The notes under the pieces were generated by a model. The model worked only from the letters and a program-made list of their open reading frames with translations. It made no database searches and was not told the DNA's origin. Shown here in pieces: positions 1-64,000 of a stretch of DNA of 64,000 nt (position 1 is its first letter; each line of letters begins with the position of its first letter). Origin of the DNA: Parascardovia denticolens DSM 10105 = JCM 12538 (lineage in GTDB: Bacteria > Actinomycetota > Actinomycetes > Actinomycetales > Bifidobacteriaceae); NCBI RefSeq assembly GCF_001042675.1, contig NZ_AP012333.1:1736001-1800000 (forward strand). Reading direction: 5' to 3'. Both the position numbers and the translations under genes were made by a program.

Positions 1-173
1 AGATCCCCTCCGCCAAGCGTTGACCTTCATGTTGCCCCGCCTGCGGGTCGTCCTGATGGGTTTCCTCAAGGATTCCCCCGCGGACTATCCTCACGACCTG
101 TCCTTCCGACCTGTCTTGATGGCGGTCGGCCGGCGGGCATCATCCATCCGTCTCATTTCGCAAGGAGTCATAC
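1..173. other. Upstream region, no gene recognised
   Basis: GC-rich sequence ahead of the first gene. I see no convincing coding frame, promoter pair or RNA. The only clear signal is the ribosome binding site AAGGAG at 162-167. It may include the end or flank of a gene outside the window. Confidence 0.3.
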
Positions 174-722
174 ATGGCTAAGATTCTCATGGTCGTCGCT
201 TCCAATCGTCAGGGGTCCTTCAACCGCCAGCTGGCCGACGTCATCGTGTCCGAGATCGGCGATCGGGCCGAGGTCAAATTCCTCGATTATTCCGCCCTGC
301 CCCCGATGGACCAGGACGCCGAGTTCCCCGCCCCCAAGGCAGTGACCAAGGTCCGCCAGGAGATCAAGGACGCCGATGGCCTCTGGATCGTCTCCCCTCA
401 GTATAACAACTCCTACCCCGGAGTTTTGAAGAACCTGCTGGACTGGGTCTCCCGCCCCGTCGAGGCCGGTGACCGCGACACGGCCGCCGCCGCCGGAGTC
501 AAGGTGACCCTGAGCTCCATCGCCGGCGGGAACGCGGCCGCCCCGATGCTGGAGAAGCTGTCCGAGCTGGTCGAATTCATCGGCATGGACCTGCTCAAGG
601 AACAGGTGAACGGCTTCATCGTCCCCATGGAAGCCTGGACCAACGGCATTGTGGTCCTCACCGACGAAGACAAGGCCCGCGTAGCCGCTCAGGTGGACGC
701 TTTCCTCGACTTCATCGCCTGA
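174..722 (+). CDS. NAD(P)H-dependent FMN reductase-type flavoprotein
   Basis: 182-aa cytosolic protein of the flavodoxin-like NADPH-dependent FMN reductase family, which reduces FMN, quinones or azo compounds with NAD(P)H. The N-terminal strand is followed by a phosphate-binding loop (VASNRQGSFNRQLA, about residues 8-21). The family signature SPQYNNSYPGVLKNLLDW lies near residues 75-92, and a GG turn follows (about 115-120). The length is normal for the family. AAGGAG lies 6 nt before the ATG. It is monocistronic, with a terminator hairpin directly downstream. The family call is firm; the physiological substrate cannot be deduced. Confidence 0.88.
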   Translation: MAKILMVVASNRQGSFNRQLADVIVSEIGDRAEVKFLDYSALPPMDQDAEFPAPKAVTKVRQEIKDADGLWIVSPQYNNSYPGVLKNLLDWVSRPVEAGDRDTAAAAGVKVTLSSIAGGNAAAPMLEKLSELVEFIGMDLLKEQVNGFIVPMEAWTNGIVVLTDEDKARVAAQVDAFLDFIA

Positions 723-767
723 TCACCAATCGCTTCGTCGCCTGAACAGTCGGCATTTGTCGAGTCG

Positions 768-792
768 GCGGTCCCCCCCGGGACCGCTTTTT
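768..792 (+). terminator. Rho-independent terminator of the FMN reductase gene
   Basis: Perfect 8-bp stem GCGGTCCC (768-775) / GGGACCGC (780-787) with a 4-nt C loop, followed by TTTTT and a further T-rich stretch. It lies 46 bp after the stop codon. Confidence 0.85.
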
Positions 793-798
793 CGTTTT

Positions 799-852
799 GT
801 TGGGAGAAGAGAAAGTGTTGGGAGAAGAGAAAGCGTTGGGCGGAGAAAAAGG
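799..852. repeat. 18-bp tandem repeat, three units
   Basis: Units start at 799, 817 and 835. The first two are GTTGGGAGAAGAGAAAG plus T or C; the third is degenerate (GTTGGGCGGAGAAAAAGG). Strongly purine-biased, between the terminator and the end of the UbiB kinase gene. Confidence 0.8.
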
Positions 853-902
853 ACGCGGGCGGGAACGAATTCCGGAGGAAAACTCAGGCAAGCCCCGGCT
901 CC

Positions 903-2600
903 CTACTTCCCCTTTTTCTTGAGGTCCCGGTTCTTGCGCATGATGTCGAAGACGATCCAGGCGGACAGGATGAAAGCCACCACATAGCCGAGGAAGCCCA
1001 CGATGGGGATGCCGAAGATCACCGGTTTGATGCGGGCGTAATAGACGATGGACGAGCCTACGAAAAGGCCGACCACGATCAAGGCCATGGTCAGGCGGTC
1101 CACCATGAAGGAGAGCTGCCGGATGGGCTCCTCGGACCCCACCAGTTCGATGTTGGTCTTGAGCTGGCCCCGGGTGAGCATCTTCATGGCCGCGCCGGCC
1201 TGAACCAAAGCGTTGAGCCCCCCGTGCAAGGCCATCTGCGATTCCAGCCCTAGTTTGCGGGTCTCGTCCGCGACCGACCCCTTGACCGACCGGGAGGTGA
1301 GCACATGCTGGGTGATGATCTCGATCATGTTGGCCTGAGGCATGAGGTCGTCGATCAGGCCTTCCAAAGTGACCAAGGACCGGGCGACGGTGGTGATGGT
1401 CCCCGGCAGCTTGAGGTTGTTGCGGGAAGCCAGACGGATCATGGACATGATGAATTTGGCTATATCCAGCTCATCCAGGTCCACGTCCCCGTAATCGGCG
1501 ATGATCAGGTCGATGTCGGCCAGAAGGGTCGCCCGGTCGACGTTCTGCCCGGTCGAAGAGATGTCCGCCAGGCGCAGGAGGCCTTCCTGCAGGGTGACGG
1601 AGTCCTTCTGGGGGACGGCGAAGATCATCTGTTTGAGGATGGACCTCATCTCCCCGTTGATCCGGCCGACCATGCCTAGGTCGATGAGGACGATCTGCCC
1701 CCCGCGGATGATGATGTTGCCCGAATGCGGGTCGGCGTGGAAGAAGCCGGCGTCCAGGACCTGGGTGGCGTAGTTGTCCACCAGTTTGGTGCCGATTTCG
1801 GTGAGGTCGTAACCCTCTTCCTGCAGGCGTTTGGTCTGGGAGATGGCGATCCCGTCGATGTAATCCATGACCAGCACATGCTGGGTGCACAGGTCCAGAT
1901 AGGGCCGCGGGCAGTCCATGTAAGCGAAACCGTCGGCGAAGGCCTTGAATTCCTGCAGGTTCTTGGCTTCGATCATGAAGTCCGTCTCCGACTGGAAGGT
2001 CTCCCACAATTCGTTGACCACGCCCATGAAGTCCACGATCTGGGTGTTTTCCGAGGCGACCTTGGTGGCGGTATTGGCCACGGAACGGATGATCTCTATG
2101 TCTTGGGCCATGGTCTCCCGCACGCCCGGGCGCTGGACCTTGATGGCCACGTCCTCCCCGGTCACCAGGGTGGCCCGGTGGACCTGGGCCAGAGAGGCCG
2201 AGCCCAAAGGCTTGGGATTGATGGAAGAGAATACCTGGGAGACCGGTTTGCTGTATTCCCGGCTCAGGACCTGCTCCACCAAGGCGAAAGGCATGGGGTC
2301 GGCGTCTGATTTGAGTTTGGCCAGTTCCGAGCAGTAGTCTTCAGGCAGGATCTCCGACCTCATGGACAGGATCTGGCCGACTTTGACGAAGGTCGGGCCT
2401 AACTCCTCCATGGCCTTACGCAGTTTGACCGGGGTCACTCCCCGGGGGATGTCGTATTTCTGGGCGATGCGGATGATCTGGGCGATGCGGCGGGCCCGGC
2501 CATGCGGCCGGCTGTCCCCCAAAACCGGGGTCTGCTGTTGAGCCTGAGCTTGGTCCTGGGCCTGGGACAAGGCCAGGGGATCGATCATTGGATCAGCCAT
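903..2600 (-). CDS. ABC1/UbiB (AarF) family atypical kinase
   Basis: 565-aa member of the UbiB/ADCK family, atypical protein-kinase-fold ATPases tied to quinone or isoprenoid lipid metabolism and usually membrane-bound. The family hallmark KxGQ appears as KVGQ (in PTFVKVGQILSMRSEILP). The kinase catalytic elements HADPHSGN and IDLGM are present, as are the invariant Ala/Gly-rich loop and lysine. Two C-terminal transmembrane helices precede a lysine-rich tail (KKKGK). I place the start at the ATG at 2600, where GAGGG sits 6 nt upstream; a GTG at 2618 is in frame but has no such site. It is followed upstream by the co-oriented phasin-like gene, a pairing that suggests envelope or granule association (inference). 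Confidence 0.88.
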   Translation of the reverse strand: MADPMIDPLALSQAQDQAQAQQQTPVLGDSRPHGRARRIAQIIRIAQKYDIPRGVTPVKLRKAMEELGPTFVKVGQILSMRSEILPEDYCSELAKLKSDADPMPFALVEQVLSREYSKPVSQVFSSINPKPLGSASLAQVHRATLVTGEDVAIKVQRPGVRETMAQDIEIIRSVANTATKVASENTQIVDFMGVVNELWETFQSETDFMIEAKNLQEFKAFADGFAYMDCPRPYLDLCTQHVLVMDYIDGIAISQTKRLQEEGYDLTEIGTKLVDNYATQVLDAGFFHADPHSGNIIIRGGQIVLIDLGMVGRINGEMRSILKQMIFAVPQKDSVTLQEGLLRLADISSTGQNVDRATLLADIDLIIADYGDVDLDELDIAKFIMSMIRLASRNNLKLPGTITTVARSLVTLEGLIDDLMPQANMIEIITQHVLTSRSVKGSVADETRKLGLESQMALHGGLNALVQAGAAMKMLTRGQLKTNIELVGSEEPIRQLSFMVDRLTMALIVVGLFVGSSIVYYARIKPVIFGIPIVGFLGYVVAFILSAWIVFDIMRKNRDLKKKGK

Positions 2601-2668
2601 GAAAACCCTCACAGTCACACCGCGCCGCCCGAATCAGGCGCATCGCCGGTGAATCGTTCGCTGGAAAG

Positions 2669-2691
2669 GCCGTCCCCACGAAGGGGACGGC
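2669..2691. repeat. Hairpin between phasin-like and UbiB genes
   Basis: Perfect 9-bp inverted repeat GCCGTCCCC / GGGGACGGC with a 5-nt loop (2678-2682). Neither strand has a T-run after it, so it may be an mRNA-stability hairpin within a phasin-aarF transcript rather than a full terminator. Confidence 0.6.
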
Positions 2692-2745
2692 GACCGGATA
2701 TTTTACAGGCCTTAAGCCTTGCCTAGTCCTAGTTCTTGCCCAGTC

Positions 2746-3138
2746 CTAGTCTTTGGCCGTCTCGGCCTCATCGGCCTTGTCGGATTCATCGGCTTCGCCG
2801 GCCTCTTCCTTCTTGGCCTTGTCGGCTTCGGTCAGGTCGTCGGCCAGCTTGGCCACGCGGGCGGCGTAGGCCTTGCGCTCGTCTTCGTCCATGGCGGCCA
2901 AACGCATGCGCAGCAAACGGTCCTGGGCGTCGGAGATGGTGTCACCGGCCTTGTCCTTGGCCTTGCGGGTCAGCTCCTTATTCAGGTCCCGGCCCTGTTC
3001 CACGGTCAACTGGCCTTTCTTGACCAGTTCATCGATCAGCTCCTTGCCCTTGTCGACCCCGATCGCGGCCAGGCCTACCCCTGCCAGGAAAATATCGCGA
3101 GCGCCATCAGTCAGCGATTCCAAATTCAAGTCTGCCAT
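2746..3138 (-). CDS. Phasin-superfamily-like helical protein
   Basis: 130-aa, strongly charged, all-helical protein with no cysteine and no membrane segment. The N-terminal part (DGARDIFLAGVGLAAIGVDK) resembles the amphipathic start of PhaF/PhaI-like phasin proteins. The remainder is coiled-coil-like, and the C-terminus is an Ala/Glu/Asp/Lys low-complexity tail (about residues 105-130). AAGGAGG lies 5 nt before the ATG. The family assignment is known to be loose for such proteins; there is no polyhydroxyalkanoate synthase in the window, so a granule role is not implied. It lies just upstream of, and in the same orientation as, the UbiB kinase gene. Confidence 0.65.
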   Translation of the reverse strand: MADLNLESLTDGARDIFLAGVGLAAIGVDKGKELIDELVKKGQLTVEQGRDLNKELTRKAKDKAGDTISDAQDRLLRMRLAAMDEDERKAYAARVAKLADDLTEADKAKKEEAGEADESDKADEAETAKD

Positions 3139-3222
3139 AAGTGCCTCCTTCGGCTTAGTGACTCAGCGGATTCGCCCTGAAGCGAAACCGCCCTTCCATT
3201 CTAGCCCACCAAGAAGAGGATA

Positions 3223-3243
3223 ATATTTCACTATACGAAATAT
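3223..3243. promoter_or_regulatory. Candidate MarR operator in divergent intergenic region
   Basis: Inverted repeat ATATTTC (3223-3229) / GAAATAT (3237-3243) with a 7-nt spacer, in the gap between the phasin-like gene and the MarR gene. A perfect -10 hexamer TATAAT follows at 3272-3277, preceded by a second short dyad AGTTG/CAACT (3257-3272). No good -35 is visible. Assignment to this MarR protein is inferred from position and dyad size. Confidence 0.45.
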
Positions 3244-3332
3244 CTGCCCTAATTCCAGTTGCAGATACAACTATAATGGAAAACCGCATCCCCTCCTCAT
3301 GATCATCGTGAGAGGAAAATCGGAGAGGAACT

Positions 3333-3887
3333 ATGGCTGGTTTAGACGAGACCCTGGCGGAATTGAGGTCGGACCATTCAAACGAGGCGAGCGGAATTTT
3401 CTCCACTGTCCACATCTTCAATCACGTCCTCAACCGCTTGCTCAGCAAGGACACCCGCATCCCCGGCATCACCGGGGTCAACTCAAGAATCATCCTCTAC
3501 GTGGCCCATCAGGAAAAGCTGGGCAAACCGGTCTACCAGTCGGATGTGAAAGCCCATTTCGGCATCACCCGGTCGACCTGCTCTCGGGTCCTGGGCCTGA
3601 TGGAGTCCAAAGGCCTGATACAAAGGACCAAGCCCGAAGCGGATGGGCGCAAAAGCGAGTTGCACCTGACGGACAGCTCCCGCCGGTCGGTCTCCCACAT
3701 CATGGAGTCAGCACGGAAGATCGAGGAGCGGGTCCTGCAGGGGGTGGACCCCCGCGACCTGGAAGTCAGCTACAAGGTCTTCAACCTCATGATGGACAAC
3801 ATCGCCCAAGTGGAGAAAGACCAAGAGGGCTCAGGGACTTCGGGGAATCCGGAAAGCCGCAGGAAACCGGCGGATTCGCGGTCCTGA
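3333..3887 (+). CDS. MarR-family transcriptional regulator
   Basis: 184-aa winged-helix regulator. The recognition region is around residues 60-90 (QSDVKAHFGITRSTCSRVLG), followed by the wing RTKPEADGRKSELHLTDS, the D-x-R-x4-L-T pattern typical of MarR. The tail beyond residue 160 is polar and low-complexity. GAGAGGAA precedes the ATG. Its gene lies 37 bp before the ABC exporter pair in the same direction, so it probably represses that efflux operon in the way local MarR proteins do elsewhere. The inducing ligand is unknown. Confidence 0.85.
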   Translation: MAGLDETLAELRSDHSNEASGIFSTVHIFNHVLNRLLSKDTRIPGITGVNSRIILYVAHQEKLGKPVYQSDVKAHFGITRSTCSRVLGLMESKGLIQRTKPEADGRKSELHLTDSSRRSVSHIMESARKIEERVLQGVDPRDLEVSYKVFNLMMDNIAQVEKDQEGSGTSGNPESRRKPADSRS

Positions 3888-3924
3888 AAACCGGAGTCAA
3901 ATTTCAATCAAGGAAAGGAAGTCC

Positions 3925-5817
3925 ATGGAGGATCAATTCTCCGCTGACGACCTGCAGACCGAGTCCAGCCAGGACGCTGCGGGTTTCGCTCGCATCGAAG
4001 AACGCATGGAAGAGGAGGCCGCCGATTCCTATGGGGACGACGCCAGCGGTTCTTGGAAGGATTTCGGCCTCCTGTTCAAAAGCCTGCGCGAATTCTCCAA
4101 GGCGAACTGGCTGACCCCCGTCCTCATCATCGGCGAAGTGATCATGGAGCTGCTCATCCCCACCTTCATGGCCATCCTGATCGACCGGGGGATCTACGGC
4201 AAAAACATGGGCGAAGTATGGAAATGGGGAATCTTCCTGGTCCTGGTCTCCCTGGTTTCCCTGGCCTTCGGCGTGGGGGCCGGCAAAACGGCCGCCGTCG
4301 CCTCCTCCGGCTTGGCCAAGAACCTCCGCCATGATCTTTTCGAGAAGATGCAAGGCTTCTCCTTCACCAACATCGACCGTTTCTCCACCGGCAGCCTGGT
4401 CACCCGCCTGACCACCGATGTGACCAACGTGCAGAACGCCTACCAGATGCTCATCCGCGTGGCCTTCCGCGCCCCTCTCATGATCATCATCGCCTGGATC
4501 TTCACTTTCAACATCAGCCACAGCATCTCCCTGATTTTCCTGATCGTCGCCCCCCTGCTGGGGGTGGCCCTGGTGGCCATCGGACTGGGGGTCCACCCCA
4601 TCTTCGTGCGGATCTTCCACACCTATGATCGCCTGAACTCGGACGTGGAGGAGAACCTGCTGGGAGTGCGCGTGGTCAAGTCCTTCACTCGCGAGAAGTA
4701 CGAGGACCGCAAGTTCAAGTCCGTTTCCCAGCGCATCTACGACAGCTTCGTCAAGGCCGAGCTCCGCCTGGCCTGGAACGGTCCTCTGATGCAGATCGCC
4801 ATTTACTCCACCATCCTCCTGCTTTCCTGGATGGCGGCCCATCAGATCATCGCTTCCGGCAACAACCCGGCCCACGGCCTGACCACCGGCGACCTGACCG
4901 CCTTGTTCACTTACACCTTGCAGATTCTCATGGCCCTCATGATGGTCTCCATGATCTTCATCATGGTGGTCATCTCCCGCGCCTCCGTGGGCCGTATCGC
5001 GGCCGTCCTGCGCGAGCAAAGCACGGTGACCAACCCCGAGGCCCCTGTGCGGGTCGTCAGGGACGGGGCCATCAAATTCAAACATGTCACCTTCCGCTAC
5101 AACGAAAGCTCGGAAAGCCCGGTCTTGGACGACATCAATCTGGACATCCCCTCCGGCTCCACCCTCGGCATCGTCGGGGCCACTGGCTCGGCCAAGTCCT
5201 CCCTAGTCCAGCTCATCCCCCGCCTGTACGACGCCAGCGACGGGATCGTCAAAGTGGGCGACGTGGACGTGCGCGGTTACGAGCTCGACGCCCTACGCCA
5301 GAACGTGGCCATGGTCCTGCAGAAGAACATCCTCTTCTCCGGAACGGTCAAGGAGAATCTCCGCTGGGGCAACCCCCAGGCCAGCGACGAAGAAGTGGAG
5401 CATGCGGCCAAGTTGGCCCAGGCCGACGAGTTCATCCAGAACATGCCCAAGAAATACGACACCTATCTGGAGCAAGGCGGTTCCAACGTCTCCGGCGGCC
5501 AAAAGCAAAGGCTCTGCATCGCCCGGGCCCTGCTGAAGAAGCCCAAGATCCTCGTCCTCGATGATTCCACCTCGGCCGTGGACACCAAGACCGACGCCTT
5601 GATCCGCCAGGCCTTCGCCACGGAAATCCCGGACACGACCATCATCATCATCGCCCAGCGCCTGTCTTCCGTGGAACACGCCGACCAAATCATCATGATG
5701 AATGAAGGCCGGATCGCCGCCCGGGGCACGCATGAGCAGCTCTTGGAATCCTCCCCGGAGTACCGCAGCATCTACGAGTCCCAGAACCGTTCGGAGGTGA
5801 TCGCCGATGACGAGTGA
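3925..5817 (+). CDS. ABC exporter half-transporter with degenerate ATP site (subunit A)
   Basis: 630-aa fusion of a six-helix type IV exporter membrane domain (about 60-350) and a nucleotide-binding domain (about 370-610). The Walker A is GATGSAKSS (about 417), with Ala in place of the last Gly. The signature VSGGQKQR is intact (about 522). The Walker B ends in LVLDD (about 543), so the catalytic Glu is Asp, and the switch His is Gln (IIAQRLSS, about 576). These changes mark the non-canonical site of heterodimeric multidrug exporters such as LmrCD/BmrCD/TM287-288. AAGGAAAGGAAG precedes the ATG. The next gene overlaps its end and supplies the canonical site. Confidence 0.9.
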   Translation: MEDQFSADDLQTESSQDAAGFARIEERMEEEAADSYGDDASGSWKDFGLLFKSLREFSKANWLTPVLIIGEVIMELLIPTFMAILIDRGIYGKNMGEVWKWGIFLVLVSLVSLAFGVGAGKTAAVASSGLAKNLRHDLFEKMQGFSFTNIDRFSTGSLVTRLTTDVTNVQNAYQMLIRVAFRAPLMIIIAWIFTFNISHSISLIFLIVAPLLGVALVAIGLGVHPIFVRIFHTYDRLNSDVEENLLGVRVVKSFTREKYEDRKFKSVSQRIYDSFVKAELRLAWNGPLMQIAIYSTILLLSWMAAHQIIASGNNPAHGLTTGDLTALFTYTLQILMALMMVSMIFIMVVISRASVGRIAAVLREQSTVTNPEAPVRVVRDGAIKFKHVTFRYNESSESPVLDDINLDIPSGSTLGIVGATGSAKSSLVQLIPRLYDASDGIVKVGDVDVRGYELDALRQNVAMVLQKNILFSGTVKENLRWGNPQASDEEVEHAAKLAQADEFIQNMPKKYDTYLEQGGSNVSGGQKQRLCIARALLKKPKILVLDDSTSAVDTKTDALIRQAFATEIPDTTIIIIAQRLSSVEHADQIIMMNEGRIAARGTHEQLLESSPEYRSIYESQNRSEVIADDE

Positions 5818-7894
5818 ACAGACGCACCCCTTGAGCCAGACAGAACGGCCGGGCCGAGCGAAGCAAAAAGAAACGAAACGAACGACCATGAAAGACGCAA
5901 AGAAAGACAAACCGAGGAAGGGGACCACATCCCACCTCCTCTCCTACATCTTCGCCTACAAATGGCAGATGATCGTGGTGGTGCTCTGCATCATCATCTC
6001 CGCCGCGGCCAACGCGGCCATGGGCTTCTTCCTGCAGACCCTGATCGACTCCTACATCATGCCCCAAGTGGGCAAGTCCCATCCTGATTTCCTCCCCCTG
6101 GCCCAAGGACTGGGAGTGCTGGCCATCGTCTTCACCGCCGGGGTCATCGCCACCCTGACCTACAACCGGATCCTGGTCAAGGTGGAACAAGGGGTGCTCA
6201 AGACCATTAGGGACGACATGTTCGCCCACCAACAGACCCTGCCGATCAAGTATTTCGACACCCATCTGCATGGGGACGTCATGAGCTTCTACACCAACGA
6301 CACCGACGCCCTGCGCCAGGCCATCTCCCAGAGCCTGCCCCAGATGTTCTCTTCGATCATGAGCGTCATCGCCGCCTTCGTGGCCATGCTGCTCATCTCC
6401 GTCCCCCTGGCCTTCTTCGTCCTGGCTTTCGCCCTCCTGCTGATCGTCGTCATCCAACGCCTGACTTCCGCCTCCGGCCGCTACTTCGTCCGCCAACAGA
6501 AAGAGCTGGGCGACGTGAACGGCTTCATCGAAGAGGCCATCAATGGCCAGAAGGTGATCAAGGTCTTCACCCATGAGGATGCCACCCAGAAAACCTTCGA
6601 CCAGAAGAACGACGACCTTTACCAGGCCTCCTCCCAGGCCAACTACTTCGGCAACATCACCATGCCTGTCGTCGGTAACATGGGCTATCTCCTGTATGTG
6701 CTCGTCGCCATCGTCGGGGCCGGGGCCGTTTTGGGCGGCTTCCGCAACGTCAGCCTGACCGGGTCGGCGGCCCTCACCCTGGGCGGAATCGTCTCCTTCC
6801 TCACCCTCTCCCGCAGCTTCATCAACCCGATCGGGCAGATCTCCAACCAGTTCGCCTTCGTCATGATGGCCTTGGCCGGCGCCTCCCGCATCTTCGACTT
6901 CCTGGACCAGGCGCCCGAAACCAATTCCGGCACAGTGACCCTGATCAAGGCCCATGTGGCCGAAGACGGAACCATCACCCAGGCCGCCCATCACACCGAT
7001 AAGTGGGCCTGGCGGGTTCCGGCCAACGTCCAAATCGAAAAGGGCGTGGGCGCAGTGACCAAGACCGGGGCGACCACCCGCCTGGCAGGATGGAGAGCCG
7101 CATCCGTGGCCGCCTTGGCCGGCAAGACCTCCCGGACGGCCGCCGGGGCCTATACCCTGCTCAGGGGCGACATCCGCTTCAAAGACGTCAACTTCTCTTA
7201 TGAGCGCGGGCATCAGATCCTCCATGACATCTCCCTCTACGCCAAGCCGGGTCAGAAAGTGGCACTGGTGGGCGCGACCGGAGCCGGCAAGACCACGATC
7301 ACCAACCTGATCAACCGTTTCTACGACATCGACAGCGGGTCCATCCTCTATGACGGGATCAACATCCGCGACATCAACAAGAAGGACCTGCGCCAGTCCC
7401 TGGGCATCGTCCTGCAGGATGTGAACCTCTTCACCGGCACTGTTATGGATAACATCCGCTATGGCAAGTTGGACGCCACGGATGACGAATGCATCTCCGC
7501 CGCCAAGCTGGCCAACGCCGACGGCTTCATCCGCATGCTCCCCCACGGTTATGACACCGTCCTTCAAGGCGACGGATCCGGCCTGTCCCAAGGCCAGCGC
7601 CAGCTGATCTCCATCGCCCGCGCGACCGTGGCCGACCCCCCGGTCATGATCCTGGACGAGGCCACTTCCTCCATCGATACCCGCACCGAGCAAATCGTCC
7701 AAGCCGGCATGGACGCCCTCATGGAAGGCCGCACGGTCTTCGTGATTGCCCACCGCCTGTCCACCATCCGCAACTCCGATGTGATCATGGTCATGGACCA
7801 CGGCCGCATCATCGAGCGCGGCACACACGACCAGCTGCTGGAACAGAAGGGCGAGTATTACCAGCTCTATACCGGGGCCTTCGAGCTGGAGTGA
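5807..7894 (+). CDS. ABC exporter half-transporter with canonical ATP site (subunit B)
   Basis: 695-aa partner of the preceding gene. Membrane domain about 50-360, nucleotide-binding domain about 465-690. Walker A GATGAGKTT (about 488), signature LSQGQRQ (about 593), Walker B MILDEATSSID (about 615) and switch His in VIAHRLS (about 648) are all canonical. An extra segment of roughly 70 residues (about 380-460, Ala/Thr-rich) separates the membrane and nucleotide-binding domains, as in LmrD-type subunits. The start at 5807 overlaps the upstream stop by 11 bp and has GGAGG 9 nt upstream; a later in-frame ATG at 5888 has no good site. The two form one efflux pump, with substrate unknown. Confidence 0.9.
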   Translation: MTSEQTHPLSQTERPGRAKQKETKRTTMKDAKKDKPRKGTTSHLLSYIFAYKWQMIVVVLCIIISAAANAAMGFFLQTLIDSYIMPQVGKSHPDFLPLAQGLGVLAIVFTAGVIATLTYNRILVKVEQGVLKTIRDDMFAHQQTLPIKYFDTHLHGDVMSFYTNDTDALRQAISQSLPQMFSSIMSVIAAFVAMLLISVPLAFFVLAFALLLIVVIQRLTSASGRYFVRQQKELGDVNGFIEEAINGQKVIKVFTHEDATQKTFDQKNDDLYQASSQANYFGNITMPVVGNMGYLLYVLVAIVGAGAVLGGFRNVSLTGSAALTLGGIVSFLTLSRSFINPIGQISNQFAFVMMALAGASRIFDFLDQAPETNSGTVTLIKAHVAEDGTITQAAHHTDKWAWRVPANVQIEKGVGAVTKTGATTRLAGWRAASVAALAGKTSRTAAGAYTLLRGDIRFKDVNFSYERGHQILHDISLYAKPGQKVALVGATGAGKTTITNLINRFYDIDSGSILYDGINIRDINKKDLRQSLGIVLQDVNLFTGTVMDNIRYGKLDATDDECISAAKLANADGFIRMLPHGYDTVLQGDGSGLSQGQRQLISIARATVADPPVMILDEATSSIDTRTEQIVQAGMDALMEGRTVFVIAHRLSTIRNSDVIMVMDHGRIIERGTHDQLLEQKGEYYQLYTGAFELE

Positions 7895-8319
7895 TTCAAA
7901 GCGACCGCACGGCACCGGCGCTTCCACTCTCACCATGCATGCGATGCGAAGGCTGTCTGATTTTGTGAAAAAGAGCTGTCGTCGGACTCGCTTGCGCGGA
8001 CCATTCAGCGCTTATCCCTGCGAGCCAGCGCTGAAGCTCATGCAACATCCACATCCCTGATGTCGGACTGAGCTTCTCGAACGATCTGCGCTTGACAGGG
8101 AGAACTTTTTAACCGGTTGACAATAGATTGACAATGGCCGATTGACAACGTGGTATCACGCGGGCATGGGCTCATCGGCGTCCTTCATACGGAAGATAAT
8201 TCTCAGGGCAATCCTCGCCTGCCTCGTGCGGCCCAACTGCGGACAGCAGGAATGGCTTATGCATTCCCCGGTTCTCATCGAGGCACATAGAACCAGGTTA
8301 TACAGCAAGTCCATATTTT
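7895..8319. other. Non-coding spacer with four TTGACA boxes
   Basis: About 500 bp separate the exporter operon from the RiPP cassette. No coding frame is supported. TTGACA occurs at 8092, 8117, 8128 and 8142, the last three as TTGACAA, so this is a short array of -35-like boxes or a repeated protein-binding site. A dyad CAGCGCT/AGCGCTG lies around 8007-8034. Composition falls from GC-rich to AT-rich across the region. Confidence 0.55.
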
Positions 8320-8358
8320 GAGAGAACTCTCGACATATTCTCGCTAATATTCTACTAT
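8320..8358 (+). promoter_or_regulatory. Promoter and operator-like dyad of the RiPP cassette
   Basis: TCGACA (8330-8335), 17 nt, then TACTAT (8353-8358) gives a plausible sigma-70-type promoter about 35 nt before the precursor's ribosome site. The dyad GAGAG-AA-CTCTC (8320-8331) overlaps the -35 box and could be an operator. Confidence 0.5.
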
Positions 8359-8399
8359 TAGAATTGCAAGTTTATTCACCCGATAATAAGGAGGTGAAA

Positions 8400-8564
8400 A
8401 TGCAAACGGCGATTGCAACTGCAGCAGCTGAAACGCTACAAAGTGCGGTCGAAATCAATAACCTTGATTTCGATGCTCTTGAGGAAGAGTTCCTTCAAGA
8501 CTCCGATTATCTCTTCGAGGATCATTTCTCTCATTGTAGCTGTAGCTCACAGCGAGATGACTAG
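8400..8564 (+). CDS. Candidate RiPP precursor peptide (Cys-containing core)
   Basis: 54-residue peptide with a helical, acidic leader (about 1-41, including the stretch DFDALEEEFLQDSDYLFED) and a short polar C-terminal core with two closely spaced cysteines (HFSHCSCSSQRDD). AAGGAGG is 5 nt before the ATG at 8400; a longer in-frame start at 8364 has no such site. Ten bases separate it from the 237-aa gene, and a radical SAM/SPASM enzyme and an ABC exporter follow in the same direction. This layout and the leader/core form match ribosomally made, radical-SAM-modified peptides (sactipeptide, ranthipeptide or related). The family is not recognised and the cross-link type is unknown. Confidence 0.7.
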   Translation: MQTAIATAAAETLQSAVEINNLDFDALEEEFLQDSDYLFEDHFSHCSCSSQRDD

Positions 8565-8573
8565 GAATTCGCT

Positions 8574-9287
8574 ATGCAAGAATTTCGAAAGACGGAAGCG
8601 CCGCTTTACCTTTCCAATGCGGTTTCGATTGTCAGTTTAAACACTTTTAAGCAGCAGTATTCGTTGACCAATCGACTCGTCAATTGTTGTAAAATCGTGT
8701 TTGGCTCACTGCTAGATCAGCAAAGATGTCTCAATGTCGGCGTTCCGTTTTTCTTCCGCTCTACTGAAGAAGAGAAAAGGTTCTATCGCTTTTATTTCAA
8801 AAATAACTTTGCATCTGTCAGATCTCCTTTCTTGGCCGTGCCCAATAGCTCTGTTTTAAATAAGACGATTCAACAATTTTCTCAGTCTCGTATTCTTAGC
8901 AGAATATGTATAACTATTCGAAATGCCGACTCAATACCTCAAAGCTATCAAACTCTGTATTCTGATAAAGTTACAGTTATTTTCAATACCGATATAATCA
9001 AACCTGATACAGTGCTAGAGGCGATGGGCCATCATGCGCAAACTGGTGCGACCATCATGCTGTCCGACACCCCCATGAGCCAAGTTCAGCCTTATTTTAG
9101 AGATATATGGCGAGCTCTTCATCTACACAAACCTTTATACTTCCAAAAAAACAGCTTGACCGCGCAAGGGTTGAACATCGCTCTTAAAGCGCCCATGCTT
9201 GCAAATTCTTTAACTGCAAGCATAGCAGAAATTTGGTATAAGCAGCTATTTAATAATCTGAAGGTTATTAATTCTAGTTACGCATAA
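8574..9287 (+). CDS. Unknown RiPP-cassette protein
   Basis: 237-aa soluble-looking protein that I do not recognise. No transmembrane segment or signal peptide is evident. It has Cys at NRLVNCCK (about residues 38-39), QQRC and SRIC, with no metal-binding spacing. The second half (VIFNTDIIKPDTVLEAMGHH, then a helical tail) looks like an alpha/beta fold. It is AT-rich like its neighbours and lies between the precursor and the maturase, with 10-bp and 24-bp gaps, so it is very likely part of the maturation system (leader recognition, protease or partner protein). A link to the 'peptide maturation system' proteins found beside clostridial Cys-rich peptide maturases is conceivable but unverified. 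Confidence 0.6.
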   Translation: MQEFRKTEAPLYLSNAVSIVSLNTFKQQYSLTNRLVNCCKIVFGSLLDQQRCLNVGVPFFFRSTEEEKRFYRFYFKNNFASVRSPFLAVPNSSVLNKTIQQFSQSRILSRICITIRNADSIPQSYQTLYSDKVTVIFNTDIIKPDTVLEAMGHHAQTGATIMLSDTPMSQVQPYFRDIWRALHLHKPLYFQKNSLTAQGLNIALKAPMLANSLTASIAEIWYKQLFNNLKVINSSYA

Positions 9288-9311
9288 GGAGAAAGACAGG
9301 AGGAAAGCAAT

Positions 9312-10583
9312 ATGGTAAGGAAAATGCTGACATTCCGCTTAAACAAGTACACTGATGTATTTGAAGCTGATGATGAACTTATCCTATATAGCTACATTAC
9401 CAAAAAGCATATTTCAATCAAAAAAGACCAGCTTGACGGAAACGTTATAACTATCCCAGACCAAGACGTCAAACACTACCTTGGCACGCATATCATCGAA
9501 AATCAAACGATTGGTTCTTACGAAGAGTACCAAGTTCTGCGTGATATGGCTCGCTATTCTCACAGCCTACTTGACGTTATTCTTCATCTCAACTATGACT
9601 GTAATCTCCGGTGCCCATATTGTTATCAAAATAATGTTGACAAAAATGCGATTATGACTGAAGAGACCATAAATAAAGTTTGTGAACAAATCGTCTTTCT
9701 CATTGCTCAAGGGCAGTATCACGAATTATCACTTACGCTCATAGGCGGGGAGCCTACACTTCATCCGCGGATTGTACATGAAGTTTCAGACAAGCTGAGC
9801 AGTTTATCCTGTCCAATTAGTGGAATTGTCGTTTGCAATGGTACTTCTTTATCGGACCAATTAATTGAGGATTGTCGAAGGCTAGGCTCTTTCACTTTTG
9901 ATATCACTCTTGACGGAGCTCAGGATTATCACGATCAGTTGCGCTTCTACCCTAATGGACAAGGCTCTTACCATGAAATCATGAGCAATATCAGATACAT
10001 TCAAAACAAATACCCCAACGAAAAAATCACCATAAACTGCAATCTATCTAAAAAAAATATCTCTGGAATCAAAGGACTTTGCGACGATTTGCAGAGTTTC
10101 CATTTCAATGGGCGGCTGATATTTAGTGAAGTCTTTTCATCGCCGCATAGCTCATACGAAGAGATTTTAAATCGGCGAAATTCAGAATGGTATGAAGCAA
10201 TCAAAATTGCCGAGAGATATGGCTTTGTAAATGATGCGTTCCTACGTACATCTCACTTAGGCTGTGGAATGTACCACTCAGACGCTTACTTTATCGATCC
10301 CTTCGGTCAGCTCTTCTCATGTATCAATGCGATTGGAAATTCAGCTTTTCGGCAGACTTCTTTCACAAACTACGAAGAGGCTTCGTTCGATTTTGCCCGT
10401 AGCCAAAGAATAGAGAGCGACGGGCTTCTTACAAAGCACTGTCGAGATTGCAAGTTCCTTCCTGTCTGCGAGGGAGGATGCACCTATCTCAATGAAGAAG
10501 TGCAAAAGTGGTGCCCCCGCTGGTCTTTTGAACACAATGAGAGAAGAGTATTAAAAGAGCACCTTCTGGAAGGAGTCGAATGA
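9312..10583 (+). CDS. Radical SAM/SPASM peptide maturase
   Basis: 423-aa radical SAM enzyme. The cluster-binding CxxxCxxC is at Cys97, Cys101 and Cys104 (CNLRCPYCYQ), and the SAM-binding GGEP motif follows (LIGGEPTLHP, about 145). The C-terminal SPASM domain has the full seven-cysteine pattern for two auxiliary 4Fe-4S clusters: Cys of LGCGMYH, 13 residues, Gly, 4 residues, Cys of FSC, then CxxCx5CxxxC (HCRDCKFLPVCEGGC) and a last Cys in KWC. Residues 1-90 may hold leader-recognition structure. GGAGG lies 8 nt before the ATG. SPASM enzymes of this type typically install thioether or C-C cross-links on peptides; the upstream 54-aa peptide is the obvious substrate. Confidence 0.88.
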   Translation: MVRKMLTFRLNKYTDVFEADDELILYSYITKKHISIKKDQLDGNVITIPDQDVKHYLGTHIIENQTIGSYEEYQVLRDMARYSHSLLDVILHLNYDCNLRCPYCYQNNVDKNAIMTEETINKVCEQIVFLIAQGQYHELSLTLIGGEPTLHPRIVHEVSDKLSSLSCPISGIVVCNGTSLSDQLIEDCRRLGSFTFDITLDGAQDYHDQLRFYPNGQGSYHEIMSNIRYIQNKYPNEKITINCNLSKKNISGIKGLCDDLQSFHFNGRLIFSEVFSSPHSSYEEILNRRNSEWYEAIKIAERYGFVNDAFLRTSHLGCGMYHSDAYFIDPFGQLFSCINAIGNSAFRQTSFTNYEEASFDFARSQRIESDGLLTKHCRDCKFLPVCEGGCTYLNEEVQKWCPRWSFEHNERRVLKEHLLEGVE

Positions 10584-11449
10584 TGCCGGAAGGATCCGAA
10601 AATGATATGCCGCCCGCCGCACCGATCCTCCTGACCGATCAGGTGAGCAGGGATTTTCACGGAAAACCTGCGGTGAGCAATCTGTCCATCGCCGTCAGAC
10701 CCGGTCGCATCATGGGCCTGCTGGGGCCCAACGGGGCTGGCAAAAGCACCACTTTACGCATGATGTGCGGCCTCCTGCAGCCCACCAGCGGTCAGATCCT
10801 CTTCCATGACCGGCCTTTGGATTCATGGCGGAACTCCCTCTACGAACATCTGTCTTGTGTGCTGGAGGACTCTTCCCTGGCCTACATGTTCCTGACCGGC
10901 TGGGATAACCTCGCTTATCAGGGAGGCCTGTACGGCTACGGGCGCAAGGAGACCTTCGAACGCTGCCGGGAGCTCATGGATTCCCTGAAGCTGACCGAGC
11001 ATATGGATAAGCCGGTGGGCGACTGGTCCCGCGGCACCCAGCAAAAGCTGGCCTTGGTCACCGGCATGATCCCCCGGCCAGAAGCCCTCATCCTCGATGA
11101 ACCCACTTTAGGCCTGGACGTGGTCTCCAAACGCGACTTCCTCCAGGCGATCACGGCCCTCTCCCGGCAGGGGACAGGCATCATCATCGCCACCCATCAG
11201 TCGGAAGTGGTGGATGCGGTGGCCGATGACATCACTCTGATCCACCATGGCCGCACCCAATGGGCCGGCACCTATCCCGACTTCATCCGCGTCCATAGCC
11301 GGCGGTTGACCGGTCGGGATGACGCCTCCATGGACTTGGAGCACATTCTTCTGGAACTCTTCACCGTGGATGACGAAGACCAGGGGAATCCGATAGGATC
11401 GGTCGAAGCAGGCAAGCCGGGGAAAGCGGCAGAAGGAGAAGAACGATGA
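10580..11449 (+). CDS. ABC transporter ATP-binding protein (probable peptide export)
   Basis: 289-aa ATPase. Walker A GPNGAGKST (about 50), a variant signature WSRGTQQK (about 149), Walker B ALILDEPTLGLD (about 170) and switch His in IIATHQS. It is the DrrA/CcmA-like type that works with ABC-2 permeases. The start codon overlaps the maturase stop (ATGA), with AAGGAG 5 nt upstream, so it is translationally coupled to the RiPP operon. Composition returns to GC-rich at this gene, unlike the three genes before it. Likely roles are export of the mature peptide or self-immunity. Confidence 0.87.
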   Translation: MMPEGSENDMPPAAPILLTDQVSRDFHGKPAVSNLSIAVRPGRIMGLLGPNGAGKSTTLRMMCGLLQPTSGQILFHDRPLDSWRNSLYEHLSCVLEDSSLAYMFLTGWDNLAYQGGLYGYGRKETFERCRELMDSLKLTEHMDKPVGDWSRGTQQKLALVTGMIPRPEALILDEPTLGLDVVSKRDFLQAITALSRQGTGIIIATHQSEVVDAVADDITLIHHGRTQWAGTYPDFIRVHSRRLTGRDDASMDLEHILLELFTVDDEDQGNPIGSVEAGKPGKAAEGEER

Positions 11450-12327
11450 ATATGACAGAGGATCTCCAGGGTTCCCAAACGTCCCCGGCGTCTCAAGCTT
11501 CCCATGGTTCGCGCCGACCAGGCCAGCCCGGCCTGCCGCATCCGTCCCCCGGTCCGCGCCGACCGTCCCATTTGCGCAAATTCAGCATCCTCCTGATCGC
11601 CGAACTGCATCGCTACGTTTTGGAGCTGCGCCGGTATCTGAGCAATTACATATCGGACCTGATCCTCACCGGAATCCTGGTGGCCATGATGGCCATGGCC
11701 ACCAACGTCCGGAAGAATCCCACCGCCTGGCTGGGCTACTTCCTGTGGACGGCTTCGACCTTCCTCATCGAAGAAGGCAGCCTGTCCATCTCCACCGACA
11801 AACAGAACGGCACGTTCACCCAACTGATGCTCAGACCCACCTCCCTCTTCACCCAGGTTCTGGTCAAGACCCTCACCTGGAGTCTCATCTCCATCGCCAT
11901 CAACGCCATTTTCATCGTAGGGCTTTTTGCCGTCATGCGTATACCTATGGTCATGAACCTGACAAGCCTGGGCCTGTGTCTGATCATGTTCGCAGGGCTT
12001 TTCGGCTTTACCCTGATTTTCGTCTCCCTGACCGTGGTCTATACCCGCACCCAGGCTTACTCCACCCTTTTCGGCTATGTGCTCATGTTGGTCTCCGGCG
12101 TCGTGGTGCCTTTGTCTTCCCTGCCGCCGGCCCTGATTTGGATGGGCCGGATCCTGCCTCTGCAATACGGGATCCAGCTGATTCAGCAATCCTGGACCAG
12201 GCCTGTCACCCTTTTCCAATGGGCGGCGGCCGGCGGCCAGAGTCTGGTTTACCTGGCCATCGGCTACCTCCTTTTCCGCCTCATCCTCAAACATGGCAGG
12301 AAGAACGGCATCAATATGCGCTACTGA
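11446..12327 (+). CDS. ABC-2 type permease
   Basis: 293-aa membrane protein with six predicted hydrophobic segments after a Pro/Ser-rich, cytoplasmic N-terminus of about 45 residues. It belongs to the ABC-2 permease family (segments at LILTGILVAMMAM, then VSLTVVYTRT and VSGVVVPLSSLPPAL). Its ATG overlaps the stop of the ATPase gene by 4 bp, so the two form one transporter. It is the last gene of the RiPP transcript; the convergent glycerate kinase follows. No terminator hairpin is evident, only a direct repeat GAGGATCCCGCT near 12350-12372. Confidence 0.85.
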   Translation: MNMTEDLQGSQTSPASQASHGSRRPGQPGLPHPSPGPRRPSHLRKFSILLIAELHRYVLELRRYLSNYISDLILTGILVAMMAMATNVRKNPTAWLGYFLWTASTFLIEEGSLSISTDKQNGTFTQLMLRPTSLFTQVLVKTLTWSLISIAINAIFIVGLFAVMRIPMVMNLTSLGLCLIMFAGLFGFTLIFVSLTVVYTRTQAYSTLFGYVLMLVSGVVVPLSSLPPALIWMGRILPLQYGIQLIQQSWTRPVTLFQWAAAGGQSLVYLAIGYLLFRLILKHGRKNGINMRY

Positions 12328-12430
12328 TTCAGTGCGCCACTGATTCCGGAGGATCCCGCTGAGGATCCCGCTTATCCTGGTCCGGTGGTCCGGTATGGAC
12401 GGCAACGGCAAGAGTCAGACTCCGCCCCGC

Positions 12431-13585
12431 CTAAGAGGTCATGCCGCACCGGGCCTTGACGACCAGGCGGGCCACGTTCTCGGCTGTCCGGGACAGGTTG
12501 ACGCCGGCACCGGCGATGGCGTCCTGCATGGTCGCCACCCCGGGCATGATGCCGAAGATGGCGTCTATGCCAAGTCCATAAAGCTGGTTGATTCCCTGAC
12601 CCACGTTGCCAGCGATGGCGACCACAGTGCAATCGGGGGTCACCTCCTTCACGGCTTGGGCCGTGCCCATGGGAGTCTTGCCGAACTGGGTCTGGTAGTC
12701 GATGCCGCCTTCACCCGTGATGCAGAGGGCCGCTCCGGCGGCCAGTTCTTTCAGATGGGTGGCTTCCACCACAATCTGAACTCCCGGCTGCATGCTGGCG
12801 TCGGTGAAGGCCAGGAAGCCCGCCCCCAGGCCGCCGGCGGCGCCGGCGCCGGGGACATCGCGGACGTCACGGCCCAGTTGGCTTTCAATCACTTTAGCGT
12901 AATGGATCAGGGCTTCGTCCAGTTTCTCCACCATGGCCGGGGTAGCCCCTTTCTGCGGGCCGAAGACCGCGGACGCTCCCCGCAGACCGGTCAAAGGGTT
13001 GGTCACATCCGAGGCCAAGCGAATGCGGACCTGCTCCAGTCGAGGATCCAGCTGGCTGCAGTCCACCTTGTCCAGTTTGAGCAGGGCCTCGCCCCCGTAA
13101 GGCAGCTCGTCCCCATTGATGTCCAGCAGTTGAACGCCCAAGGCTTGAGCCATGCCCGCTCCCCCATCATTGGTGGCGGAGCCGCCCAGCCCGACGATGA
13201 TCTCCTTGACCCCGTGGTCCAAGGCATCCTTGACCAGTTGCCCGGTTCCATAAGTCGTGGTGATCAGAGGGTTCCGGGTTTGCGCGTCCACGAACTGGAT
13301 ACCCGAGGCCGCGGCCATCTCAATGACGGCCGTGCTCCCATCACCCAGCAGACCATAAGCGGCTTCGGCCGGGCGACCTAGGGGATCCGTCACTTCGGCG
13401 GTGACGATTTGCCCGCCGGTGGCGTCAACCAAGGAACGGACGGTCCCTTCGCCTCCATCAGCCATAGGGACTTTGACCAGTTCCGCATCCGGAAGGATTT
13501 TACGGATGCCTTCCTCAATGGCATCGGCCGCTTCCTGAGCGGTCAGGCTTCCTTTGAAAGAGTCAGGTGCAATCACGATTTTCAT
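12431..13585 (-). CDS. glxK: Glycerate 2-kinase (GarK/GlxK family)
   Basis: 384-aa glycerate kinase family I enzyme that phosphorylates D-glycerate (to 2-phosphoglycerate in most characterised members). Family signatures are the start KIVIAPDSFKGSLTA, PMADGGEGT (about 42-50), the Gly-rich loop VGLGGSATNDGGAGMAQALG (about 141-160) and ALCITGEGGIDYQT (about 290). Length is normal. It lies 46 bp after the GntP-type permease gene and is co-transcribed with it, giving uptake plus phosphorylation of glycerate into glycolysis. Confidence 0.92.
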   Translation of the reverse strand: MKIVIAPDSFKGSLTAQEAADAIEEGIRKILPDAELVKVPMADGGEGTVRSLVDATGGQIVTAEVTDPLGRPAEAAYGLLGDGSTAVIEMAAASGIQFVDAQTRNPLITTTYGTGQLVKDALDHGVKEIIVGLGGSATNDGGAGMAQALGVQLLDINGDELPYGGEALLKLDKVDCSQLDPRLEQVRIRLASDVTNPLTGLRGASAVFGPQKGATPAMVEKLDEALIHYAKVIESQLGRDVRDVPGAGAAGGLGAGFLAFTDASMQPGVQIVVEATHLKELAAGAALCITGEGGIDYQTQFGKTPMGTAQAVKEVTPDCTVVAIAGNVGQGINQLYGLGIDAIFGIMPGVATMQDAIAGAGVNLSRTAENVARLVVKARCGMTS

Positions 13586-13631
13586 TTTTACGCTCCTTCG
13601 CGAAAATCAGCAGATCTTCCGGTCTTCCGGT

Positions 13632-14945
13632 TTAAAGCACGATATACATGATGGTAGCCACGACTGTCATGGTCAGACCGACCAGGGCTTCGAATGGCAG
13701 AACCGACATACGCTCTTTCAAATCCATGTTCATGGCCTTGGCTGTCACATGGAAGTAATTGCCTTGAGGCAGGCCATCAATGACGGTCGCACCTGCCTGC
13801 ATGGTAACAGCGGCAGCCAGCCGGCTCGTCCCAAAGGAGAGGATGGAGGATCCGAAGGCCTGGGAGCCCAAGATGACGCCAGTCGAGGTGGATGCCGTGG
13901 CGGCAGCCATCAGAATGCCGGCGATAGGCGCCAACAAAGTCCCGGGGATGCCGATGTGGTTGATGATGGAAACAATCTGTTGAGGAAGGTCGGACTTGGT
14001 GATGAGGGCCCCGATAGCACCGGCGCCGATGAGAATCATGACCACATCGACCATACGACCCAGACCGGCCTTGGTGTATTCCAGAATATGCTTGCCCTGC
14101 TTCATGGCCAGAAGACCAATGATTGCGGCCAAAGGCAAAATATACATGGCATCCACCTGGAACTTCTCCAGCAGGGAGATATGCAGCATGGAACCAATCG
14201 GGTTGAGGAGCAGAAGGACAACAGCCACTATAGGGGCCACTAGGGAAGCGCCGATGGATGGCAATTCTTTGTCTTCCTTGGTCTTCGCGGAGCTGCCGGT
14301 CAGATCGGATTCCTGCACGATCTTCCCCTTCTTCTTCATGAGGGTGGCCAGGAGGACCGCCATGGCCAGGCCGAAAAGTGCGGGAATCAGGCTGGCGACC
14401 ATCACTTGGGATGGTTGGATGGTGACCGTTTTGGAGCTGAAACCTTCCGCGGCGGCTATGGTGTTGGGGTTGGGAGAAATGATATTTCCCGCCTTCCCGC
14501 CGCCGGAAAGCGCGATAAGCAAGGCCAGCTTGGAAATGCTCATACGACTGCCGACTTCTATAGCGATAGGGGCGACGATCAGAACGGCAACGGGGATGAA
14601 GACCCCGACGGCGCAGATAATCATGGTAGCGAAGGCCAGGGAGAAGATGGCCAGTTTCTCGCCGAACTTGGAGACGATGGTTCTGGCTATCTGATCGGCT
14701 GCGCCGGATTCCATCATGACCCCTGCCAAGACCCCTGCAGCTAAAACACGGATGATGGTACCCATAACACTTTCCCCACCGGCGACGACCACCTCCACCG
14801 TCTTGGGGAAGCCGACTCCACCAATCAGGCATCCGACGATGGTCCCTAGCAGGAGCGCGTAAGTAGGGTTCAGTTTCAGAAGGATAAGGATGATGGCGAG
14901 CGCAAGCCCTATCAAGGCTGCCCACCAGGCTAATGCTATTGTCAT
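13632..14945 (-). CDS. GntP-family permease, probable glycerate transporter
   Basis: 437-aa polytopic transporter of the gluconate:H+ symporter family, with about 12 hydrophobic helices and the conserved ALSGGGKAGNIISPNPNT region. I set the start at the ATG at 14945, directly before the first helix (MTIALAWWAALIGLALA); an upstream TTG at 14990 would add residues with no family character. GntP members carry gluconate or related acids. The neighbouring glycerate kinase and CdaR regulator make glycerate the most likely substrate (inference). Confidence 0.88.
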   Translation of the reverse strand: MTIALAWWAALIGLALAIILILLKLNPTYALLLGTIVGCLIGGVGFPKTVEVVVAGGESVMGTIIRVLAAGVLAGVMMESGAADQIARTIVSKFGEKLAIFSLAFATMIICAVGVFIPVAVLIVAPIAIEVGSRMSISKLALLIALSGGGKAGNIISPNPNTIAAAEGFSSKTVTIQPSQVMVASLIPALFGLAMAVLLATLMKKKGKIVQESDLTGSSAKTKEDKELPSIGASLVAPIVAVVLLLLNPIGSMLHISLLEKFQVDAMYILPLAAIIGLLAMKQGKHILEYTKAGLGRMVDVVMILIGAGAIGALITKSDLPQQIVSIINHIGIPGTLLAPIAGILMAAATASTSTGVILGSQAFGSSILSFGTSRLAAAVTMQAGATVIDGLPQGNYFHVTAKAMNMDLKERMSVLPFEALVGLTMTVVATIMYIVL

Positions 14946-14984
14946 GGTACGTATAACCTCACTGTTAGTACATCTTTGAACTAG

Positions 14985-15018
14985 TCCCAACGAATTCGGC
15001 CTTGATTTTTCGTTGGGA
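14985..15018 (-). promoter_or_regulatory. Hairpin in the gntP leader
   Basis: Inverted repeat TCCCAACGAA (14985-14994) / TTCGTTGGGA (15009-15018), perfect over 10 bp with a 14-nt loop, about 40 nt before the permease start on its coding strand. It may be an operator or leader structure. A -10-like CATAAT lies just beyond it on the minus strand. Confidence 0.5.
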
Positions 15019-15097
15019 TTACTTTTATTATGCGTCTGCCATCCGGTGATTGCCCATGTCCTCGAAGACTGATTATCAGCCTCTCATCAACTCCAAA

Positions 15098-15122
15098 ATG
15101 TTACGTGTAACATGTGTATACT
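15098..15122 (+). promoter_or_regulatory. cdaR operator and promoter
   Basis: The near-perfect palindrome ATGTTAC-GT-GTAACAT (15098-15113) lies immediately before a -10 box TATACT (15117-15122). The ATG at 15129 is 7 nt after the -10 box, where transcription would start. A regulator bound here would sit between -35 and -10, so autoregulation and control of the divergent gntP-glxK operon are likely. Confidence 0.6.
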
Positions 15123-15128
15123 GTTGAT

Positions 15129-16301
15129 ATGGAGATTGAAGCCGAGCTGGCGCAGACCATCGCCCAAGAGGTCAGCCGCAGCACCCACCACAACATCAAT
15201 TTTTTCGACACTTCCGGCCACTGCATCGCCAGCACCGATCCCAGCCGCATCGGTAGCTTCCACGAGGCCGCTTTCCTAGCGGCCAATCGCAGGGTCACAG
15301 TGGAAGTCGATGACAGCAAACAGTATATCGGGGCCCGCAATGGAATCAACGTGCCCGTCTCCTTCCAGGGGCAGGTGGTCGCCGTCATCGGCATCACGGG
15401 CCGCAAACAGGACGTGAAGCCTTTCGGCGACGTGCTCCGCCGCATGACCGAGATCCTTCTCCAAGAGAATTTCGAACGGACGACCCGGTTCGACAAAAGC
15501 ATGACCATGGCCAACCTGGTCACCCTGCTCCTGACGGACCAGAGCGACCCCTCCATGCTTTCCTACCTGTCTTCCGCCTTGAACGTCGATCTTGCGCAGG
15601 ACCACATCTGTCTGGTCGCCGCTTTCGACGGAAAAGACCATTCATACCAGGACCGGGCCAGCCTCCTGAACGACATGAACGCCTTTCTGGAAAGGCAGGC
15701 CTCCGGCTCCTTCTTCTCCCTTCGCCCGCAGACAGCCACTTTCTTCATCCCCTTGGCATCCATTGGATCCGGGCAAGACAGCATCCTGCAGCTGGCCGAC
15801 CGCTTGGCCGTCCCCCTGTCCCATCATGTGAAGTCCTTCTTCATCGGCATCAGCGATCCCTTCCACCCGGGAGACCAGGCCGAGGGCCAGGCGGAGGGCT
15901 TCCCTGCCGCCTACCAGACCGCCTTTCTCCAAGCCTCTATGGCCGCGGACAGCGCAAGCAGACGCATGACCGGGACTTATCTGACCTTTGATTCCTTGGA
16001 TATCGACATCCTGCTCAGGTCCAGCAAGGAGGAAGACCGCCGGGTCTTCCTCTCGCATGTTCTGGGAGACATGACAGACGAGGAGATTCGGCAGGCGAGC
16101 GACCTCTTCCTGACCTACACCGCCTGCAACGGCAGCATCATCCGCACGGCCCGGGAGCTCTTCCTCCATAAGAACACGGTCCAGAACCGGCTCAACAAGA
16201 TAACGGACCTGACCGGCTACAATCCCCGCGACCTGAAAGACCATACGGTCCTAGCCTTGGCCTTCGCCATTCAGCGGGCATACGGATATACTGGAAACTG
16301 A
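15129..16301 (+). CDS. cdaR: CdaR-family sugar diacid/glycerate regulator
   Basis: 390-aa regulator. The N-terminal putative sugar-diacid recognition domain (about 1-130; ELAQTIAQEVSRSTHHNINFFDTSGHCIAS and later VSFQGQVVAVIGITG) is followed by a middle region and a C-terminal PucR-type helix-turn-helix (about 320-385; GSIIRTARELFLHKNTVQNR, then LNKITDLTGYNPRDLKD). I use the ATG at 15129 because the -10 box lies 7 nt upstream and no ribosome site exists, pointing to a leaderless message; a GTG at 15114 lies inside the promoter. In enterobacteria CdaR activates glycerate/glucarate genes, matching the divergent permease and kinase. Confidence 0.85.
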   Translation: MEIEAELAQTIAQEVSRSTHHNINFFDTSGHCIASTDPSRIGSFHEAAFLAANRRVTVEVDDSKQYIGARNGINVPVSFQGQVVAVIGITGRKQDVKPFGDVLRRMTEILLQENFERTTRFDKSMTMANLVTLLLTDQSDPSMLSYLSSALNVDLAQDHICLVAAFDGKDHSYQDRASLLNDMNAFLERQASGSFFSLRPQTATFFIPLASIGSGQDSILQLADRLAVPLSHHVKSFFIGISDPFHPGDQAEGQAEGFPAAYQTAFLQASMAADSASRRMTGTYLTFDSLDIDILLRSSKEEDRRVFLSHVLGDMTDEEIRQASDLFLTYTACNGSIIRTARELFLHKNTVQNRLNKITDLTGYNPRDLKDHTVLALAFAIQRAYGYTGN

Positions 16302-16389
16302 TAGAAAAGCCGATAAACGCCGCCCAAATGCGCGCGCTTGACCGGGAGAATCCCTGGCAGGCGACATCCACGAGGGTAAGGAGACAACA

Positions 16390-17292
16390 ATGGTGGATTC
16401 AAGCTCTTCAACCCGTCCCGGAGACCTTCCGGTGGGTTCCATGAATGACTATAACGACGAGGAGGGCCACAGCCAGCCCGGAAGGCCTGGTACGCCTCCT
16501 ACCCCTCCCATCCGGCACGTCTTCAACCTGCCAACCTGGATGTATTACTTCTTCTGGGCCTTCGTCTGGCTTCTCGGCTTCGGCCTCCTGGCCTTCGCCA
16601 CCGATAATTTCGGGAAGACCACGACCTGGGGCTATGTCCTCTATACCATCTGCATGGCCATTTCGGTCATCTTCGCCATCATCATCGGCTACGGAGTCGG
16701 CACTTCCAAACAAGGCCTGTCCAACGCTGGGCTGGCTGAACATATGATCCAGGGGACCCGGATCTGGGTGCTGGCCTGGCTGATAGCCTTCTTCGTGTGC
16801 GAGCTGGCCGTCAACACGGTCGCTTCCCAATACAACTTCAATCCTTCCGGCCTGGGGATCCTCAACTGCATCCTGGTCAGCGCCCTGGTCGGGTTGATGT
16901 ATCTGACCGGGAGCGCCATTTTCGCCGACGCCCCCATGCTGATCGTCGGCCTGATCCTCCTCTTGGAGGTGCTCATCATCCCGGCTTTCCGCGTCCCGCG
17001 GGGCTACTGGATCACCGCCGTCATCTCGGGCATCGCCCTCCTGGCAGCCGGCATCGTGGACTACATCAGCCAGAACCGGAAGGCCAAGGCTTCAAAGACC
17101 AAGAAAAACGCTAAGCCGGAATCCTCTTCCCAGACCAAGAAGCGCGGATTCGGCCTCTTCAAGAAGAAGGCTTCATCCGGCAAGTCGGAAAACGAAGGAG
17201 GGGCCGGTGTTACCGGTAACAGTGAAGCGTCTACCGGCCCATCCTCATCGGGGACAAGGCAGCCAAGCTCCCGGACCAGCAACTGGTCCTGA
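16390..17292 (+). CDS. Conserved membrane protein, unknown function
   Basis: 300 aa. About 45 polar residues lead into five to six hydrophobic helices (about 55-225, beginning WMYYFFWAFVWLLGFGLLAF and ending ISGIALLAAGIVDYI). A Lys/Ser-rich cytoplasmic tail follows (about 228-300, containing KAKASKTKKNAKPESSSQ). AAGGAG lies before the ATG; a second in-frame ATG at 16441 is possible. I recognise no catalytic motif. It stands alone between cdaR and the convergent gatD. Confidence 0.65.
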   Translation: MVDSSSSTRPGDLPVGSMNDYNDEEGHSQPGRPGTPPTPPIRHVFNLPTWMYYFFWAFVWLLGFGLLAFATDNFGKTTTWGYVLYTICMAISVIFAIIIGYGVGTSKQGLSNAGLAEHMIQGTRIWVLAWLIAFFVCELAVNTVASQYNFNPSGLGILNCILVSALVGLMYLTGSAIFADAPMLIVGLILLLEVLIIPAFRVPRGYWITAVISGIALLAAGIVDYISQNRKAKASKTKKNAKPESSSQTKKRGFGLFKKKASSGKSENEGGAGVTGNSEASTGPSSSGTRQPSSRTSNWS

Positions 17293-17340
17293 CGCGGACT
17301 CGCGCGGAGCAGAAGAAACTCGTGAGGGGAAAGAGAGGGC

Positions 17341-17385
17341 GGAGAGAAGAAGGAGAGAAAAGGGAGAAAGGGAGAAAGGGAGAGG
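17341..17385. repeat. Homopurine tract with GGGAGAAA repeats
   Basis: 45 consecutive purines on the + strand, including three tandem AGGGAGAA-type units around 17361-17381. Purine bias extends to about 17320-17415. It lies between convergent genes. Confidence 0.8.
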
Positions 17386-17438
17386 CGGAGCAGGAGCAGG
17401 GGCGTAGGAAAGAGGACAAACGCACCCATCGCTCATTG

Positions 17439-18224
17439 CTACCGGGGCCGGGCCATGGCGGACTTGCGCGCCCGGGCGGCTAGACGATTGAGCATGGCCA
17501 GCTCCTTCTTCTGACTGGGAGTGCTCGCATCCTCGAATTTCCCATACCGATTCGTTATGGCGGTCTTGATCAGGAAATCGGCGACGGCCGGATTCTTGGG
17601 CAGGAGTGAACCGTGCAGGTAGGTGCCGATCACGTTCTTGTAACGGGCGCCTTCGGTGTGGTCCTGCCCGTTGTTACCGGTACCATCGGCATCCACCCGG
17701 CCCCATGCCTGGGATCCTGGCCCGAGGAAGGTCTGGCCCGAATGGTTCTCGTAGCCGATCACATCGCCGAATTCCTGGGTATGCTCGGTCAGGTTGCCGA
17801 TCATCCGGACTTTCTGCCCGACGGTATGGACGTCCAGGAGGCCGATGCCGGAGATCTTCTCCTCCTCCACGGTCTCGAAATCATGGCCCAGCAGCTGGTA
17901 GAGGCCGCAAATGACCAGGATGGGCACGCCGGCGTCCGCCAGACCACGCAGCATCGGGGCGATCTTCTCCAAGTCCTCGCCCACGGAAATCTGCCCATGG
18001 TCTTGCCCTCCCCCGCCGACCAGGAGATCCGCCCGCTCCGGCCAGGGGTCGCCTACGTTGTACATGTGGACCATCGGCTGGTAACCATAGAGCCGGACCC
18101 GGGTCTCGATGACCTTGAGGTTGCCCAAGTCCCCGTAGATGTTCATATCCTGGGGATAAAGACAAACGATGTCCACCTGCTTGGGGGGCGTCTGTCCCGC
18201 AGGCTCGTTCTTCGCTTCGTTCAC
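17439..18224 (-). CDS. gatD: Lipid II isoglutaminyl synthase, glutaminase subunit GatD
   Basis: 261-aa class I glutamine amidotransferase of the CobB/CobQ-like group. The nucleophile Cys106 lies in ILVICGLYQLLG and the catalytic His204 in GTYLHGSLLPKNP. The conserved YENHSGQT segment is at about 158-165. It releases ammonia from glutamine for MurT, which amidates D-Glu of lipid II to D-isoglutamine at the membrane. Its start overlaps the murT stop by 4 bp. The C-terminal tail is Arg/Ala-rich. Confidence 0.93.
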   Translation of the reverse strand: MNEAKNEPAGQTPPKQVDIVCLYPQDMNIYGDLGNLKVIETRVRLYGYQPMVHMYNVGDPWPERADLLVGGGGQDHGQISVGEDLEKIAPMLRGLADAGVPILVICGLYQLLGHDFETVEEEKISGIGLLDVHTVGQKVRMIGNLTEHTQEFGDVIGYENHSGQTFLGPGSQAWGRVDADGTGNNGQDHTEGARYKNVIGTYLHGSLLPKNPAVADFLIKTAITNRYGKFEDASTPSQKKELAMLNRLAARARKSAMARPR

Positions 18225-19537
18225 AGTCCCACATCCTCCACATCGGTGATTTGCGACAGGACCTGCCGCACGGTCAGCATGGCCGTATAAGTGCAGTAGA
18301 TATGATGCGGCTGCTCCGGCTTGACTTGCAGGAAAGCTTTGACGGCCCGCTCGATGTCCGCATCCACCGCGGCGACCTCCACCTGATCATAAGCCAGGCG
18401 CAAGGCCATGTCGTCGGCCCGGACCCCGGAGACCATCGCTGCCCCTTCCCCGGCCAGACTGCTGAAATCGACGTCCCAGAGCCAGCTCATGTCACGCCCA
18501 TCGGCGTACTGGTCGTTGATGACGATCATGGTCTGGCAGCCAGCCGCCGGGAAGGACTTCAAAGCCAAGCGGAAGCCCATGGGGTTCTTGACCAGGATCA
18601 TCTCCACCGGCGTCTTGCCCACGGTCACGGTCTCCCCGCGACCGAAAGCCGGGGTGACCGCGGCCAGGGCATCAAGCATCCTCTCGGTCCCGATGAAAGT
18701 GTTCCTGGCCTTGTTCACATCCCGCATGACGGCCCGGACCAAGGTCAAAGCGGCAGCCGCGTTGTAGAGGTTGTAGACCCCCTCCAACCGCAAAGTCTTG
18801 CTATACTCCTGGTCGTCGATCAGATAGGTGGACGTATGCCCGTCCACCTTCGTCAAAACGACGTCGCCCAGGACCCCATGGGTGTCCGAGACCCGGACCC
18901 CTTGCGAGGCTTCCTCATGCATGTCGTCATCGGAGGGGAAGAAAGAGACCAAATCATCGGACAGGCCGAAATACTGCTTCTCCGTGGACCAGGGAGCCAA
19001 ACGGGAGAGGCCGGACACGCGGGAATCCTCCCTGTTGAGGACCAGGACCCCGGTCGTGGCGGCGGCCGCCTTGCCTAAAAGCCTGGCGGTGGTGTCGATC
19101 TCGCCGAACCGGTCCAGCTGATCGCGCATGACGTTCAGCAGCAGACAGTACCGGGGCTTGACCTGCTCCACGAAATGGACGGCGTAGGCCTCGTCCAGTT
19201 CCAAAACGGCGATGTCAGCGTCAAGCCGCCCCCTCATATCCACTTGGTCGATGAGGGCGGATACCACCCCTCGGGTGAAATTGGACCCGGTGGGGTTGGT
19301 GAAGACCCTGAGCCCCAAGGCGGACAGCATGGAGGCCACGATGCGGGTGGTCGTGGTCTTCCCGTTCGTGCCCGACACCAGAACGACCCCGTAAGGCAAT
19401 TGCCCCAGGGTCCGGGCCAGGAAGCCTCGGTCGATGGACTCCACCACTTTCCCGGGGAAGGCCGAACCGCCGCCTCTGAGACGGGCTAGGGAACGTATGG
19501 CTTTGCCGACTGCGGGCGTCAGAATTCTCACTGCCAT
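18221..19537 (-). CDS. murT: Lipid II isoglutaminyl synthase, Mur-ligase subunit MurT
   Basis: 438-aa Mur-ligase-family protein. P-loop SGTNGKTTTTR (about 55-65), Mur-ligase middle domain with NVMRDQLDRFGE (about 135-146), and a C-terminal DUF1727-type domain with ADGRDMSWLWDVDF. It activates the D-Glu carboxylate of lipid II with ATP and uses GatD-derived ammonia. Characterised MurT proteins carry a four-Cys zinc ribbon in the central domain; here that region (about 165-235) has no cysteine at all, only three scattered Cys in the whole protein. It is 9 bp from dnaB and overlaps gatD, so dnaB-murT-gatD is probably one operon. Confidence 0.92.
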   Translation of the reverse strand: MAVRILTPAVGKAIRSLARLRGGGSAFPGKVVESIDRGFLARTLGQLPYGVVLVSGTNGKTTTTRIVASMLSALGLRVFTNPTGSNFTRGVVSALIDQVDMRGRLDADIAVLELDEAYAVHFVEQVKPRYCLLLNVMRDQLDRFGEIDTTARLLGKAAAATTGVLVLNREDSRVSGLSRLAPWSTEKQYFGLSDDLVSFFPSDDDMHEEASQGVRVSDTHGVLGDVVLTKVDGHTSTYLIDDQEYSKTLRLEGVYNLYNAAAALTLVRAVMRDVNKARNTFIGTERMLDALAAVTPAFGRGETVTVGKTPVEMILVKNPMGFRLALKSFPAAGCQTMIVINDQYADGRDMSWLWDVDFSSLAGEGAAMVSGVRADDMALRLAYDQVEVAAVDADIERAVKAFLQVKPEQPHHIYCTYTAMLTVRQVLSQITDVEDVGL

Positions 19538-19546
19538 CTTGACCTC

Positions 19547-20965
19547 TCAGACCCCTTGGGCGTAATCGTTGGGCATATCGGCGAACTTGGAGGTCGCCCC
19601 TTGGAATGCCAGGTGGAAGGTATCGGTGGGACCGTTACGGTGCTTGGCCATGATGATGTCCGCCTCGCCCGGCCGGTCCTCTTTGTTGTAGAAATCCGGG
19701 CGGTGGACCAGGAAGACCACATCGGCGTCTTGCTCGATGGACCCGGATTCGCGCAGGTCTGACAGCTGGGGGATCTTGTCCTGCCTCATCTCCGACCCGC
19801 GGTTGAGCTGAGAGAGGGCCACCACGGGCACCTCCAGCTCCTTGGCCAGGAGCTTCAGGGCGCGGGAGAACTCGGACACCTCCTGCTGGCGGGACTCGAC
19901 TTTTTTGCCGGAGCTCATCAGCTGCAGGTAGTCGATGACCACCAGTTTCAGGTCCTCGGTCTGCTTGAGCCGGCGGCATTTGGCCCGAATCTCCATGAGG
20001 GACATGTTCGGGGAATCGTCGATGTACAAAGGGGCGTCGTGCAGGCGGTCGAAAGCGGCGTTGAGGGCCCCCCACCTCTCCGGGGTGATTTCGTCCGGCT
20101 TACGCAGGGCCCCCAAAGGGATGTTGGTTTCGGCGGCCAGGATGCGTTGGGCCAACTCGGTGGAGTTCATCTCCAAAGAGAAGATGACGGTGGTCAGGCC
20201 TTGATGCAAGGCAGCGGAACGGGCGAAGTCCACGCCTAGGGTGGATTTGCCCATGGCCGGGCGGCCGGCGACCACGATCATCTGCCCCGACTGCAGGCCT
20301 TGGGTGAGGGAATCGATGTCCCGGAAACCGGTCTTGACCCCTTGCTGGACGTTTCCCTGCTGGATGTCGTCCAACTGTTTGAGGGTCTCGTCGGCCACAT
20401 CACCGAAAGGCCGGTAATCCTGGCGGACATTGCCCGTCCCCAGCTCGAAGGCCTGGGCTTGGGCCAGGTTGACGATGTCTTCCGCCTCGGACCCGTCCGC
20501 CGAGTAGCCCAGCTGGGTGATCTTGGTCCCGGTCTCGATCACATTGCGCAAGATGGCCTGCTCCCGCACGATGTTGGCGTAGAAGGAGGCGTTGGCGGCC
20601 GTGGGGACCGACTCCACCAGGCTATGCACGTATTCGGAGCCGCCCACTTTTTCGATCCCCCCGTTGCGGGTCAGCTCGTTCACCGTCATGATGACGTCCG
20701 TCGGCTGTGAGGCGCTGTATAGGTCCAGGATGGTGTCGTAGACCATCTGATTCTGCGGCTCGTAGAAATCGTCGGACTTGATCATTTCGCTGACTTCGCC
20801 CACGGCTTCCTTGCTCATGAGCATGCCGCCCAGAACGGCTTTTTCCGCCTCGGAATCATGGGGCGGCACACGGTCATAGAGAGAGCGGCCGGTCTGGGTC
20901 TGGCCGCCGCCCGCCGGCGCAGAGGAGGCGCCTGAGGCATAAGGATAGGTCTGATTCTGAGGCAT
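19547..20965 (-). CDS. dnaB: Replicative DNA helicase DnaB
   Basis: 472-aa hexameric helicase that unwinds DNA at the fork. The N-terminal primase-interacting domain begins PPHDSEAEKAVLGGMLMS, a linker follows, and the RecA-like domain has Walker A AGRPAMGKST (about 237). It also has the Walker B region LKLVVIDYLQLM and ALSQLNRGSEMRQDK, with the arginine-finger region RESGSIEQDADVV. The N-terminus has a Gly/Ala/Gln-rich extension of about 35 residues. No intein is present. DnaA-box-like sites lie 80-170 bp upstream of its start. Confidence 0.96.
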   Translation of the reverse strand: MPQNQTYPYASGASSAPAGGGQTQTGRSLYDRVPPHDSEAEKAVLGGMLMSKEAVGEVSEMIKSDDFYEPQNQMVYDTILDLYSASQPTDVIMTVNELTRNGGIEKVGGSEYVHSLVESVPTAANASFYANIVREQAILRNVIETGTKITQLGYSADGSEAEDIVNLAQAQAFELGTGNVRQDYRPFGDVADETLKQLDDIQQGNVQQGVKTGFRDIDSLTQGLQSGQMIVVAGRPAMGKSTLGVDFARSAALHQGLTTVIFSLEMNSTELAQRILAAETNIPLGALRKPDEITPERWGALNAAFDRLHDAPLYIDDSPNMSLMEIRAKCRRLKQTEDLKLVVIDYLQLMSSGKKVESRQQEVSEFSRALKLLAKELEVPVVALSQLNRGSEMRQDKIPQLSDLRESGSIEQDADVVFLVHRPDFYNKEDRPGEADIIMAKHRNGPTDTFHLAFQGATSKFADMPNDYAQGV

Positions 20966-21043
20966 ATTCCTATTGTAAATGGCACCGGCTATGTGGACGG
21001 TGACGCTAAGGAGGCGAGTCTCCCTTGGCCCTGTGGAAAAACA

Positions 21044-21136
21044 CCTGGATAACTTTTTGACTTATCCACATTCTAAGCGTGTCCTTGTGCACGGAAGAAA
21101 GACTTATCCACATTTCGTGGATAAGTAAGTGGATAA
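21044..21136. promoter_or_regulatory. DnaA-box cluster upstream of dnaB
   Basis: Consensus boxes TTATCCACA at 21062-21070 and 21104-21112. One-mismatch boxes lie on the opposite strand at 21116-21124 (CGTGGATAA) and 21128-21136 (AGTGGATAA), and a weaker one is at 21044-21052. The second and third form a perfect 10-bp dyad ACTTATCCAC / GTGGATAAGT with a 5-nt spacer (21102-21126). TGTGCACG occurs at 21086 and 21139. This is a candidate DnaA-responsive control region for dnaB or a DnaA-titration site. Confidence 0.75.
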
Positions 21137-21601
21137 CCTGTGCACGACACGGTTCGACTATGGAGGAAGTGAAAAAGTCGGCGAAAATTTGTCCAGAGTT
21201 TTTGCATTCGCATTCAGAGCGAAATCCATAATCAGAGCAAATCCATAAGGGAAACCAAGGAAACCCCTCTCCCCCAAGAAATCTCCTAGGGGAAGACCGA
21301 AGGAAAGACCTCCAGGAAGGACCCGCGGCGTATAAGAAGCCCCGAAAGACAAATTTCCTTAAAATATCCTTCCGAATATCCTTATAACATCTTTCCTTAC
21401 AACATCTTTCCAGAGGCGATCGCGTATATTCAAAAAGAGGATTTCGAGTACTGGAACGGCCATCAAGGCAAGGTTAGCGACGTCATTAGAATGAAAAAGA
21501 CACAAGCATCCCGGGGCTTTGGGCCTGGAACGGCCGGCTGAACAATCGCGGAGGAGCCGCGAAAGCCGGTAGACGGGCAACCTCGGCCATGCGAAGGGAG
21601 C
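21137..21601. other. Non-coding spacer before ppc
   Basis: No coding frame is supported. The first part (21175-21260) is AT-richer than average. Around 21360-21413 short repeats occur (AATATCCTT twice, ACATCTTTCC twice). The ppc promoter and the rest of the dnaB control region must lie here, but I cannot define a -35/-10 pair with confidence. Confidence 0.5.
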
Positions 21602-24439
21602 ATGATGACTGAAGCATCGCAAACATCACCGATATCATCAACATCACCGATTCCACCGACGGGGCAAGGGGCGCAGCGGCCCTGGGAAGAGCCGGAGGAA
21701 GCGGGGGACACCCGCCAGTTCATCGCCTTCAACGCCCGGCAGGTCGGGGAAGAAACCGCCCTGCCGCCGGCCTTGCGGACGGACATGGACCTGGTACTCC
21801 AGATCCTGAGGAAAATCCTGGGAGAATACAATCCGGAGATCCTGGCGAAATTCGACTCTTTGCGTGAAGACGTGATCGTGGCCAGCCAGGAACAATTCCA
21901 TAAGGACGGGGAAGGCTCCGACTTCCATACAGCGGCGAAACGCAGTCTGGACGAGGTCGTCGGCCTGATTGACGATATCTCCATGGACGACGCCCAGGCC
22001 TTGGCCCGCGCCTTCGGAACCTACTTCCATCTGGCCAACCTCTGCGAAGAGAACTACCGCATGTCCGTCCTCCTGGAAAGGGAGAACCAGGTGGACACGA
22101 CCGCTTCCGTGGACCCGCTCAACGCCATCTCCGTGGCCTATAAACAGCTGATCGACGAAGTCGGCCCTGCCGGGGCTCAGGAACTGCTGGAAAAGCTGGA
22201 ATTCCACCCGGTCTTTACCGCTCACCCCACCGAAGCCAGGCGCAAGGCCGTGGAAGGGAAGATCCGTCGCATCGCCAACCTCCTGGCCATCCGCAAACAC
22301 CAGGGTGGGTCTCTCCTGACCGAAACGGACCGTCAGCTTTACCAGGAGATCGACTCCCTCTACCGCACCTCCCCCATCGCCTTCAAGAAGCCGACCCCGG
22401 TGGAGGAAGCGGACACCATCCTCGACATCTTCGACAATACGCTTTTCACCATGATCCCCCGGGTCTACCGGCGCTTCGACAACTGGATCCTGGGCAAGAA
22501 GGCGGGCACGGTACCCCCGGTCTGCCCGGCCTTCTTCCACCCCGGCAGTTGGATCGGCTCCGACCGCGACGGCAACCCCAACGTGACCGCCAAAGTCAGC
22601 CGGAAAGTGGCCCTCAAGTTCTACAACCACATGCTGGAGACCCTGGCCCGGGCCACGCACGCCGTCGGCCGCAACCTGACCCTAGGCTCCCGGACCACCC
22701 CCGCCAACGAAGAGCTCAAAGCCCTCTGGAGCCGGCAAAAGGAGCTGAGCGAAAAGCTGACCGGCCAGGCCGAGATCCTCTCCACCAAAGAACCCCATCG
22801 GGCCTGCCTTTTCGTCATGTCCGACCGGCTTCGGGCCACCCGCGACCGCAACGCCGACCTCATGTACTCCTCATCCGAAGAGTTCCTGGCCGACCTGCGC
22901 ATCGTGCAGAAGTCCCTGGCCGAAGCCGGGGCCGTCCGCAGCGCTTACGGCCCCGTCCAGGACCTAATCTGGCAGGTGGAGACCTTCGGCTTCCACATGG
23001 TCCAGATGGAGTTCCGCCAGCATTCCCTGGTCCATGCCCGCGCCTTGGACGACATCCGCGAACACGGCCTCCACGGGGAACGCGGGCCCCTGGCCCCCAT
23101 GACCCAGGAGGTCCTCAGCACCTTCCGCGCCATCGGAGCCATCCAGAAGCACAACGGCCGCCAGGCGGCGGGCCGTTATCTGATCTCTTTCTGCAAAAGC
23201 GCCCAGCACGTGAGGGACGTCTACGAGCTCAACCGGCTCGCTTTCGCCGACCCTAAAGACGCCCCCGTCCTGGATGTGATCCCCCTCTTCGAGCAGCTGG
23301 AGGACCTGGAGAATTCCGTTTCCACCCTAGACGAAATCATCAAGATACCCGAAGTGAAGAACCGGCTCAAGCAGACCGGCAACCGGATGGAAGTCATGCT
23401 GGGCTACTCTGATTCGTCCAAAGACGCCGGACCCACCTCCGCAACCCTGGCCCTGCATCGGGCCCAAGGCCGTATCGCCGACTGGGCCAAGCGGCATGAG
23501 ATCGACCTGACCCTTTTCCACGGCCGAGGCGGGGCCGTCGGTCGAGGAGGCGGCCCCGCCAACAGGGCGGTCCTGGCCCAACCGGTCGGCTCAGTCAACT
23601 GCCGCTTCAAGGTGACCGAACAAGGCGAAGTGATTTTCGCCCGCTACGGGAACCCAGTCCTCGCCGCCCGCCACGTGGAGGCCATCGCGTCGGCCATCCT
23701 GCTCCAGTCGGCCCCCAGCGTGGAGAAGATCAACACGGACATGACCGCCAAATACCAGCATATGGCGGACGCTTTGGACCTGGCCTCCCGGGAGAAATAC
23801 GTGAGCCTGCTCACCGCCCCCGATTTCGCCCCCTGGTTCTCCGTGGTCACGCCTTTGACCGAGATCGGCCTCCTGCCCATCGGCTCCCGGCCGGCCAAGC
23901 GCGGGCTGGGCGCCCAATCCTTGGACGACCTGCGGACCATCCCTTGGGTCTTCTCCTGGGCCCAGGCCCGCATCAACCTGGCTGCCTGGTATGGGCTGGG
24001 CACCGCCTGCGAGAAGTTCGCCGACTTGGGGCAGCTGCAGGCCGCCTACCGCGAATGGCCCCTGTTCACCACCTTCATCGACAACATCGAGATGTCTTTG
24101 GCCAAGACCGACGAACGGATCGCCCGCATGTACCTGAGCCTGGGCGACCGGGACGACCTCAGCGCGGCGGTTTTGGACGAGATGGCCCTGACCCGCCGAT
24201 GGGTCCTGCAGATCGTCGGCGACGACTGGCCTCTGGAACATCGGCACATTCTGGGGCAGGCCATCCGTATCCGGTCGCCTTATGTGGACGCCCTGTCCAT
24301 CACCCAAGTGAGGGCACTGGGCTCCCTGCGGCGGCGGACGGACAAGGCCGAACTGAGCGAATCCCAGACCGCCGATTACATCTACCTGATTCTGTGCACC
24401 GTGTCCGGCGTCGCCGCCGGCCTGCAGAACACGGGCTGA
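21602..24439 (+). CDS. ppc: Phosphoenolpyruvate carboxylase
   Basis: 945-aa enzyme making oxaloacetate from PEP and bicarbonate, the anaplerotic step in bifidobacteria. Catalytic signatures: FTAHPTEARRK (His near 208), GSWIGSDRDGNPNVT (about 317-331), the glycine loop FHGRGGAVGRGGGP (about 638-651), and the C-terminal QNTG (942-945). Length is slightly above average because of a Ser/Thr/Pro N-terminal stretch. Two adjacent ATGs (21602, 21605) follow AAGGGAG. A small palindromic repeat begins 12 bp after the stop. Confidence 0.96.
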   Translation: MMTEASQTSPISSTSPIPPTGQGAQRPWEEPEEAGDTRQFIAFNARQVGEETALPPALRTDMDLVLQILRKILGEYNPEILAKFDSLREDVIVASQEQFHKDGEGSDFHTAAKRSLDEVVGLIDDISMDDAQALARAFGTYFHLANLCEENYRMSVLLERENQVDTTASVDPLNAISVAYKQLIDEVGPAGAQELLEKLEFHPVFTAHPTEARRKAVEGKIRRIANLLAIRKHQGGSLLTETDRQLYQEIDSLYRTSPIAFKKPTPVEEADTILDIFDNTLFTMIPRVYRRFDNWILGKKAGTVPPVCPAFFHPGSWIGSDRDGNPNVTAKVSRKVALKFYNHMLETLARATHAVGRNLTLGSRTTPANEELKALWSRQKELSEKLTGQAEILSTKEPHRACLFVMSDRLRATRDRNADLMYSSSEEFLADLRIVQKSLAEAGAVRSAYGPVQDLIWQVETFGFHMVQMEFRQHSLVHARALDDIREHGLHGERGPLAPMTQEVLSTFRAIGAIQKHNGRQAAGRYLISFCKSAQHVRDVYELNRLAFADPKDAPVLDVIPLFEQLEDLENSVSTLDEIIKIPEVKNRLKQTGNRMEVMLGYSDSSKDAGPTSATLALHRAQGRIADWAKRHEIDLTLFHGRGGAVGRGGGPANRAVLAQPVGSVNCRFKVTEQGEVIFARYGNPVLAARHVEAIASAILLQSAPSVEKINTDMTAKYQHMADALDLASREKYVSLLTAPDFAPWFSVVTPLTEIGLLPIGSRPAKRGLGAQSLDDLRTIPWVFSWAQARINLAAWYGLGTACEKFADLGQLQAAYREWPLFTTFIDNIEMSLAKTDERIARMYLSLGDRDDLSAAVLDEMALTRRWVLQIVGDDWPLEHRHILGQAIRIRSPYVDALSITQVRALGSLRRRTDKAELSESQTADYIYLILCTVSGVAAGLQNTG

Positions 24440-24450
24440 TACTTCCACCG

Positions 24451-24532
24451 AAGTGGCACTAAACGCAAGTATAAAATGAGAAACGGCGGAATTAAGCCGA
24501 TTTTGATTTGGTACTTACGTTTAGTGCCACTT
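24451..24532. repeat. 82-bp palindromic repeat element, copy 1
   Basis: 21-bp inverted ends with one mismatch (24451-24471 and 24512-24532), with outer 15 bp AAGTGGCACTAAACG and its exact complement. A smaller dyad CGGC/GCCG lies inside. Related in layout and sequence to 34314-34387: both contain TTAAGCC near the centre, a GTAC before the right arm, and end TTAGTGCCAC or TTAGTCCAC. It fills the ppc-dtd gap and may also affect termination. Confidence 0.75.
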
Positions 24533-24547
24533 TATCTCTCAATCATC

Positions 24548-25042
24548 ATGCGTATCATCATCCAAAAAGTCAGCCAAGCCGAGGTCGTCAACCATGACGA
24601 GCCGGAAATCCCGGCTCGGGCGATCGGGCCCGGTCTCCTGCTCCTGGTCGCCGTCCAAGACAGCGACGGCGACCGGGAAATCGCTTGGGCCGCGCGGAAA
24701 ATCGCCCAAATGCGGATCTTCGAAGACCCGGCCGGCAAGATGAATCTCAGCTTCCTGGACGTGAGGGGGAAGAACGTGAAAGGGGAGGTCCTTTCTGTGT
24801 CCCAATTCACCCTTTACGCGGATATACGAAAGGGGAACCGGCCGAGTTTCGTCGGCGCAGGAGACCCCGGCCACGCCCGGGCGATCTGGGAGCGTCTTAA
24901 TCGGACCCTAAGCGACGATTACGACCTCCCGGTAACGACCGGTTGGTTCGGGGCCCGCATGAGGGTCAGTCTGACCAATGATGGACCGGTCACCATCATC
25001 CTCGACACCGACCAGATGCCGGGGAAGACCCGAAAGGGCTGA
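24548..25042 (+). CDS. dtd: D-aminoacyl-tRNA deacylase
   Basis: 164-aa DTD enzyme that hydrolyses D-amino acids (and Gly) from mischarged tRNA. Start MRIIIQKVSQAEV is typical of the family. The two active-site motifs are SQFTLYAD (about 84-91) and NDGPVTIILDT (about 145-155). I use the ATG at 24548; an upstream ATG would encode residues that come from the palindromic repeat. No strong ribosome site is visible. Confidence 0.93.
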   Translation: MRIIIQKVSQAEVVNHDEPEIPARAIGPGLLLLVAVQDSDGDREIAWAARKIAQMRIFEDPAGKMNLSFLDVRGKNVKGEVLSVSQFTLYADIRKGNRPSFVGAGDPGHARAIWERLNRTLSDDYDLPVTTGWFGARMRVSLTNDGPVTIILDTDQMPGKTRKG

Positions 25043-25072
25043 GCCTCCTTATTCGGCTAAGGCCTTTCCCCG

Positions 25073-27265
25073 TCAGGCCTCTTCCCGCTTGACCTTTTCT
25101 CGCCCGGCTGTCTTCCGCCCGGCTGCCTTCGGCTCGAAAATCAGACCGACGAAGGCGGGCAGGACGAAGAAAAGCGGGATGGCGTACCAGGTCAGGGCGG
25201 CCGGCGAGAGGAAAAGCTGGATGACGAAGGCGGCGAGGAAGGTCCAAGCCGTCAAAGCGGCCCAGCGACGGCGGAAGAGAAGGAAAAGCCCCACCCCCAG
25301 AGGAAGGAAGACGGTATAGAGGGCCAGGGAGCGGACCGAGCTGTCCCAGGGAAGGCCGTCACCTCCTTGAGTCTGGGCGGCGACGGTGGATTCGGCTTCC
25401 TGCTCGGCCAGGCAAGTCTCTTTCATCGCCTTCTCCGACAAGGCCTTCACCGGCTGGCGTTCAAACCGCACCTGAGGGCCGGCCGCATCCAGGACGGCCT
25501 GTTCCTGCTGGTTTTCCTGCACCTCCTGCGACCTCAGCGCCCTCATGCAGACCGCGAACCCGTTCCGGCGAACGGGCTGCGAAGCGGAGTCCAGGTCCAG
25601 CCGGGCCGTCACAGTGGCGACCGCCAGGCGCCGCCACCACGGTTCACTCTCCAAGGTGAGCCTGCCCTCGGCCCGCAGGTCTTCCGTCGTCTCATAAGCG
25701 TCCAAAGGGCTATGTACTTCGCGCCCCCACTGGCTCATGTAGCTGGGGCTGAAGATGTAGCCGGAATCCATCGGGTAGCGCACTCCCCCATTGACGGACA
25801 GCCAGAGCCGCCACACATACAAGGTCGACATGAGGAAGGTCGCGGCGTTGCCCTTGTTTTTCAGGCCAATCCGGGCCGCAAGGAGGGCGAAATCCACCTT
25901 GTGATCCTCCAAGGCCTCGCTGTTGGCCGTATACATGGTCTCGTCTTCGCGATGGAGATTATACCGGTCCGCGGCCGTCGCCAGGTCCATATACCGGTTG
26001 ACTTCCGCTTTCTCCTCTTTGGTCATGGCTTCGGGCCTGGTCCGCTCCAGCCGGGCCAGGGGCTGGGTGAAGAGACCGTACAGCTCCACCGGAGACCAGG
26101 TCGTAGCCCCGGTGACCTTCTGGGACAAAGGCGCCCACAAGGCGTTGGCCAGGACCAGAGGGAGGAGGAGGGACGAGATCACGGCCAAGCCGGCCTTGCC
26201 CCCGCTATGGGAGGCGAGGGTGAGGACGGTCAGGAAGAAGCCCGAGAACAGAAGGATCTCCACCCCGGTCCGCTTGATGGCCAGGAAGAGGAAAGCCAGG
26301 ATGACGAAGGTCAGCAGGACCGGCAACCGCTTCAAGACCTTCCCTCGGGTGAGACAGGCTTCGATGAAGATCAGCGACAGAGGAGTCATGACCAATGCCC
26401 AGAGGGAGTCCTTGCTCATGGTGGGGATGGAGGCGACGATGGGATAGGAACAGGCGAAAAAAAGGGTCACCAACCACAGGAAAATCAGAGGCGCCCCTCT
26501 TTTGCGCAGATAGACTAGGACCAGGCTGCAATCAAAGGCCAGGCCGATGGCTTGGACCACGGTATAGGCGCCCAGTCCCCAGCTGACATGGCCCCAGGCT
26601 TGTCCAAGCCGCCAGAAAAGGCCAAAGATGAAGGTTCCCATCAGGGGGTGACGGGTGTAATACCCGCGGACTCCTTGGGATTGGAAGAACTGGGCCAAGG
26701 TATCATCCCGCAGGACGCCCGGCCAGGTCAGGCAGATATAGGGGATCCAGGCGAGGAGGATGAGAAGGAAGAAAATCCAGCCGTATTTCTTGAAGGCGGA
26801 GAAAAATCCCATGACCGGGCTGGGGCCGAATACTCGGTTGCGCCACGGTCGATCGTTCTTCGGCTGGCTGCGGCGGGAGACCCTTTCGGCCCAAGCGAAG
26901 ACCAGGCCGGACAAGAGGAAAGCCACCAGACCGGAGATCAGGCCGGTCCGCAAAAGGGCGTGGAGGCGTTCGTGGGTGTGCGGCAGGCCGGCGACGTTGT
27001 CGTCCAAACGCAGGCTGACGATCACCGTCCCTGCGACGATCAGGCCGGTGAAGGCGGCCGCAAGAATCAGGCTGATCACGCCGGCTGGGCCAAGCAGACG
27101 GTCCCCCTGCAGTTGGTCGGGCGTGCCGGTGGAGGCAGGCGGATTCACCATGCCGGCGGCGGGAGAGGTAGATGCGGCGGGAGAGGCGGCGGCATCGTTC
27201 AATGCGGCCGCCATGGCGAGTCCACTCTCGCCGTGGGGATTTATACTGTTGCTTTTACTTTTCAT
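25073..27265 (-). CDS. Large polytopic membrane protein, DUF6020-like
   Basis: 730-aa membrane protein with about 12 to 14 helices. Between the first helices is the conserved-looking WIPYICLTWPGVLRDDTLAQ, followed by YYTRHPLMGTFIFGLFWRLGQ (about 215-235), with charged DD, which recalls GT-C-type glycan enzymes. A large extracytoplasmic region (about 390-650) precedes the last helices. I set the start at the ATG at 27265, overlapping the preceding GT gene's stop by 11 bp. Bifidobacterial relatives are filed as DUF6020. It sits at the end of the Wzm-Wzt-GT operon, so it may transfer or polymerise the glycan on the outer face (inference). Confidence 0.65.
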   Translation of the reverse strand: MKSKSNSINPHGESGLAMAAALNDAAASPAASTSPAAGMVNPPASTGTPDQLQGDRLLGPAGVISLILAAAFTGLIVAGTVIVSLRLDDNVAGLPHTHERLHALLRTGLISGLVAFLLSGLVFAWAERVSRRSQPKNDRPWRNRVFGPSPVMGFFSAFKKYGWIFFLLILLAWIPYICLTWPGVLRDDTLAQFFQSQGVRGYYTRHPLMGTFIFGLFWRLGQAWGHVSWGLGAYTVVQAIGLAFDCSLVLVYLRKRGAPLIFLWLVTLFFACSYPIVASIPTMSKDSLWALVMTPLSLIFIEACLTRGKVLKRLPVLLTFVILAFLFLAIKRTGVEILLFSGFFLTVLTLASHSGGKAGLAVISSLLLPLVLANALWAPLSQKVTGATTWSPVELYGLFTQPLARLERTRPEAMTKEEKAEVNRYMDLATAADRYNLHREDETMYTANSEALEDHKVDFALLAARIGLKNKGNAATFLMSTLYVWRLWLSVNGGVRYPMDSGYIFSPSYMSQWGREVHSPLDAYETTEDLRAEGRLTLESEPWWRRLAVATVTARLDLDSASQPVRRNGFAVCMRALRSQEVQENQQEQAVLDAAGPQVRFERQPVKALSEKAMKETCLAEQEAESTVAAQTQGGDGLPWDSSVRSLALYTVFLPLGVGLFLLFRRRWAALTAWTFLAAFVIQLFLSPAALTWYAIPLFFVLPAFVGLIFEPKAAGRKTAGREKVKREEA

Positions 27266-29375
27266 CGACAGCGGGGTTCTCTTGGAAAATCCGTTCCCAG
27301 ACCTGGAAGGAGGCCATATCGTAGTCGGCATACCAGCGGGCCAGGTCTTTCCATTTCCTGATGATGGCGCAAGTCAGACGGGCGTTCTTGGTCATGATCC
27401 GACGGGCCAGGCGGTCATCGCGGCGCAGCCAGACCCGGCCATTGCCATCGGGGGTGGTCACCAAGGCGGAATCGACCCCCTGCATGGCGATTCCCATCCA
27501 GGAAGCATCTTGGGCGGGGATAGACAAGGCCGGTCGCTCCTCATCCCTCCCTTGGGCCCGCGAGCCCAGGGCCATCCGCCCCAGGTAGCGGACCACGGCT
27601 TTGAGGTAGTCTTTCATGGTCAGCTGTTGGCGGCGGACTCCCCGATCGGCCAGGTCTTGCTCGGCTTCGGGGAAGGCCTCCGGATCGGTCGACGCTTGAG
27701 CGTCGGCGAAACGGGACCTTTCCTGACGGATCTGGGCCAGCTTGGTCGGAAGGGTCGCGACGATGTGTTCGGGCCCCCGCAGGATGTCCGCCAGGCCCAA
27801 GGTGTGCAGCCGCATGGCCGAGTAGAGGAAACGCAGGCCCACACTGGTATCCCACCGGAGGTTGACCATGGCCATGTCCACAGGCTTGTCGGGGGAGATC
27901 AGCAGGGCGGCGAGCCAACGATTGCGCTGGATGTAATATTCATCCCATCCCCGGGTGGGGTCTTTGTCATGCCAAGCCTGATGCCAGACGGCCACCCCGG
28001 GCAGACAAACGGTGGGATAGCCGTGCCGGCGGGCCCGCATGCAGAATTCGACGTCATCGAATTTCAGGAAGAAAGGCTGGGAAAGGCCGATCTCCTTGAT
28101 GATGGAAACGGGGATCAGACACATCCACCAGCCGTTGTAGTCACTGTCGACACGCTGATGTCTTTCAGGCGTGTCGCGCAAAGTGCGGACCGCGAAATCG
28201 AAGTTGTAATCCAGTCCGAGGGAGGGGGCGTTCCAGATCGTCCGCGGGTTCAGGCGCTCGCCCTGGGTATAGAGGGTGGTCCGGTTATCCAGATGAAACA
28301 TGGCCCCGCCCGTCAACAGGGGTTTGATGGCGTAATCCTCGAACTGCACGGCCCGCAGGATGGATTCGGGCTCGCTGATGGCGTCGTCGTCAAGGATGAG
28401 GACGTAATCGCTGCGACCAGCCTTGACCGTCTCGTACATGCCGCGGGAGAAGCCCCCCGACCCTCCCAGGTTCCCCTGACGCAGGTAGACCAGGCTCTCG
28501 CCCAAGTCCGCACTCACGGAGGCGAAATCCTCCTGGTCGCGGACCAGATCGGTCCCTTGGTCCACGCAGTAGATGGCGTCAAGCCGCTGGCGCAAGGCCT
28601 CAGCTCCGGCCAAGGTCTTCAGCTGCCGCATGCAGTAAGGGGCCCGGTTGAAAGTGGTGATGGCGATGGAGAAGGTGGTCTCATGATGGGCGGCTATCGC
28701 CTGGGTCCGATCACTGGCCGGAACGGACCACGACGCGCCGGACACGCGAAGTCCCAGACCGGATGCGGGCTCCTCCCCCACTTCCTGACCGGCGGCGATT
28801 TCGGCCTTGGTAACTTTGCCTTCCGCAGCTACTTCACCTTCCGCTTCGGCGTCGAACCAGAAATACCCTCCGTCCACGAGGCCGGTCATGGGGATATCCA
28901 CGCGAACCGCTTTGCGGCCGTCGCAAACGATGCCATCGGACACCTGATAAATCAGACCCCGGCCGGTGGACCGGAAAAGCCGCAGGCAGCCCCGGCCGCT
29001 GACTTCCGCCTGGAAACGGACGGTCTCCACCCGGGTCCACCGCCTCCAATAAGCGGCCGGGAAGGCGTTGAAGAAAGTGCAGAAAGAGGTATGCCCCCCG
29101 GGCAGGATCCGGACGCTGGTCCGATCCAAAACGCGGAAGGAGTCGCAGGTGACGCAGGAGCTTCCGGCCGATCTGACCATGTCCTGGAAGGTCCCCCGAT
29201 CCATGGAGGAGAGGCCGGCCCGGGGCAGGACGGCCGAGACCGCCACCGCCGCTTCGTGCAGGCGGGGGCGGGTCCAATCGATGGCGTACAAGGGCAGGGT
29301 CTGCTCGGCGTCTTCCAAGGGAAAGACCACCCGGCAGACGGTCTCCCATTGATCGGATGTTTCAGCGGTCATCAT
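27255..29375 (-). CDS. GlfT2-like glycosyltransferase (GT2)
   Basis: 706-aa enzyme with three parts: an N-terminal beta-rich domain (about 1-230), a GT-A domain, and a helical C-terminal domain. The GT-A part contains TFNRAPYCMRQL, the acceptor loop NLGGSGGFSRGM, the metal site LILDDDA and a second acidic site FLKFDDVEFCMR with WHQ histidine. This architecture is that of galactofuranosyltransferase GlfT2 of mycobacteria, which uses UDP-galactofuranose. The start follows the upstream stop by one base (TGAAATG). Actual sugar is unproven. Confidence 0.82.
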   Translation of the reverse strand: MMTAETSDQWETVCRVVFPLEDAEQTLPLYAIDWTRPRLHEAAVAVSAVLPRAGLSSMDRGTFQDMVRSAGSSCVTCDSFRVLDRTSVRILPGGHTSFCTFFNAFPAAYWRRWTRVETVRFQAEVSGRGCLRLFRSTGRGLIYQVSDGIVCDGRKAVRVDIPMTGLVDGGYFWFDAEAEGEVAAEGKVTKAEIAAGQEVGEEPASGLGLRVSGASWSVPASDRTQAIAAHHETTFSIAITTFNRAPYCMRQLKTLAGAEALRQRLDAIYCVDQGTDLVRDQEDFASVSADLGESLVYLRQGNLGGSGGFSRGMYETVKAGRSDYVLILDDDAISEPESILRAVQFEDYAIKPLLTGGAMFHLDNRTTLYTQGERLNPRTIWNAPSLGLDYNFDFAVRTLRDTPERHQRVDSDYNGWWMCLIPVSIIKEIGLSQPFFLKFDDVEFCMRARRHGYPTVCLPGVAVWHQAWHDKDPTRGWDEYYIQRNRWLAALLISPDKPVDMAMVNLRWDTSVGLRFLYSAMRLHTLGLADILRGPEHIVATLPTKLAQIRQERSRFADAQASTDPEAFPEAEQDLADRGVRRQQLTMKDYLKAVVRYLGRMALGSRAQGRDEERPALSIPAQDASWMGIAMQGVDSALVTTPDGNGRVWLRRDDRLARRIMTKNARLTCAIIRKWKDLARWYADYDMASFQVWERIFQENPAVDEK

Positions 29376-29376
29376 T

Positions 29377-30474
29377 TCACCGTCCTGAGAAATTCTGAGG
29401 GAAATCCTGGGGGAAGTCCGGATCCGCCAGAGGGCTGGGCATCGGCTGCCAGTTCTTGTCACGCAAAATCCTGTGTTCGGCCCGCCACCCTTTGCAGATT
29501 TCGACGAGGCCGGAACGGATGCTTTTGCGATCCACCGTCACAAGGCGGATGATCTCTTTGATGAAGGTGATCAGGTTCCCCAGGGCGAAGCCGAAGGGGT
29601 AGTAATCGCCGTACGCCATGTAGTACCGGGCCAGGAAGCCCCGGTTGCGCATGAGGTAGTAGCGCTTCACGTCCGACATGGAGTTGATCTGCGGCAGGCC
29701 GGCGATCTCCAGGTTGGCCATCTCCCGGGTCCGGCGCAGGACCTTGTCCTCGATGATGATCGGCCGGGTCACCGTGCTCGCCAGATAGCCGTAATTGGCG
29801 TCATCCCAAGCGATGAAGAAGCGGGGGTCGGGGAAGCCGATCTTGTCGACCACGGTCCGCTTGAAAAGCCCCCCCTCGAAACACATGGAGTTCATGCGGT
29901 GGAAGCGGGCGGGGCCGAAAGCGGGCGGGGAGAAGGGGTTGGGCACCCCCAAGAAGGTGATCGTCTGGTACTGCCAGTAGAAGTCGCCCCCGTCGAAGTC
30001 GTAACGGCCGCCTTGGATGGCTTCGTATTTGCCCATCCAGGGATCGAGTTTCTCCAAGGATTCCGGCAAGGCGGCCACATCGTCGTCCATGAGCCAGAAC
30101 CATTCGGCCCCCCGCCGATAGGCCTCTTTGGTACCGGAATAGAAGCCGCCGGCCCCGCCGGTGTTGGCGGTCAAAGGCAGGTAGACCACATGGTCACTGC
30201 CTCCTTTGGCATCCACCGAGTCCGGGTCTTCCGGACGGCGGACGGCGGCCAGGTCGGCTTCCAGCCGCTGACAGATTCCTTTGGTCTCAGGCGAATTCTC
30301 GTTGTCCACGACCACGATCCGCCAAGGTTTGACGGTCAGGTGGACGATGGAGTCGAAGAGCTCCTGCAGGAGGCCCTGGCGCTTGAAAGTGACGATGACC
30401 ATGGCCAGTTTGCCGTTGTTCTTGGCGACGGTCTTGTCATCGTCCTTACCGTTGGTCTTGCCTTGCTCAGTCAT
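29377..30474 (-). CDS. GT2 glycosyltransferase, GlfT1/rhamnosyltransferase-like
   Basis: 365-aa GT-A enzyme. Nucleotide-binding start AMVIVTFKRQGLLQELFDS, the NTGGAGGFYSG loop, the metal-binding WLMDDDVA, then FIAWDDANYGY. No membrane helix. I use the ATG at 30474, overlapping the Wzt stop by 8 bp and preceded by GAGGTGG. The in-operon order Wzm-Wzt-GT-GlfT2-like resembles mycobacterial galactan export and synthesis genes, so it may start a galactofuran-type chain (inference). Confidence 0.82.
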   Translation of the reverse strand: MTEQGKTNGKDDDKTVAKNNGKLAMVIVTFKRQGLLQELFDSIVHLTVKPWRIVVVDNENSPETKGICQRLEADLAAVRRPEDPDSVDAKGGSDHVVYLPLTANTGGAGGFYSGTKEAYRRGAEWFWLMDDDVAALPESLEKLDPWMGKYEAIQGGRYDFDGGDFYWQYQTITFLGVPNPFSPPAFGPARFHRMNSMCFEGGLFKRTVVDKIGFPDPRFFIAWDDANYGYLASTVTRPIIIEDKVLRRTREMANLEIAGLPQINSMSDVKRYYLMRNRGFLARYYMAYGDYYPFGFALGNLITFIKEIIRLVTVDRKSIRSGLVEICKGWRAEHRILRDKNWQPMPSPLADPDFPQDFPQNFSGR

Positions 30475-31900
30475 CAGCCACCTCATCTGCCGACCCTTGG
30501 GATAGGCTCATCGCCGCCTCTCCCTTGGCCGTCCCTTTCTCTGCCTCTTCGGCTGTCGCTTTGGCGGTCGCCTTCGGCTTCTCCTTCACCCTCTCCACAG
30601 CCGTGGGGTCAAGCGGCGAAATCATCAGCCCCCGGTCGCTGATCAGGGCGTAATCCCGGTTGCGCTCATCCCTGACGACGAAGTCCAAAGCGTTGTCGTC
30701 AATGGCGACGGCCACGAATTCGGCCCCTCCTGCGGATTGGGGGTTGGCCTTCCACAAGGATGTGATCAGGCGGAAATCCCCGTTGTTGAAAATGTCGAGC
30801 GGGAACTCGAAGTCCACGGTCTGGTGGCCGTGATGGAGCATCTTGAGCATCTTGTTGCCTGTGTCGTAGGTGATGCCGCCCCGGCGGATGTCGTGCAAGG
30901 CGATGGCCAGGTAGAAGTCGCCCGGTTCGTCGAACTGGTATTCCACCTGGAAGTGGAAGGTGTCGGAACTCTTGCAGATCAAGGGGGAAACGGCCGTGGT
31001 CCTCAAAATCGGCACCCGTTCGTTCAGGCCGTTGGGATATCCGCCGGCCTCTTCCTGCCGTTTCTCGGCCTCCTTCTTCTCCGCCTCGAGATTGGCCAGA
31101 GTGTACTGTTTGGAGACGGCCTCCGGATCGCCGATGGCCTTGACCTTCCCGTCGGAGATCATCATGGCCCGGGAGCAATAGCGGGTGACGGACGACATGT
31201 CGTGGGTCACCAGGATGACCGTCTTGGTGGGATCCTTCTTGATCTCAGTGAAGAAGTCGGCGCATTTGCGTTGGAAAGCCTCGTCCCCCACGGCCAGGAC
31301 CTCGTCCAGGACCAGGATGTCCCCCTGGGCCTTGATGGCCACCGAGAAGGCCAGCCGGACCTGCATGCCGGAGGAATAGTTCTTCAGCTTCTGGTCCATG
31401 AAGTCTTCCAGCTCGGCGAAGGAGACGATGTCGTCATACATGGCGTCCACTTCTTCGCGGGAGAAGCCCAGCAAGGCCCCGTTCAGGTAGACGTTCTCGC
31501 GCCCGGTCAGCTCCGGGTTGAAGCCCACGCCCAGCTCAATGAAGGGGACCAGTTTGCCTTTGACCGACACCGTGCCCTGTTCCGGGTAGTAAATCTGGGA
31601 GATGATCTTGAGCAGGGTTGATTTTCCGCCGCCGTTACGGCCGACGATCCCGAAGAACTCCCCCTGATGGACCTGGAAGGTGATGTCTTTGAGGACATGC
31701 TGCTTGGTGTAGCCTTTGATGCCCCGGGTCCAGTTGACGAAGGCCTGTTTGAGGCCGGTCGCCTGCTCGGTCGGCAGCTTGAAATACTTGGAGACATGCT
31801 CCACATCCAAGACGACCGGTGCCTTGCTGAAGTCGGTCTTCACCGTGGAATCGCCACGGCCCTGATCCATGGAGTCGGTCATTTCAATCTTGGAAGTCAT
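30467..31900 (-). CDS. wzt: Polysaccharide ABC exporter ATPase with Wzt-type tail
   Basis: 477 aa. Residues 25-270 form a TagH/Wzt-type ATPase: Walker A GRNGGGKST, signature NYSSGMQVRLAFS and Walker B ILVLDEVLAVGD, with the His-loop LVTHDMSS. Residues about 300-430 form a beta-rich extension like the Wzt carbohydrate-binding domain (FHFQVEYQFDEPGDFYLAI). The tail (about 440-477) is Lys/Ala/Glu-rich. It overlaps the permease gene by 1 bp (TAATG). It powers export of an undecaprenyl-linked polysaccharide with Wzm. Confidence 0.9.
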   Translation of the reverse strand: MTSKIEMTDSMDQGRGDSTVKTDFSKAPVVLDVEHVSKYFKLPTEQATGLKQAFVNWTRGIKGYTKQHVLKDITFQVHQGEFFGIVGRNGGGKSTLLKIISQIYYPEQGTVSVKGKLVPFIELGVGFNPELTGRENVYLNGALLGFSREEVDAMYDDIVSFAELEDFMDQKLKNYSSGMQVRLAFSVAIKAQGDILVLDEVLAVGDEAFQRKCADFFTEIKKDPTKTVILVTHDMSSVTRYCSRAMMISDGKVKAIGDPEAVSKQYTLANLEAEKKEAEKRQEEAGGYPNGLNERVPILRTTAVSPLICKSSDTFHFQVEYQFDEPGDFYLAIALHDIRRGGITYDTGNKMLKMLHHGHQTVDFEFPLDIFNNGDFRLITSLWKANPQSAGGAEFVAVAIDDNALDFVVRDERNRDYALISDRGLMISPLDPTAVERVKEKPKATAKATAEEAEKGTAKGEAAMSLSQGSADEVADD

Positions 31901-32757
31901 TACATCACCTCGGCGAAACGCTTACTGTTACGGCGGAAAAGCCAAATGGCAAACCATAGGATGAGAAGGGTGAAAACGATGGGGAAAAGCTTGGCGCACC
32001 AACCCAAAGCCGTGTCGTGGTAGAGGGTCCAGACCGTCGGCTGGGTCGCCGGGGCGATGAGATTATGACGGATGTCTTGGATGGCCTGGGCGATAGGGTT
32101 GAGCAGCTCCAAACGGCCGAGGACGGAGATGACCCCGCCGCGGTCCAGGACGAAGGACAGGGGGTAGATGATGGGCATCCCGTAGAAAATCACTTGGGAA
32201 AGCACTTCCCAGATGTGGGAGATGTCGCGGAAGTAGGCGTACATGGTGGCCATGATCATGGTCAGGGCCAGGGTGATGGCGTACAGCTCGATGATGTTGA
32301 TCGGCAGGAACAGGGCCCACCAGGTGAAATGGACCCGGGAGATGATGGCGAAGACCATGACCACCACCAGGTTGATCCCATACGAAATCAAGGCTCCGAC
32401 GGTGGCGGAGACCACGACGATGTAGTTGGGGAAGTGGATCTTGCGTAGGAGGTCGCCGCGGTCGACGATGGACCGCAGGCCAGAATTGGTTGATTCCTGG
32501 ACGAACTGCCAAGAGCAGGTCCCCAGCAGAAGGACCACGGGATAGGTGGGGGTGCCATCGGTCATCCGCAGGAAGCGGGCGAAAACGATGTACATGACTA
32601 CGAAAAGCATGAGCGGTTTGAGGACCGACCAGAGGATGCCGAGAAAGGATCCCTGGTAGCGCAGTTTGAAGTCCGTCTTGACCAAGCCTTTGAGCACGGT
32701 CCAAGCGTAGCCGTAGCGCGACTTGAGTTTAGATTCGTCAGTGTCCACTTGTTTCAC
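31900..32757 (-). CDS. wzm: Polysaccharide ABC exporter permease
   Basis: 285-aa ABC-2 permease with six helices. The amphipathic start FKLRYQGSFLGILWSVLKPL is the family signature, and YPLSFV and LNPIAQAIQDIRHN also match Wzm/TagG proteins. First gene of the five-gene minus-strand operon ending at 25073. Confidence 0.9.
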   Translation of the reverse strand: MKQVDTDESKLKSRYGYAWTVLKGLVKTDFKLRYQGSFLGILWSVLKPLMLFVVMYIVFARFLRMTDGTPTYPVVLLLGTCSWQFVQESTNSGLRSIVDRGDLLRKIHFPNYIVVVSATVGALISYGINLVVVMVFAIISRVHFTWWALFLPINIIELYAITLALTMIMATMYAYFRDISHIWEVLSQVIFYGMPIIYPLSFVLDRGGVISVLGRLELLNPIAQAIQDIRHNLIAPATQPTVWTLYHDTALGWCAKLFPIVFTLLILWFAIWLFRRNSKRFAEVM

Positions 32758-33000
32758 CCTGCCATTCTATCAAGCGCGCTTACAAGGGCCGGGGAAATCG
32801 ACGATTTCCCAAGTCTCTGCACAGGAACACAGCGCCCGAGGGGCTTCGGCGGCCAAGACCCCCACTATACTGAAGATAGACAGGCCCGGATAAGGCACAA
32901 CAAACCGCGATAGGCCCCAACAGGCCGTGACAGGTCTCGACAAGATCTCAACAGGCCGACCGAAAGAAATCGAAAACCACCGTCCCAGCAAGGAAGCTTC

Positions 33001-34224
33001 ATGTCCCATCGTTCTCCAGCCGATTCCCCATCAGACCCTTCTTCCCCGTCGAAGAACCATCCTCGGAACCTCCTGCGCTCGCTCAAACGTTTCCTTCCGG
33101 TCTCCTCCCGCTCCTTCCACGGGTACGAAGGCGAATTCCGCGATAAATTCGACCAAACCATGCGGGCCGTAAGCGACCAGACCGGCATGATCCGCGACCT
33201 GCAGCGCCGCCTAGACGAGTCCCAGGCTCAGGTGAGGGACCTGCAGGGTCAGGTGGCGCAGACCCGCGACCGGCTGGGCGACCTCCAGGAAAAGCATGAT
33301 TACGAGGAAGACCGGCAGATGATGCTTTTCTGGTCTCTCTGGCGTGAACCGGGGGAATCGGAGGAAGAGGCGAAACTCCGCTTCTTCCGCGGTCTGCCCC
33401 AAGCGACCGGCGTCGACCGTCTTTACCAGCGGGCGGAAATCAAACTCTTCAAAACCTTCATCGACATCTGCGAGGAAAACCACATTCTCTACTGGGCCAT
33501 CGCCGGAACTCTTCTGGGCGCCTATCGCCACGGGGACATGATTCCGTGGGACGACGACATCGACGTCCTCATCCCCCGGGACGAATTGAAGCGCCTGATG
33601 ACCATCATCAGCGAAGACCCGCGCTACAAGAACGACTACCGCATCACCGAGCTTTGGGACTGGTTCGTGATCTGCCGCCAGATCCGCTTCCGGCTCCAGG
33701 ACGACGACAATCCCATTTTCGTGGACCTTTTCCCGCTGGATTGGTCCTCCGGCGACGCGACCGCCGATTACAACACCAATCAGGACATCCGCCACCGGTT
33801 CTATGACGCCTGTCGGGCCACCTTCGCCGGAACCGAGTGGGAACGGCGGCCCTACCTGCCCGTCAGCGACCCCTTCGCCAGCCAGATGGATCGGCTTTTC
33901 GACCGCTTTTACCAGCAGTCGGTCAGCGCCTCCCACATCATTCCCAGCCGGGATGGGGCCACCGGCCTGCTGAACAGCATGGAGAACCTGGACGAACGGC
34001 ATCCCAGCGGCCCCTACCCCATCGCCGACTGGCTCCCCACAACGACCATGACTTTCGCCGGTTTCCCCATGGCCGTCAACCCTGGCTGGCGCACGTATCT
34101 GACCAACATGTACGGCGACTACCTGGCCATTCCGCGGGATATCCATTCCCATAACCACGTGGACAAGAGCCTGGTTTACTCGGATAAGACGATCCGCATC
34201 CTCAAGGACTATGTGGGCGACTGA
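33001..34224 (+). CDS. LicD-family phosphotransferase with coiled coil
   Basis: 407 aa. The N-terminal 45 residues are Ser/Pro/basic, a coiled coil follows (about 50-105; IRDLQRRLDESQAQVRDLQG), then a LicD domain. Its key motif is AGTLLGAYRHGDMIPWDDDI (about 167-186), which has the Asp triad used for metal and nucleotide binding. LicD proteins transfer phosphocholine or similar phospho-groups onto teichoic acids or glycans. AAGGAAG precedes the ATG. It is divergent from the Wzm-Wzt operon. The transferred group is not known. Confidence 0.85.
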   Translation: MSHRSPADSPSDPSSPSKNHPRNLLRSLKRFLPVSSRSFHGYEGEFRDKFDQTMRAVSDQTGMIRDLQRRLDESQAQVRDLQGQVAQTRDRLGDLQEKHDYEEDRQMMLFWSLWREPGESEEEAKLRFFRGLPQATGVDRLYQRAEIKLFKTFIDICEENHILYWAIAGTLLGAYRHGDMIPWDDDIDVLIPRDELKRLMTIISEDPRYKNDYRITELWDWFVICRQIRFRLQDDDNPIFVDLFPLDWSSGDATADYNTNQDIRHRFYDACRATFAGTEWERRPYLPVSDPFASQMDRLFDRFYQQSVSASHIIPSRDGATGLLNSMENLDERHPSGPYPIADWLPTTTMTFAGFPMAVNPGWRTYLTNMYGDYLAIPRDIHSHNHVDKSLVYSDKTIRILKDYVGD

Positions 34225-34228
34225 TTAA

Positions 34229-34260
34229 GAGCCACCTGCCTCTTTCTTTGGCTCCTTTTT
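34229..34260 (+). terminator. Probable terminator of licD
   Basis: Stem GAGCCA (34229-34234) / TGGCTC (34249-34254) followed by CTTTTT, 5 bp after the stop codon. Short stem, so moderate support. Confidence 0.5.
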
Positions 34261-34313
34261 CGACTTTTAGAGTCTCTTCGCGCCTCTTTGGCGGTCTGTT
34301 GGCGGGTCCGTTT

Positions 34314-34387
34314 GTGTACTAACTCAAAGTTCAAAAAAAGACCCCGCCATTTAAGCCCTTCATTTTTTGTACATTGAGTTAGTCCAC
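34314..34387. repeat. 74-bp palindromic repeat element, copy 2
   Basis: 14-bp inverted ends, one mismatch: GTGTACTAACTCAA (34314-34327) and TTGAGTTAGTCCAC (34374-34387). Inside is a second dyad CAAAAAA / TTTTTTG. It aligns by eye with the repeat at 24451-24532 across the central TTAAGCC, the GTAC and the right end. Confidence 0.7.
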
Positions 34388-34477
34388 AGCCGTGGCAGAA
34401 GACGGAGTGACAGACGCGGGCCGGGACCCACGGCGAAAGCGATTGCCCCGAACCGCGCGGACGGCTAGACTGAAATC

Positions 34478-35722
34478 ATGGAAGCCGAGGAAATCCACGA
34501 AATCATCGAACGCATGCGCCAGATCGGCAACGACACCCAGGACTGGGAGGTTAAGGAGGCCGCGAAAAAGCTGCCGACCACCTTTGTGGACACGCTTTCG
34601 GCCTTTTCCAACACCCAGGGAGGGACCGTCATCCTTGGGGTTTCCGAGAAGAACGGCTTCACCCCCGTGCCCGGCTTCCGCGCCCGCCGCATGCAGGACG
34701 CGGTCAGCGAGGCCTGCCAGAAACTCACGCCGCGGGTGCGGCCCATCATCGAGGTGGTTCCTTTCGAAGGCAGCAACATCCTGGTGGCCCAGGTGCCGGC
34801 CATGCGCCCGGCCGACCGGCCATGCTACATCACCACTCGGGGCATCTACCAAGGTTCCTTCGTGCGCACGGGCGACGGCGACCACAAACTGACCGCTTAC
34901 GAGATCGACCGCATGCTGGAGATGAAGGAGCAGCCCCTGTTCGACAACGACCTGATCCCCGGCGCCGAAGTCTCCGACCTGGACCCCGACCTCCTCGGGC
35001 CCTTCCTGGCCAGGCAGAAAGGGCTGCATCCCCACGTCTTCGCCGATAAAAGTGACTTGTGGATCCTCTCCGGCTTGCACGTGCTCAGGCCAGACGGGAA
35101 GACGCATCGGCCGACTTTGGGCGGGCTCATGGCTTTGGGGACTTTCCCTCAGCAGTTCCAGCCGCGGCTCAATGTGATCATTTGCCAGGAGGGGAAGGAT
35201 GATCGGACCATCATCGGACCGATCCCCCTGATGGTGGCGGACGCGGTGGATGAAGTCACGAAACGGGCCAAAGCCCACGGCGGTCGCGAAAGCCAAGGCC
35301 GCGGCGCCTCGGATTACCCGACCGCCGTTTTGCGGGAGGCGATCACCAACGCGCTGGTCCATCGCGATTATTCGCCGGAAGCGCGTAGCTTCCCGGTCAA
35401 GATCAGTCTTTTTGACGACCGGATCGAGATTCTGAACCCCGGCGGTCTTTACGGCAACATCACGGCCGAATCCCTGGTGGACGCGAGGGTCTCCCCCGCC
35501 CGCAACCAATACTTGGCGAACATCCTGGAAACCACGCCGGCGGTCGGTGGCGGCTATGTGTTGGCCCACCGAGGCAGCGGCTATCACGCCATGTCTCAGG
35601 AGTTGAAAAGCGCGCTTCTGCCTCCGCCTTCGCCGATCAGCACTCTGGCTTACTTCCAGTTGACGCTATACAAATCGCCTCCAAGCCTTGGAATCAACGG
35701 GGATCAGCGCTTATGCTTATAA
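34478..35722 (+). CDS. AlbA_2/RecG-like ATP-binding protein, C-terminally truncated
   Basis: 414 aa. The N-terminal part (about 1-145) is the AlbA_2/Schlafen-like putative DNA-binding domain (FVDTLSAFSNTQGGTVILGVSE, then RGIYQGSFVRTGDGD). The second part has the ATPase-like segment LREAITNALVHRDYSP, with the N-box Asn, and GLYGNIT. Relatives continue into a winged helix of about 100 residues; here the frame diverges after QLTLYKS and stops. The stop lies in the 8-bp duplication flanking the 11.5-kb mobile element, but the ancestral joined sequence also stops, so the truncation is older than or independent of the insertion. Confidence 0.7.
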   Translation: MEAEEIHEIIERMRQIGNDTQDWEVKEAAKKLPTTFVDTLSAFSNTQGGTVILGVSEKNGFTPVPGFRARRMQDAVSEACQKLTPRVRPIIEVVPFEGSNILVAQVPAMRPADRPCYITTRGIYQGSFVRTGDGDHKLTAYEIDRMLEMKEQPLFDNDLIPGAEVSDLDPDLLGPFLARQKGLHPHVFADKSDLWILSGLHVLRPDGKTHRPTLGGLMALGTFPQQFQPRLNVIICQEGKDDRTIIGPIPLMVADAVDEVTKRAKAHGGRESQGRGASDYPTAVLREAITNALVHRDYSPEARSFPVKISLFDDRIEILNPGGLYGNITAESLVDARVSPARNQYLANILETTPAVGGGYVLAHRGSGYHAMSQELKSALLPPPSPISTLAYFQLTLYKSPPSLGINGDQRLCL

Positions 35723-35726
35723 AGAA
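35719..35726. repeat. Left 8-bp target-site duplication
   Basis: ATAAAGAA immediately outside the left terminal inverted repeat, identical to 47228-47235. Confidence 0.85.
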
Positions 35727-35749
35727 GGCTCTGTTAAACCAAAGTTGAC
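35727..35749. repeat. Left terminal inverted repeat
   Basis: 23 bp starting GGCTCTGT, then T-AAACCAA-A-GTTGAC. Compared with the complement of 47205-47227 it differs only at positions 9 and 17. Confidence 0.85.
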
Positions 35750-35909
35750 CTGAGGCCCGCATGTCCACAACTGTAGCTACACTGAGATTACAGTTATGGG
35801 GCCATGGGTTTCATCGACAAGATCTGCAACCAATTAAACGGCATGGGCGCATTGGAACGCCAACAGGCCATCGTGGAATTGCGCGAGGTCATCTACGAGG
35901 ATGCCTAAC

Positions 35910-37007
35910 AGAGCTCGAGGAGCAGAAGAAGAAACTCTCTGCATTCAAGGAGGCGCGTCGGTACCGTTTCGTCCCCGATCTCGTCGGCGGGAAAACGCAG
36001 TACGAAGAGAACCTTGCATAGATACGGTCGCTGGAGACCGAACTGGACAATCTCGTAACGGAAACGACGGAGATCCACGACTCCGAAGATATAGAAAAAG
36101 TCCGCCTCAAGTCGCAGCTCGATGCTGAAAGGCTGAGACTTGAAACGGACATACAGGTAAAACAGCGCCGGCTCACGCTTCTTGACATGAGCCTTGAATC
36201 CGGACTGTATCCGACAGAGGCAGACCTTTCTGCCCTGCAGGAGTATTTCCCGCTGATGAATATCAGGAAGCTGTACGAGGTGGAACGCTACCACCGCAAG
36301 CTCGCGAAGATACTGGATGACCAGTTCTCCGTCGAAAAGGAGCAGGTGGAAGTCGATATAGCAGAACTCCAGGAGCAGCTGCAGACGGTGCGCAGCCGGA
36401 TCAGGGAACTCGGATTCGTCGGGAACGTGTCGAAGGAGTTCCTCGACCGGCATTCCGAACTCAAGGGAAGAATCGATGCACTCAAGGCACAGAACGAAGC
36501 TTGGCTGACGCTGCAGGATCTGCAGGACGCGAAGAAGCGGGCTGACGACACGCTTAAATCGGCGATAACAAGCATCCTTGCGGATATTGAGCATGACGTT
36601 AACGCCGAGATGAAGAAGTTCAACGACTCCCTCTACGCCGACGCTCGGAAGGCTCCGCGGCTGCATTTCAACAGCTACAACAGCTACACGTTCGAAACGC
36701 CGGACGATACAGGAACCGGCACGAACTACAAGGGCATGGTGCTGTACGACCTCGCCGTCCTCTATCTGACGGCGATTCCTGCCATTGCGCACGATTCGCT
36801 GATCCAGAAGAACATCAGCGACGGAGCAATCGACGGCATCATGAAGATATACACGGGAACGGAAAAGTAGGTGTTCATTGCCTTTGACAAGCAGGACTCC
36901 TACCGCGAGGGACCCGCAGGATACTGGCGGACAACACGGTGCTGAAACTCTCCGATGACGGTTCAGAACTCTACGGAGAGTCGTGGAACAAAGAGGAAAG
37001 CCAATGA
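35910..37007 (+). pseudogene. DUF2326 protein remnant
   Basis: Degraded gene for a DUF2326 protein, a family of RecF/SMC-like ATPases found beside defence genes. The N-terminal ATPase part is missing, cut near the element's left end. The remaining frame (from LEEQKKKLSAFKEARRYRF) is interrupted by an amber TAG at 36019-36021, continues as a long coiled coil and the DUF2326 domain (YKGMVLYDLAVLYLTAIPAI), and meets a second TAG at 36868-36870. A frameshift near 36912-36920 then moves the end (LADNTVLKLSDDGSELYG) to another frame, stopping at 37005-37007. The stop overlaps the XRE start codon (ATGA), which shows the original operon join. The longest intact piece is 36187-36870. Confidence 0.75.
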
Positions 37008-37297
37008 AAAGAAAAATGAGCTACAAGAAACTGTGGAAGCTGCTGATAGACAGGGATATGAACCGCACGGATCTCCACAAGGACGCAGGAATCAGCTCGT
37101 CATCCCTCGCCAAGCTCGGCAAGGATGAAAACGTCACGACCGACGTGCTTCTGCGGATATGCAACTCGCTGGATGTCGAACTGAACGATATAGCCGAAAC
37201 CGTGCCGGACGAGGAGACTCCCGCAGAGATAAGGCGGAACGCGGGAAGGAGCACGACCCGTTCGCACCGGAGCAGTATGACCGGCAGAGCCGACTGA
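37004..37297 (+). CDS. XRE-family helix-turn-helix regulator
   Basis: 97 aa. A Cro/CI-type helix-turn-helix covers about residues 8-65 (MSYKKLWKLLIDRDMNRTDL, then HKDAGISSSSLAKLGKDENV), followed by TTDVLLRICNSLDVELNDI. Such small regulators precede cytosine methylase genes in restriction and DISARM loci. The start at 37004 overlaps the DUF2326 stop; an in-frame ATG at 36983 lies in the previous gene. The last 25 residues are basic and unlike the family, perhaps reflecting decay. Confidence 0.72.
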   Translation: MKRKMSYKKLWKLLIDRDMNRTDLHKDAGISSSSLAKLGKDENVTTDVLLRICNSLDVELNDIAETVPDEETPAEIRRNAGRSTTRSHRSSMTGRAD

Positions 37298-37344
37298 GCC
37301 TGCAAGTCCCGTCCACACCGTATGGTGTGGGAACAAGATTGTGA

Positions 37345-38469
37345 GGAAGATGTACGCCGCAGGCGGATAAACAGAGCAGCTACAATTTCATAGACCTCTT
37401 CGCGGGAGCGGGTGGTCTGTCCGAAGGATTCCTTCAGGCAGGCTTCCGGCCTGTTGCGCATGTCGAGATGAACGAGTACGCAGCAAGGACGCTCGAAACC
37501 CGCAGTGCATACTACTATCTGAAGAACACGGGCAATCTCGCTCTTTACAGGAAGTACCTCTCCGGGAAGATCAGCCGCGACGAGTTCATGAAGCAGATTC
37601 CGTCTTCCGTGACGAAGACGGTCATCAACGAGACACTGTCAGATGAAACGCTTCCCGCCGTCTTCAAGACCATCGACGGCATCTGCCTGGATGTAACCTG
37701 GGGCGATTATACGAAATCAACTGAAAAGTACATTGACAAGGAAGAAAAGGAACGCAGTCGCACTGTTTACAAGCGGATTCCCGAGAAGGAAACCGTTCAT
37801 TTGAAGTTCAGCGACTTCGGACGTACGAAAGAATATCAGCTTGTTCAGGATTCGAACGTTCACGTCCATGTATCCCGCATTCCGTTGAAGAACGGATATT
37901 CCCTCGTCACCGCCTATGTCGTGAACAAGCGGAGCAATCCGTCCAGCGACGTCGAGGGACTCATGTTCCAGGTCGGACTCAAGGCACATGCAGAGGACGA
38001 TTCTGCTGTATTCATCGCCGAACACATCTGCAGGGACGTTCTCTCCACCGACGAGTTCTATTTCGAGCAGCGTCCGATCATGGGACGCGGAAGAGGCTGC
38101 GCCGCCGTATGGGGAAAAGCCGAGAATGGCAGAACCGACTATGTTGAAGCTGCTTTTATCCCGGAATACGAGTATCCGGGTGTCAGTGCCGCACTCAAGG
38201 GCTTTGATCCTAAGTTCTTCTCGACCTCGCAGATGGCGGCGAAGGGTAAGAAAGCGGAAACCATACAGAAGCTGAACACGCTTGCCGACTCTTACGAGAA
38301 GTGGATTAATGACACACTTGTCGGCAGCTCCAGAATGAGCGACCCGAAGTTCGTAGAGAAGGTCGGAAATACCGTCATCGGTCACTGCAGGGATGCCCTG
38401 GCAGAATCCGGGAAGGCATCCGCATCATCGAGACGGACGATATCTCCTTTGAGGCGTTCAGCTTCATGA
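37345..38469 (+). pseudogene. Cytosine methylase fragment fused to DrmA N-terminus
   Basis: One open frame holds two unrelated pieces. Up to about 37680 it encodes the start of a C5-cytosine methyltransferase (drmMII/Dcm-like), with SAM motif I FIDLFAGAGGLSEGF at 37387-37431. It breaks off before the catalytic Pro-Cys motif, and no start codon remains upstream of motif I. From about 37685 (ICLDVTWGDYTKS) it is the N-terminal domain of the DISARM helicase DrmA. An internal deletion removed most of the methylase and the first residues of DrmA and left an in-frame fusion. The frame then runs off near 38400 because of a one-base shift; the DrmA reading continues in the next frame. Confidence 0.75.
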
Positions 38470-40703
38470 ACACCGTGATCTACATGCAGAACAGCATCAA
38501 GAATTATTCGAAGAAGCATGGTCAGGGAATCGAATGCAATTTCAAGGAGTTCGTCGATCCCAGAAAACCGGAGAACGAATTCGCGTGGAGACCGTTCCAG
38601 ATTGCCTTCATTCTGATGAACCTCAAGGGAATCGTGCACCCGGAAGATCCGGAGCGGGAGATCGTCGACCTGCTCTACTTCCCGACCGGCGGCGGAAAGA
38701 CGGAGGCATATCTCGGACTCATGGCATTCACCATCGCCAACAGGCGGCTTCGTGCCTCTGCGTCTGACGAATACAATCGCGACGGAGGCGTGACCATCAT
38801 CCTCCGCTATACACTTCGCCTGCTTACGACTCAGCAGCGTGACCGCATTACGAAGATGGTTGTTGCCGCAGAACTTGTGAGGCAGAAGAATTATCCGAAG
38901 TACGGCACGGAACCCATCAGCATCGGTTTCTGGGTCGGCGGAGGTGTGACTCCGAACAGATTTGATGACCTGATAGAGAAACCAGACAAACCTTACGAGG
39001 CGCGGAATCAGAGAAATCTGATTTACAGGCAGCTCCTCACCTGCCCGTTCTGCGGGAAGCCACTCACAAAAGACGAGTTTGATATCGACACGGACAGAAA
39101 AACAGAGGAGATTCACTGCTCGGACGAACACTGCATGTTCTACAAATACAAGAATCCGGGAGAACGTATTTCCATTCCGGTTTACCTTGTCGATGAAGAA
39201 ATCTATGCGAAGTGCCCGACCATCATTTTGTCAACCGTCGACAAGTTCGCAAGGCTTCCGTGGGATGTGAACACAAACACCCTGTTCGGCCGCGTTGACC
39301 GCAAATGTAGTCGTGACGGCTACATTGCAATCGGAGTGAAACATCCTAAGCGCCATAACAAGACGAGTAATCTACCGGCCGCTCAGGTAGAAAACGTGAA
39401 GCCCTTCCTTCCGCCGGAGCTGATTATTCAGGACGAGCTCCATCTGATCACAGGGCCTCTTGGAACCGTCTACGGTGCATATGAGACCATCATCGAGGAT
39501 ATGTGTACGCACGACGGCATCAAGCCGAAGTATGTTGTTTCCACGGCAACAATCAAAAACGCCGACAACCAGGCAAAGAGCCTGTACGCGAGGAACAATA
39601 CGACGCAGTTCCCGCCGAACGGCTTTGAGATCGGCGACAGCTTCTTCATCCGGGAGATTCCGGTCGATGAAGATCCGTTCAGAAAGTATGTCGGAATATG
39701 TGCTCCTGGACAGTCTCTGAAGACCACTCTCCTGAGAACCTATGCCATCATCCTGCAGGACGTCTATAACCTCTCTCAGCAGGAGGAATATAAGGATGTC
39801 ATAGACCCGTACTACAGCCTGATCGGATACTTCAACAGCATCCGTGAGCTTGGCGGCGCGGTCAGACTTCTCCAGGACGATATTCCGAAGCGCATGTATG
39901 TGATCAGGAAGAAGTACGACAATCCAAAGCAGCGTTATCTCAATGCAGGCAACAACGTGGAAATCACCTCAAGAATGCCATCTTGGCAGATACCGGAGAA
40001 GCTTACTCAGCTCGAGGCTCCATATACGTCCCGCGACTGCCTTGATACGGCCGTCGCCACAAACATGATTGCCGTCGGCATGGATGTGGACCGACTTGGG
40101 CTCATGGTCGTGGATGGTCAGCCGAAGCAGAACTCCGAGTACATTCAGGCAACGAGCCGTATCGGTCGTGCTCATCCCGGTCTTGTCGTGACGCTGTATA
40201 ACGCATACCGGCCGCGAGACCTCTCGCATTACGAGAACTTCACGGGCTATCATTCCCAGCTCTATCGTTTTGTGGAGGGAATGACTGCCACGCCGTTCTC
40301 CGCAAGAGCGCGCGACCGCGTAATTCATGCCCTCGTGATTTCTGCAATAAGACTGCTTTATCCGAAAATGGCAAACAATGAGGATGCGGCGGCAATAGGT
40401 TCCCTGACGCCGGTGCAGATTAATGCGGTAAAGGAAATGATTCTTGACCGTATTAAGATCGTCAAGCCATCGGCAAGAAAAGACGCCTGCGAGGAAATCG
40501 ACCAATTCATCGACTGGTGGAAACTCCAGACAGCATCAGCCCAGTCCAAGCCTCTTCGCTACTACGTCGTGGGCACTGAGAAATACAGTCGGCTCATGAA
40601 CGGGTATGAACAGCCCCATATTGAAAACGAGAAGCCTACGCTGCGATCAATGCGAGACGTTGAAAGTGCTGCGAACATGTACTACTACGACACGGAGGAA
40701 TAA
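38466..40703 (+). CDS. drmA: DISARM helicase DrmA, main part, split by frameshift
   Basis: 745 aa from the first ATG in this frame; the homologous frame is already open from about 38400 (RIREGIRIIETDDISFEAF). SF2 helicase motifs: Walker A FPTGGGKTEAYL (about 74-85), a DEAD-type box IIQDELHLI (about 319), motif III-like VVSTATI (about 357) and the C-terminal QATSRIGRAHPG. A CxxC...C pair (CPFCGKPL) suggests a zinc site near 195. DrmA is the core motor of DISARM. The N-terminal domain is in the preceding frame, one base out of register, so the full protein is probably not made. The DrmB gene starts 1 bp after the stop. Confidence 0.83.
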   Translation: MNTVIYMQNSIKNYSKKHGQGIECNFKEFVDPRKPENEFAWRPFQIAFILMNLKGIVHPEDPEREIVDLLYFPTGGGKTEAYLGLMAFTIANRRLRASASDEYNRDGGVTIILRYTLRLLTTQQRDRITKMVVAAELVRQKNYPKYGTEPISIGFWVGGGVTPNRFDDLIEKPDKPYEARNQRNLIYRQLLTCPFCGKPLTKDEFDIDTDRKTEEIHCSDEHCMFYKYKNPGERISIPVYLVDEEIYAKCPTIILSTVDKFARLPWDVNTNTLFGRVDRKCSRDGYIAIGVKHPKRHNKTSNLPAAQVENVKPFLPPELIIQDELHLITGPLGTVYGAYETIIEDMCTHDGIKPKYVVSTATIKNADNQAKSLYARNNTTQFPPNGFEIGDSFFIREIPVDEDPFRKYVGICAPGQSLKTTLLRTYAIILQDVYNLSQQEEYKDVIDPYYSLIGYFNSIRELGGAVRLLQDDIPKRMYVIRKKYDNPKQRYLNAGNNVEITSRMPSWQIPEKLTQLEAPYTSRDCLDTAVATNMIAVGMDVDRLGLMVVDGQPKQNSEYIQATSRIGRAHPGLVVTLYNAYRPRDLSHYENFTGYHSQLYRFVEGMTATPFSARARDRVIHALVISAIRLLYPKMANNEDAAAIGSLTPVQINAVKEMILDRIKIVKPSARKDACEEIDQFIDWWKLQTASAQSKPLRYYVVGTEKYSRLMNGYEQPHIENEKPTLRSMRDVESAANMYYYDTEE

Positions 40704-40704
40704 T

Positions 40705-42474
40705 ATGGCTGGATACGACAACAATAAACTTGGCGAGCTTCGTCCGAACCAGATCATCACGACCTTCGGCCCCGGTTCTATTGTGGATGCGGTCAAGGAT
40801 TCCGCCACCATTCTGGATATCCCTTACTGGAAAGACAAAGGGATGAGGATCATAGACGGCAGGCTTGCTTCCTACCTGAACGTGGATGCTTTCTACATGC
40901 CGAGAGCATCCTTTGCACATGACATACCGGTGCAATCGTTCCCGCGCTGGCATGTATGCTCCAATTTCAAGTGCGGACGGCTTTTCGACGCAAGTGAATC
41001 ATTCGACCTGGAGAAGTATCTGAAATTCGGTGTGACCTGCCCGGACTGCGGAAGAAAGGCTTATCCAGCGCGTTTCATCACCATCTGCGAAAACGGGCAC
41101 ATGTCTGATTTTCCCTGGAGGTGGTGGGTTCATCACGGAGATACCAGCTGCAACGGCAGACTGAGAATGTACTCCACAGGAAATACGTCAACTCTGTCAG
41201 AAATGTGGGTGGAGTGCTCCTGCGGCGCGAAGAGAAGCATGAGCGGAGCCACGCAGGCACAGAACTTTGAAGGGCTGTCATGCCGTAGTACGCACCCGTT
41301 CCGGCCGAACAGCAGACCTGAGCACTGCGAAAAGTCCGTCATCCCGTCACAGCGCGGCGCATCGAACGTGTACTTTGCGGTAACAAGAAGTGCCATATCC
41401 ATTCCACCGTGGATCAACCCGCTGTACAACCTGATAGACGAGCATTTTAAGGATATCGAACAGGCGAAGAAGATGACGGTCAGATTCGGCAGGACCGAAG
41501 AAGATGGCCTTCAACAGATTTATGAAGAATACTTCTCCAGATATACCCGCGAGCAATTTGATGAAGCCTACGAGCGGCGCATGAACAACATCCGGGAATT
41601 TACGGAAATCAAGCGAATGGAGTACGAAGCCATAACGCATCACGATGATCCGACCTATCAGTCCAACAAGAAGCATTTCAAGGCAGAGGAAGATTCACTG
41701 CCAGAATACTTCAGCCGCTACTTCAGCCGAATCATCCGTATAACGAGGCTGCGTGAGGTACGTGTGCTTCTGGGATTCACAAGGGTTGATTCGCCTGATC
41801 CGGATGCGGATGATCAACCTAATGTGGTTTATCTGAACAAAGGCAAGGACGAGCGCTGGCTCCCCGCTGTGGAAGTAAACGGAGAGGGAATCTTCATCGA
41901 ATTCAACAGGCAGACACTTGCGGAGTGGCTGAGCAATCCGCAGGTGAAGAACATCTCAGAGAAGTATGTCGCTTCCTACCGGGAGTACTGTGACTCCAAA
42001 GGGTGGACGATAAAGACGGACAGGGACGCCGTTTACGTTCTCATGCACACGTTCTCCCACCTGCTCATCAAGCAGATGGCCATGTCGTCCGGCTATTCCT
42101 CTTCGGCGATTAGGGAGAGGATCTATTTCGATGACAAGATGGCGGGCATCCTTCTCTACACAGGGAGCTCCGACAAGGAAGGCTCTCTTGGCGGTCTTGT
42201 GGAACTCGGGACGGCAGACCAGATGACAAACCTCATGCGGGATGCCTTCCAGGAAGCCTTGGTATGCACGAACGACCCGGAATGCATGAGCACGCTTCCT
42301 GCCGGAAAGAACTCCAACGGCGCGGCATGTCATTCGTGCTGCATGATATCGGAAACCGCATGCGAGAACGGGAACCGCATGCTTGACCGTGGACTCGTTG
42401 TTCCTCTTGCAGGACGTGAGGAGACCTCGTATTTCAGAGAGCTGGTGAATGAGCTGTGTCAGGTGGAGATTTGA
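40705..42474 (+). CDS. drmB: DISARM protein DrmB (DUF1998)
   Basis: 589 aa. The start is typical: LGELRPNQIITTFGPGSIVD. Zinc-binding cysteines occur in CSNFKCGRL, TCPDCGRKAYPARFITICENGH and WVECSCGAK. The DUF1998 domain is C-terminal (about 440-585; LMHTFSHLLIKQMAM, SLGGLVELG, CHSCCMISETACENGN). DrmB partners DrmA in DISARM; the pair blocks phage DNA. GGAGG lies 6 nt before the ATG. The frame is intact over its full length, unlike its upstream partner. It overlaps drmC. Confidence 0.88.
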   Translation: MAGYDNNKLGELRPNQIITTFGPGSIVDAVKDSATILDIPYWKDKGMRIIDGRLASYLNVDAFYMPRASFAHDIPVQSFPRWHVCSNFKCGRLFDASESFDLEKYLKFGVTCPDCGRKAYPARFITICENGHMSDFPWRWWVHHGDTSCNGRLRMYSTGNTSTLSEMWVECSCGAKRSMSGATQAQNFEGLSCRSTHPFRPNSRPEHCEKSVIPSQRGASNVYFAVTRSAISIPPWINPLYNLIDEHFKDIEQAKKMTVRFGRTEEDGLQQIYEEYFSRYTREQFDEAYERRMNNIREFTEIKRMEYEAITHHDDPTYQSNKKHFKAEEDSLPEYFSRYFSRIIRITRLREVRVLLGFTRVDSPDPDADDQPNVVYLNKGKDERWLPAVEVNGEGIFIEFNRQTLAEWLSNPQVKNISEKYVASYREYCDSKGWTIKTDRDAVYVLMHTFSHLLIKQMAMSSGYSSSAIRERIYFDDKMAGILLYTGSSDKEGSLGGLVELGTADQMTNLMRDAFQEALVCTNDPECMSTLPAGKNSNGAACHSCCMISETACENGNRMLDRGLVVPLAGREETSYFRELVNELCQVEI

Positions 42475-43115
42475 AAAGGGAAATACTGCTGAATACCATA
42501 AAGGCAGATGCCGCCAACGGTACCGACAATGCCACAGACATCCTGCACCGGCAATACCCTTGTCTGTCATCAGCAGATTGCGAGGAAATAGCTGCGACAA
42601 TCTGTGCTGCTCTGACCACGGAAAACACTGAGAAGGTCTCTCTTGTCGTGACCGCGCCGCCGTCGTTCAGAATCGACGCAAAGCCGACAATGACCGTTGT
42701 CCAGTCCATGCTCGAAGGAGTGAAAAGGAACATCCTGATAACCGGATACTCCCTTTCCTCATATTTCTCCGAACTGACAGACACCATCATCGAAAAGAGC
42801 CAGAAAGGCGTATTCGTCAAATTCTTCATCAACAACGTTGAGAAGCAGCCGGATGTCGACAAACTGCTCCGCTACAAAGGGCGCTTTCTTCAGATATATG
42901 ACTACAGCAATGAGGAAGACAAGATGGCGGCTCTTCATGCCAAGGTCATCTCCGTGGATATGAGGCAGACGCTGATAACCTCCGCAAACCTGTCATACCA
43001 CGGGCAGCAGGGCAACATCGAACTCGGGACACTCATAGAATCTGGGCGCACTGCAAAGCAGCTCGACGAAGTGATGACGCAGCTTATCTTCAAGAAGATA
43101 TTCAGAAAAGTGTGA
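42456..43115 (+). CDS. drmC: DISARM phospholipase-D-like protein DrmC
   Basis: 219 aa with one PLD-type catalytic motif, HAKVISVD (HxKx4D, about 159-166), followed by ITSANLS and an E in NIELG. Single-motif PLD proteins act as dimers, often as nucleases. It is the third DISARM core gene and directly follows drmB with overlap. The start is uncertain: GTG at 42456 is used here; a TTG at 42471 would overlap the drmB stop by 4 bp but has its Shine-Dalgarno too close. Confidence 0.82.
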   Translation: MSGGDLKREILLNTIKADAANGTDNATDILHRQYPCLSSADCEEIAATICAALTTENTEKVSLVVTAPPSFRIDAKPTMTVVQSMLEGVKRNILITGYSLSSYFSELTDTIIEKSQKGVFVKFFINNVEKQPDVDKLLRYKGRFLQIYDYSNEEDKMAALHAKVISVDMRQTLITSANLSYHGQQGNIELGTLIESGRTAKQLDEVMTQLIFKKIFRKV

Positions 43116-43133
43116 CGCATGGAGGTGATGCCG

Positions 43134-43592
43134 GTGTCAGACGTTTTGACGAAGGAACAGCGGCATCTCAACATGTCGCACATACACGGAAAGGACACAA
43201 AGCCGGAGGAGATCGTCAAGAAGTACCTGTTCTCCAAGGGATACAGATATCGCAAGAACGACAGCAGATATCCCGGCAGACCGGACATCGTGCTTCCAAA
43301 ATACCATACGGTGATTTTCGTCCACGGCTGCTTCTGGCACAGGCATCCCGGATGCACGTACGCGGCAATACCGTCCACGAACCGTGAGTTCTGGCAGAAG
43401 AAATTCGACCAGAATGTTGCCAGAGACAAGAAGGTGCAGGGGCAGCTGAAGGCAGACGGATGGAATATAATAGTCGTCTGGGAATGCGAGATTTCCAGAA
43501 AATCCGACCGCAAAGAGCGGCTGCAGAGACTTGAGAATGAAATAAGAACGGCAATAACAGGAAGGGAAACAAAGAAAGATGAAAACAAATGA
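43134..43592 (+). CDS. vsr: Very-short-patch repair endonuclease Vsr
   Basis: 152 aa from a GTG at 43134, which gives the family start (SDVLTKEQRHLNMSHIHGKD) and has GGAGG 8 nt upstream; earlier ATGs at 43119 and 43128 are too close to that site. Motifs are RPDIVLPKYHTVIFVHGCFW and HRHPGC, which match the Vsr Asp/His metal site and zinc ligands. Vsr nicks T:G mismatches arising from deaminated 5-methylcytosine, so it normally accompanies a cytosine methylase. Here the methylase is reduced to a fragment upstream. Confidence 0.88.
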   Translation: MSDVLTKEQRHLNMSHIHGKDTKPEEIVKKYLFSKGYRYRKNDSRYPGRPDIVLPKYHTVIFVHGCFWHRHPGCTYAAIPSTNREFWQKKFDQNVARDKKVQGQLKADGWNIIVVWECEISRKSDRKERLQRLENEIRTAITGRETKKDENK

Positions 43593-45357
43593 CAGGCAGC
43601 TGACAGAACTCATGAAGGAGGTGGACGGCGGCGCAGCCCAGCTTCCGGACTTTCAGCGTGGCTGGGTATGGGATGATGGACGTATCCGAGCGCTTATTCT
43701 GAGTGTGATACATAACTTTCCTGTTGGCGCGGCGATGTTTCTTGAATATGGAAACGAAAACATCCACTTCAAGCACAAGCCGATTGAAGGATCACCTGCG
43801 AATCCGGACAGAGAACCTGACGAGCTGATTCTCGACGGGCAGCAGAGATTGACTTCTCTTTACAATGCGCTCTACAGCAGAAACCCTGTTCATACCCGCA
43901 CAGACAAGGGCAAGGATATCGAGCGTTACTACTATCTGGACATTGCAAAGGCTCTTGATCCGAAAGCTGACGATGAGGAGGTCGTGATTTCTGTGCCCTC
44001 AAGCAGGCAGATCACATCCGATTTCGGCAGACACGTTGACAAGGATCTCACGACAAGAGAACAGGAATTCGAACTCAAGATGTTCCCGTTGAACATCATC
44101 CTGGATACCTCAGAGGAGCAGAACTGGCAGAACGACTACTATGCCTATCATAATTACAATCCAGAAGTCATAAAGCAGTTTACGGAGCTGTTCGCAAAAG
44201 TCATCAATCCAACGCAGCAGTATCAGATGCCTGTCATCCGCCTCGACAAGACAACACCGAAGGAAGCTGTCTGCCAGGTGTTTGAGAACGTCAATACCGG
44301 CGGCGTTTCACTGACTGTCTTTGAACTTGTCACAGCGATCTTTGCAATGGATAATTTCCAGCTCAGAAAAGACTGGGAGGAGCACAAGGAGAGGTACTTT
44401 TCCGGCGACCTGCTGTCTAAGGTAACCGCGACGGACTTTCTGACAGCACTCACGTTGCTCTCTTCCTTCAAGTCTGGCGGAACCGTCAGCTGCAAGAAGA
44501 AGGATGTCCTCGCCCTGACCCTTGATGAATACACAAAGTATGCTGACGGCCTGTGCAATGGCTTCTCGCTTGCCGAGAAACTTCTGAAGGAGGAACGGAT
44601 TTTCTCAAGTGACGACCTTCCTTACAGCACGCAGCTGATTCCGCTTTCCGCCGTCTGCACAGTCCTGATGGACGGTAACAGAATTCACACGACTGCCGTC
44701 AAGAATATAGTCAAGCAGTGGTACTGGTGCGGAGTTTTCGGTGAATTGTACGGCTCGGCGAACGAAACCAGATATGCGAACGACATCGTCCAAGTTACCA
44801 GGTGGATCAACGATGACGGGGACCTCCCGAAGACCGTGACGGATTTCTACTTCAATCCGATGCGTCTGCTCGGCCTGCAGTCCCGTCAGTCGGCAGCCTA
44901 CAAGGGCGTGATGGCGCTGATACTGAAGAACCATGCCCGCGACTTCATATCCGGAGCAGAAATGGACTTCTCCACGTTCTCTGACGAGAAGATAGACATC
45001 CACCACATATTTCCGAAGGACTACTGCATCAAGGAAGGCTACGACAAGCGAAAGTGGAACAGCATCGTGAACAAGACACCAATCTCAGCAAGCAGCAACC
45101 GCGAAATCGGCGGATATGCTCCGTCCGTTTACCTTGGCCGGCTTGAGAAGAAAGGCTCGGTGACGCCCGCCGACCTTGACAGTTATGTTGAATCTCACTG
45201 GATCGACCACAACCTGCTCCGGGCAGATGATTTCCAGAACTTCATCATCGACCGGGCTAAGAAACTGCTGTGTGCCATCGAAACGGCAACCGGCAGGACC
45301 ATTTCCGGCAAGGACTCGGATGAAGTGCAACAGGCATTCGGAGCAACGTTGAACTGA
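43579..45357 (+). CDS. DUF262/DUF1524 (GmrSD-like) protein
   Basis: 592 aa. The N-terminal DUF262 domain has LPDFQRGWVW (22-31) and the ParB-like LDGQQRLTSL (85-94), a nucleotide-binding and hydrolysing motif. The C-terminal region has an HNH-type nuclease motif IDIHHIFPKDYC (about 472) and NKTPISASSNREIG. The layout is that of GmrSD type IV restriction enzymes and SspE-like effectors, which attack modified DNA. It overlaps vsr by 14 bp and is intact, so it belongs to the same operon. Its link to DISARM function is an inference. Confidence 0.82.
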   Translation: MKTNDRQLTELMKEVDGGAAQLPDFQRGWVWDDGRIRALILSVIHNFPVGAAMFLEYGNENIHFKHKPIEGSPANPDREPDELILDGQQRLTSLYNALYSRNPVHTRTDKGKDIERYYYLDIAKALDPKADDEEVVISVPSSRQITSDFGRHVDKDLTTREQEFELKMFPLNIILDTSEEQNWQNDYYAYHNYNPEVIKQFTELFAKVINPTQQYQMPVIRLDKTTPKEAVCQVFENVNTGGVSLTVFELVTAIFAMDNFQLRKDWEEHKERYFSGDLLSKVTATDFLTALTLLSSFKSGGTVSCKKKDVLALTLDEYTKYADGLCNGFSLAEKLLKEERIFSSDDLPYSTQLIPLSAVCTVLMDGNRIHTTAVKNIVKQWYWCGVFGELYGSANETRYANDIVQVTRWINDDGDLPKTVTDFYFNPMRLLGLQSRQSAAYKGVMALILKNHARDFISGAEMDFSTFSDEKIDIHHIFPKDYCIKEGYDKRKWNSIVNKTPISASSNREIGGYAPSVYLGRLEKKGSVTPADLDSYVESHWIDHNLLRADDFQNFIIDRAKKLLCAIETATGRTISGKDSDEVQQAFGATLN

Positions 45358-45434
45358 ACAATTCAAGGATACCCTTGTACCTTTCAAGGATAGCCTGAAC
45401 ATTTTAATTTCACCGAGAACCTTTCAAGAATTGC
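45358..45434. repeat. Short direct repeats after the DUF262 gene
   Basis: TTCAAGGATA occurs twice (near 45362 and 45384) and a related TTTCAAGAATT near 45422. AT-rich. Probably a scar or junction region, since the next gene starts as a truncated copy. Confidence 0.5.
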
Positions 45435-47156
45435 ATGAGAGGTTTCTCGAAGGAGGTGACAAAGCCCGTGATGACAGCAGAAAAACCGGCGAAACAGACC
45501 GCATTTCATGACCGTACACTGCCCGTGCGGAATCGCTGCAGACGCAGAAACCGCATGGTTACGGGCTTTTCATACTCTTCATGCACATCCTGTCCTTGTA
45601 TCAAAGATAAGGTCTTGTTAGATCCGGCGTGCGGTACCGGCGGATTCTTGTTTGAATCCTATAGGACGTTGCTGTCCAACGCCTCCGACGAGCAACGCGA
45701 CGAAATCAGAACTTGGGCTCATCACAATCTCTATGGGGTTGATCTTGACCCGATCAACGTGAAACTGTCCCGTGCGCTTATGATCGGAGCAAAGGACGGC
45801 TCAACAAATATCGTCCTTGGCGATTCTCTTCGTGAGCAGAAATGGGGAGAGTTTCCCATGTTTCCTCCTGTAATCGGCAGTGAAGCTGATGGTTCCTACG
45901 ATGTGGTTTTGACAAATCCGCCATTCGGGGAAAAGCTGAAAATCCGGACCACGGATGCAAAACGAGCAAAATACACCATATGCAAACACACCAATGGAGG
46001 TGCTAACAGTGAGCAATATGCGGACACGGAGCTCGGACTCGTATTTATGGAGCGCGCCTATCGTTTGCTTGCCGAAGGTGGTCGTCTTGGCATAGTTTTG
46101 CCTGAAACGTATTTCTTCTCAACGTCCTATAGATGGTTCCGGCAGTGGGTAGACCAGCATTTTGACGTAATTGGCGTAATGAACGTACCTATGGAGGCAT
46201 TTCAAGGATTTTGCCGCGCGAAGACGAATTTCTACGTTATGACGAAGAAAACTACTAAAGGGAAAGTGATACTCAAGCCACCGTTTTGGTCCAAGCCAAA
46301 CCAGACGTGGATTAGCTACGCGCCAACCATTGGTATCAACAAGGACGGAAAGACCCTTTATCGCGTCACGCGAGATGGGGTCCGTACGGATGAGATTGAT
46401 GATGCTGTTCTGTTTGATGTTGAAGCGCTTCGCAACGGCGAATGCACCGATACCTCGCGATTTGTCTTCAGACCGGATTCACTTGTTAATTCCTATCTTG
46501 GCGTCCCGCAATACTACGATCAATCAAGCGTTATCGCGTTTGAGGAATATGTAGGCACCCATTTCGACTCTTTCAACACTTGCTCCCTTGGCGATCTGAT
46601 AGATGAAGGAATAATCACCGTAAAAAACGGTTACGGGAGTCCGCCCGCCGACCTGAGAAACGGAGCCATCCCCTATGTGAAAGTATCTGACCTTCGCGCC
46701 GGAATGGTCAACTTCAACCCAACCAACATGGTGCCTTTGTCAGTCGCCCAACGTTTCTGGCACGGGAAAAGCAGTGGGCTCGTCCCGTGGAGCGTCGTTA
46801 CCCCATCAAGAGCTTCCAAGAATATTGGCGAGCCATCCATGCTTCTTCCCGGACAGGAACAGGCCGTGTTCACCAAGGAGACGCTCATCATGAATGTGAC
46901 CGACAAGGCCCCATTCGATAATTTCTATCTTGGATGGGCACTGGATCTTGATGCTGTAAGAAAACAATGGCCCAGAGTCGTGTTCATGCAAACCAACAGA
47001 GAAGACCTTGGAACGAGATATCGCGAAATACTGATTCCGATTCCCGACAGCAAGCAGCACGGAGAAAGCGTATCGTCTCATTATCGGGATTACTATCGCT
47101 CCATTGCAAAGTCACGTTCAGATTTTCTAAATGCCAGAAAAGCTCAGAACAGTTAA
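45435..47156 (+). CDS. N6-adenine methylase with specificity domain, 5' truncated
   Basis: 573 codons. From about residue 60 it is an HsdM-type N6-adenine methyltransferase: SAM motif LLDPACGTGGF (about 61-71) and catalytic NPPFGEK (about 160-166). The C-terminal 200 residues resemble an HsdS target-recognition domain (IDEGIITVKNGYGSPPADLR, IPYVKVSDLR, and an RSDFLN helix end). The first 58 residues are unlike any methylase, and the usual N-terminal helical domain of about 150-200 residues is missing, so the gene was cut and joined to unrelated DNA near 45598. GGAGG lies 11 nt before a GTG at 45468. Possibly a degraded DISARM drmMI or a solitary type I/II methylase. Confidence 0.68.
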   Translation: MRGFSKEVTKPVMTAEKPAKQTAFHDRTLPVRNRCRRRNRMVTGFSYSSCTSCPCIKDKVLLDPACGTGGFLFESYRTLLSNASDEQRDEIRTWAHHNLYGVDLDPINVKLSRALMIGAKDGSTNIVLGDSLREQKWGEFPMFPPVIGSEADGSYDVVLTNPPFGEKLKIRTTDAKRAKYTICKHTNGGANSEQYADTELGLVFMERAYRLLAEGGRLGIVLPETYFFSTSYRWFRQWVDQHFDVIGVMNVPMEAFQGFCRAKTNFYVMTKKTTKGKVILKPPFWSKPNQTWISYAPTIGINKDGKTLYRVTRDGVRTDEIDDAVLFDVEALRNGECTDTSRFVFRPDSLVNSYLGVPQYYDQSSVIAFEEYVGTHFDSFNTCSLGDLIDEGIITVKNGYGSPPADLRNGAIPYVKVSDLRAGMVNFNPTNMVPLSVAQRFWHGKSSGLVPWSVVTPSRASKNIGEPSMLLPGQEQAVFTKETLIMNVTDKAPFDNFYLGWALDLDAVRKQWPRVVFMQTNREDLGTRYREILIPIPDSKQHGESVSSHYRDYYRSIAKSRSDFLNARKAQNS

Positions 47157-47159
47157 ACT

Positions 47160-47209
47160 TTGACATGAAATGGCCGGAACTAGAACAAGTTCCGGCCATT
47201 TCATGTCAA
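47160..47209. repeat. Perfect 22-bp hairpin at the element's right end
   Basis: Arms at 47160-47181 and 47188-47209 (TTGACATGAAATGGCCGG...), with a 6-nt loop. The right arm overlaps the right terminal repeat by five bases. No T-run follows. It may end transcription of the methylase gene or be part of the transposase-binding end. Confidence 0.85.
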
Positions 47210-47227
47210 CATTGGTTTGACAGAGCC
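47205..47227. repeat. Right terminal inverted repeat
   Basis: 23 bp ending TTTGACAGAGCC; its complement begins GGCTCTGTC and matches the left repeat at 21 of 23 positions. Confidence 0.85.
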
Positions 47228-47235
47228 ATAAAGAA
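47228..47235. repeat. Right 8-bp target-site duplication
   Basis: ATAAAGAA immediately outside the right terminal inverted repeat, identical to 35719-35726. Confidence 0.85.
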
Positions 47236-47318
47236 TTGTAAGGAGTTACAAAGAATCGTAAAGAGAAATGCCAGCTACACCTATCAAAAATGTCAAAAAC
47301 GATAGATACAGCCGGCAT

Positions 47319-47402
47319 TTATGAGCCGCCCCCAGTTATGAGACATCCTCGACTATGAGACACCCCGGTTATGTGATGTCCTCGGTTATGGGCCGTAGTC
47401 GG
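47319..47402. repeat. Degenerate 17-bp tandem repeat, five units
   Basis: TTATG (once CTATG) recurs at 47319, 47336, 47353, 47369 and 47386, each followed by a GC-rich stretch such as AGACATCCTCGA or AGACACCCCGG. On the minus strand the unit starts CATAAC. It lies between the mobile element and the end of a glycosyltransferase gene. Confidence 0.7.
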
Positions 47403-47419
47403 GACCTAGGGGCTTGAGT

Positions 47420-49291
47420 CTACTCCATCTTCAGGTAGTTCTTCCAGTAGGCCAGGGAGGTGACGGTCGGGCGGATGGCCGCGTATTCACGGCGCAGGCG
47501 ATCGATGTTCTTCTTGTAGTAACGCAGGTCCCGATGATAGCGCTTCATGATATCCGCGTACCGGCCCGCGTCCTTGGTGCGGATGGCCCCCTTGCGGTTG
47601 TACCAATCGATGGCCACCAGCTTCTTCTTGCCGCGGATGACGCCGGCTGGGTAGATCCAACCGGCCAGAGGAATCACGGCGTAGCCCTTGCCTTCGCGCT
47701 TGATCCCCCGCTGCCAGTTGTCGGTCGTATAGTCCTGAAGACGCTGTTGCAGGCTCCGCGGCTGGTCCTCGTCGATGAGCTGGCGGTCGATGTCTTCCAC
47801 CTTCAAGCCGGCCAGGTCGGGATCGGCGTCGATCTGCTCCTGCAGGGCGACGAAATCGTAGAGCTTCTCCTTGTCCTTGTTGGCCTTCATGAAGGTCTGT
47901 TCGGCCACGCCCGGTTGGATGAAGAAATCCGGCCCTTTGAGGAAATCCTCGAAAGCGTTCAGGCAGAGCTCGGCGTCGGCGTAACCGAACTTCTTCAACT
48001 CCAGATGGACGTTCTTATGCAGTTCCTTGAGGAAGTCGGCGTCCGGGGCCATGCCCATGACGGCCTGGGCGACCATGGTGTTGCGGGTGGTCTGGTAGCG
48101 CTCGACGGCGGCGTTGTAGCGCACGTGGAAGGACATGTGCCAGACGCAGAGGCTGTTCATGGTGATGAAGGGGCCCTTGCTGCGGATGCCGTATTCGGCG
48201 TCATCGCAGCGGACGAAGACGGGCAGGGGCAGGCCGTTCCTCTTGATGACGGAAATGGGGATGCAGCAATACCACCAGGCGGCGTACATATCCTGCTTCA
48301 TCTGCTTGGTCGGCCGGAATTTCTCGTTGTAGACCAGGTCTTCGAAATGGGTCAGCTGCAGGGGCGGCTTGCAGGGGGAGAAAATCCCCTCCGGGGTCAT
48401 ATGGCCGATGTCCTCCCACTGCTCTTCCCCTACCTCGTAATTGAGCATGGCCCCGGAGATCATGGCCTCCTCATACTCAGGCTTCAAGATCCGCAGCAGA
48501 TTATACGTCCGCTTGATGCTCTCCGGAGACACGGCCACATCATCATCCATCAACAGGATATTGGTCGCCTGGGGGGTCTGCTCCATGGCCGTGATCATGC
48601 CCCGGGTGAAACCGCCGGCCCCGCCCACGTTGTCGTTGGGGATGACGGTCACGCCATCGCCCGAGAGGGCCGCGGCGTCCAAAGTCCGGCCGTTGTCGAT
48701 CACATACATGCGGAAATGCCGGGCGATGTCATCGGAAGAGGAAAGAATCTCCTTACGGACCAGACCGATGTTGTTGATGATGAAGCTTTCCTTCTTGAAA
48801 GTCGTCGTGCCGATGGCCAGCTCCACATCCCGAAGCCCACCCTCGACATCAAGGGAATAATAACTATTCCGAATGGCCACCCGCCCCTTGGTCGCGATCG
48901 AAAACCCCACGATGACCATCCGATCGGTCACCAGCAAAGGAAGATCGACGACCTGCCAGCCATCGGAGGCAGGCAGGGAGGCGGAGACGGACCCTTCGAC
49001 GATCGGGTGGGCGGCGAAGGCGTCCCCGTAGGTCTCGGTGACCGTGCAGGCGGCCCCTTTCAGCTCCAGATGCAGGGTGAAACCGGTGGCGCGCGTGTAC
49101 TTCTTCAGCTTCAGGACCGACAATGAGTTGAAATAGGTGTTGAAATCATAATTCCCGGCGGCATACATCTCCCAATCGCCGGAATCGGGATCATGGACGA
49201 CTGGCTGGTCGGAACGGCAATAAAGCCCGGGATAGGCCACGGACCGAGGGTTGGTCTCCAACAAGACATTCGCGAATTTCATAGTAGGCAT
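47420..49291 (-). CDS. GlfT2-like glycosyltransferase, paralogue 1
   Basis: 623 aa. N-terminal beta-sandwich (about 1-165), GT-A domain with acceptor loop NVGGAGGFTRGMI (about 222-234) and metal site ILLMDDDVAVS (about 244). A second acidic pair lies in FVRCDDAEYGIR (about 365), followed by the WHMSFHVRYN histidine region. The helical C-terminal domain is basic. GAGG lies 7 nt before the ATG. It closely resembles the next gene along its whole length, including the same start and end (YWKNYLKME versus FWKRYLKMD). It likely extends a galactofuran-containing surface glycan; donor unproven. Confidence 0.85.
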   Translation of the reverse strand: MPTMKFANVLLETNPRSVAYPGLYCRSDQPVVHDPDSGDWEMYAAGNYDFNTYFNSLSVLKLKKYTRATGFTLHLELKGAACTVTETYGDAFAAHPIVEGSVSASLPASDGWQVVDLPLLVTDRMVIVGFSIATKGRVAIRNSYYSLDVEGGLRDVELAIGTTTFKKESFIINNIGLVRKEILSSSDDIARHFRMYVIDNGRTLDAAALSGDGVTVIPNDNVGGAGGFTRGMITAMEQTPQATNILLMDDDVAVSPESIKRTYNLLRILKPEYEEAMISGAMLNYEVGEEQWEDIGHMTPEGIFSPCKPPLQLTHFEDLVYNEKFRPTKQMKQDMYAAWWYCCIPISVIKRNGLPLPVFVRCDDAEYGIRSKGPFITMNSLCVWHMSFHVRYNAAVERYQTTRNTMVAQAVMGMAPDADFLKELHKNVHLELKKFGYADAELCLNAFEDFLKGPDFFIQPGVAEQTFMKANKDKEKLYDFVALQEQIDADPDLAGLKVEDIDRQLIDEDQPRSLQQRLQDYTTDNWQRGIKREGKGYAVIPLAGWIYPAGVIRGKKKLVAIDWYNRKGAIRTKDAGRYADIMKRYHRDLRYYKKNIDRLRREYAAIRPTVTSLAYWKNYLKME

Positions 49292-49371
49292 AAACGGACC
49301 TCATCCTTTCCGACGCCGCGGTCTTTTTCTCCATCCTAGCAAGAAACCCGAAAGAGTACTGGGAAAGCCCG

Positions 49372-51243
49372 TTAGTCCATCTTCAGATAGCGCTTCCAGA
49401 AGTCCACGGACGTCACGCGATCGCGGGAGGCGGCGTACTGCTGGCGCAGCTCATCCTCGTGGGCCTTCAGGTAGCGCATGGCCTTGTTCCACCGCTTCAT
49501 GACGTCCGTGTAGCGGTCGGCGTCCTTGACCCGGATGATCCCCTGGCGGTTGAAGCGGTCGATGACCAGGAGCTTCTTCTTGCCGCGGATGGCGCCGGAA
49601 GGCAGCGCCCAGCCCATCAGGGGGATGACCGCGTACCCTTCCCCTTCGCGCTTGATCCCCCGCTGCCAGTTCTCGGTCAGACGGTCTTCCAGACGCTCGA
49701 AGGCGTTGCGGGGCTTGTCCCCATCGATCTTCTGCAGGTCCAGGTCACTCAATTGCAGGCCTTCGAAATCAGGGTCGGCGTCCAGAGCCTTCTGCAGCTC
49801 TTCGAAGTTGAGCAGGTGCTCCTTCTCCTTATTGGCCGCGATGAAGGTCTGCTCGGCCACGCCGGGGGCGCTGTAGAAATCCGGGCCTTTGAAGAAGTCG
49901 TTCATGGCTTTCAGGCAGAGCTCGGCGTCCACATAGTTGAACTTTCGCATCTGCTTCTGGAAGTGGTGCTTGGTTTCGGTCATGAAATCCACCTTGGGGG
50001 CGATGCCCGTGGTGAACTGGGAGATCATGGAATTCCTCACCACCTGATAGCAGTAGACGGCCGCGTTATAGCGGATGTAGAAGGGCATGTGCCAGACGCA
50101 GATGCCGTTCATGGTGATGAATTCGGTCTTGCAGCGGACCCCGTATTCGGCGTCGTCGCAGCGGACGAAGAAAGGCAGGGGCAGGCCGTTATTCGTGATG
50201 ACCGAAATGGGGATGCAGCAATACCACCATCCGGCGTACATGGTTTCGTTCATCCGGTGGCTGGTGTGGTACTTCTCGTTGTAAACGATGTCTTCGAAAA
50301 TCGTGATCCGCCGGCCGGGCTTGCAGGGGACGAAGGTCCCTTCGTCCGTGATGAAGCCCACGTCTTCCGATTGGTCTTCGCCCACCTCGTAGTTGAGCAT
50401 GGCCCCGGAGATGGTCGCTTCTTGATGCTCGGGCTTGAGGAGCCGCAACAGGCTGTAAGTTCGCTTGATGCTCTCCGGGGAGACGGAGACGTCGTCGTCC
50501 ATGAGGATGATGTTGGTCGCCTGGGGGGTCTGCTCCATGGCCGTGATCATGCCCCGGGTGAAACCGCCGGCCCCGCCCACGTTGTCATTGGGGATGACGG
50601 TCACGCGGTCTCCGGACAGGGCCGCGACGTCCAGGGTCCGGCCGTTGTCGATCACATACATATGGAAATGCTGGGCGATCTCATCGGAAGAGGAAAGAAT
50701 CTCCTTACGGACCAGACCGATGTTGTTGATGATGTAGCTTTCCTTCTTGAAGGTGGTGGTGGCGAGCGCCAGCTCCACCTCGTTCAGCTCGCCTTCGTAG
50801 TCGGCCGTGTAGTAGCTGTTGCGGATGAAGACGCTCCCCTTGGTTGCGATCTGGAAGCCCAGGATAACCATGGTGGGGTCAAGGGCGAGAGGGAGGTCCA
50901 CGGTTTGCCAATCGTCGGAGGCGGGCAGGCTGCGGCTCGCCGAATCGACCAACTGGGAGTGCATGCTGAAGGTGTCTCCGTAGGTCTCGGTGACCGTGCA
51001 GGCGGCCCCTTTCAGCTCCAGATGCAGGGCGAAGCCGGTGGCCTTGGTGTAACGCAGGAGTTTCTCGACCGACAAGGAATTGAAATAGGTGGTGAAGTCG
51101 AAAGTGCCGGCATTGCTCAGCTTCCACTCCCCGCTCATGGAGTCTCGGATGACGGGCTGATCGGAACGGCAATACATTCCAGGATAAGTGACCGACCGGG
51201 GATTGTTCTCCAGAAGGAGATCAGCGAACTTCATAGATGGCAT
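49372..51243 (-). CDS. GlfT2-like glycosyltransferase, paralogue 2
   Basis: 623 aa, same architecture and same length as its tandem neighbour, separated by 80 bp. Acceptor loop NVGGAGGFTRGMI, metal site IILMDDDVSVS and FVRCDDAEYGVR are conserved. GAGGTG lies 8 nt before the ATG. The nucleotide sequence is nearly identical to paralogue 1 around the acceptor loop but much more different in the C-terminal domain, as expected for an old duplication with changed acceptor or linkage specificity (inference). Confidence 0.85.
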   Translation of the reverse strand: MPSMKFADLLLENNPRSVTYPGMYCRSDQPVIRDSMSGEWKLSNAGTFDFTTYFNSLSVEKLLRYTKATGFALHLELKGAACTVTETYGDTFSMHSQLVDSASRSLPASDDWQTVDLPLALDPTMVILGFQIATKGSVFIRNSYYTADYEGELNEVELALATTTFKKESYIINNIGLVRKEILSSSDEIAQHFHMYVIDNGRTLDVAALSGDRVTVIPNDNVGGAGGFTRGMITAMEQTPQATNIILMDDDVSVSPESIKRTYSLLRLLKPEHQEATISGAMLNYEVGEDQSEDVGFITDEGTFVPCKPGRRITIFEDIVYNEKYHTSHRMNETMYAGWWYCCIPISVITNNGLPLPFFVRCDDAEYGVRCKTEFITMNGICVWHMPFYIRYNAAVYCYQVVRNSMISQFTTGIAPKVDFMTETKHHFQKQMRKFNYVDAELCLKAMNDFFKGPDFYSAPGVAEQTFIAANKEKEHLLNFEELQKALDADPDFEGLQLSDLDLQKIDGDKPRNAFERLEDRLTENWQRGIKREGEGYAVIPLMGWALPSGAIRGKKKLLVIDRFNRQGIIRVKDADRYTDVMKRWNKAMRYLKAHEDELRQQYAASRDRVTSVDFWKRYLKMD

Positions 51244-51357
51244 AGCTTCTGCACCTCGATACTGACTTATTTTTCAACTCTTGTTTTCGACTATGGTTTG
51301 ATTATGATGTGGCTACGGTTGAGCTACGGTTTGGCGAACCAGCGAACCACTGTTATT

Positions 51358-53034
51358 CTACCGTGATTCTACCCTCGAATCGCACGAAAGCGATTCCGAG
51401 TCGCCGGTAGAGGTGGATTCCTCCTTATTCGCATCTCTTTTCCCCCTTCCCCGGATAGAAAGGACGGAGTTGATTCCAAAAGCGGAGTAAGGAATCATCA
51501 ATAGATAGGCAGGCATAATATACTGGGCCTGCGCTTCCCAAAGAAGATAGAGCAGAGCCATGCCAAAGGGGATTATGATGGCAGTCATACGCTCAATTCC
51601 CAGACTCTTCCGCTGACGAATCAAGCATAGAGCGGCGCCAAGCACAAGTAGGAACTGCAGGATATCGCACCAATTCTCGATGAAGGCCCTTCCTTTGCGA
51701 TAGTAAATCGATCGTAGAATCGGGTTCATCGGGCGAGTGCTCATCTCAGCCCTGCCCGGCCCCGTCCCACTCCAAGAGCTAGCCAGCAGAGATTCATAGG
51801 TCGGTTCCGTCCACTCGGAGGCGAATTTCTTCGAGAAGAAAATGAATGCGTAGTGAGGGTCCTTCTGAAACTCTTTCACGTTTTCTTGAAGCATGCTTTC
51901 GGCCTGCCGATCAATCCGTTTAATATCATAATCTTCCGGAGCCCAGCTTGTTGGCAGACCGTTATACCACCCGAAATTATTGGTCTTCATATCTTGAGGC
52001 TTCTTCGTGCCCATCGCAAGCCACACGACTTTAGGTAAGCCATTCTTGGAATTATATCCAAGCGCATGAGCGCTGGCCGTTGTCACCAAGGAAGAACCGA
52101 AATAGAAGACAACAGCCAAAAAAACATAGCCGATGTAGCGCCATTGCTTCTTCTTGATTGAGCAGAGGAGCCAGACAACGACCATGGCCATCAGGACATA
52201 AATCATGGTCGATTTAAGAAGCATTCCAATGCTTACTGATAAAAGAGCAGCAGGAGCATATCTCCAATCATTGTTCTGAATGCCAACCACTTGCCATATG
52301 ATTCCCAGGAAGACAAAGGGGAGGCTCAAAGTGTTCGCGTAAGCGAAAGTAACATAAAAAACGAGAGGCAGGAAAGCTGCGCAAAGGAGCAAGGAGAGGT
52401 TCGTCACTTCTCGATCGCCGAAAAGCTTCTTGGCCAATACCGCGATAAGAACGACCGTAATCGCCGCAGCCAAGGCGTTCAGGACTTCAAAGGCCTGATA
52501 GGTGTAAGAGCCAAAAATTTTATTCAGCCCTTTCACAAAAAGGAAGAAAGGAATCTGGTAGGGGAACCGATCCAGATACCCGCCAGGGCAGAGAATCCAC
52601 GCCGTTTCGTCCCCGCCGCCCCCACAGACTAGTTTGAATGTGGGGTGATTCAGATATGCGGCTCCTTTGAGGATGTAAGCTGGATCCCACTCCGGCCAGA
52701 CATTTGCGAAGGCGCCCCACCATAAACTGGCGATAAATGTGTATATGGCGACTATAAGGCCCAACGGTTTCTCCCTCATCTTCGCCAAGGCGCCGACCTT
52801 TTTTATGAAGAACAGGACAGTGAAGATTCCCACCGAGGAAAGGAGAACCAAAGGCCAGGATTTCCAGCTGAATTCGATATTATAGTTATTATGCGGCAAG
52901 TAGGAGGTCAGGAGGAGGGACAAGACAGCTAGAAATATATAGAAAAGGATTAGGACCCAGGCCGTTATACGTTCTAGAACAATCCCGACACGGCTATCTG
53001 AATGTGATTTTTTTGACGTATCACCCAAATCCAT
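51358..53034 (-). CDS. Polytopic membrane protein, GT-C-like glycosyltransferase candidate
   Basis: 558 aa with about 11-12 helices. The first extracytoplasmic loop carries acidic residues (FANVWPEWDPAYILKGAAYL, about 110-129), as in GT-C enzymes that use lipid-linked sugars. Next come PYQIPFFLF and a long C-terminal soluble loop (about 340-450). The tail is polar. It is AT-richer than the GT genes beside it. It is divergent from a GtrB-like gene, the usual supplier of polyprenyl-linked sugar for GT-C enzymes, so the pair may decorate a surface glycan (inference). Confidence 0.65.
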   Translation of the reverse strand: MDLGDTSKKSHSDSRVGIVLERITAWVLILFYIFLAVLSLLLTSYLPHNNYNIEFSWKSWPLVLLSSVGIFTVLFFIKKVGALAKMREKPLGLIVAIYTFIASLWWGAFANVWPEWDPAYILKGAAYLNHPTFKLVCGGGGDETAWILCPGGYLDRFPYQIPFFLFVKGLNKIFGSYTYQAFEVLNALAAAITVVLIAVLAKKLFGDREVTNLSLLLCAAFLPLVFYVTFAYANTLSLPFVFLGIIWQVVGIQNNDWRYAPAALLSVSIGMLLKSTMIYVLMAMVVVWLLCSIKKKQWRYIGYVFLAVVFYFGSSLVTTASAHALGYNSKNGLPKVVWLAMGTKKPQDMKTNNFGWYNGLPTSWAPEDYDIKRIDRQAESMLQENVKEFQKDPHYAFIFFSKKFASEWTEPTYESLLASSWSGTGPGRAEMSTRPMNPILRSIYYRKGRAFIENWCDILQFLLVLGAALCLIRQRKSLGIERMTAIIIPFGMALLYLLWEAQAQYIMPAYLLMIPYSAFGINSVLSIRGRGKRDANKEESTSTGDSESLSCDSRVESR

Positions 53035-53233
53035 TTCTAAAACCCTCGCCTTAGGAAAAAGCCAAACCTGTCACTGTCTATAATAACCACCGATTCGTCT
53101 ATTTTGACTATCTGCAAGCCGTATTAGCAAAAATGCTGTCAAAATCCAAACGAATCACTTATTTTCGCCGAAACTTTTACTCCGCCAACGATAAAGTAGC
53201 TTAAGCACAGCTCAAAAGAAAGGACGGCAACCA

Positions 53234-54196
53234 ATGGCGTCGTCAGACATTTCGCAGCCGACGGTCTATTTCGTTATTCCATGCTTCAACGAAGAAGACG
53301 CCTTGCCGAAAACAGCGCAGATCCTAGGACGAAAAATCCGCTCTTTATTGGATTCCCGAATCATTTCAACCAGCAGCCGAGTTCTGTTCGTTGATGATGG
53401 CTCCCGAGACCGCACATGGGAGATCATCAAAAAACTTCACGCATCTTATTCCTTTTTCGGCGGCGTCAAGCTGTCCCATAACCGAGGACACCAAAATGCC
53501 TTGTTCGCCGGGCTTATGCAAGCTCTCGCCGCCGGCTGCGATGCTGCTATCTCCATGGATGCCGATCTCCAAGATGATATTGACGCTATTGATCAATTCG
53601 TCGGAAAATATCGCGAAGGAGCACAAATCGTTTACGGAGTCCGCAATAATCGGGATACCGATACCGCATTTAAACGAACTACTGCCCTAGGTTTTTATCG
53701 TCTGATGAATCGAATGGGGACCGAAACCGTTCCCAATCATGCCGACTACCGTCTTATGAGTAAGCAGGCGTTGAAAGCCCTCTCACAATTCGGGGAGGAA
53801 AACCTGTTCCTTCGTGGAATAGTCCCCTCAATCGGGTTCAAGACAGATAAAGTCTATTATAAACGCGGAGAGCGGGTTGCTGGCGAATCCAAGTATCCCC
53901 TTAAAAAAATGATTGCTTTCGCTATCGATGGCATCACATCATTCTCTACCGAACCGCTACGACTCATCACAATGTGCGGAATATTTACACTCATAGTAAG
54001 CATTATTATGCTAATTTACACAATAGTTTCCGTTGCAAGTGGCCATGCGGTCGCAGGGTGGGGAAGCATCATGGTCTCTCTCTGGTTCATTGGAGGCTTG
54101 ATCATGACCGGTCTCGGAATCGTCGGAGAATACATTGGCAAAATTTACATTGAGGCTAAAGGACGACCGCGCTATATCATCGAAGAAACGTTGTAG
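53234..54196 (+). CDS. Polyprenyl-phosphate glycosyltransferase (GtrB/DPM1-like)
   Basis: 320-aa GT2 enzyme. Start VYFVIPCFNEEDALPKTAQI, metal-binding SMDADLQDD (about 113), then NHADYRLMS and FLRGIVPSIGFKTDKVYYKR typical of the GtrB/dolichol-phosphate group. Two C-terminal helices (about 235-305) anchor it in the membrane. AAGGACGG lies before the ATG. It transfers a sugar from a nucleotide to undecaprenyl phosphate. The AT-richness matches the divergent GT-C-like gene. Confidence 0.9.
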   Translation: MASSDISQPTVYFVIPCFNEEDALPKTAQILGRKIRSLLDSRIISTSSRVLFVDDGSRDRTWEIIKKLHASYSFFGGVKLSHNRGHQNALFAGLMQALAAGCDAAISMDADLQDDIDAIDQFVGKYREGAQIVYGVRNNRDTDTAFKRTTALGFYRLMNRMGTETVPNHADYRLMSKQALKALSQFGEENLFLRGIVPSIGFKTDKVYYKRGERVAGESKYPLKKMIAFAIDGITSFSTEPLRLITMCGIFTLIVSIIMLIYTIVSVASGHAVAGWGSIMVSLWFIGGLIMTGLGIVGEYIGKIYIEAKGRPRYIIEETL

Positions 54197-54323
54197 AGAA
54201 GCTATCCGATTGATTCTGTAAAGGAGACACGCCTCGGATCTGGCGACCGACCAGAAGGTAAGATATTGCTGTGGACGAACCGGGCATAGGCAGTGATGCT
54301 TCACGCGTGATTCGCTAATGGAT

Positions 54324-54342
54324 GTTTGTCAGGTTGACAAAC
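54324..54342 (+). promoter_or_regulatory. Dyad before the cell-wall-binding protein gene
   Basis: Perfect inverted repeat GTTTGTCA (54324-54331) / TGACAAAC (54335-54342), 3-nt spacer, ending 19 nt before the ATG. A palindrome TCACGCGTGA (54301-54310) lies just upstream. Operator or leader hairpin. Confidence 0.45.
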
Positions 54343-54361
54343 TGCAAGGAAAGAAGTAATA

Positions 54362-55366
54362 ATGACTCATTCAGTCAATAAAAAGAGCAGAATTTTCGTG
54401 ATTCTGCTCGCTCTGGTTGTCATCGTCTCTTTGGGATGCGCAAATTTGCCAAAAGCGTTCGCCGACCCAATGGTTCCCGACTATGACTACACGGGATTCG
54501 TCTACGATAGCGCGACGAACGACAAATACTATGCCGTTGATGGACAAATCGTCAAGTCGAAGGAAATCCAAGACACAGGCGACTGGTATTGGTTCAAAGC
54601 CGACGGGAAGATGGCCCGAGACGAAGAAGTGTATCTGAACTCCAGCGGTGGGAAATGGGTCTATTATGATTCCTTCGGCCGTATGGTTAAAGGAGTGCGT
54701 TGGATCAATTCAAGTGGCGGAAAATGGGTCTACTATTCCATGGATACCGGAGCGATGGCCCACGGCGAAGCCTATCTGAACTATGACAGCGAACACACTG
54801 GATGGTACTACTTCGATCAAAACAGCGGGGCTATGGCCCACGGAGTGAAGTGGCTTAACACTGATGGTGGGAAATGGGTCTATTATGATCACGCCACCGG
54901 CATTATGGCTCATGGCGAAGCTTACATCAATTATGATAGTGAGCACACGGGGTGGTACTACTTCGATCAAAACAGCGGGAAGATGGCCCATGGCGACGTT
55001 TATTTGCCCTCCAATGGTGGGAAATGGGTACGTTATAACGAGAAGACCGGAAAAATGGTCTATGGCCTCGACTTCTACCATGGTGCATGGTACTACTTTG
55101 ACAAAGGTACTGGCAAGATGGCCCATGGTCGCACTTGGGTCCCCGAATGGAATAAATGGGTGACTTTCGATCAAGCGACCGGACGCTACGTTGAACCAGC
55201 AAAACGACCAGTACCTAAGCCAGCCCCAGCTAGAGCTGGATATCAGGGGTATAAACACCATGGTTCGTTCTGCTCTCCACGAGGAGCAACTGCTACCGAT
55301 GACCGAAACGGCAATTTCCTCCACTGCAAGGTTGCCCGCGACGGAAGATTGCGCTGGGCAAAGTAA
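54362..55366 (+). CDS. Secreted cell-wall-binding repeat protein
   Basis: 334 aa. Signal peptide about 1-34 (hydrophobic IFVILLALVVIVSLGCANL, probable cleavage after AFA). Residues 50-275 are about ten aromatic repeats of the choline/glucan-binding type (GGKWVYYD, GWYYFDQNSGAMAHG), some copies almost identical. After a Pro/Ala linker the C-terminus has a small two-cysteine motif (GSFCSPRGATATDD ... FLHCKVARDGRLRW). This motif also ends other bifidobacterial surface proteins, to my knowledge, without known function. It has no catalytic domain and probably binds cell-wall polymer such as the LicD-modified glycan. Confidence 0.8.
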   Translation: MTHSVNKKSRIFVILLALVVIVSLGCANLPKAFADPMVPDYDYTGFVYDSATNDKYYAVDGQIVKSKEIQDTGDWYWFKADGKMARDEEVYLNSSGGKWVYYDSFGRMVKGVRWINSSGGKWVYYSMDTGAMAHGEAYLNYDSEHTGWYYFDQNSGAMAHGVKWLNTDGGKWVYYDHATGIMAHGEAYINYDSEHTGWYYFDQNSGKMAHGDVYLPSNGGKWVRYNEKTGKMVYGLDFYHGAWYYFDKGTGKMAHGRTWVPEWNKWVTFDQATGRYVEPAKRPVPKPAPARAGYQGYKHHGSFCSPRGATATDDRNGNFLHCKVARDGRLRWAK

Positions 55367-55389
55367 CTTTTTCCCCTTCCCATCGATTT

Positions 55390-55430
55390 AAAATGAGCGG
55401 GTGACGCTGGTAGACGTCCCTGCTCATTTT
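55390..55430. terminator. Bidirectional terminator between convergent genes
   Basis: AAAATGAGC (55390-55398) / GCTCATTTT (55422-55430), extended inward by GGG/CCC with a bulge. It is A-rich on one side and T-rich on the other, so it can serve both the cell-wall protein gene and the LTA-synthase-like gene. Confidence 0.7.
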
Positions 55431-55454
55431 ATATGAAGAAGTCTCAGCCCTTCA

Positions 55455-57758
55455 TTATCTAGGAAGAGCCATAAAGTCTGAATCTTTCAGATAATGCTTG
55501 CCAGCGGTTATATCATACTGAATCAGCTTATAATCCGCCAGTAAATCCTTCTGCTCCTTGCTAAGCTTGGAGCTGCTGATCCTATTCCCATCTGAATCGA
55601 GAAAAGTAGCAGGATCCTGGGCGCTGATTGAACTCCAATCCGTACTGGCGTATATCGCAGGTTCCATGGCGGGAATCGCATGGTGCATCTGTGTCAAGAA
55701 GGCGAGATAGGGCGAAACTTTAGCCCCCATATGTTCCGCTGCTTGCGCCGCAAAATAATTCGGAGAAGTATATTGGTTCTGGGAGTTCGCAAGTCCGATT
55801 CCCGCATTGCGGCTGGAAGCATTGGACCAAATAAAGTAGTCCGTCTCATGCATCAACAGGTTATTCTTCGCATCCTTAATCTCATTATCATAAATCCCAG
55901 GAAGGTGATCGCCATACCATACAATGGTAATCGGCTTATCAAGCTTATCAAGGCTCTCTAAGAAGTCCTTCACCGCTTGATCCGTGTGGTTCACCCCTTT
56001 AGCATAGGTTTGGATATGGGTCTTCTCGGCATCACTCAACTGTTGCCCTGTCGTCGATGAAGCTTGGAATTGGTTATTGTCATACCAATTCTCAAAACCC
56101 ATGTGATTCTGCATCGTTGTCAATTGGATGAACTGTGGATGCTTGTAAGTTATCTTGTTATTCAAAAGATCCAGCACTTCCTGATAAGCGGAGGCATCGG
56201 AGGTATAAGGATTGCGGTCGATCTTATCCTGATGCTTGATATATTCAGGGCCATGGGCGGTGTAGAAGTGCTTGAACTTAAATTTTTTGAAATCGGAATT
56301 CCGCATATACATACTTCCCCAGTTGGGATGTACTGCCTGCGACGCCACACCGGATTCCTTGGCATATTCCGAGTTCCAAATCTGATTAAAACTCGGCGCC
56401 CATGCCATCCGTGGCACAAGTTGCTGATAGGGGGATGTCAGGGATGCGGAAAAGTTCGATGTGGACATTCCCGTCAACTCTTGGAACTCGAGGTTCGCTG
56501 TTCCACCACCGTAGCCAGAAGAAAGCATAAGACCGGAAGTGGTGTTGGCTTTGGTCTGCCGAACAAACGGCAACGGATCTTCGTTCAAAGAAATACCCGG
56601 CACACGAGTCGGATCGGAGTATGATTCGGAAAGGACGAAAATAACCGTGCTATCCGTAAGTTTAGCTTTGCGATTCTCATTAATCGTCTTCGCAATATTC
56701 TTGTATTTCGCGGCGAGGGATTCCATCGTCTGTTGAGAATAATTCTGGGGTTTATCCATCACCTTCGGAGAAACATAACGGAGGAAAGAAACAAGAGGCC
56801 CATTTTGTTGACCGTCTGGAACCGCATCATACAGAATAGGTACATCTCCTTTGCTTTGCGCAAAGGTCCAGGACCAACTCCCAGGATTACCAAAGCCTTG
56901 AGCGAAAGAGACACAGATGATAATAGGAAGGATTGCAACGATGATTCTCGTAGGAACCCAGATCTTCTTATTCGCGTCCCACCAAACAAGTCTGCAACTT
57001 CCGAAAATCCACCAAAGCAGGGCGCAGATAACCCACAAAGACACAATGGCGAGTATCGCCGTACGAATCATGGGTATATAGGATGGCGGAACGAAGGACC
57101 CCACCTGTCCGGCATTACCTCCGACAATCGTTAAATCGGATGGGAGAACCTGCTCATCGCGCAGCGCAACCTTAATCCGAGTGGCAGCTGCAAAAACGAT
57201 GACCAGCGTTGAATACAGACCTGTGGCCAACCAGAAATGATTAAAAATAGCGAAAAACAGAAGATATATAGCGCCGTAAAGGATTTGATTGAGAAAAACG
57301 CGCCCTTCTACGCCCCCCGGGTCCCCGGCTTGGCGCAAAAGGCTATTGCGATAATCATGACTGAATAAATCCTGGAAGCTGTATGCCGGAATATTATCCA
57401 CCGTCGTATACGCATTAATAGCCCATTGAAGCAGCCTCACACTAGAGGAAACCAGAAGACAAAAGACAACCACTATCACGATGAGACGAAAAATCGAAAA
57501 GATGACGCAAGGAGCCGGGGACGCCGTCTTTTCTTCCACATGCTTTGAATGATGTCTCTTCGTCTTAAGTCTCTTTACCAGCTTCTGTAACCCGCTGTCA
57601 CGCGGGTCGGTGATTTTATACCACCAACGAACTGGTGAGGAGGAGCCACTGGCGTTTACAGCGTTATATTCTTGCGACTGCGAGCTCTTTTCGGATTCAG
57701 TTCTCTGTTCTTCTATGGATTCTACTTTCGCCTTCTGTTCCTGATCCTCGATACCCAT
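55455..57758 (-). CDS. LTA-synthase-family phosphoglycerol transferase
   Basis: 767 aa. A cytoplasmic N-terminal tail of about 80 residues, five helices (about 85-310), then an extracellular sulfatase-fold domain. The metal/nucleophile sites are FVLSESYSDPT (about 373) and the catalytic Thr in SGYGGGTANLEFQELTGMS (about 420), with IVWYGDHLPGIYDN (about 640) supplying Asp/His. Members polymerise or transfer glycerol phosphate from phosphatidylglycerol onto lipoteichoic acid or glycans. Whether it makes LTA or decorates the local polysaccharide is open. AT-richer than the core genome. Confidence 0.85.
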   Translation of the reverse strand: MGIEDQEQKAKVESIEEQRTESEKSSQSQEYNAVNASGSSSPVRWWYKITDPRDSGLQKLVKRLKTKRHHSKHVEEKTASPAPCVIFSIFRLIVIVVVFCLLVSSSVRLLQWAINAYTTVDNIPAYSFQDLFSHDYRNSLLRQAGDPGGVEGRVFLNQILYGAIYLLFFAIFNHFWLATGLYSTLVIVFAAATRIKVALRDEQVLPSDLTIVGGNAGQVGSFVPPSYIPMIRTAILAIVSLWVICALLWWIFGSCRLVWWDANKKIWVPTRIIVAILPIIICVSFAQGFGNPGSWSWTFAQSKGDVPILYDAVPDGQQNGPLVSFLRYVSPKVMDKPQNYSQQTMESLAAKYKNIAKTINENRKAKLTDSTVIFVLSESYSDPTRVPGISLNEDPLPFVRQTKANTTSGLMLSSGYGGGTANLEFQELTGMSTSNFSASLTSPYQQLVPRMAWAPSFNQIWNSEYAKESGVASQAVHPNWGSMYMRNSDFKKFKFKHFYTAHGPEYIKHQDKIDRNPYTSDASAYQEVLDLLNNKITYKHPQFIQLTTMQNHMGFENWYDNNQFQASSTTGQQLSDAEKTHIQTYAKGVNHTDQAVKDFLESLDKLDKPITIVWYGDHLPGIYDNEIKDAKNNLLMHETDYFIWSNASSRNAGIGLANSQNQYTSPNYFAAQAAEHMGAKVSPYLAFLTQMHHAIPAMEPAIYASTDWSSISAQDPATFLDSDGNRISSSKLSKEQKDLLADYKLIQYDITAGKHYLKDSDFMALPR

Positions 57759-57905
57759 TGCTCACCTCATCGCCAGTTCACCAGTTCATCATTCATCTTT
57801 CATCGCTCGACCAATTGTAGCAGCTTCCTAGCAACAGACTGCATCATTCGCATCTGATTGAGCGTGGAAATCAACCTACGACGATTACACTGAAAGAAGC
57901 GGGCA

Positions 57906-60761
57906 TCACTTCCCCGCCCACCACTGCTGGGCCCGGGAATCGTTGGCCTTCCACAGGCGGACGTTGGTTCCGCTCGCGGCCGAACCGTTGGCGAGGTCAA
58001 GGGCATAGGCCTCGGTGGAGGAGGAAGATGCCCTTAGGGCGGAAATGAAGGTATAGCTGCCATTGGCGTTACGGACCGCCACCCATCGCTGGGCCGCAGC
58101 CCCATTGACGTACCATTGGCGCACATTCGTCCCCGAGGCCAGCCTGCCGCCGGCCACGTCGGCGCTGAGGCCGGAGACCGCCGACGTCAGGACCACGTAC
58201 CCGTCCCGGTCATGGGTCACCCGCCAGCGCTGGGCTGCAGCCCCATTGGACTTCCAGACTTGGATGTTGGCCCCGGCCTTACGCGAACCGCCGGACAGGT
58301 CGAGCTTATAGGAAGAGTCCGCCCCCGCCCCGAAAGTATAAGTCCCATCGGGCAGGTCGCCGCGATGGTCGTAAGCCAAGGCGGCCCCGGTCCGCGCTTC
58401 GGACACGGTCCACCGCTGGGCCGAGGCATTGGTGTTCTGCCAGATCTGCAAGCCGACCCCGTTGGTCGCCCTGCCGGCGGGCAGGTCCAGATATTTGCCG
58501 GACCCGGACCCGACGAATCCTAGGGAAGAGAAAGCGGAGGAAGCGGAAGCGCCCGAGGAAGCCCCGGTGGCCGACCTCAGCTGCCAGTGCTGATTGGCCC
58601 CGCCATTGGAGGAATACTGCTGCACGACGGACCCGTTCGCGCTCCTGGCCCCGGCCACTTCCAGGACCTTGCCCGAGTTGATGTTGGTCATCGTATACAC
58701 CCCGTTGCCCACCTGCCGGAAGGTGTACAGCTGGGCCGAGCCGCCCAGCCAGCTGTAAAGCTGGGCCCTGGTGGAATCCGCCCGGGATCCGCTGGGGATG
58801 TCGATCACCCGGCCGGGATCCACGTCGGAGGAGATCCGCATGGCCCGCCCCTGAGGCAGGTTGATGGACGAAGCCAGTTGGAATTTCTGGGCCTTGGTCC
58901 CGTTGGGGGTGAAAAGCCGGACGGAGGTGAAATCCGCCGTGGACCCGTTGGCCATATCCAGAACCCAGTTGCCCAGGGCGGACTGCAGGTAGTAGCCATC
59001 CGAGGCGTCCCGGATGAACCAGCGCTGGGCCGCGGCCCCGTTGACCGACCACTGTTGGACCTTGGCCCGGTCATAAGTCCGGGACCCACTGACGTCCAGG
59101 GCTTTGCCGGAATTGACGTTGGTGATCACATAGCTGCCGTTCCTCTGCCGGATGAAGCGGAACCGCTGGGCGGTGGAGTTGTTCCAGCGGTAGATCTGCA
59201 TGGCCTGCCCATTCGCCCGGCTGCCGGCGTTGACGTCCAAGGAGACGGAATCCTTCTGCTGGACGTTGACGTAGTAAATCCCGTTGGGGACGGTCACGAT
59301 GGGCAGCCTGGCCATGTTGATCCCCCGGCCTTGGTTGCTGGAGGAACCGGAGGATTCCGAAGAAGCGGCGGTGGAGTAGCCGAAAGCGTTGAGATCCACG
59401 GAACCGGAGACCCCTTTGACCGTCCCCTGTGAGCTGTATTGCCATCCGCGGAAGTCCGAGGTCAAGCCGGTGAACCCCATGTTCGCCCCGTACTGGGCCA
59501 CCCAACTGGTCTTCTGATGGATGCTGGAGTCGTTCAAAGCCGTGGTCAGATAGGAGGTGTAGGAATAAACGCCCAGTCGAGACCCGTAGCCGGCCTTCGT
59601 CAAAGCCGCGTAGAAGGCGTTGACGATGCCCCGGTAAGTGGCCGGATCCGAAGGCCTGGTATGTTCGCTCCAGGACCAGGCTTCCAGGTCGTAATAGATG
59701 GGATAGGCCAGGTCTTTGACGCTGACCCCGTACCGTTTGAGGAAGCGGGCGACGGATTCGCCCTCGGCCGCCGCGAAGGAGGCGTTGTAGGCGTAGGAAT
59801 AGTGATACAGGCCGAAGGGGATGCCCAGGCGGCGGCATTCGGAGATGTTGCGTTGGGCCTTGGAATCGGCGATGTCGTTGCCGTAACCGATGCGGATGAT
59901 GGCCCCTTGGATGCCCGCGGCTTTGACGGCCGCCCAGTCCACGTTCCCCTGCCAGGAGGAGACGTCGATGACCCGCTTGGCCCTTTGCGCGAACAGGGAC
60001 CCGTTGGCGTTGTAGAAGGCGGGGGTCCCGTTGGCGCTCCCCCAGTAGGGGCCGCTCGCCCAGGCGGAGGGGTTGATGGTCCCTCTCGTTTTCGTCGACT
60101 TCTTCCTGACCACGAGGGCGGAGGCTTCGAAGCTTGACGGCTGATTGTTTTGCTGGCTGTTTGGTTGACTGCCTTGCTGACCATTTCGCTGGGATTGACG
60201 CAGCTCGCTGACTTCCACCGGGATGAAGGAATCTCCCCCGGTCTTGGCCAGAGGATCGGCCGGGACGGCGGAGGTACCGGCCACCGATTCCGCTTCCTGA
60301 GCGGACACCTTCCGCCCGGTCTGGGTCTGATAGACGGTCCCGTCAGGGCTGGCGGCCAAGGTGGGGGAAACCACCACCGCGTCATTGGGGACGGACGTCG
60401 CCACCGTCTGCGGCAGAGTCTGCCCTTGGACCTCGCCTTGCGCTTGGTTGGACGGCCGGGTAGGCTCCTGGCCCTGGCCCTGTGTCTGCTCCTGCGCTTG
60501 ACCGGCTGCCTGGACTTGGGACGCCACTGCGGAATCGGCCCAAGCCGTCCGGGCGGACAAGGCAGGGGCCAAGGCGGCCACGCCCAAAGAAACGGCGAGG
60601 AGGGACGCCATAAACCGGCCGAAGGTCTTTCCGCCCTTGCCTGCCCTGGCCTGAGCCATCCCGTTTTCGTCCTGATGAGATCCCATCCTGACCATCTTTG
60701 TCATTGTCTTCGTCTTCTTTGCCTTTTTCACCATTGTCCTCATCCTTGCCATCATCGTCAC
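57906..60761 (-). CDS. Secreted GH25 lysozyme with ricin-type lectin repeats
   Basis: 951 aa. Very long basic N-region, then the signal-peptide core FMASLLAVSLGVAALAPALSA (cleavage after AWA). A Gln/Pro-rich linker leads to the GH25 muramidase domain (about 262-455) with VIDVSSWQG and the catalytic pair in YYDLEAW. Four to five beta-trefoil (ricin B) blocks with AAQRW-type repeats fill about 480-951 and probably bind wall glycan. I use the GTG at 60761, which has GAGG 4 nt upstream and is 6 bp after the AAA gene's stop; ATGs at 60755 or 60659 are alternatives. Likely cell-wall remodelling. Confidence 0.88.
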   Translation of the reverse strand: MTMMARMRTMVKKAKKTKTMTKMVRMGSHQDENGMAQARAGKGGKTFGRFMASLLAVSLGVAALAPALSARTAWADSAVASQVQAAGQAQEQTQGQGQEPTRPSNQAQGEVQGQTLPQTVATSVPNDAVVVSPTLAASPDGTVYQTQTGRKVSAQEAESVAGTSAVPADPLAKTGGDSFIPVEVSELRQSQRNGQQGSQPNSQQNNQPSSFEASALVVRKKSTKTRGTINPSAWASGPYWGSANGTPAFYNANGSLFAQRAKRVIDVSSWQGNVDWAAVKAAGIQGAIIRIGYGNDIADSKAQRNISECRRLGIPFGLYHYSYAYNASFAAAEGESVARFLKRYGVSVKDLAYPIYYDLEAWSWSEHTRPSDPATYRGIVNAFYAALTKAGYGSRLGVYSYTSYLTTALNDSSIHQKTSWVAQYGANMGFTGLTSDFRGWQYSSQGTVKGVSGSVDLNAFGYSTAASSESSGSSSNQGRGINMARLPIVTVPNGIYYVNVQQKDSVSLDVNAGSRANGQAMQIYRWNNSTAQRFRFIRQRNGSYVITNVNSGKALDVSGSRTYDRAKVQQWSVNGAAAQRWFIRDASDGYYLQSALGNWVLDMANGSTADFTSVRLFTPNGTKAQKFQLASSINLPQGRAMRISSDVDPGRVIDIPSGSRADSTRAQLYSWLGGSAQLYTFRQVGNGVYTMTNINSGKVLEVAGARSANGSVVQQYSSNGGANQHWQLRSATGASSGASASSAFSSLGFVGSGSGKYLDLPAGRATNGVGLQIWQNTNASAQRWTVSEARTGAALAYDHRGDLPDGTYTFGAGADSSYKLDLSGGSRKAGANIQVWKSNGAAAQRWRVTHDRDGYVVLTSAVSGLSADVAGGRLASGTNVRQWYVNGAAAQRWVAVRNANGSYTFISALRASSSSTEAYALDLANGSAASGTNVRLWKANDSRAQQWWAGK

Positions 60762-60767
60762 CGATCC

Positions 60768-61976
60768 TCACAAACCCTTCTGCCGCAAAACGAACTCCCC
60801 CATATGCGGAACGGTGAATGCCACCGCCCCATTGCGGGGCATGTAAATCAACCCCTGGCCGATCAAAGTGGCCCTTACCGGGGACAGGGCGCTCAAAGTC
60901 CGCCCCAAGCGTTGAGCCACGCGGGAGCTGAGCACCTCATCGCCGGAGCCTTCCGCGGCCCCGATCTCCGCCATCGCCCGCAAATACCCCTGGCCGGCGG
61001 CGCTGGCCCTCTGCCACCGGGCCGAATACAGGCCCGTATCCAGCTGGGCCCGTGCCTGAGGCATCCCCCGCTTCACCGCCTGCAGGTCCAGGCGGCCATC
61101 GCGAGCCGCATCCCATGTGCTGTCCCCATAAGCCTGAATGAAGAAGGGATAGCCCTGAGCCAGCCCGACCAACAGATCCAAGGCGTCCTGGTCAAAAGAA
61201 GAACCGACCGACTGGGCCGTCTGCTGGAAAACCTGACGGCTGACCTCATCCGGCAGAGACCCGATCCGCCGGTACTCGAACAGGCGCTCGGCGTAAGAAC
61301 GGGACCGGGTCAGGACGCGGGGGAGGTTCGGCAGACCGCCGCCGATCAGGTAGAAAGGCAGGTCCCGCTGACCGGCCTCATGCTGGAGGGAGATCAGCTC
61401 GCCCAAAACCGCGGGAGACATGTCTTGGAGTTCATCCACGAAAAGAACGACCCCGCTCTTCTCGCTTTTGGCGCTGGCGGCCAGATGGCTGATCAGGGCG
61501 TTCATCTGCCTCAGCAGGGATTCGCGCCGGGTGTTCTCCTCGTCCTTGGACAGGCCGACGGACACTCCCAACGCCCCCAGCGAGATGGAGCCGATGCTTT
61601 CGATCACCCGCTGGACCTTCTCCCGCAAGCTGGGCGAAAGCAGGCTCTGGGACCCGGCTTTCAGCTCGTCCATGATGGCGTGGGCCGCGTCGTCGGCGGC
61701 CCCTTCCCTGCGGGCCTCCACCCAGGCGGTGATGAGCCCACCTTGGTCGCACAGCTCCTGCATCCGCCTCATGAGGACGGTCTTGCCCATGCCCCGCAGG
61801 CCGGTCAGGATGACGCCCCGGTTGGGCAGTCTCCGCTGGGTGCGGCGGATCAGCACGGCCACATGCTCGAACTCCTCATCGCGGCCTAGGAGCTCCCTGG
61901 GCTGCCGGCCGGCCCCAGGCACAAAAGGGTTCAGGTCTTCGAAAGAGACCTCCAGATCATCAAGCACCATGTCCAT
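60768..61976 (-). CDS. AAA ATPase, STAND/Orc-like
   Basis: 402 aa. N-terminal FVPGAGRQPRELLGRDEEFE sets up a P-loop ATPase with Walker A TGLRGMGKTVL (about 58-68), Walker B VVLFVDELQDM (about 175), sensor LIGGG and the lid region with FEYRRIGSLP. The C-terminal 90 residues look like a winged helix (SRVAQRLGRTLSALSPVRAT). Similar proteins are annotated only as ATP-binding proteins. It is 6 bp upstream of the lysozyme start, so the two are translationally linked. No function can be assigned. Confidence 0.78.
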   Translation of the reverse strand: MDMVLDDLEVSFEDLNPFVPGAGRQPRELLGRDEEFEHVAVLIRRTQRRLPNRGVILTGLRGMGKTVLMRRMQELCDQGGLITAWVEARREGAADDAAHAIMDELKAGSQSLLSPSLREKVQRVIESIGSISLGALGVSVGLSKDEENTRRESLLRQMNALISHLAASAKSEKSGVVLFVDELQDMSPAVLGELISLQHEAGQRDLPFYLIGGGLPNLPRVLTRSRSYAERLFEYRRIGSLPDEVSRQVFQQTAQSVGSSFDQDALDLLVGLAQGYPFFIQAYGDSTWDAARDGRLDLQAVKRGMPQARAQLDTGLYSARWQRASAAGQGYLRAMAEIGAAEGSGDEVLSSRVAQRLGRTLSALSPVRATLIGQGLIYMPRNGAVAFTVPHMGEFVLRQKGL

Positions 61977-62176
61977 CCCGCCTTATCCGTTTAGCGTCTT
62001 ACGTCTTATCGTCTTCGTCTGCACAATTTCTTCACGAATGTTTTCCCCACTATAGCAGATGAACCTATAGCGGACAAATTCCCGATATACGGGGTGGAAA
62101 AATCCTATAAATCCTAGAAAACCTAGAAACTCGGAAATCCATAAACCTAATAGGCCCTAGAAGTCCCGACAAGCCC
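61977..62176. other. AT-rich spacer with degenerate repeats
   Basis: Between the priming transferase end and the ATPase start. Around 62100-62165 there are degenerate repeats of CCTAGAAA/CCTAATA type (CCTATAAAT, CCTAGAAAA, CCTAGAAAC). The promoter of the ATPase-lysozyme operon is probably here, but no convincing hexamers were fixed. Confidence 0.4.
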
Positions 62177-64000
62177 CTAATAAGCCCCGTCGCCCGTGAA
62201 AATGGTCTTGACCGTCTTCACCATGATGACGAAGTCCCCGGTCAAAGACCAGTTCTCCACATAGGAGACGTCCAGATACTCCGACTCCTCAGGGCCGAGG
62301 TTGGACCGGCCGGACACCTGCCACAAGCCGGTGATGCCGGGCTTGACCAAAAGGCGGGTGGCGTAAAGGGTCCCGTACTGGTCAACCTCGTATTTCTGCT
62401 GCGGCCGGGGGCCGACGATGCTCATGTCCCCCTTGAAGACGTTCCACAGCTGCGGGAGCTCGTCGATGGAAGTCTTGCGGATGAATCTGCCCACCCTGGT
62501 GATGCGGGGGTCATCCTTGAGCTTGAAGAGGACCCCGTGCTCCTTGCCGGATTCGGCGGCCAGGGCGACGTCGCGTTTGTCTGCGTCCACATACATGGAA
62601 CGGAACTTGTAGATGGTGAATGGCTTGCCGTACAGGCCCACCCGCTTCTGTTCGTAGATGGCCGGGCCGTGGTCTTCGACCTTGATGGCGATGGTGGCCA
62701 GGAGCATGATCCAGGAAGTGAGGATCAGGCCAACGGTGGAGATGAGCAGGTCCACCAGCCGCTTGGCCAGGCGGAAAAGGGCCGAATACTGCGGCAGCTG
62801 TGCGGTCAGGACCGGCACCTGGGTGTTGTGGCGCAAGTGGAGGGCGCTGGAGGCGATGTCAGCGGTGTCGGCCTCCATGGCCAGCTCCAGGCCTTGAGAG
62901 CCGGCGGCCAGGGCCAGAGCGCGCATGAGTTCGGACTCACGGTCGATCACATCCACCACCATAAGGGTATGGGCGCCGGACTTCAAGGCGTTCTGCGGCA
63001 GATGCAGGTTGAAGGGGATGAGCAGGAGCTTCTCTTCCCCGGCGTTGCGGGGGAGGAATTCATCCGTGTAGATGCGGCGGTCTTGGGAGTCATAGACGAT
63101 GGGGCACACGGCGATGGGCCGGTAGCCGATGCTGGTGGTCGAGGCCAGCTTGTCGATCATCCGGCGGATTCCTGCCGGGGAGCCGACGATGACGGTCGTG
63201 TAATAATCCCGGCCATGCCTGCGCATGCCGTGAAGGAAGCGGCGCATGAGCCAACGTTCCACCAGGGCCAGCGCATAGGCGATGAGCATGGTCACCAGGA
63301 AGAGGCCGCGGGGAGGCTGCCAGCGGATGATGAACAAGGCGGCGCAGGAGATGAAGACCGCGGACAGGGCGGCGTTGGTGATGTTGGAATACATCTCCAT
63401 GCCTTCATCCATCACGTGGGTGGTATAAAGCTTGCAGACCCCGAAAGCGAGCAGCCAGGACAGGCAGATGATCAGGAAAAGCCAGGAAACGGCCGGACGA
63501 TGGGCCAAAGGGTTATGGAGGGAGGAGGGGCTGATCCAGCGCACGAGCAGCCAGGACAGGCCGAAGGAGACGGCGACCACGATTACATCCAGGAGGGCGA
63601 CGGCGATCATATAGTAGGGACGCCAGTCGGCCAGATGGGCCATCCTGGCCCCGGACGTGCGGGACGTGGCGAAGACCATGGGTTTGGTCCGCCGACCGCT
63701 CTCGCCCGCCGCCTCTTGCTGATTCCTCCTTTGCCGGTCCCCATCGCGCCGATTCCCGGCCTGGCCCCGGTCCCGCCCCTGCGGGCGGAACCAGGCGCTT
63801 CGCCCGGAGCCAGTCGGAACCACGGCCGAGGCGCCAGTTGGAATGCCAGCAGAGGCGTCAGCGGAAGCGCCGGCCAAAGGATCAGCGGAAGTGTCGATGG
63901 TCGGTTCGAAATCGGTCGGAGCGGACCCGTAAGGGTAGCGTTCCGTGCGGGTTTCATGCGCTACGAAGGAAGGGAAACTTTCGGATACCCGATCGATGGT
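62177..64000 (-). CDS. Polyprenyl-phosphate sugar-1-phosphate transferase (priming GT), partial
   Basis: The frame is open to the window edge, so the 5' end lies outside. The first visible 85 residues are Ala/Ser/Pro/Arg-rich and cytoplasmic. Then come four to five helices (about residues 110-260), a nucleotide-fold domain, and the C-terminal bacterial sugar transferase domain (about 405-605). The latter has EQKRVGLYGKPFTIYKFRSM, the DDPRITRVGRFIRKTSIDEL segment and MSIVGPRPQ, then VKPGITGLWQVSGRS. It moves sugar-1-phosphate from a UDP-sugar to undecaprenyl phosphate, the first step of exopolysaccharide synthesis. A TTG at 63877 is a possible later start. Confidence 0.88.
   Translation of the reverse strand, partial: TIDRVSESFPSFVAHETRTERYPYGSAPTDFEPTIDTSADPLAGASADASAGIPTGASAVVPTGSGRSAWFRPQGRDRGQAGNRRDGDRQRRNQQEAAGESGRRTKPMVFATSRTSGARMAHLADWRPYYMIAVALLDVIVVAVSFGLSWLLVRWISPSSLHNPLAHRPAVSWLFLIICLSWLLAFGVCKLYTTHVMDEGMEMYSNITNAALSAVFISCAALFIIRWQPPRGLFLVTMLIAYALALVERWLMRRFLHGMRRHGRDYYTTVIVGSPAGIRRMIDKLASTTSIGYRPIAVCPIVYDSQDRRIYTDEFLPRNAGEEKLLLIPFNLHLPQNALKSGAHTLMVVDVIDRESELMRALALAAGSQGLELAMEADTADIASSALHLRHNTQVPVLTAQLPQYSALFRLAKRLVDLLISTVGLILTSWIMLLATIAIKVEDHGPAIYEQKRVGLYGKPFTIYKFRSMYVDADKRDVALAAESGKEHGVLFKLKDDPRITRVGRFIRKTSIDELPQLWNVFKGDMSIVGPRPQQKYEVDQYGTLYATRLLVKPGITGLWQVSGRSNLGPEESEYLDVSYVENWSLTGDFVIMVKTVKTIFTGDGAY

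Follow-up and report, generated by a model that had tools for sequence, protein, structure and literature searches.

A five-gene locus of Parascardovia denticolens with the features of a radical SAM RiPP cassette and relatives in Lactobacillales

Five co-directional genes at positions 8400-12327 on the + strand of a P. denticolens DSM 10105 window (the whole stretch of 64,000 nucleotides that was analysed) probably constitute a thioether-forming RiPP cassette, a reading to which, taken with the full mechanism proposed below, we assign a probability of about 0.6. This rare kind of gene set occurs in a few lactic-acid bacteria too, there with an added Lon-type gene, so that we regard it as a seemingly genuine and apparently undescribed branch within a known RiPP class. 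A preliminary description of the locus had interpreted it as a radical SAM RiPP pathway and named two observations that would speak against this, namely no conservation of the 54-aa frame beside homologous maturases or a maturase clade acting on other substrates such as sulfatases; its interpretation is supported here, and neither observation was made.

All five frames are open, in the order precursor, 237-aa protein, maturase, ABC ATPase and ABC permease, confirming the one-directional arrangement first noted. The precursor gene (8400..8564, +), which has a strong Shine-Dalgarno sequence (AAGGAGGTG), encodes a 54-aa peptide with an acidic leader and the C-terminal end FSHCSCSSQRDD, and is followed after 9 nt by the gene for the 237-aa protein (8574..9287, +) and after another 24 nt by that for the 423-aa maturase (9312..10583, +). 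The maturase/ATPase and ATPase/permease junctions, involving the genes for the 289-aa ATP-binding subunit (10580..11449, +) and the 293-aa ABC-2 type permease subunit (11446..12327, +), overlap by 4 nt each; given these tight gaps and overlaps, the five genes likely form one transcription unit. The single promoter that had been proposed was not borne out, in that a consensus scan revealed a promoter-like site (TCGACA-17-TACTAT, 8330..8358, +) scoring 9/12 on the 5' side of the precursor gene and another scoring 10/12 within the 237-aa gene, with 8 sites on both strands of 7900-12800 compared to 4.7 +/- 2.2 in shuffles. The five-gene block is missing from the corresponding site in a sister species.

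Radical SAM/SPASM enzymes are recognized by a CxxxCxxC motif combined with the pattern CX9-15GX4C - CX2CX5CX3C - C. The maturase (PF04055, 54 bits) displays this cysteine pattern of a peptide maturase in full, with cluster I formed by C97xxxC101xxC104 and seven auxiliary cysteines (318, 337, 377, 380, 386, 390 and 401) arranged as C318-X13-G332-X4-C337, C377-X2-C380-X5-C386-X3-C390 and C401, and all ten residues, as counted in the preliminary description, are invariant in the four rows of alignment A2. Its top NCBIfam scores, all below cut-off, were obtained with models of radical SAM/SPASM peptide maturases: CefB (NF038107, 145 bits against a cut-off of 600), TIGR04463 'vs C-rich' (131 against 525), the geopeptide maturase (TIGR04280, 123 against 400) and the ranthipeptide maturase PapB (NF047865, 114 against 340). 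Three of these four (CefB, TIGR04463 and PapB) bear names of Cys-rich or thioether peptides, whereas models of cyclophane maturases scored lower than the best Cys-peptide models (YhhB 64 bits, FxsB 48 bits). The possibility of a sulfatase-type clade was checked with TIGR03942, which gave 68 bits against a cut-off of 349, compared to the 114-145 bits of the top peptide-maturase models. The solved structure nearest to profile A2 is 5wgg/5why (E 1.2e-20), with a match spanning the SPASM region; 5wgg is presumably the SCIFF thioether maturase CteB, and the title of 5why refers to thioether bond formation in sactipeptides. Structures of anaerobic sulfatase maturases (anSME) match the same profile as well, third in the list at 6e-15.

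The P. denticolens core differs from those of the systems to which its maturase is most similar. With two cysteines in a C-x-C arrangement, the precursor lacks the Cys-every-fifth array associated with CefB, and the spacing C48-X4-D53 departs from the CX3D/E motif of PapB-type ranthipeptides; the Lactobacillales cores carry no acidic residue after Cys. SCIFF peptides have six cysteines rather than two, and the SCIFF maturase model TIGR03974 scored 68 against 425 bits. The TQQ motif of threoglucin is replaced by SQR in P. denticolens and by TQR in the Lactobacillales cassettes L086 and L088. Like the P. denticolens cassette, streptococcal RaS-RiPP systems combine a short precursor and a radical SAM maturase and also involve proteolysis and export, and among the motif names of the 16 subfamilies listed in the available part of PMC13361665 there is no TQR or SCC type.

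Relatives of the maturase are sparse. Close relatives are confined to the strain itself among the three genomes of the genus; matches occur in 21/189 genomes of the family (E<=1e-3, counting its own, with 83 bits and 26% for the best of the others), in 3/396 of the order (E<=1e-18; its own and two of another clade) and in 1/396 of the phylum (E<=1e-20; its own). The genome contigs yielded one distant match (28%) and the plasmids 104 records, the best 30 of which are all below 27% identity; against viral contigs, the single protein found no match and the profile six weak ones. Related maturases were recovered from 3/395 Lactobacillales genomes at 189-208 bits (next match 94 bits), and these three, from cassettes L086 (genome G1197), L087 (G1057) and L088 (G1122), form one clade with the P. 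denticolens maturase (support 100/99), which itself sits on a long branch (1.61). From this tree, ten loci were dropped as duplicates or overlaps, along with frames under 300 aa and matches that were shorter than 150 residues or had E values above 1e-6, so that several weak family matches are unplaced.

The three Lactobacillales cassettes, to which the libraries searched gave no name, resemble the P. denticolens locus in gene order, maturase clade, ABC-2 exporter family and, in L086 and L088, a Cys/[ST]QR precursor in first place, but insert a stand-alone Lon-type protein, giving the order precursor, Lon-type protease domain, ~230-aa protein, maturase, ABC ATPase and permease. Their maturases are 27-29% identical to that of P. 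denticolens over the alignment and 52-56% identical to one another, while their ~230-aa proteins share only about 25-27%. Kinship among the three rests on pairwise BLAST (Lon-type proteins E <=1e-18, ~230-aa proteins <=1.2e-4), because the profiles were built from these same proteins and their recovery of the three relatives proves nothing; the Lon profile found three further matches, at <=16 bits. Searches with the L088 maturase returned 3 plasmid records (E<=1e-20) and 64 phage records (E<=1e-5), the best of the phage matches listed reaching 113 bits.

The contig of L087 begins within the gene after the precursor, and both readable cassettes (L086 and L088) contain, at the corresponding position, a small Cys/[ST]QR frame, so that such a peptide frame recurs beside homologous maturases. 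This precursor-maturase pairing, kept in 2/2 readable relatives, is what a RiPP cassette displays, yet ordinary alignment of the peptides is non-significant: the scores of P. denticolens against the Lactobacillales precursors are at shuffle level (reached by 1121/2000 and 633/2000 shuffles), the best local alignment with the L088 peptide falls outside the core, and the likeness is confined to the C-terminal end, which reads FSHCSCSSQR in P. denticolens and [FY]SCCKKTQR in the relatives. The motif [FY]S.?C.{2,5}[ST]QR, composed after the sequences were seen, is present in 3/3 precursors and in 8/200,000 shuffles of the P. denticolens one. The leaders are basic in the Lactobacillales cassettes and acidic in P. 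denticolens, where residues 1-43 include 11 acidic residues and 0 Lys/Arg; together with the open frame and the Shine-Dalgarno sequence, this bears out the predicted acidic-leader peptide with a two-Cys core. The precursor matched no NCBIfam and no Pfam model at E<=1 and nothing among the plasmids. In L086 and L088 an RNA stem of 14-15 bp, with a different sequence in each of the two, encloses the precursor gene. No exact repeat of at least 9 bp of this type surrounds the P. denticolens gene, and that stretch folds better than shuffles (z -3.2) with other pairing, so the z-score alone says little.

For leader removal, the Lactobacillales cassettes offer the Lon-type protein as a candidate. In a scan of L086 and L088, PF05362 (Lon_C) was found above its gathering score of 21.1 in both (37 and 52 bits, respectively), and the L088 protein retains the Ser and Lys columns when aligned to solved Lon domains, in which the Ser column holds Ser in 1xhk and Ala in 1rr9, which we take to be an active-site mutant. 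Fifty-one plasmid records match the L088 protein, and the annotated ones among the best 15 of these are Lon. The P. denticolens cassette has no Lon-type (S16) gene, leaving a 9-nt gap after the precursor, and encodes no leader protease; the locus had been called a complete plan for a modified, exported peptide, which is too strong because this peptidase gene is missing.

The 237-aa protein is the positional equivalent of the ~230-aa proteins, with a sequence relation at background level by profile and BLAST. It gave nothing at E<=1 in NCBIfam and two sub-threshold models in Pfam, so that, as anticipated, both it and the precursor fall outside the families of these libraries; its best matches had E 0.5 among plasmids and E 1.2 in the PDB, with none among viral contigs. 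A weak match to IspD (E 0.028, 14.6 of 27 bits) was rejected. Two of 189 family genomes matched at E<=1e-3, its own and that of locus L027, and we attribute the latter match to chance because it contains three stops and overlies a longer kinase-like frame. An AlphaFold model made without relatives (pLDDT 38) alternates strands and helices, which raises the idea that the protein might be a degenerate radical SAM barrel. No match to the leader-binding (RRE, PqqD-like) N-terminal region of maturases was found for the 237-aa protein; of the ~230-aa proteins, that of L086 matches the maturase N-terminus (E 4.5e-4) and the other two do not, and the comparison of the ~230-aa profile with the maturase profile gave E 0.0095 but a probability of 4.3%. 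The ~230-aa model opens strand-strand-strand-helix (pLDDT 54-69), and its fold matches, led by an unrelated protein, include leader-binding proteins, all at E 0.27 or higher.

The ABC ATPase (PF00005, 94 bits) scores 181 bits with TIGR01188 and 141 bits with TIGR03740, below the cut-offs of 312 and 310, and the pair is like DrrAB/lantibiotic-protection transporters in having a separate ATPase and permease. The ATPase shares 70% identity with another copy encoded in the same genome, and the pair looks like a transporter that is native to the genus. In other genomes of the family, related pairs stand alone. Their surroundings were compared through the longest non-overlapping frames of at least 50 aa, which could mask a small precursor, and searches of all frames >=300 aa for relatives of the maturase and of all frames >=60 aa for relatives of the 237-aa protein found none there. 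For this reason we initially regarded the pair as unrelated to the cassette, a reading withdrawn because the Lactobacillales cassettes hold the same transporter family; the permease (PF01061, 44 bits) is homologous to theirs at 116-129 bits. The assignment of the pair as an exporter is less certain, as it may serve immunity instead. GC3 is 0.40-0.42 in the precursor, 237-aa and maturase genes and 0.74-0.77 in the ABC pair, and the AT-rich biosynthetic genes were probably imported. A GC step is also seen in L088 (0.38-0.40 in the ABC genes, 0.26-0.30 in the three biosynthetic genes that follow its precursor gene), which weakens its value as proof of a chimera.

Installation of a Cys thioether is the most likely activity of the maturase, and other chemistries on the same peptide have to be weighed against it. 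A thioether from Cys to an alpha carbon would be the hallmark of a sactipeptide. The enzyme could instead link the Ser/Thr side chain in [ST]QR to the alpha carbon of the adjoining Gln through an aliphatic ether, as TqqB does for threoglucin, with the cysteines serving another purpose; [ST]Q is indeed kept in 3/3 precursors, but with TQQ itself missing and three of the four best models belonging to Cys-rich or thioether peptide maturases, we consider this unlikely, if still a serious rival. SPASM maturases catalyze many reactions, and an aromatic residue precedes Ser in all three precursors, so epimerization or another radical cross-link, for instance a carbon-carbon bond at the core Phe or His, deserves similar mention; the lower scores of the cyclophane models argue against it, and we judge it slightly less credible.

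Whether there is a functional product at all is a separate matter. The trio may be a decaying or non-functional import that arrived without the Lon-type gene next to a copied native ABC pair, as the GC3 difference, the absent protease, the unrecognizable 237-aa protein and the restriction of strong maturase matches to one of 189 family genomes (its own) could suggest. Five intact and closely spaced frames, the strong ribosome-binding site and the complete set of ten cluster cysteines make this improbable, and since the ~230-aa proteins of the relatives are much less alike than their maturases (about 25-27% against 52-56% identity), a 237-aa protein that works with a maturase of 28% identity could well be unrecognizable without decay. 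It seems very improbable that the 54-aa frame arose by chance and that the substrate of the maturase is a protein, for example a sulfatase: the sulfatase maturase model and the anSME structures do match, but Cys-peptide maturases score higher and the small Cys/[ST]QR frame occupies the same place in both readable cassettes.

On the preferred thioether reading, the 54-aa peptide would be made with its acidic leader and docked, perhaps with the help of the 237-aa partner, by an RRE-like leader-binding domain at the N-terminus of the maturase. A 5'-deoxyadenosyl radical formed at the radical SAM cluster would remove a hydrogen from a carbon of the core, and a Cys of the core, positioned close to an auxiliary cluster, would be linked to this carbon as a thioether, with a predicted -2 Da change on the core. 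Leader removal would fall to the Lon-type Ser/Lys peptidase dedicated to this task in the Lactobacillales relatives and to a host protease in P. denticolens, and the DrrAB-like pair would export a putatively bioactive product or protect its producer. A more tentative extension envisages a separate radical SAM RiPP class with an [FY]S-C...[ST]QR core, a maturase with a cluster-less leader-binding partner and a free-standing Lon-type leader peptidase, in which the RNA stem of the lactic-acid bacteria could lift the precursor message above those of the enzymes; the bifidobacterial version would have acquired the trio, with the protease either lost later or absent from the start, and joined it to a duplicated native ABC transporter, and the stand-alone copies in other family genomes may represent orphan immunity genes.

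These stand-alone pairs offer a ready test of immunity. If the Lon-type protein removes the leader, it would represent a type of leader peptidase unmentioned in the available part of a review of RiPP leader proteases, where neither 'Lon' nor 'S16' occurs (PMC10885120). The locus adds an apparently undescribed radical SAM RiPP branch, with a short, testable core, present in two unrelated bacterial groups, the bifidobacterial family and Lactobacillales.

The cassette at 8400-12327 of the window consists of five + strand genes, of which the first two are open frames encoding the 54-aa precursor (8400-8564) and a 237-aa protein (8574-9287), and the following three, recognised by Pfam, encode a 423-aa radical SAM/SPASM maturase (9312-10583), a 289-aa ABC ATPase (10580-11449) and a 293-aa ABC-2 permease (11446-12327). 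The successive genes are spaced by 9 nt and 24 nt and then overlap twice by 4 nt. Upstream, at 8117-8147 (+ strand), lie three TTGACAA boxes with starts at 8117, 8128 and 8142, which may represent either an operator or a set of -35 elements that overlap. The window itself spans 1736001-1800000 of a single 1.89-Mb contig, and the family group of its source genome, the Bifidobacteriaceae, comprises 189 genomes. In the genome of the sister species (G001, locus L033), neighbouring stretches (7551 and 7317) align with the left (to 7892) and right (from 12538) parts of the window, and because the same two flanking genes adjoin there with ~140 bp between them, the cassette is absent as a whole from this site. 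The flanking kinase has no match in the genus genome G002. The polarity of the site rests on this one sister genome and on the remaining 188 family genomes, none of which matches the maturase strongly (best score 83 bits). GC3 is 0.42 for the precursor, 0.40 for the 237-aa gene and 0.42 for the maturase, and reaches 0.74 and 0.77 in the ABC genes and 0.74-0.87 in three flanking genes; the simplest reading is that the AT-rich trio was acquired.

Relatives of the maturase were sought in 395 genomes of the Lactobacillales, the order of the Lactococcus genome behind locus L004, and 16 of them gave a match at E<=1e-16. Three maturases, with 208, 204 and 189 bits, stand clear of the rest, the best of which has 94 bits. 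In a 38-row tree, the window maturase and those of three loci with related cassettes (L086, L087 and L088) form a clade with support 100/99, the window row being a long branch (1.61) of the kind about which the tree tool cautions; no other family or order maturase of this tree falls inside the clade, several weak family hits being too short to place. Three radical SAM and seven auxiliary cysteines are invariant among these four enzymes, and seven auxiliary cysteines instead of eight would presumably be compatible with an auxiliary cluster that has an open coordination site, as described for CteB. The best solved relative, 5wgg/5why, which we take to be CteB, matches at 1e-13 by sequence and 1.2e-20 by profile, followed by structures of anaerobic sulfatase maturases (6e-15 by profile). 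Pfam assigns PF04055 (54 bits), and among the best 25 of 73 NCBIfam families matched at E<=1 the top four models, CefB (145 bits), TIGR04463 (131), geopeptide (123) and PapB (114), all score far below cut-off, with the sulfatase maturase model at 68 bits.

The gene order in L086 and L088 is precursor (41 or 46 aa), Lon-type protein, 246-/229-aa protein, maturase, ABC ATPase and permease; L087 begins within the Lon-type gene, placing the upstream precursor region outside view, so that a precursor is readable in L086 and L088 only. The Lon-type proteins are 45-51% identical among the three loci by pairwise BLAST (E 1e-18 to 1e-36), and those of L088 and L086 score 52 and 37 bits against PF05362 (threshold 21.1). 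Aligned to solved Lon domains, the L088 protein retains both the catalytic Ser and the catalytic Lys column; the best-matching solved chain has Ala in the Ser column and is taken for a mutant. The L086 frame ends early, at 123 aa after a T run, perhaps through a frameshift or sequencing error.

The second proteins (~230 aa) of L086, L087 and L088 share 25-27% identity (pairwise BLAST, E 2e-9, 8e-9 and 1e-4) where the maturases share 52-56%, and the window maturase is 27-29% identical to the latter; recognisable similarity of the 237-aa protein to the ~230-aa proteins is therefore not expected. BLAST between them gave E 0.94 or worse, and the score of the 237-aa protein against the ~230-aa profile lies within shuffles (94/200 as high). 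The sole profile match covers residues 59-81 of both, and 0/200 shuffles were as high and colinear. At its start, the L086 protein resembles the N-terminal part of the maturase model CefB (E 4.5e-4, residues 5-87); the L087 and L088 proteins have no match in the same family search. The ~230-aa and maturase profiles align at their N-termini (E 0.0095, probability 4.3%). A model predicted from three rows has a mean pLDDT of 39 and 54-69 in its first 70 residues, which form three strands then helices; lasso B1 leader-binding proteins, SuiB and 5why are among its fold matches, all of which have E 0.27 or worse, and the top match is unrelated. An RRE-like start in these proteins is plausible.

The precursor cores read EYSCCKKTQR and EFSCCKKTQR in the Lactobacillales and HFSHCSCSSQR in the window. 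Their common pattern, [FY]S.?C.{2,5}[ST]QR, which was composed post hoc from sequences already in view, occurs in 8/200,000 shuffles of the window peptide. Local alignment of the window precursor is no better than shuffles with either the L086 (1121/2000 reach the score) or the L088 peptide (633/2000), the best L088 alignment falling outside the core, and its leader is acidic whereas theirs are basic. Since plain alignment is not significant and the leaders are unlike, the case combines the position of the gene and its ribosome-binding site with the homology of the maturases and the shared end motif. Our best bet for the maturase product would be a thioether, the first rival being an ether at [ST]Q.

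Perfect inverted repeats enclose the precursor genes of L086 (11390-11577, - strand; 14 bp, loop 154 nt) and L088 (4307-4505, - strand; 15 bp, loop 169 nt), spanning from before the ribosome-binding site to past the stop. Such repeats were found in 0/200 single-base shuffles each, and predicted RNA folds form the enclosing stems (z -4.5 and -3.3). The two repeats differ in sequence; unlike sequences with equal pairing have the pattern of a conserved stem, of which only two cases are known, and whose role may be to shield the precursor transcript or to control its abundance. The window precursor has no such enclosing repeat, but its stretch nonetheless folds better than shuffles (z -3.2). Its leader-coding part contains a perfect 10-bp hairpin (8449-8473, + strand; TCGAAATCAA / TTGATTTCGA) that appears in the predicted fold.

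The window permease and the Lactobacillales cassette permeases belong to one family (116-129 bits), and from the permease/ABC homology the transporter family therefore accompanies the cassette in 4/4 cassettes; no further frame of at least 150 aa among the examined loci matches the permease at 1e-3. The window ABC pair is closest to genus-native copies: the permease scores 229-391 bits against stand-alone family permeases, the own second copy highest, and the ATPase shares 70% identity with another copy in its own genome, which by our reading of frames would lie between rplQ and truA. With the 12 best candidates scored per genome, 10/189 family genomes, own included, have an ATPase match at E<=1e-70. 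Stand-alone pair relatives beside truA (by reading of frames) occur at 6980-8523 of L042 (own genome, G000:C1:1610001-1626000) and at 7496-9099 of L055 (G002). Eight further family genomes carry them at other places, and nine ABC loci of other family genomes have no relative of the maturase, the 237-aa protein or the precursor; such pairs are possibly orphan immunity transporters. The window ATPase scores below cut-off against the DrrA (181 bits) and lantibiotic-protection ABC models (141 bits), and the cassette pair could serve either export or self-protection.

Outside the window, the same genome has a second radical SAM locus, L043 (G000:C1:998001-1012000, 6625-9818, - strand). It encodes an ABC exporter, a 27-aa peptide (MIKKLLGLLNIKIKPMRWDDKCGARHR) whose ribosome-binding site is strong, and a maturase of 384 aa (GC 0.40). 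The maturases of L043, L044 and L045 form one clade (support 100/99) and lie below the cut-offs of the best 25 NCBIfam models each. L045 encodes a similar 26-aa peptide ending in RWDDKCPAYRR, that of L044 is much looser, and the L043 peptide has no match at E<=0.001; these loci perhaps represent an ultra-short-precursor RiPP family. In each of the small Sarcina sp. JB2 plasmids p5 and p8 (L030 and L031; 11.5 and 10.0 kb), a transporter gene follows that of a radical SAM protein, and no precursor was recognised among their small frames listed.

Among the matches listed from open-licence full-text literature, none describes a cassette of Lon and radical SAM RiPP genes. PMC12715929 mentions Lon domains in relation to anti-phage defence (BREX), and term searches returned 0 occurrences of Lon or S16 in a leader-protease review (PMC10885120) and 0 of Lon in PMC12710340. 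None of the sixteen streptococcal subfamilies listed in the available part of PMC13361665 has the cassette's motif, and the cassette was not met in the available part of PMC10673953, on RiPPs of bee-gut bacteria. The preliminary description had proposed a possible undescribed radical-SAM RiPP pathway; judged from this literature, the cassette is provisionally undescribed. We conclude that this radical-SAM RiPP cassette is real and rare, and that the Lactobacillales have homologues of it.
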